A stretch of 17,508 nucleotides of DNA from Solirubrobacteraceae bacterium (GTDB lineage Bacteria > Actinomycetota > Thermoleophilia > Solirubrobacterales > Solirubrobacteraceae), in the NCBI GenBank assembly GCA_030043235.1, contig JASHYF010000374.1:1-17508 (forward strand), read 5' to 3'. Of this stretch, positions 1 through 17,508 are shown piece after piece. Made by a program: the position numbers and the translations under genes. The notes under the pieces are model-generated. The model had not been told where the DNA came from, did not search any database, and saw nothing but the letters and a program-made list of their open reading frames with translations. Within the stretch, counting starts at the first letter, position 1. Each line of letters begins with the position of its first letter.

Positions 1-816
1 CACGCCCCCTCGACCGCCGCGCGACGCGGGCGCGACCCACGGCCGCGCTTCACCGCTGGTCCACGCCGGCGGCATGCCATTGGGCCATTTGCCCACGTAC
101 AGCAGGCCCATCATCGCCATCCAAAACGCCTGCAGGATCTCGAGCTCGCCACCGCCGATGGGAATGAACACGAGCACGGCCACGAACATGCCGAGGATCG
201 CCATCCAGCGAACGAGCAGCCCGACGCGCAGGGCATTGAGCACGGTGGCGATCATGCCGACGGTGAGCGCCAGCGTGGCCAGCAGGCCGATGTAGCCGGC
301 GAGCGCGTTGGCGGTCCCGCTCGACAGCGCCTGTTCGGCGGCGTGAATCGAGTGATCGTGCGAGAGCGCGAAGCTGTGCGCCTCGATCGTGCTCACCACC
401 TCGCGCCCGGCGCTCACGATCGCCACGGCGACGCCACCGAACAGCACCAACGCCCGGGCCGGCGCGAACGTCTCGGGACGACGGAAGCGCGTGGCGTCGA
501 GCAGCACCAGCAGGATCAGCGTGAGCGCGCCGAAGGCGATCGCGGCGAGCGTGCCGCCGGCGATCAGCGCGAAGGCGTGGTGGCTGATGAATTTGGCTTC
601 CGCCGTGCGGGCGCTCACAGCCGGGTTGGCGACACCGGAGAGCGCAGGTTCCAAGCCCTGCAGCAGACCCACCGTGGGCGCGCTGTCGAGCGTCTGGGTG
701 ATGATGATCGCGCTGAGCAGATAGAGGATGCCGCCGGCGAAGGCCGGCACCGCGAGGCGGCTGCGATAGTCGGCCTCCTTGGCGAGCTGTTCGCGTATCT
801 CCCCTGAGCTGGGCAT
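1..816 (-). CDS. Polytopic membrane protein of unknown function (3' end outside window)
   Basis: The frame is open from an ATG at 816-814 to the window edge with no stop, so 272 codons are visible and the C-terminus is missing. The product starts MPSSGEIREQLAKEADYRSR, a short charged cytoplasmic-looking N-terminus. Five or six hydrophobic segments follow, at roughly residues 24-41, 78-106, 122-141, 166-191, 197-219 and 224-240. A Trp/Pro-rich segment comes after the last one (GKWPNGMPPAW). The 25-nt gap to the divergent gene at 842 leaves almost no room for separate promoters, so its promoter must overlap the start of that gene. I recognise no catalytic motif and no named family. It could be a small transporter or an integral membrane stress protein, but the sequence does not decide. 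The long open frame on the same strand, shifted against this one, is a GC-rich shadow. Confidence 0.8.
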   Translation of the reverse strand, partial: MPSSGEIREQLAKEADYRSRLAVPAFAGGILYLLSAIIITQTLDSAPTVGLLQGLEPALSGVANPAVSARTAEAKFISHHAFALIAGGTLAAIAFGALTLILLVLLDATRFRRPETFAPARALVLFGGVAVAIVSAGREVVSTIEAHSFALSHDHSIHAAEQALSSGTANALAGYIGLLATLALTVGMIATVLNALRVGLLVRWMAILGMFVAVLVFIPIGGGELEILQAFWMAMMGLLYVGKWPNGMPPAWTSGEARPWVAPASRGGRGGV

Positions 817-829
817 GAGCAGCGCAGTC

Positions 830-835
830 TATGAT
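830..835 (+). promoter_or_regulatory. Candidate -10 box (TATGAT) for a leaderless transcript
   Basis: TATGAT differs from the TATAAT consensus at one base. It ends 6 nt before the ATG at 842, so transcription would begin at or very near the A of the start codon. No Shine-Dalgarno precedes this ATG, which fits leaderless expression as is common in actinobacteria. No good -35 element is visible. Confidence 0.5.
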
Positions 836-841
836 GCGAGC

Positions 842-1114
842 ATGGAGAGCGGTGGCCTCGGAGACCTGTTCGGCGACCCCGAGGAGCTGCAGCGCAGGCT
901 GGCGGAGTTTGCCGAGCAGATGCAGGGCAACCAGCGGCTGGTGTGGGCGGACAACGCGATCAAGCTGGCCGTGGACATGACCGTCGCGGCCGTCAACCGC
1001 GTGAACGTGCAGGGCAACGCGGAGGCCCAGGCCGAGCAGATCCGCACGGTGATCGCGCGCGTGTTCCCGGAGGCGGTGACACTCGTGCGCGAGGCGCGCG
1101 AGGGGCTTCAGTAG
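842..1114 (+). CDS. Small conserved-looking helical protein, function unknown
   Basis: The 90-residue product starts MESGGLGDLFGDPEELQRRL and is predicted almost wholly helical, with an amphipathic N-terminal helix (about residues 12-28) and further helices to the C-terminus (VTLVREAREGLQ). It has no signal peptide, membrane segment or cysteine. I chose the ATG at 842 because TATGAT lies at the right distance for a leaderless start. The in-frame ATG at 815 would overlap the start codon of the divergent membrane gene. The stop (1112-1114) lies inside the last codons of the convergent flippase-like gene, a 7-bp overlap. I recognise no family. The short helical character would suit a protein-binding or scaffolding role, but that is a guess. 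Confidence 0.65.
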   Translation: MESGGLGDLFGDPEELQRRLAEFAEQMQGNQRLVWADNAIKLAVDMTVAAVNRVNVQGNAEAQAEQIRTVIARVFPEAVTLVREAREGLQ

Positions 1115-2136
1115 TAGTCCAGCCGGCGCGTAGCGCCGCCGGCATGCTCCGCCGCCCGCTCGGCCTCGCGCGAGGCGCGGCCCGCGTGCAGCACCTCCCG
1201 GAAGGAGCGAAAGCGGAAGATGAACACCACCGCACCGAGCCCGGCCAGCGCGGTGAACGCCGCGATTGCGATCTGCTGGCCGACCGAGTAGGCGGCCACG
1301 ATCGCGGTGGGCGCGCTCGCGGCGAACACCTTCACGAGCAGCGCCTGCTGCACGCCTGCGCCGCCGGGCGTGAACGGCACCGCACCGGCGACCTGGTTGA
1401 CGGCGAACACGAGCAACACGTTCTCCACCGAGCCGCCCACCCTGAAGGCGTCCAGCAAAAACCAGAAGGCGACGAAGCGGCACGCCCACGAGAGCGCCTG
1501 CAGGGACAGGACTTCGCGCGCGTAGCGGCGGCGGTCGCTGAGGATCGTCAGCCCCTGGCGCACGCGCTCCCAAAACGCCTTCGCGCGCTCGGCGAGCAGG
1601 GCGAAGGCGAGCACGCCGAGCACGCCGAGCAGCGTGATCAAGAACAGCGTCAGGTGGAAGTGCTCGGCGAGATAGGAGATGTCGAAGGAGCTCAGCTTGG
1701 AGAAGTCCGGCGGCTTGGGGAAGACGCCCTGCGTGAACGCGAAGATCAGCACGAGCACGCCCACGCCGAGGTCGAAGATCGCCTCCACGAAGAAGCTCGC
1801 GGCCACCGTCGGATAGCGCGAGCCGGGGATCGAGGAGCGCGTGAGGAACAGCTTGATCACTTCACCGCCGCGCGCCGGCACGACGTTGTTGAAGCCCACC
1901 GACGCGAAGTACGCGCCCCACACGCGCCGCCACTGGAACTCGGCGGTGGGATACGCGGCGCGCAGGCTGTTGAAGAAGGCGCGCGAGCGCAGCGTGAGGT
2001 TGAGACCGAAGAACGCGAGCCCGAGCACCAGCGCGCCCCAGTGCACGGCCGCGAGATCGGAGAAGAACTGCCCGGCCGCGCTCAGGAACGAGTGGATGCT
2101 ATGGCCGATCGAGGTTGACGCGGGCAACGCGGGCAC
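1108..2136 (-). CDS. Flippase-like integral membrane protein (YbhN/AglD2, LPG_synthase_TM fold)
   Basis: The 342-residue protein has about eight hydrophobic segments and the two hallmarks of the lysylphosphatidylglycerol-synthetase TM / UPF0104 family: FNNVVPARGGEVIKLFL near residue 82 and QVAGAVPFTPGGAGVQQALL near residue 250. Relatives include the membrane half of MprF and archaeal AglD-associated proteins. They are thought to flip or accommodate lipid-linked groups across the cytoplasmic membrane. It lacks the soluble aminoacyltransferase domain of MprF, so lipid aminoacylation is not expected. The start is a GTG at 2136 with TACGCT 7-12 nt upstream and no Shine-Dalgarno, which fits a leaderless message. 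The C-terminus is charged and ends RRLDYY. The gene is divergent from an epimerase 44 bp away, so a shared role in a glycolipid or envelope polymer is possible but unproven. Confidence 0.88.
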   Translation of the reverse strand: MPALPASTSIGHSIHSFLSAAGQFFSDLAAVHWGALVLGLAFFGLNLTLRSRAFFNSLRAAYPTAEFQWRRVWGAYFASVGFNNVVPARGGEVIKLFLTRSSIPGSRYPTVAASFFVEAIFDLGVGVLVLIFAFTQGVFPKPPDFSKLSSFDISYLAEHFHLTLFLITLLGVLGVLAFALLAERAKAFWERVRQGLTILSDRRRYAREVLSLQALSWACRFVAFWFLLDAFRVGGSVENVLLVFAVNQVAGAVPFTPGGAGVQQALLVKVFAASAPTAIVAAYSVGQQIAIAAFTALAGLGAVVFIFRFRSFREVLHAGRASREAERAAEHAGGATRRLDYY

Positions 2137-2142
2137 CCGTCA

Positions 2143-2148
2143 AGCGTA
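2143..2148 (-). promoter_or_regulatory. Candidate -10 box (TACGCT) of the flippase-like gene
   Basis: On the minus strand TACGCT occupies -12 to -7 relative to the GTG at 2136, matching TANNNT at leaderless spacing. The 9-mer GTACGCTTG containing it recurs upstream of the padR operon (14116-14124, minus strand). Confidence 0.4.
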
Positions 2149-2180
2149 CGGCCCCGTGGCAGCGACACCGCGAGGGGCCG

Positions 2181-3233
2181 ATGCGCTACAACCGGCCGAT
2201 GCCATCGCACGGGAGCGACCGCAAGGGCCTGACGGTTGCCGTGACCGGCCCCACCGGCGAGATCGGCCAGGCGTTCGTCGCCTCGCTCGAGCGCTCGCGG
2301 GAGGTGGCGCGCATCGTTGGCATGGCGCGCCGGCCGTTCGACCCCGCCGCGCGAGGCTGGAAGAAGGTCTCCTACCGGCGCGGGGACGTGCTCGACGGCG
2401 ACGCCGTGCGAGAGCTGGTGCGCGAGGCCGACGTGGTGGTGCACCTGGCGTTCATGATCATGGGCGGCGCCGGCGAGAGCCGGGAGATCAACGTGGCCGG
2501 CTCGCGCAACGTGTTCGAGGCGGCGGTGGCGGCGAACGCGCGGCGGCTCGTGTACGCCTCATCGGTGGCCGCGTACGGCTTTCACCGCGACAATCCCCAG
2601 CCGCTCACCGAGGAGGTCCCCGCGCGCGGCAGCGCCGAGCACTACTACTCCGCGCAGAAGGCCGAGGTGGAGGCGCTGCTGGCGGCCACGCTCGCCGGCA
2701 CGCGCACGGCGGGCTACGTGCTGCGGCCGTGCATCGTCGCCGGGCCGCAGGCGCCGCTTCTGATCGACAGCCTGCCGTACACGCAGATCTCCGAGCGCCT
2801 GCCCGCGTCCGTGCGCGGCCTGCTCGAAGGCGTGCCGATCCTCAAGCCGGTCCTGCCCGACACCGGCGTGCCCTTTCAGCTCGTCCACCACGACGACGTT
2901 GCAAGCGCCATGCGCGCGGCGGTGCTCGGCCGCGGCGAGCCCGGCGCGTACAACCTGGCCGCGCCCGGCGAGATCACCCTCGGCCTGCTCGCCGAGGAGC
3001 TCGGCTGGTACTCGATCCCCGTACCGGAGCTGGCGGTGGACGCGGCGGCGGAGATGATCGCGCGCCTCGGGTTCCTGCCGGCACAGGCGCAGTGGATCGC
3101 GGTGTTTCGCGAGCCCGTGATCATGAGCGCCGCGAAGGCCCGCCGCGAGCTCGGCTGGCGCCCGCGGCACGACGCGCTGTCGACGCTGCGCGAGACGATC
3201 GGCGCCGCGCGCGCGGAGCCGCTGATCCGCTAG
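2181..3233 (+). CDS. NAD(P)-dependent epimerase/dehydratase (extended SDR)
   Basis: The 350-residue protein has the Rossmann nucleotide-binding loop TGPTGEIG at residues 22-29, an Asp/Val-rich strand (ADVVVHLAF), the SDR catalytic pair in Y156-SAQ-K160, and the usual C-terminal ending AKARRELGWRP. This places it among the extended SDRs (NAD-dependent epimerase/dehydratase family), which act on nucleotide sugars or similar substrates. The substrate cannot be read from sequence. The ATG at 2181 follows GAGGGG with very short spacing. The in-frame ATG at 2199 has TACAAC 7-12 nt upstream and could be a leaderless start, so the first six residues are uncertain. Further in-frame codons reach back to 2115 but would overlap the divergent gene's promoter. 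The stop codon sits in the 10-bp palindrome CCGCTAGCGG (3227-3236), and a 16-bp tandem array begins 7 bp later. Confidence 0.88.
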   Translation: MRYNRPMPSHGSDRKGLTVAVTGPTGEIGQAFVASLERSREVARIVGMARRPFDPAARGWKKVSYRRGDVLDGDAVRELVREADVVVHLAFMIMGGAGESREINVAGSRNVFEAAVAANARRLVYASSVAAYGFHRDNPQPLTEEVPARGSAEHYYSAQKAEVEALLAATLAGTRTAGYVLRPCIVAGPQAPLLIDSLPYTQISERLPASVRGLLEGVPILKPVLPDTGVPFQLVHHDDVASAMRAAVLGRGEPGAYNLAAPGEITLGLLAEELGWYSIPVPELAVDAAAEMIARLGFLPAQAQWIAVFREPVIMSAAKARRELGWRPRHDALSTLRETIGAARAEPLIR

Positions 3234-3240
3234 CGGTGAC

Positions 3241-3301
3241 GCCGTGAGCAGCGGCCGCCGTGAGCAGCGGCCGCCGTGAGCAGCGGCCGCCGTGAGCAGC
3301 G
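3241..3301. repeat. 16-bp tandem repeat array, about 4 copies
   Basis: The unit GCCGTGAGCAGCGGCC is repeated exactly at 3241-3256, 3257-3272 and 3273-3288. A fourth copy from 3289 matches for 13 bases. GACGCCGTG occurs on both sides (3238-3246 and 3301-3309). Each junction creates CGGCCG, so short GC-rich pairings are possible. The array starts 7 bp after the epimerase stop codon. Confidence 0.9.
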
Positions 3302-3332
3302 ACGCCGTGGAGGCGGCGAGCCGACCAACGGC

Positions 3333-3370
3333 ACGCCGCGCGGGCGAGGTGTGGATCGCCCGCGCGGCGT
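3333..3370. terminator. Bidirectional hairpin terminator between convergent genes
   Basis: A perfect 15-bp inverted repeat (ACGCCGCGCGGGCGA at 3333-3347 and its complement at 3356-3370) surrounds an 8-nt loop. It lies between the 3' ends of the epimerase (+) and the exported hydrolase (-), ending 16 bp from the hydrolase stop. No long U-tract follows on either side, although T-rich stretches occur inside the hydrolase 3' end. GC-rich hairpins without U-tracts are common terminators in high-GC actinobacteria. Confidence 0.75.
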
Positions 3371-3386
3371 CGTGCTGCGTTACGTC

Positions 3387-5423
3387 CTATTTGGCTATAT
3401 CTTCGAGATACGGTTTGAGTTTCTTGAAGAATTCGTTCTTTTCCGGGCTGGCCCCCGCGGGATCGTTGTGAGCGTAGGTTTCTTTCTCTTCGATCAGCGT
3501 GAGGCAGCCTTCCGTCGCTGTGGTCGTGGGGGTGCATTCTCCCGTGGATATGTGTGACTGTTCGGCCAGCAGTTTCGCCGATTCAAGCGACGTCCCTCCG
3601 CCGAGGAGCTTGTCCAGTTCGGAGTCGATCGCGATGATGTGCAGCGATTTGGGCAGGTTTTCACCTTCGCTGGCGTCCAGGTCGAGCACTTCCTGCGCTT
3701 CTTTTATGCTCGGGTGGCTGGAGTTGCCGAGGCCGTTGCCGACCGCTCCGGTGTCGAGCGTGAGGCGAGCCGGGAAGTACCACTCGCTGCCGCTCGCTTC
3801 GCGCAGTCCCGCCCCGGACAGCATTTCCGCATAACGGCGGACCGGCGTCAGCTCGCCGTTGCCTTCACCGTCCCAGCCGTGCAGCCCGTCTTCTTTGGCC
3901 ACCGGTTCCACGCCCGTGCCACCGTGTATCTGAGCGGCGATGAGCGACTCCGGCGAGGTGCCCACGTTGACCGAGTAGCCGAAGCCGGCTTCGTTGGTCA
4001 CCGGCGTGACCGGCCCCCTCAGGTCCTCCGGCAGGAACGGGAACTTTTCGAGCAGCGACGGCCCTTCCGGTTCCTGCACGGTGAGCGTCGACCCGGTGAG
4101 CGAGAAGAGCCCGAGGTCGGGCGCCGGAATCCCGCCGAACGCCAGCCACGGGGTTTCTTTCGGGTTTTCGAGTGCTTTGAGTTTCGTTTCCGCTTCTTCC
4201 CTGGAGTCCGCCAGCGGGCTCGAGCCGCCGTCGTCGTAGACCAGGCCGGAGAGGCCTTCGGCTCCGGGATGCCCGCCGAAGTCCCACGTCGCATAGGCGG
4301 TCACGACGGAGCCGCCGAGCGAGTGGCCGCCGAGCACGACCTTGCCGCCGAGGCTTTTGGCCTTGTCGATCACGACTTTCAGATCTTCGACCGTGCGGTC
4401 CATGCCCCACTGCTTCGCGAACGTCGTGAGCGATTCGGGCACGGGTTCGTAGTGGTTCTTGTACTCGGCGACCAGCTTGGCGAATTCTTCTTCGCCTATT
4501 TTCAGGCCTTCGGCCTCGAGTTCTGTGAGATGTTCTGCGAGGTATTGCGGGGCGATTTCCTCGCCGATCCGCTCGCCTTCCGCCTCGAGTTCTTCCCCGT
4601 GTTCGCGCGCGTAGTTCAGCTCATCTTTGACCACGAGTGTGACGAGTTCCCCGTGGTGTTCCGCGGAGTATATGGCCGCGTCCTTCGCGATGTCTTCTTC
4701 GAATGCGGGGGCTTCTCCGCCGCTTTCCTCGTAGGCTTGCGGAGTGACCTGTTCCACCACGTATTTTTCGACCTCTTCTTCGGCGATCTTCTGCACTTTC
4801 GCGCGAACGATCGCTTCGGCCTCTGCCGTAACGGCTTTCACCACTTTTTCTTCGACCTTCTTTTCGGCCAGCTTCGTGGCCTCGCCCTCGTCCTGCCCAA
4901 GATAGCCGAGGTAGTAGTTGAAGAACTGTTCGGGCGGTGTTTCGTCCTGCTTTGTGTTTTCGTTTTCCAGCTCGGCCGGCAATTCGCCGAACTTGTACTT
5001 GCTGGCCTCTTCCTGGTTCTCGAGGAAGTTCTCCCTGCGTTCGACCGCCCAAACCTGCCAGCCGGGGGTCGATTCGACCAGCGACTTGGCGAACGGCACG
5101 AAATACGCGGCCGCCGCCGAGGTTCCCGGCTCGAGCACCAGGACGTTCCGCGCCATCATCCCCATGCGCCTGACCTTGATGATCGCGATTTTGTCGAGCG
5201 TCCTCGTCCCCAGCTGCGAAGTGGTGATCGTTTCCGCCCGCCTTTCGCTCTTTGACTCGTGCACCGTGAGGATCTGCCTGGTTACGGTCACCGGGCGTGT
5301 TTTCGTCTTCTTGGCGCCGGCCGGCGGCACCACCGCCAGCGACGCACACAGCGCGGCGATCACCGCCAGCGCAAGCCAGCCGAGCGTGCTGCTCCTCGCG
5401 CGCATTCCTCTCTCCTCAGGCAT
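3387..5423 (-). CDS. Exported alpha/beta hydrolase with a long charged helical insertion
   Basis: This 678-residue protein has a Sec signal (GWLALAVIAALCASLAVV, probable cleavage after AGA before KKTKT). The nucleophile elbow GHSLGG places Ser at about residue 368. The probable acid is Asp about 600 (IIAIDSELD) and the base His about 652 (ETYAHNDPAG), so the serine hydrolase triad looks complete. About 200 Glu/Lys-rich helical residues (roughly 130-325) lie between the early core strands (ARNVLVLEPGTSAAAA) and the elbow. They include two tandem 23-residue repeats sharing ELEAEG..IGEE. Two cysteines near 630 and 640 may form a disulfide. Substrate is unknown; ester or acyl hydrolysis outside the membrane is likely. 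ATG 5423 is preceded by AAGGAGG; ATG 5405, just before the signal, is also possible. Codon use is less GC-rich than in neighbours, with many GAA and AAA codons. The gene lies 117 bp downstream of a PucR-type regulator. Confidence 0.85.
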   Translation of the reverse strand: MPEERGMRARSSTLGWLALAVIAALCASLAVVPPAGAKKTKTRPVTVTRQILTVHESKSERRAETITTSQLGTRTLDKIAIIKVRRMGMMARNVLVLEPGTSAAAAYFVPFAKSLVESTPGWQVWAVERRENFLENQEEASKYKFGELPAELENENTKQDETPPEQFFNYYLGYLGQDEGEATKLAEKKVEEKVVKAVTAEAEAIVRAKVQKIAEEEVEKYVVEQVTPQAYEESGGEAPAFEEDIAKDAAIYSAEHHGELVTLVVKDELNYAREHGEELEAEGERIGEEIAPQYLAEHLTELEAEGLKIGEEEFAKLVAEYKNHYEPVPESLTTFAKQWGMDRTVEDLKVVIDKAKSLGGKVVLGGHSLGGSVVTAYATWDFGGHPGAEGLSGLVYDDGGSSPLADSREEAETKLKALENPKETPWLAFGGIPAPDLGLFSLTGSTLTVQEPEGPSLLEKFPFLPEDLRGPVTPVTNEAGFGYSVNVGTSPESLIAAQIHGGTGVEPVAKEDGLHGWDGEGNGELTPVRRYAEMLSGAGLREASGSEWYFPARLTLDTGAVGNGLGNSSHPSIKEAQEVLDLDASEGENLPKSLHIIAIDSELDKLLGGGTSLESAKLLAEQSHISTGECTPTTTATEGCLTLIEEKETYAHNDPAGASPEKNEFFKKLKPYLEDIAK
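4476..4613 (-). repeat. Two tandem 23-residue helical repeats within the hydrolase insertion
   Basis: Residues 271-293 (starting YAREHGEELEAEG) and 294-316 (starting YLAEHLTELEAEG) align without gaps, sharing Y-A-EH-ELEAEG-IGEE positions. A degenerate copy (YSAEHHGEL) precedes them. The periodicity suggests a helical hairpin or coiled-coil arm protruding from the hydrolase fold. Confidence 0.7.
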
Positions 5424-5540
5424 CCCTCCGTCCTCCTTGTTCGTCGGCGCATTCCCCGGCGGTGATCCCCTGTGCCACTGCCGCAAGCCACTTGACGGTA
5501 CGCCGATGGCGTTGCGCGCGCAATGACGTTCTGCCGAACT

Positions 5541-6707
5541 TTACAGGCTTGGTTTGTGCAGATGCACAAGCAGGTGCTCGCTTGCGAGCGCCACGTACAC
5601 GCACGCCAGATCGCGGGGACTGGCGAGGTCCAGGCCGGTGATCTCCTCGATCCGATTGAGCCGGTAGGCCAGCGTGTTGCGGTGGATGTGGAGCGCCGCG
5701 CTCGTCGCAGTGCGGTCGAGGCGGCAGGCGATCAGGGTCTCCAGGGTGCGCGCAAGCTCCACGTGCTCCTCGCCCGCGAGCGGCGCGAGCACGCGCGCGC
5801 GCAGCTGGGCCGTCAACCGCGGCGAGCGGTCGAGCAGGATCTCGAGCAGGTGATCCTCGGTCTCCAGCCGCCCGAGCAGGCCGGCCAGACGCGCGTGCTC
5901 GGCGAGCAGCACCACCTCCTCGCGGGCGGCCGCCAGCTCGCCGCGCGGCGCCGGCCCGCCGATCGCCAGCGCCACCTCGGAGCCCTCGCCGAGGTCCGCG
6001 AGATCGAGCGGCCTCCACGTGAGGCCTACGACGCAGTCGCTCTGCGTGACCGCCAGCCTCCACCCGCCACGGCGCAGGCGCGCGGCGAGCGCGGCGTGAC
6101 TGTGCGGCGGGCGTCCCGGCATCGCCACGGCAAACGGCCGGTACTCCTCGTGCACCGGCACACCCAGTCGCTCGGCGAGCTCGGTGTCGGCGGAGTCCAG
6201 CGGAGAGGCCGTGCACAGCGCCTCGAGCAGGCTGCGCGTGCGCCGCTCCTCCTCGGAGACGAGCAGCTCGCGCTCGGCGAGATACGTCTCGGTCACGACC
6301 GCTGAGACGCGGTCGACGTACTGGGCGAGCGGCGCGGCGAGCTCGAGCAGCACCTCGGACTCGTCGGCTCGGGCGTGAGAGCGCAGCAGCCTCCATCCGA
6401 GCTGGTGGGCGAGCCCGAAGGAGCGCAGCAGCTCCTCCAGCCGCAGGCCCTCGGCGGCGCGGGCGCGGGTCCACTCGCGCAGCGCGTCGAAGTCGCTGTC
6501 GGGCGGCATCACCCCCGTTGACACGAACCGCGTCCAGCGCCTGAGCGTGCGCTGCAGGCCGCTGACGACGTCCGCGCGCGAGCCCTCGGAGAGGTGCTCG
6601 AAGGCGACCGTGCCCCGCTGGAACTCGGCGGCCATCTCCGCTGCCGCCTGCGCCTGCGGGATCCGTGCGACGATCGCGGCGGCGGCCCCGGCGGACGTCT
6701 CGCTCAC
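5541..6707 (-). CDS. PucR/CdaR-type transcriptional regulator
   Basis: The 388-residue protein ends in the PucR C-terminal HTH (HTH_30), about residues 319-372, with the core HIHRNTLAYRLNRIEEITGLDL. The region before it (about 175-310) resembles the degenerate GGDEF-like/CdaR middle domain. The N-terminal 160 residues are helical, as in the RsbT-co-antagonist-like sensor portion of many actinobacterial PucR proteins. Such regulators usually control catabolic or stress genes near them. The start is a GTG at 6707, 18 bp after the stop of the upstream gene on the same strand, so the two are likely co-transcribed. GGAGG occurs upstream but spaced about 13 nt away. The exported hydrolase follows 117 bp downstream and is a reasonable target or operon partner; no ligand can be inferred. 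Confidence 0.88.
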   Translation of the reverse strand: MSETSAGAAAAIVARIPQAQAAAEMAAEFQRGTVAFEHLSEGSRADVVSGLQRTLRRWTRFVSTGVMPPDSDFDALREWTRARAAEGLRLEELLRSFGLAHQLGWRLLRSHARADESEVLLELAAPLAQYVDRVSAVVTETYLAERELLVSEEERRTRSLLEALCTASPLDSADTELAERLGVPVHEEYRPFAVAMPGRPPHSHAALAARLRRGGWRLAVTQSDCVVGLTWRPLDLADLGEGSEVALAIGGPAPRGELAAAREEVVLLAEHARLAGLLGRLETEDHLLEILLDRSPRLTAQLRARVLAPLAGEEHVELARTLETLIACRLDRTATSAALHIHRNTLAYRLNRIEEITGLDLASPRDLACVYVALASEHLLVHLHKPSL

Positions 6708-6725
6708 TTGGCGTGCGACCCTCCG

Positions 6726-7361
6726 CTACAGCGGGCTCGCCATGACCGCCGACTCCGTGCGAATCGTCGCCCACTCCTCGGCGTGCAGATCGCGCGCGAA
6801 CTCGTCGAGCTTGCGCCGGGGTCCAGTCACCGTGAAGGCGACCTGCGTGCTGAGCAGGTGGGGGTGCTCGATGATCTCGCACCGCAGGCCGAGCTCCTCG
6901 GCGGCGGCGCGCATCGTCTGCTCGAATTCAGCTCGAATGAGCTTGCCGGAGCTCGCGACGAGCGTGCGCGTCTCGGGGGCGTCGGCGTCGCGTCTGGCCG
7001 CTTCCTGGCGAGCGTGCTCCTCCGGGCTGAGCGGCGGGTCGATCTGGAGCCACTGGTCGAGCTCGTCGTCCCAGCGGCTGACACGCACGCTCGCCTCGAT
7101 GCCCTCACGCTCGAGCACCGCTTCGATCGCATGCCGAGCCGCGCTCAGCGTCGCTTGATCGGCGGCGTAGGCGAACAGCAGCTTGCCGTCGTGCGTGATC
7201 ACGACGTCGTGGGGCACCGTCGTCTCGATCTCCTTGACCACGTCCGAGCCGCGCAGCCGCCCGACCAGGTCGTGCAGCACGCCGCGCACCTCCGGGACGG
7301 CGAGCTCTGCCTGCATGCGCCAGTCCTGTTCGTCGCCGCTTGCGTGCGTCGCGCGTTGCAT
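6726..7361 (-). CDS. Uncharacterised soluble protein, possibly two tandem alpha/beta modules
   Basis: The 211-residue product has no signal or membrane segment. The first half (about residues 24-108) reads as strand-strand-helix-strand (HDVVITHDGKLLFAYA, then AARHAIEAVLEREG, then SVRVSRWDDELDQWLQIDPP). The second half (about 132-205) again shows strand, long helix and strand (TLVASSGKLIRAEF, AAEELGLRCEIIEHPH, TQVAFTVTGPRRKLDEF). Two related ferredoxin-like modules are therefore possible. The linker SPEEHARQEAARRDADAPE is charged. I recognise no family. The ATG at 7361 is supported by TATCGT 9-14 nt upstream. An alternative ATG at 7316 has AGGA 7 nt before it and would give 196 residues. The gene leads an operon with the PucR-type regulator, so it may feed or modify that regulator's signal; this is inference from position only. 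Confidence 0.75.
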   Translation of the reverse strand: MQRATHASGDEQDWRMQAELAVPEVRGVLHDLVGRLRGSDVVKEIETTVPHDVVITHDGKLLFAYAADQATLSAARHAIEAVLEREGIEASVRVSRWDDELDQWLQIDPPLSPEEHARQEAARRDADAPETRTLVASSGKLIRAEFEQTMRAAAEELGLRCEIIEHPHLLSTQVAFTVTGPRRKLDEFARDLHAEEWATIRTESAVMASPL

Positions 7362-7369
7362 GGGTGAGG

Positions 7370-7375
7370 ACGATA
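7370..7375 (-). promoter_or_regulatory. Candidate -10 box (TATCGT) of the two-gene regulator operon
   Basis: On the minus strand TATCGT lies at -14 to -9 relative to the ATG at 7361, so the transcript would be leaderless or nearly so. TATAT overlaps it. No Shine-Dalgarno is present before this ATG. Confidence 0.4.
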
Positions 7376-7473
7376 TACCGCGCGCGCCGCCGCGGCCGAG
7401 GCCGCCGGCGCGCGGGCGCACCGTGGAGCCGGCGCACCTGGGGCCCGCGGATGCGCAGACCGAATAGTCCAGA

Positions 7474-7489
7474 TTGTGAATATTCATAA
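7474..7489. promoter_or_regulatory. AT-rich palindrome, candidate operator
   Basis: TTGTGAATATTCATAA contains the perfect 10-bp palindrome TGAATATTCA (7477-7486), with matching bases beyond one mismatch. It stands out as an AT island in otherwise very GC-rich DNA, in the divergent gap 57 bp before the HTH gene start at 7531. Possible promoter elements for that gene follow: TTATCG (7496-7501), a 17-bp spacer, and CATGAT (7519-7524). The ATG is 6 nt further. A repressor or activator site is the simplest reading; the HTH protein itself could bind it. Confidence 0.5.
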
Positions 7490-7530
7490 CAAGCCTTATC
7501 GCGACGGCGATCAACCTGCATGATCCTGCG

Positions 7531-7980
7531 ATGAGCGTCGATGAGGCGTCCGGGGCCCGAGCCGGGGCAGGCGGTGCCGCCAGCCCTGCGAGAGGCGCCG
7601 CACGCACGCCCGACGGGCAGGTGTGCGTCGAGCTGACGAACGCGCAGGTGGAGGGCGTCATCCGCGCGACCACCCAGGCGCACGGGCCGAGCCTGGGCCT
7701 GCTGCTGTCCGGGTTGATCTCCGAGCAGGCGATCACGGAGGGATCGCTCGAAGATCGCTACTGCGCCGAGCTGGAGAGCGGACGCCTGTCCCATTCGCTG
7801 TTCCGCGGCCTGCTGATACTCGCGCTGTTCGTCTCCGGCGGCGAGCGGCGGGGAGTCGTGGAGGTCGCCCGGCAGCTGGGGCTGAGCCCGAGCACGACGC
7901 ATCGCTACATGACTACGCTGGTGGCCTTTGGCCTGCTCGTGCAGGATCCCACCACGCGCAAGTACCGGCTACCGCTGTGA
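7531..7980 (+). CDS. Stand-alone IclR-type winged-helix DNA-binding protein
   Basis: The 149-residue protein has a low-complexity Ala/Gly-rich N-terminus (about 1-28) and a helical middle (VELTNAQVEGVIRATTQAHG). A C-terminal winged helix (about 88-147) has the IclR-like pattern VVEVARQLGLSPSTTHRYM followed by TLVAFGLLVQDPTTRKYRL, the recognition helix and wing. IclR proteins are normally about 250 residues with a C-terminal effector domain. Here the protein ends right after the wing, so any ligand or partner must act through the N-terminal region. From memory, such HTH-only proteins are numerous in Thermoleophilia, which supports the taxonomic guess. No Shine-Dalgarno precedes the ATG. Its 3' end overlaps the convergent terpene synthase by 12 bp. 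Confidence 0.85.
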   Translation: MSVDEASGARAGAGGAASPARGAARTPDGQVCVELTNAQVEGVIRATTQAHGPSLGLLLSGLISEQAITEGSLEDRYCAELESGRLSHSLFRGLLILALFVSGGERRGVVEVARQLGLSPSTTHRYMTTLVAFGLLVQDPTTRKYRLPL

Positions 7981-9165
7981 GCGGATCCTCGAGCTTCGGT
8001 GGTGCTTGCGGCGCGCCGCGGCGGTGCCCGGCGGCGGCGAGCAGCTACGCCGCCGCCAGCGCATCACTGCGAGCATGGGCCTCGTGGTCGGTCCGAGGCA
8101 ATCGAGCGTGCGCGCTGCGACAGGGCGAGCGAGCTCGCTGCTTGCCTCGGGGGCTGAGAGGTAGAAGCTGGCGATGCCGGCGAGGATGATCGCGTGGCGC
8201 GCGCCCTTGCTCAGCGCGCTCGCGAGCACGCGCGCTTCGCTGGCGATCGCGGCGAAGCGCCGCGCGGCCATCGTCGGCGTGGAGTAGTGGCTGACGAAGC
8301 TGTGGTTGGTGCCGGCGGCGTCGTGCGGCTGATCGATCAGGCTGTCCAGCAGCGCGCTGAGCGCGCATATGGAGGGGAAATAGGCGGCGTCGACGCGCTC
8401 GGCCTGCTCGCGCGTGCTCGTCGCGCAGGCCGCGAGGGCGAAGAGCGCGTGGATCGCCAGACAGGAGATGCCCGCGGCGGCCAGCTCCCACCACAGGTAC
8501 CCGGCCGCGGGCGCCGGCGATCCACCGGGGTCCGCGTGCGCCGCGGCCCACTCGGCCAGCTGGTCCTGGCCTTCGACCAGCACCGCATGGTTGCGGCTCT
8601 GCGCCTCGCCGCAACGCCCGGCAGCAAGCGCGAGCGCCGGCTGGACCGCCTTGACCGAGGGAAGCGCGCGCACGCCCGCCTGGCATGCGCGCACCAGCGC
8701 GGTGAGATACCCGCCGTCGTCGTGCTGGGGGTGATAGCGGTAGTAGCCGGCCGGGGACGGCCCCGCGTCCGCCTCCATTTGCACGGTGCTCGCCGCGTCC
8801 ACTGCGTCGCACAGCGCACGGTGCAGCTGCAGTCCGTTGCGCAGCGGCGCGGACTCGGGCTGCTCGTTGATCGCGTCGAGGTAGTCGTAGGCGATCTGGA
8901 AGTCGACCATCAGGCGCACCAGGCGCCCCCTTCCTCGCAGCGGGGCGAGCACGGCGAAGCAGGCGGCGGCCTCCGGGTTCAGTCGCTCGCCGGTGAGCTT
9001 GTGCACGGCGTGCGCGCGGAGCGTGGGATCGCCGATCTCGCCGGCACGCCGTCTCCAACGGCGGATCTCGCGCCGGGCGCACGGGTAGATCGTCAGCCAG
9101 TAGCTGGCGGCGACCGCGAGCACGGCGCTCACTTCCCGCGCAGGGGACATGCGTTCGATTCGCAT
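7969..9165 (-). CDS. DUF2600 family large-terpene synthase (YtpB-like)
   Basis: The protein of about 398 residues matches DUF2600, the family of Bacillus tetraprenyl-beta-curcumene synthase YtpB. Diagnostic segments are VDFQIAYDYLD (about 87-97, metal-binding Asp residues) and YFPSICALSALLDSLIDQPHD (about 262-282). The N-terminus (AASYWLTIYPCARREIRRW) and C-terminal RPMLAVMRWRRR also look typical. Family members cyclise long linear isoprenyl diphosphates (C25-C35 in Bacillus); the substrate here is unknown and no prenyltransferase or second cyclase is in the window. Beyond RPMLAVMRWRRR is a basic tail of about 25 residues that runs into the 3' end of the HTH gene, probably from loss of an earlier stop. 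No Shine-Dalgarno marks the start: ATG 9165 is chosen, ATG 9150 (393 residues) is equally possible, and a TTG at 9195 less so. A TGTAATAAC promoter box lies about 40 nt upstream. Confidence 0.87.
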   Translation of the reverse strand: MRIERMSPAREVSAVLAVAASYWLTIYPCARREIRRWRRRAGEIGDPTLRAHAVHKLTGERLNPEAAACFAVLAPLRGRGRLVRLMVDFQIAYDYLDAINEQPESAPLRNGLQLHRALCDAVDAASTVQMEADAGPSPAGYYRYHPQHDDGGYLTALVRACQAGVRALPSVKAVQPALALAAGRCGEAQSRNHAVLVEGQDQLAEWAAAHADPGGSPAPAAGYLWWELAAAGISCLAIHALFALAACATSTREQAERVDAAYFPSICALSALLDSLIDQPHDAAGTNHSFVSHYSTPTMAARRFAAIASEARVLASALSKGARHAIILAGIASFYLSAPEASSELARPVAARTLDCLGPTTRPMLAVMRWRRRSCSPPPGTAAARRKHHRSSRIRSQR

Positions 9166-9189
9166 ACGACCATACTGGTGCGAAATATC

Positions 9190-9210
9190 CCGCAATTTGC
9201 GGTTATTACA
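9190..9210 (-). promoter_or_regulatory. Candidate promoter (TAATAA) with overlapping palindrome upstream of the terpene synthase
   Basis: On the minus strand TAATAA (9208-9203) is preceded by TG one base away (TGTAATAAC), an extended -10 pattern. The 13-bp palindrome CCGCAATTTGCGG (9190-9202; 6-bp arms, one central base) lies where transcription should start. A protein bound there would block initiation. No convincing -35 is seen; the region where one would be is the end of the 17-bp array. Confidence 0.45.
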
Positions 9211-9220
9211 ACTGATGTTC

Positions 9221-9357
9221 TAGTCCGGGGCGCCGGTCTAGTCCGGGGGCCGGTCTGCTCCGGCGATCGGCCTGCTCCGGCGACCGGCCTGCTCCGGCGA
9301 CCGGTCTAGTCCGGCGACCGGTCTAGTCCGGCGACCGGCCTGCTCCCGCGATCGGCC
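9221..9357. repeat. 17-bp tandem repeat array, 8 copies, running into a stop codon
   Basis: One 18-bp unit (9221-9238) and seven 17-bp units (starting 9239, 9256, 9273, 9290, 9307, 9324, 9341) follow TRSTCCGGCGACCGGYC with few variants (TAG or TGC at the start, GAC or GAT in the middle, GGTC or GGCC at the end). Each unit holds CCGG-3 nt-CCGG, so every copy can form a tiny hairpin. The array begins immediately upstream of the terpene synthase promoter box. On the other side it runs directly into the TAG stop codon (9357-9359) of the ABC permease, whose last codons (CAG GAG TAG) look like a ninth partial unit. Regular period without spacers excludes a CRISPR. Confidence 0.93.
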
Positions 9358-11915
9358 TACTCCTGAAGAGCCAGCTGGGGTGCGACCTGCGAGGCGAGAT
9401 ACCCGGGAATCGCGAGCAGCACGAGCGCGCCCACCACGATCAGCACGATCGTCTGGATGGTGTGGAGCCCTTCCACCGCGAACGGGGCCGGGAATCCGGT
9501 TGTGAGCCTGAGATAGCGGTCGCACAGCAGATGCCCGTACACGCCGGCGCCCGCTCCGATGACGCCGCCGGTGCCGAGCACGAGAATCGACTCGAAGGCG
9601 AGCACGCCGCGCAGCTGCCAGGGACTGAAGCTGTGTATCCGCAGCGACGCGAGCGACGCGCGGCGCTGCCAGATGCCCGCGCCTATCGCAGCGGCCATCG
9701 CCAGCGCGGCCGCGACCATCAGCAGCAGCGTGATCTGCCTCATGCGACTGAGCCCCTGGCGAGCGAGCGCGTCGGCCTGGGCCGCTCGTTCACCGCTGGT
9801 CTGGACGATCAGCGCGGTGCGCGATCCAAGCAATCCCTGCACGGCGCGTTTGACCGCCGCCACGTTTGCGCGGGGCGCGGTGTCCACTTCCAGCGCGGTC
9901 ACGTCCGAGGTCCCCCACGCCCGCGTGTAGTCGGCGCTGTTCAGGATGATCGCGCCCGCGCTCCAGCCCAGGTTGGTGGTGGTGGCGGCGATGCGATAGG
10001 TGACCGGACCGGTGGGGGTGGGCAGCGTGAGCGCCTCGCCGACCTTCGCATGGAGGGTTTCGGCTATCTGCTGCGAGACGGTCATCCAGCCGCCGCTGCG
10101 CAGCCGCGCGGTGGCAGTGGCGAGGCTCCCCTCCTGCAGCTGGCTCGCGGGGATCGGCGTGGGAGTGGCGCGAGCGCGGGCGATGATCCACACGCGCCGG
10201 CCGTCGAAGTCGAGGAAGCCGCCCTGGTAGCCGCGCACGCTCGCCACTCCGGGCAGGGCGGCGATGCGCCTGGGCAGTCCGCCCGCGGGGAAGCTCGTGG
10301 TGGCAAGGTCGTCGTCGACGTTGACCACCCACAGCCCGGCGGTGGAGACGTATTCGGAGTAGTCGCGGTACAGGCCGCGGAGCAGGTCGTTGTGCGAGTC
10401 TTCAGCGACTACGCAGCCGAACACGGCGATCGCGCCGGTGGCCGCGAGCGCGAGCGAGCGCACCGTGGTGGCCCGCAGCGCGCGCACGGCGACGGTCAGC
10501 ATGTTCAGCCGCGCGGAGTGCGCGGCGAGCTGCTGGGCAAGCCGCACGACGAGCTGAAACGCGAAGGGAATCGCGAGCAAGGTGGCGAGCGCCAGCCCAA
10601 CGGTGGCAGGCACGATCGCGGAGGGCCACAGCAGCAGCGGGCCGCTGGTGAGCGCGATCAGCACCGCGCCGGCCAGGAGCAGGCGCAGCTGTGCGCTGCC
10701 GTCGAGCGCCTGGCCCGGTTCGCCGTCCTCGAAGTACACGGCGTCGACCGCGCGGCTGTGGCGCAGGTCGAACAGCGGTGGCGCCGCTGCGAGGCATGTG
10801 GCGAGGATGCCGCCGGCGAACGAGATCACCAACGGACGCAGCCCGACCACCGTCTGGGTGCCAAGCGAGAAGGCGGCGGCGAGGTAGCTCGGCGTGGTAT
10901 GGAAGATCGTGCGCGAGAGGAAGTCGCCGGCGGCGAGCCCCGCGAGCGAGGCGACGACGCCCAGGCAGATCGCTTGGAAGGCGAGCATCCGCACGAGCTG
11001 CCACGGTCTCACGCCCTGTATGCGCAGGTCGGCGATCACGCGTCTGCGCTCCGGCACGGTGAGCAGCATCGCGTTGAAGGCGAGCAGGAAGCCGACGACC
11101 GCGCTGACGAGCACGAAGAAGCCCGTGGCCTTCGTATTGGGAGCGACCGCCTGCTCGAGCAGGGTGACGTCCTGGCCGGCCGGCGCGACCGTCAGGCGCC
11201 CGCCGGCGAGCGCGTCCAGCTCGCGCTGGACGAGCGCCTGCCGGCCGTGCTCGGTGGTGATGAGGATGCGCGTGACGCGCCGGCGAAGACCTGTGATCCT
11301 CTGCACGAAGTCGAGCGGCGCGACCGCGGCAAGCGCGCCGGAGAGATCTCCGATCGCTTCGGGACCGAGCACCGCCACCACGGGAACCTCGAGCGCGCGC
11401 CCGCGCACGTCGAGCGATACCCGCGACCCGCCTCCGGCGAGCGACTGCGAGCTGGGCGGCGGCATCCCCAGCGCGTGCGCGGTGGCGCTCGGCAGGATCA
11501 GCCCCGGCATGTCGAGGTCGCGCAGCGAGATGTTGCGGGTGATGCTCCCGCCGAAGGCCAGAAGACTCGGTGCGGCGCTGGCGAGATCTATGAGCACGCG
11601 ATGCCCGCTCGGCCCGACGAGCGAGACGTTCTGATCGAGTATCGGCGCGGCGAGCGACACGCCCGGCAGCCTCTGCACGTCCGCGAGGAGACGTTCGCTG
11701 AAGCCGTTTGAGTCGCGCGAGCGCAGCTGCAGGCTTGCGCTGCCGGCGATGCCCCGCACGATCGCGCTCGACGCGTCGGTTATCGAGCTGTTGGCGACCT
11801 GCACCGCGAACACGAGCGCCACTCCGATCGCGATGCCGACGCCGGCGAGCAGCTCCTGGATCGGCCGCGTGCGCAGCCGCCTTCCGTACAGGTAGATCAG
11901 CCCGGAAAGCCGCAC
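9357..11915 (-). CDS. ABC transporter permease, FtsX/MacB type with two FtsX domains
   Basis: The 852-residue membrane protein has an N-terminal TM (LLAGVGIAIGVALVFAVQVA), a large extracytoplasmic domain, then a cluster of TMs (KATGFFVLVSAVVGFLLAF, AFQAICLGVVASLAGLAAG, FAGGILATCLAAAPPL, further hydrophobic blocks around 430-490 and 505-530). A second extracytoplasmic domain follows, then three C-terminal TMs (LLLMVAAALAMAAAIGAGIW, VLAFESILVLGTGGVIGAG, IVLIVVGALVLLAIPGY). This duplicated FtsX layout is typical of type VII (MacB/LolE-like, mechanotransmission) ABC systems, which move lipoproteins or peptides outside the membrane. The GTG at 11915, 7 nt after the ATPase stop, starts with VRLSGLIYLYGRRLRTRP, a usual family opening. 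Longer in-frame starts would overlap the ATPase gene. No periplasmic adaptor gene is nearby, as expected for a monoderm. Substrate is unknown. Confidence 0.88.
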   Translation of the reverse strand: MRLSGLIYLYGRRLRTRPIQELLAGVGIAIGVALVFAVQVANSSITDASSAIVRGIAGSASLQLRSRDSNGFSERLLADVQRLPGVSLAAPILDQNVSLVGPSGHRVLIDLASAAPSLLAFGGSITRNISLRDLDMPGLILPSATAHALGMPPPSSQSLAGGGSRVSLDVRGRALEVPVVAVLGPEAIGDLSGALAAVAPLDFVQRITGLRRRVTRILITTEHGRQALVQRELDALAGGRLTVAPAGQDVTLLEQAVAPNTKATGFFVLVSAVVGFLLAFNAMLLTVPERRRVIADLRIQGVRPWQLVRMLAFQAICLGVVASLAGLAAGDFLSRTIFHTTPSYLAAAFSLGTQTVVGLRPLVISFAGGILATCLAAAPPLFDLRHSRAVDAVYFEDGEPGQALDGSAQLRLLLAGAVLIALTSGPLLLWPSAIVPATVGLALATLLAIPFAFQLVVRLAQQLAAHSARLNMLTVAVRALRATTVRSLALAATGAIAVFGCVVAEDSHNDLLRGLYRDYSEYVSTAGLWVVNVDDDLATTSFPAGGLPRRIAALPGVASVRGYQGGFLDFDGRRVWIIARARATPTPIPASQLQEGSLATATARLRSGGWMTVSQQIAETLHAKVGEALTLPTPTGPVTYRIAATTTNLGWSAGAIILNSADYTRAWGTSDVTALEVDTAPRANVAAVKRAVQGLLGSRTALIVQTSGERAAQADALARQGLSRMRQITLLLMVAAALAMAAAIGAGIWQRRASLASLRIHSFSPWQLRGVLAFESILVLGTGGVIGAGAGVYGHLLCDRYLRLTTGFPAPFAVEGLHTIQTIVLIVVGALVLLAIPGYLASQVAPQLALQE

Positions 11916-11922
11916 GTGCGCT

Positions 11923-12696
11923 TCAGCCCCACGCTTGGCGCGTGCTTGGCACTGGAGCCGGCGCCCCGTGGCGCTCCCGCGCCGAAGAGGGGAGCGCCGG
12001 CTCGTGCACGAGGAGCCTGCCGTCGCGCAGCGTGCACGCGCGGTCACATACGCTGGCCGCCTGCTGATCGTGGGTGACGAGCAGGACGGCGACGCCCTGC
12101 TCGTGGGCGATGTCCGAGAGCAGTCTCAGGATCTCCGCCCCTCGCTGGGTGTCGAGGCTTCCAGTGGGCTCGTCGGCGAGAATCAGTCGCGGCTCGTTTA
12201 CGAGCGCGCGCGCAATCGCCACGCGTTGGCGCTCGCCGACGGAGAGCTGGTCGGGCGTGTGGTTGAGGCGCTTGCTGAGCCCGACACGCTCGAGCCAGGG
12301 AATCGCAGCACGGCGTGCCTGCTTCAGCGGCACGCGACTTGCGAGCAGCTTGATCGCCGCGTTCTCCACAGCGGGGACTCCCGCCATGAGGTGAAACGAC
12401 TGGTGGACGAACCCGATCCTCGTGCGCTGGTAGTCCGCCGTCTGGGCGCTGGAGAGCTCTGCGAGGTCCTGATCTTCGAAGCGAACGACTCCCGCGTCGG
12501 GCCTCATGAGCGCCGCGGCGAGCATCAACAGCGTGCTCTTGCCTGAGCCGCTGGGCCCGTGCAACGCGACGAGCTCGCCGGCGCCGACCCTCAGGCTGAC
12601 CCCGTCGACCGCGCGGATGACCTCGCCGCCGCAACCGGGGTAGTGCTTGACGACGCCATCGAGCTCGAGCACGGCGTCGCCGGCGCGGCCGCTCAC
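11923..12696 (-). CDS. ABC transporter ATP-binding protein, canonical (LolD/MacB type)
   Basis: The 257-residue ATPase carries every expected motif: Walker A GPSGSGKST (47-55), Q-loop Gln99, signature LSVGE (151-155), Walker B LILADE (171-176), D-loop SLD and H-loop His209 (VTHD). It is the LolD/MacB-like class that pairs with FtsX-type permeases. The GTG start at 12696 overlaps the stop of the preceding ATPase gene (GTGA), indicating translational coupling. A tail of about 28 residues after the conserved core (HEPALPSSARERHGAPAPVP) is Pro/Ala-rich and looks disordered. This subunit should provide the hydrolysis activity of the complex, since its partner ATPase lacks key residues. Confidence 0.93.
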   Translation of the reverse strand: MSGRAGDAVLELDGVVKHYPGCGGEVIRAVDGVSLRVGAGELVALHGPSGSGKSTLLMLAAALMRPDAGVVRFEDQDLAELSSAQTADYQRTRIGFVHQSFHLMAGVPAVENAAIKLLASRVPLKQARRAAIPWLERVGLSKRLNHTPDQLSVGERQRVAIARALVNEPRLILADEPTGSLDTQRGAEILRLLSDIAHEQGVAVLLVTHDQQAASVCDRACTLRDGRLLVHEPALPSSARERHGAPAPVPSTRQAWG

Positions 12697-13415
12697 GGTC
12701 GGCGCGCTCCAGACTCCGCGCGTCGCAGCGGCACGACGTGTCCCTCCGCGTGTCGCACCTCTCCGCGCAGCTCCCCGTTGTCGATCGACAGCGCGCGATC
12801 GACGCCGGACAGGCCCTGTGCGTCACCGGTGCTCATCAGCACCGCGGTGCCTTCGTTGGCGATCGAGCGCAGCAGGGACAGCAACGGGTCGCGCTCGAGC
12901 AGGTCGACGCCGCTGGTGGGCTCGTCGATCACGAGCAGCGCGGGCGCCGTTATGAGCGCGCTGGCGATGGCCACCCGCACGACCTCCGCACCGGCGAGCT
13001 CGTGGCACTCCAGACGCGCGCAGTGCTCGGCGCCCACGCGAAAGAGCAGCTCCTGTCCACGGCGGCGGGCCTGCCGCGGCAATGCCCGCTGGGCCAGCAG
13101 CCCCGCGGCGATCTGGTCGATGACGAGCCCCTGCTGGGCCGAGGAGGAGCACGTCTGGCAATAGCCGATCCGCCTGCCGAGCAGGCTGTTGCGAGAGCGC
13201 GCGAGATCGCGCCCTTCGAAGGTGACGCGGCCCTCTTCGGGAAGCTCGATGCCGGCAGCCACGCGCAGCAGGGTGCTGCGCCCGGAGAAGCGCGCGCCCC
13301 ACACGGCGACGAGCTCGCCCGCGTCGATGTCGAGCGACACGTCTCTGACTGCCACGCGCTCGAGCCGTCCGCGCGTGTAGCGCTTCGTGACGTGATCGAT
13401 CGACAGCAGGCTCAT
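12693..13415 (-). CDS. Degenerate ABC ATP-binding protein (altered Walker A, signature and H-loop)
   Basis: The 240-residue protein keeps the ABC ATPase frame: an A-loop-like start (MSLLSIDHVTKRY), Q-loop Gln87 (IGYCQT), Walker B with catalytic Glu (LLVIDEPT, 160-167) and D-loop SGVD. Three active-site elements are changed. Walker A is GARFSGRST (40-48), with the lysine replaced by Arg46 and the fourth position by Phe. The signature is LAGAE (140-144) rather than LSGGE. The H-loop histidine is Gly197 (STGD). The reading frame is intact and normally spaced, so this looks like a maintained degenerate subunit rather than decay. It starts with ATG overlapping the padR stop (ATGA) and ends in GTGA overlapping the canonical ATPase. 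An asymmetric heterodimer with that ATPase is the natural inference. Confidence 0.88.
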   Translation of the reverse strand: MSLLSIDHVTKRYTRGRLERVAVRDVSLDIDAGELVAVWGARFSGRSTLLRVAAGIELPEEGRVTFEGRDLARSRNSLLGRRIGYCQTCSSSAQQGLVIDQIAAGLLAQRALPRQARRRGQELLFRVGAEHCARLECHELAGAEVVRVAIASALITAPALLVIDEPTSGVDLLERDPLLSLLRSIANEGTAVLMSTGDAQGLSGVDRALSIDNGELRGEVRHAEGHVVPLRRAESGARRP

Positions 13416-14071
13416 CGCAAGGCGGGTTGGTGCGCCGAGCCTGCGTGCATCGCGCGAAGCTCGGCTCGCGCATAGGTGATCCAGGCGAGCTGCGCGTCGA
13501 TCATCCGCCTGCGCTCCTCCACGAGCAGCCGCTCGAGCACGCCGGCCAGGTCGCCGGCTGCGCCCGCCTCGCCGTCGGCGGGTCGCGCCAGATCCTGCGC
13601 CTCGCGGACGCATTCCTGCTCGTAGCGGCCGATGAATTCGAGCGCCGCGCCGACGCTGCGCACGCCCGCGAGCGCCATACGTCCGAGCATCTCCACGCGC
13701 TGGGGATCGCTGCGGACACGCTCCGCCAGCCACGCCCGGTACGCGCGCGCGCCGTACGCGGTGGCGCGATAGGACGCGCCGGCTTTCGCTCCGCGGCTGA
13801 CGCCGGTTTTGGAGTATCCCGACATCTTCTCGATCAGCTCGGCTTCCATCAGGCTCGTGAGCGCCGCGTAGATCGACGAGCGGCCGACGCTCAAAAAGCC
13901 GCCGAAACGCCGCTCGAAACGCTGGCCGATCTCATAGCCGTGACTGGGCTTCTCGATCACCAGCCCGAGCACGGCGCAGGCGACCTGCGAGCGCAGCACG
14001 GCGCTTCCCGCGGGATCGCCCGCGGGATGAGATCCCTGCCCCTGCAAGGCCTGTTCGCCAGATACCGCCAC
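13412..14071 (-). CDS. PadR-family transcriptional regulator
   Basis: The 219-residue protein has the PadR winged helix at about residues 28-85: VACAVLGLVIEKPSHGYEIG, then SVGRSSIYAALTSLMEAELIEKM, with the wing leading into SYRATAYGARAYRAWL. The C-terminal half is helical, as in the PadR/Vir_C dimerisation domain. Such proteins often repress an adjacent ABC transporter operon and respond to its substrate. The GTG at 14071 is preceded by GAGGAGG four bases away, one of the few clear Shine-Dalgarno sites in this window; a GTG 18 nt further upstream is possible. The stop overlaps the next ATG (ATGA), so regulator and transporter are made from one message and autoregulation is likely. Confidence 0.9.
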   Translation of the reverse strand: MAVSGEQALQGQGSHPAGDPAGSAVLRSQVACAVLGLVIEKPSHGYEIGQRFERRFGGFLSVGRSSIYAALTSLMEAELIEKMSGYSKTGVSRGAKAGASYRATAYGARAYRAWLAERVRSDPQRVEMLGRMALAGVRSVGAALEFIGRYEQECVREAQDLARPADGEAGAAGDLAGVLERLLVEERRRMIDAQLAWITYARAELRAMHAGSAHQPALR

Positions 14072-14100
14072 GCGGCCTCCTCGGGTCACACGCGACCGTC

Positions 14101-14178
14101 TTTTTGATCTGTCGACAAGCGTACCGGTCATTCCAAACTTTACAGTTAACCAGCTACATAGAAACATTGTGTGCACGG
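14101..14178 (-). promoter_or_regulatory. AT-rich promoter/operator region of the padR-ABC operon
   Basis: This stretch is clearly AT-richer than its surroundings. On the minus strand TACGCT (14123-14118) is a candidate -10, giving a leader of about 40 nt before the GTG at 14071. Short dyads nearby are TGTCGACA (14110-14117), AACT-TTAC-AGTT (14136-14147) and GTTAAC (14145-14150). ATGT occurs twice, 4 nt apart, on the minus strand near 14155-14167; PadR sites often contain ATGT/ACAT half-sites, though a proper inverted pair is not seen. An operator here is plausible, but which dyad is used cannot be told. Confidence 0.4.
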
Positions 14179-14239
14179 ATCGTCCAGCCCTCGCGGAGCG
14201 GCGCGCCGCTGCGCTGACGACGGCGGCGATCGCCTCGCC

Positions 14240-14320
14240 GCTCACCCCTGCCCGCGAGGCGCTCAGGCTGCCCACGGAGCGCTCAGGCTGCCCGCGAAGC
14301 GCTCAGGCTGCCCGCGAGCG
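14240..14320. repeat. 20-bp tandem repeat array including the peroxiredoxin stop codon
   Basis: Three 20-bp units starting GCTCAGGCTGCCC lie at 14261-14280, 14281-14300 and 14301-14320, with a degenerate 21-bp copy before them (14240-14260). The third unit contains the TGA stop (14303-14305) and the last two codons of the peroxiredoxin, so the array appears to be duplications of that gene's 3' end. Between the array and the padR promoter lies the 14-bp palindrome AGCGGCGCGCCGCT (14197-14210). I see nothing else in this 231-bp gap apart from the padR promoter region. Confidence 0.88.
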
Positions 14321-14788
14321 CAGCTGCGCGAGCGCTTCCAGCACGAGCGCGTCGTGCTCGGCGGGCTTGATCTTGCGCAGGACAGCCGCCACCTTCCCGT
14401 CGGCGTCCACGATGAACGTGGTGCGCTCGTTGCCGAAATACGCTTTCCCGTACATCGACTTCTCCGCCCAGACCCCGTAGGCGTCCGCGACGCCGTGGCC
14501 CTCGTCGGCGAGCAGCGAGAAGTTCAGCCCCTCCTGCTCGTGGAACCGCTTGACCTTGGCGACGGGATCGGGCGAGATCCCGAGCACGACGGCATCCGCC
14601 TCCTCGTAGTCGGCGCGATGATCTCGGACGCTGCACGCCTGCGTCGTGCATCCCGGGGTGGACGCCTTCGGATAGAAGTACACGACGACCGGCCGGCCGC
14701 GCAGGCCGGAGAGCTTGACGGCCCTGCCGTCCTGGTCGGGGAGCTCGAAGTCGGGGGCCAGCTCACCGGGCTCGATCACGGACGGCAT
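14303..14788 (-). CDS. bcp: Thioredoxin-dependent peroxiredoxin, Bcp/PrxQ type
   Basis: The 161-residue protein reduces hydroperoxides using a cysteine pair recycled by thioredoxin. The peroxidatic Cys47 sits in FYPKASTPGCTTQAC and the resolving Cys52 five residues later, the atypical 2-Cys arrangement of the PrxQ alpha type. Further family marks are PDFELPDQDG at the start, LGISPDP, and GNERTTFIVDADG near the C-terminus; the length is normal. It is cytoplasmic, with no signal peptide. The ATG at 14788 lies 31 bp after the mutM-like stop, so co-transcription with that repair gene is likely. No good Shine-Dalgarno is seen. The last codons fall in the 20-bp tandem array. Confidence 0.95.
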   Translation of the reverse strand: MPSVIEPGELAPDFELPDQDGRAVKLSGLRGRPVVVYFYPKASTPGCTTQACSVRDHRADYEEADAVVLGISPDPVAKVKRFHEQEGLNFSLLADEGHGVADAYGVWAEKSMYGKAYFGNERTTFIVDADGKVAAVLRKIKPAEHDALVLEALAQLRSRAA

Positions 14789-14819
14789 CCTAGACAGGAT
14801 GGAGCGGCTGCCGGGAAGC

Positions 14820-15683
14820 TCAGCGCAGCAGCCGCGAGAGCCGCCGGTCCTTGAGCACCCGCCCCTCGGTCTGGCAGACGGGGCAGTAGGCGATCACGTA
14901 GTCCTCGAAGTGCACGGCCTCGAGCGTGGCGGCACAGCGTGGGCACGGCTCGCCCTGGTGGCGGTGGACGCGCAGCGGCATCGGCAGCTTGTCGGGGATC
15001 GGCAGGCTGATCGTCTGCTGATAGGAGGCGATCGCCTCGCCGAGGGTCTGGACCATCGCCGCGCGCAGCCGCTCGATCTCCTCACGCTCGAGGCCGGCGC
15101 CGCGCTTGTATGGCGACAGCCGCGCGTGCCACAGGATCTCGTCGGCCCACGAGCGCCCGATGCCGGCGATCACGTGCTGGTCGCGCAGCAGCGCGTGCAG
15201 CGGGCGCGGCGCGTCGAGCAGCTGCTCGAGCTGGCCCGGCTCGCCGGGCTCGGGCCACGCCTCCGGGCCGAGGCTCGCGAGCGCCTCCTCCTGCTCGAGC
15301 TCGCCGGCGCGCAGCAGCTTCACCCAGGCGGCCTGCTTGGAGCCGAACTCGCGCAGGCGGAGCTCGCGGCCGTCGTGCAGTCCCACGAGCAGTCGCGAGG
15401 TCCGGTCGCGGTGTGCGGCCGGCTTGTCATAGAGCTGCAGCCGCCCAGAGGACATCAGGTGAACGAGCAGCGCGAGCGGCTCGCCGCTGCCGTGGATCTC
15501 GACGAGCAGGTGCTTGCCGCGCCTGGCCACGCCCGCGATCCGCCCGCCCTCGAGCGCGGACAGCGGCGGGTCGAAGGTCCTCAGCGCGTTTATCCCCGGC
15601 GCCCGCGCGTACTCGATCCGCGCGCCCGTCAACGCGTGGTCGAGCAGGCGCGCCGTGATCTCCACCTCAGGCAGCTCCGGCAT
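14820..15683 (-). CDS. mutM: Fpg/MutM-family DNA glycosylase (divergent member)
   Basis: The 287-residue protein begins MPELPEVEI, with the catalytic N-terminal Pro2 and Glu3 that form the Schiff base and cleave oxidised purines from DNA. Lys57 (RRGKHLL) is also conserved. The helix-two-turn-helix region reads IAGIGRSWADEILW (172-185), where classical Fpg has Asn in GIGN. The zinc finger is complete (Cys247, Cys250, Cys267, Cys270), but the usual Arg before the second Cys pair is absent (EDYVIAYCPVC). So it is an active-looking Fpg/Nei superfamily protein with some altered DNA contacts; 8-oxoguanine specificity should not be assumed. TACGAT about 11-16 nt upstream of the ATG and an AAGGGA site support the start. 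It is followed by the peroxiredoxin, a sensible pairing for oxidative damage. Confidence 0.88.
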   Translation of the reverse strand: MPELPEVEITARLLDHALTGARIEYARAPGINALRTFDPPLSALEGGRIAGVARRGKHLLVEIHGSGEPLALLVHLMSSGRLQLYDKPAAHRDRTSRLLVGLHDGRELRLREFGSKQAAWVKLLRAGELEQEEALASLGPEAWPEPGEPGQLEQLLDAPRPLHALLRDQHVIAGIGRSWADEILWHARLSPYKRGAGLEREEIERLRAAMVQTLGEAIASYQQTISLPIPDKLPMPLRVHRHQGEPCPRCAATLEAVHFEDYVIAYCPVCQTEGRVLKDRRLSRLLR

Positions 15684-15693
15684 CGTCCCTTCA

Positions 15694-15699
15694 ATCGTA
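15694..15699 (-). promoter_or_regulatory. Candidate -10 box (TACGAT) of the mutM-bcp operon
   Basis: On the minus strand TACGAT lies at -16 to -11 relative to the ATG at 15683, fitting TANNNT and a leader of only a few bases. AAGGGA between it and the start could act as a weak ribosome binding site only if the transcript begins slightly earlier. Confidence 0.35.
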
Positions 15700-15760
15700 G
15701 GGCGATGCCAGAGACCCTCCCCTGTCGCGCGGCCGCGCCCAGAGCGCTCGGCCGGCGACC

Positions 15761-15777
15761 ACAGCCGTCGCGGCTGT
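15761..15777 (-). terminator. Stem-loop directly after the glycoside hydrolase stop codon
   Basis: ACAGCCG and CGGCTGT form a perfect 7-bp stem with a 3-nt loop. On the minus strand the hairpin begins on the last base of the TAA stop. No U-tract follows; a further GC-rich self-complementary stretch (GGCCGCGC region) lies just beyond. It probably ends the hydrolase transcript before the mutM-like gene 93 bp away. Confidence 0.5.
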
Positions 15778-17243
15778 TAGTACGCGCGGATCGACGGGCC
15801 TTCGTAGCTGACGTGCTGGGAGCTCGTCCAGCGCACGCGCCAGTATTCCCCGGGTGTCGAGGAGCGCAGGCTCCAGTAGCCGAGGCTGTTGGTGGTGAGC
15901 GTCGTCAGCGTGCGCAAGCGCTTGGAGCCCCGCGCTTGCACGAGCACGGTCACCTTGGTCGCTCCGCCGGCGGGGCGCACGAGGCCCCACAGCGCGACCC
16001 CGCCCCGCACCTTGGTGACGGTCAGCGGGATCGGCCAGCCGTAGTACAGCGGCTTGGGCTGCCCGCTGTAGTACTCGAGGCCCGTCTGGAAGCCGACGGT
16101 GCCGCCGTGCACGCTCGCGCCCGGCGGCCCGCCGAGCGGGTCGTCTTTGAGCAGGTACTGCGAGAACGCCGCCACGCGCGGGTTTTCCCAGGCGATGCGT
16201 TCGGCGATCGCGTCGTATTCCGCCTGCTGTGCGACGGGCACGCCGAGCTGTTTGTTGGGGTAGCTCTGGATCCCGAACTCGGTCAGGTAGATCGGCACGT
16301 TCGCGGGGATCGCGTGCGCCCGCGCGGCCAGGTTGAGCGCATTGGTCAGCCTCGAGAGCGAGCCGATCATCACGTCGTCGTGTTCCGGCGGCACGTAGTA
16401 GGGACCGGAGGCTTCCGTGTACGCGTGATGGCCGTAACCGGCCATCTGCAGCTCACTGCACAAGCCAGATCTCTGGTATTTGGCATTCAGGCACAAGGCT
16501 TCGCGCATGAACGCCAGCGGCGCGACCTCGTGCAGCAGCGCGTCCTCTTTTTCCTTGCGGTTGGGGCTGCGCAGCAGGCTTTTGACGTTGTCCCAGCCCG
16601 TCGGCGCGGTTTCGCCGAACAGCACGCGCGGGCGCGCGATGCCCGCCGCCTGCAGGCCTTTGTAGCCGTACTGGTACAGGCCGCGGTAGATGCGCCCGGA
16701 GGCGGGCGTGCCGTTGGCGTTGAACTGCGGCATCAGGAACGCGGGGTGGTTGGGCTCGTTCCAGATCGAGTAAATGGAGACCTCCGAGGAGAACTCGCGC
16801 GCGACGGCGGTCATGAATTCTTCGAAGTCTTGGTCGTCCGGGCGCGTGACATACGGGGCTTTGCCGTTGGAGGTGGCCCAGCGCGGCACGGGCGCGGTGA
16901 CGGTCAGCAGCACCGGCCAGCCGAGACGCTTGGCTTCCGCGAGCACGGGGACGTACTGGCCCCAGTCGTAGGCGGCCGGGTTGGTGGCTTCGAAGTTGGG
17001 CTTACGGGCGGCGCCCGGACCGGGGGCTACGGCTTCCCAGTAGAGCTCCACGCGCAGGGCCTTCACGCCGAGATGCTCCATCTGCGCGAACACGTGCGCG
17101 CGCGACTCCGCTTCGAGCAGGTCGTTGCCCGCCTCGAAGTAGGTGATCTGCCCGTGCGAGGCGAGCGCCCGCGAAGCCCCGGCCAAGCCCGCCAGCAGGA
17201 CGCCGGCGAGCAGCGAGAAGAGGAGGGTGCGGAGTCTGGACAT
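15777..17243 (-). CDS. Exported glycoside hydrolase, clan GH-A TIM barrel (GH5/GH39-like)
   Basis: The 488-residue protein has a Sec signal peptide (TLLFSLLAGVLLAGLAGA, cleavage probably after ALA near residue 28). A (beta/alpha)8 barrel follows, with the clan GH-A catalytic pair: acid/base Glu163 in WNEPN and nucleophile Glu322 in YLTEFGIQ. Other barrel marks are GVKALRVELYWEAV, WPVLLTVTAPVPRW and GYGHHAYT. Residues from about 405 to the end form a beta-rich, Ig-like C-terminal domain. Cys251 and Cys262 may form a disulfide. It likely cleaves a beta-linked polysaccharide or glycoside outside the cell; family and substrate cannot be fixed by eye. The ATG at 17243 lacks a Shine-Dalgarno. It is transcribed away from the phosphotransferase gene 59 bp away. 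Codon use is somewhat less GC-rich in parts, as in the exported hydrolase at 3387. Confidence 0.88.
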   Translation of the reverse strand: MSRLRTLLFSLLAGVLLAGLAGASRALASHGQITYFEAGNDLLEAESRAHVFAQMEHLGVKALRVELYWEAVAPGPGAARKPNFEATNPAAYDWGQYVPVLAEAKRLGWPVLLTVTAPVPRWATSNGKAPYVTRPDDQDFEEFMTAVAREFSSEVSIYSIWNEPNHPAFLMPQFNANGTPASGRIYRGLYQYGYKGLQAAGIARPRVLFGETAPTGWDNVKSLLRSPNRKEKEDALLHEVAPLAFMREALCLNAKYQRSGLCSELQMAGYGHHAYTEASGPYYVPPEHDDVMIGSLSRLTNALNLAARAHAIPANVPIYLTEFGIQSYPNKQLGVPVAQQAEYDAIAERIAWENPRVAAFSQYLLKDDPLGGPPGASVHGGTVGFQTGLEYYSGQPKPLYYGWPIPLTVTKVRGGVALWGLVRPAGGATKVTVLVQARGSKRLRTLTTLTTNSLGYWSLRSSTPGEYWRVRWTSSQHVSYEGPSIRAY

Positions 17244-17287
17244 GGTCGCTTAGAGACACCTCGGCGCGAGCAAGGTTGCGGTGTTTG

Positions 17288-17293
17288 TAGCGT
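17288..17293 (+). promoter_or_regulatory. Candidate -10 box (TAGCGT) of the phosphotransferase gene
   Basis: TAGCGT, directly preceded by TG, lies at -15 to -10 relative to the ATG at 17303, so the message would be leaderless or nearly so. GGAAG just before the ATG is too close to serve as a ribosome binding site. Confidence 0.35.
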
Positions 17294-17302
17294 TCTCGGA
17301 AG

Positions 17303-17508
17303 ATGAGCGCCCCGATCGCGCCAGACGACATCGTGCAGACGGCGGCGGACGCCGAGGGCAACGGGCGCCCGCCGCTGCTCGTGCTCGAGCCTCTGCGCGC
17401 GTTCCTGGACGAGCACGGGCTGGGGGAGGGCGAGCCGATCGCCACGCCGATCGGCGAGGGCCACTCGAACGTCACCTACCTGATCGAGCGCGACGGCAGC
17501 GAGATGGT
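17303..17508 (+). CDS. Phosphotransferase, aminoglycoside phosphotransferase-like (N-terminal part only)
   Basis: The first 68 codons are present before the window ends. After a short leader (MSAPIAPDDIVQTAADAEGN) comes LEPLRAFLDEHGLGEGEP, then the nucleotide-binding glycine-rich loop IGEGHSNVTYLIERDG. This pattern is typical of the APH-like kinases that resemble the kinase domain of ACAD10/ACAD11 (EGHSNVTY is characteristic), often found beside acyl-CoA dehydrogenase genes. It is probably not a resistance gene. The catalytic HGD and metal-binding motifs lie outside the window, so activity cannot be judged. The start is assigned from the TAGCGT box and the fit of the N-terminus. Confidence 0.8.
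   Translation, partial: MSAPIAPDDIVQTAADAEGNGRPPLLVLEPLRAFLDEHGLGEGEPIATPIGEGHSNVTYLIERDGSEM

Follow-up and report, generated by a model that had tools for sequence, protein, structure and literature searches.

The window, the whole stretch of 17,508 nucleotides of Solirubrobacteraceae DNA analyzed here, comes from an assembly of 2.67 Mb that is 59% complete. On its minus strand it carries, in order, the genes for a PadR-family transcriptional regulator, a degenerate ABC ATPase (ATPase1), a canonical ABC ATPase (ATPase2), a fused FtsX-type permease, and a DUF2600 protein. The first gene (13412..14071, minus strand), whose product matched Pfam family PF03551 at 44.1 bits against a cut-off of 27 when scanned as 13412-14125, has a likely GTG start at 14071, preceded in the sequence by GAGGAGG. 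ATPase1 (12693..13415, minus strand; ATG at 13415, TGA at 12693) is a LolD/MacB-type protein of 240 amino acids and a putative pseudo-ATPase, and ATPase2 (11923..12696, minus strand; GTG at 12696, TGA at 11923) is LolD/YbbA-like. The PadR stop overlaps the ATPase1 start by four bases (ATGA), and the ATPase1 stop overlaps the ATPase2 start by four bases (GTGA), the coupling that a sequence-only reading of this DNA had claimed. The permease gene (9357..11915, minus strand) begins with a GTG at 11915, 7 nt past the ATPase2 stop, and encodes an 852-amino-acid, YbbP-like protein with two FtsX halves and two periplasmic domains (Pfam FtsX and MacB_PCD). Directly downstream lies the DUF2600 gene (7969..9195, minus strand; PF10776; start codon uncertain), which encodes a tetraprenyl-beta-curcumene-synthase-like protein and which the sequence-only reading had overlooked as a fifth gene.

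The motifs of ATPase1, all encoded on the minus strand, agreed residue by residue with that reading. They included the following: Walker A GARFSGRST at codons 40 to 48 (13272..13298), with Phe43 in place of Gly and Arg46 in place of Lys; the signature LAGAE instead of LSGGQ/E at codons 140 to 144 (12984..12998); Walker B VIDE with Asp164-Glu165 kept (12921..12926); and Gly197 (STGD) at the H-loop position instead of His (12825..12827). A further loss had escaped notice, that of the Q-loop Gln, which is Thr88 here (13152..13154; IGYCQT versus the canonical IGFVxQ). ATPase2 proved to be the canonical partner that had been claimed, intact at Lys, Gln, Glu, and His, although its signature is LSVGE.

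Elsewhere in the window, frames were found for a lysylphosphatidylglycerol-synthase transmembrane region (1108-2136, minus strand), a PucR-type HTH protein (5541-6707, minus strand), an IclR HTH protein (7531-7980, plus strand), an AhpC/TSA peroxiredoxin (14303-14788, minus strand), and a MutM-like glycosylase (14820-15683, minus strand). Between the end of the peroxiredoxin gene and the PadR gene, at 14251-14310, a 20-base GC-rich unit (CAGCCTGAGCGC...) is present in three near-identical copies.

Conservation of the degenerate ATPase

A total of 1767 ATPase1 homologues were found at E<=1e-15, and among the best 120 of these, Walker A Arg was present in 120 and the H-loop His in none; the closest homologue listed was 94% identical and lay on another contig. 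These shared lesions, which extend over several genera, exclude both a sequencing error and recent decay. In 79 nonredundant pairs of neighboring ATPases, drawn from the window plus 100 stretches of relatives (101 loci) and assigned as ATPase1 or ATPase2 by gene order alone, the H-loop His was absent from 78 of the first ATPases, the exception being locus L227, and present in all 79 of the second. ATPase2 also kept Lys and Asp-Glu in 79/79 pairs each and Gln in 77/79. PadR adjoined ATPase1 in 74 of the 79 pairs.

In a FastTree phylogeny of 208 ATPases, one branch (support, 100) set off 100 ATPase1s and a different one (support, 86) set off 79 ATPase2s, both groups standing apart from 29 canonical reference ATPases. 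Because the two form separate, supported clades, a single, early origin of the asymmetry is most likely, rather than decay in the window's genome. Comparison of the window with locus L039 gave a dN of 0.21 and a dS of 1.40 for ATPase1 and a dN of 0.18 and a dS of 1.13 for ATPase2, with dS near saturation; at a dN/dS like that of ATPase2, purifying selection on ATPase1 appears supported.

Among the 100 ATPase1s counted, all with intact open reading frames, the Walker B Asp, the last P-loop Gly, and a Lys or Arg in Walker A were each present in 100, the catalytic Glu in 59, and the H-loop His in 1. The Q-loop Gln has usually gone as well, and many members have lost either the catalytic Glu or the signature. 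Relatives with intact motifs, which would have spoken against a conserved degeneracy, therefore exist for Walker A, where 57 of the 100 have Lys and 43 have Arg, and for the H-loop in L227 only. The retention of the core Mg-nucleotide residues together with the loss of hydrolysis residues is the main reason for reading ATPase1 as a protein that would bind Mg-nucleotide without hydrolyzing it. Four extreme relatives in an unchanged operon position (L280, L291, L292, and L304) are altered in the Walker A surroundings or, in L280, at the Walker B Asp; some extreme copies of this kind were met later, via the permease, and are not among the 100 counted. Since L280, which belongs to these, carries Asn for the Walker B Asp, nucleotide binding by ATPase1 may not be universal. 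In genome G030, at locus L296, one ATPase1 copy is broken in two frames.

The lesions are graded between the two Walker A types. The change from Lys to Arg occurred once on the tree, the 29 paired Arg-types forming a single clade (support, 98), and Arg was then fixed in 43/43 Arg-type ATPase1s; within the ATPase1 tree, changes were counted at Glu (7), the signature Ser (9), and the signature Gly (13). The Lys-types, although without the His, often retain other motifs; the signature Ser was retained by 5 of the 43 Arg-types versus 45 of the 57 Lys-types. For one Lys-type subfamily, several of whose members bear the name Conexibacter, all of the best 120 of 6144 matches were examined. Lys, Glu, and a Ser or Thr in the signature are present in all 120 and Gln in 119; in the same 120 of 120, Pro replaces the H-loop His, Asn replaces the D-loop Asp, and Arg replaces one Walker A Gly. 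In the C-terminal tail of ATPase1 (12693-12760 in the window), a short motif reads VVPLR in most Arg-types and is VIDFP-like in the Lys-type tails examined.

The signature of ATPase2 was LSGGE in 24 of 29 Arg-type pairs versus 7 of 50 Lys-type pairs. This correlation was rejected as proof of contact between the two ATPases, since the difference between the clades rests on one Lys-to-Arg event on the tree and so provides no independent evidence. The state of the ATPase1 signature was not significantly associated with the ATPase2 Gly (Fisher p 0.21), and inter-protein mutual information over the 79 pairs, which are few and related sequences, showed no enrichment at the expected dimer contacts.

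Permease, operon content, and linkage to DUF2600 genes

The permease matched PF02687 at 65.4 bits and PF12704 at 41.3 bits, both above the cut-off. Its structural model (pLDDT, 88.5) had YbbP as its best fold matches, at 12-14% identity in the structural alignments, and shows the YbbAP layout, a single polypeptide in which the FtsX half is duplicated and two periplasmic domains are present, together with the MacB-like periplasmic core domain of Type VII permeases. On this modeling, the protein can be classed as a YbbP-like Type VII permease of the fused kind. The ATPase1 model (pLDDT, 89.7) best matched chains of MacB, LolD, YbbA, and FtsE; the LolD/MacB ATPase fold is thus indicated for ATPase1 by its model and for ATPase2 by sequence models only. 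The curated LolD models were missed by ATPase1 (118.6 versus 360 bits and 110 versus 307.75 bits) and by ATPase2 (197.6 versus 360 bits and 206 versus 307.75 bits), and ATPase2 also missed the curated YbbA model NF007879 (175.1 bits versus a cut-off of 336).

From 139 loci, 116 nonredundant permeases were collected, of which 5 with truncated upstream regions were set aside, as were 7 that scored below 400 bits and represented outgroups or fragments. Among the remaining 104, a script assigned both ATPases to 88 operons, ATPase1 only to 9, ATPase2 only to 3, and neither to 4; by eye, L215 proved to be an ATPase1-only operon, its second ABC gene being unrelated and upstream, which gives 87 with both and 10 with ATPase1 only. 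Two different ATPase genes, and not the single one of YbbAP, are therefore found in 87/104 operons, and a lack of the partner ATPase, which would have weakened the proposal of a two-ATPase machine, concerns about 10 of the 104. ATPase1 and the permease occur without an adjoining ATPase2 at L061 to L064, L077, L198, L215, L226, L237, and L296. In the ATPase1-only operons read, the degenerate motifs were not restored, so the partner ATPase may come from elsewhere. At L304, L305, and L307, a second PadR-ATPase1 unit is convergent to an ATPase1-ATPase2-permease-DUF2600 unit, and L316 (5496-7592) and L306 show tandem copies, of ATPase1 in one locus and of the permease in another.

An ATPase profile at E<=1e-30 was uninformative, matching all 296 genomes of a phylum sample, and a stricter cut-off of 1e-58 was used afterwards. 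The latter passes a few canonical ATPase2s and misses extreme ATPase1s, several of which were found only via the permease, so that the ATPase1 genome counts are lower bounds. Strict-profile matches occurred in at least 33 of 232 Solirubrobacterales genomes (6 of 54 genera) and, in a class sample, in at least 26 of 399 genomes, all 26 within Solirubrobacterales; at the strict score, none of the matches listed for the 296-genome phylum sample lay beyond the window's genome. Judged by these profile matches, the ATPase1 clade was found only in Solirubrobacterales within the searches made, where it is present in several genera and families. Conexibacter arvalis DSM 23288 (L149) has the full operon, including DUF2600.

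The window's DUF2600 protein matched PF10776 at 237 bits (cut-off, 25) and PDB entry 5yo8, a solved tetraprenyl-beta-curcumene synthase, at an E value of 2.8e-32. Its acidic motifs are conserved in relatives (74 aligned rows, gapped rows dropped per column), motif 1 having D in 60/70, D in 70/70, and E in 70/70 and motif 2 having D in 63/63 at both positions. For 80 of the 116 permeases, the downstream sequence available spanned 600 nt or more; 51 of these were followed directly by a DUF2600 gene on the same strand, 2 by a convergent one, and 27 by none that this test could find. DUF2600 matches were found in 12 of 15 genomes examined. Scoring at most 8 candidates per genome (three genomes held a few more) gave 55 DUF2600 genes in the 12 genomes; 54 of them had a family permease no more than 3 kb away, and 42 lay directly downstream of one on the same strand, corresponding to 42 of the 76 permeases entered for these genomes. 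In the one-contig genome G406, all four DUF2600 genes are directly downstream of a permease on the same strand. At two loci, L283 (1004-2371) and L284 (1131-2276), DUF2600 is instead directly upstream of an ATPase2-permease pair, with no ATPase1 in the upstream stretch fetched.

Across the 232 Solirubrobacterales genomes, ATPase1 was matched in 33, DUF2600 in 30, and both in 26 (Fisher p 6e-24, uncorrected for kinship), which leaves 7 of the 33 ATPase1 genomes with no DUF2600 match. In the 4 genomes with DUF2600 and no ATPase1, the transporter was absent from the stretches fetched around the DUF2600 genes. This tight linkage provides a concrete hypothesis for the substrate of these transporters, a terpenoid lipid, and it is on genomic linkage that the proposed terpenoid role rests.

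Comparison with known ABC systems

In MacB, LolCDE, and FtsEX, which are Type VII ABC systems, the motor is understood to contain a pair of like ATPases. The window's operon resembles these and BceAB in the ATPase fold and in the FtsX/MacB_PCD permease domains and differs from them by a degenerate second ATPase. In the part of the source consulted, the Type VII entries of Bacillus subtilis have one ATPase used twice, and a degenerate second ATPase is not mentioned (PMC11466899). In architecture, the operon resembles YbbAP-TesA of Escherichia coli, which shares a fused, internally duplicated FtsX permease with LolD-type ATPases and a lipid-active enzyme partner, TesA there and the DUF2600 protein encoded here. 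YbbAP-TesA is described in the consulted part of its report as a 2:1:1 complex with a pseudosymmetric fold, in which one YbbA is used twice per YbbP (PMC12646458); the window, in contrast, has two ATPase genes, one of them degenerate, and a terpene-synthase relative as the partner.

One-sided loss of Glu, His, or the Walker A Lys is shared with TAP, ABCC proteins, TmrAB, TM287/288, Pdr5, and ABCG5/G8, although these have other permease types and gather the lesions of both subunits in one composite site. According to the sections consulted of a review, each site of an ABC dimer consists of the Walker half of one subunit and the signature of the other; in Pdr5, the NBD1 Walker motifs and the NBD2 signature form one degenerate composite site, and in ABCG5/G8, a Walker A Lys-to-Arg change and signature changes lie inside the degenerate site (PMC7756269). 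The window's Arg-type differs in having all lesions in one polypeptide. It thus shows one TAP-like feature, two different conserved ATPases of which one is without catalytic residues, and lacks the other, the confinement of all lesions to one composite site, which fits the Conexibacter Lys-type. Taken from its motifs, the Lys-type pattern, with His and the D-loop Asp lost and the signature kept, is a classical TAP-like one; in a heterodimer, one site would come near the consensus and the other would be degenerate, as in TAP and ABCC proteins.

A pair of different LolD-like ATPases also occurs as PhnK/PhnL of C-P lyase (7z15, a title among the ATPase1 fold matches). That system is not known to include a permease. 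Among terpene synthases, the window's DUF2600 protein resembles Bacillus YtpB/BalTS through its match to 5yo8 and the Asp-rich motifs kept in relatives, and it differs in that the first motif of the window type ends in Glu, not Asp; the published Asp-rich motifs of tetraprenyl-beta-curcumene synthase were taken from the part consulted of PMC7839719. A search of titles and abstract beginnings in the open-licence PMC literature found, among the papers listed, no Type VII system with a degenerate second ATPase, no DUF2600 with an FtsX transporter, and no DUF2600 transporter operon of the window's kind. The DUF2600 gene after the permease and the terpenoid proposal are put forward here as new.

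A proposed asymmetric machine and its alternatives

The degeneracy itself is confirmed and is more strongly supported than the sequence-only reading had claimed. The asymmetric machine suggested in that reading is plausible, to judge from the motifs and their distribution, and has gained from the conserved degenerate clade, the signs of purifying selection, and the canonical partner and fused permease of 87/104 operons. That reading had further supposed that the degenerate subunit holds a single active site. This would fit the Lys-type cousins; it does not follow for the window's Arg-type. In a head-to-tail dimer, the canonical Walker half of ATPase2 would need the ATPase1 signature to complete it, and in the Arg-type this signature, LAGAE, is itself broken, which speaks against an ordinary catalytic site between ATPase2 and ATPase1. 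In an Arg-type, either ATPase2 would hydrolyze slowly against a poor signature, or ATPase2 would pair with itself and ATPase1 would act as a regulator.

The preferred reading, about evenly poised between right and wrong in our estimate, is an asymmetric Type VII machine in which ATPase1 would be the ATP-holding, nonhydrolyzing half and which would be linked to DUF2600 and a terpenoid lipid substrate. Under PadR control, two unlike ATPases would sit on the fused, internally duplicated permease of an FtsX/YbbP-like machine. In this presumed ATPase1-ATPase2 heterodimer, ATPase1 would take the place of the second ATPase, loaded with ATP and serving as a strut or hinge, and hydrolysis would be carried out by ATPase2. 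As in TAP-like heterodimers, the ATPase2 site could still be completed by the ATPase1 signature in the Lys-type relatives; with the decayed signature of the Arg-type, firing of ATPase2 would be slow or gated by the substrate. The cargo extracted or exported would most likely be a membrane terpenoid made by the neighboring DUF2600 enzyme, a terpenoid substrate being suggested by the gene neighborhood.

A homodimer of ATPase2 on the permease, like YbbA on YbbP, with ATPase1 as a separate nucleotide-sensing regulator that competes for one docking site or switches the transporter off, is the strongest competitor, though a rather unlikely one. Since the lesions of ATPase1, including that of the signature, all lie in one polypeptide, an Arg-type heterodimer would have two half-broken sites, whereas an ATPase2 homodimer would have two sound ones, given the sound Walker half of ATPase2 and its LSGGE signature in most Arg-type pairs (LSVGE in the window); three operons moreover have ATPase2 with no ATPase1 in view. 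The single tree event behind the signature difference weakens the first point, the roughly 10 operons with ATPase1 and no ATPase2 nearby would be odd for a mere regulator, and the lesions of the Conexibacter Lys-type are those that a catalytic heterodimer predicts.

It is decidedly improbable that ATPase1 is instead a scaffold, with ATP only structural, that recruits a cytosolic partner, the DUF2600 enzyme or some other, to the permease. Such a role would draw on the DUF2600 linkage and on the C-terminal motif, a loose VVPLR-type pattern of which was found in the tails of 32/43 Arg-types, 7/57 Lys-types, and 0/79 ATPase2s, but ATPase1 is also present in the 7 genomes with no DUF2600 match and in operons without DUF2600. 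That ATPase1 is a functionless, decaying duplicate, a recent pseudogene of this lineage, can be given almost no credence and is largely refuted by its conservation across genera and families, for despite the repeated catalytic changes in its tree, the four extreme copies, and the broken copy in G030, the 100 counted frames are open, the P-loop Gly and Walker B Asp are invariant, Arg has held in 43/43 since its single origin, and dN/dS is like that of ATPase2.

The asymmetric ATPase1-ATPase2 machine extends, as a tentative and on balance somewhat doubtful proposal, to Type VII mechanotransmission by one catalytic and one permanently ATP-loaded, nonhydrolyzing ATPase that moves DUF2600-made terpenoid lipids, in paralogue families of stepwise motor inactivation whose Arg-type has no fully canonical composite site. 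The many paralogues, among them those in Conexibacter arvalis DSM 23288, form a natural gradient that runs from few lesions to complete loss. A conserved heteromeric Type VII system in which one subunit is a pseudo-ATPase would allow a test of whether a single hydrolysis event is enough for mechanotransmission or two are required. In some soil bacteria of the Solirubrobacterales, the presumed membrane machine combines a functional ATP motor with a permanently altered one and is often encoded beside a terpene-synthase-like enzyme, which points to a one-sided motor for terpene-like lipids.
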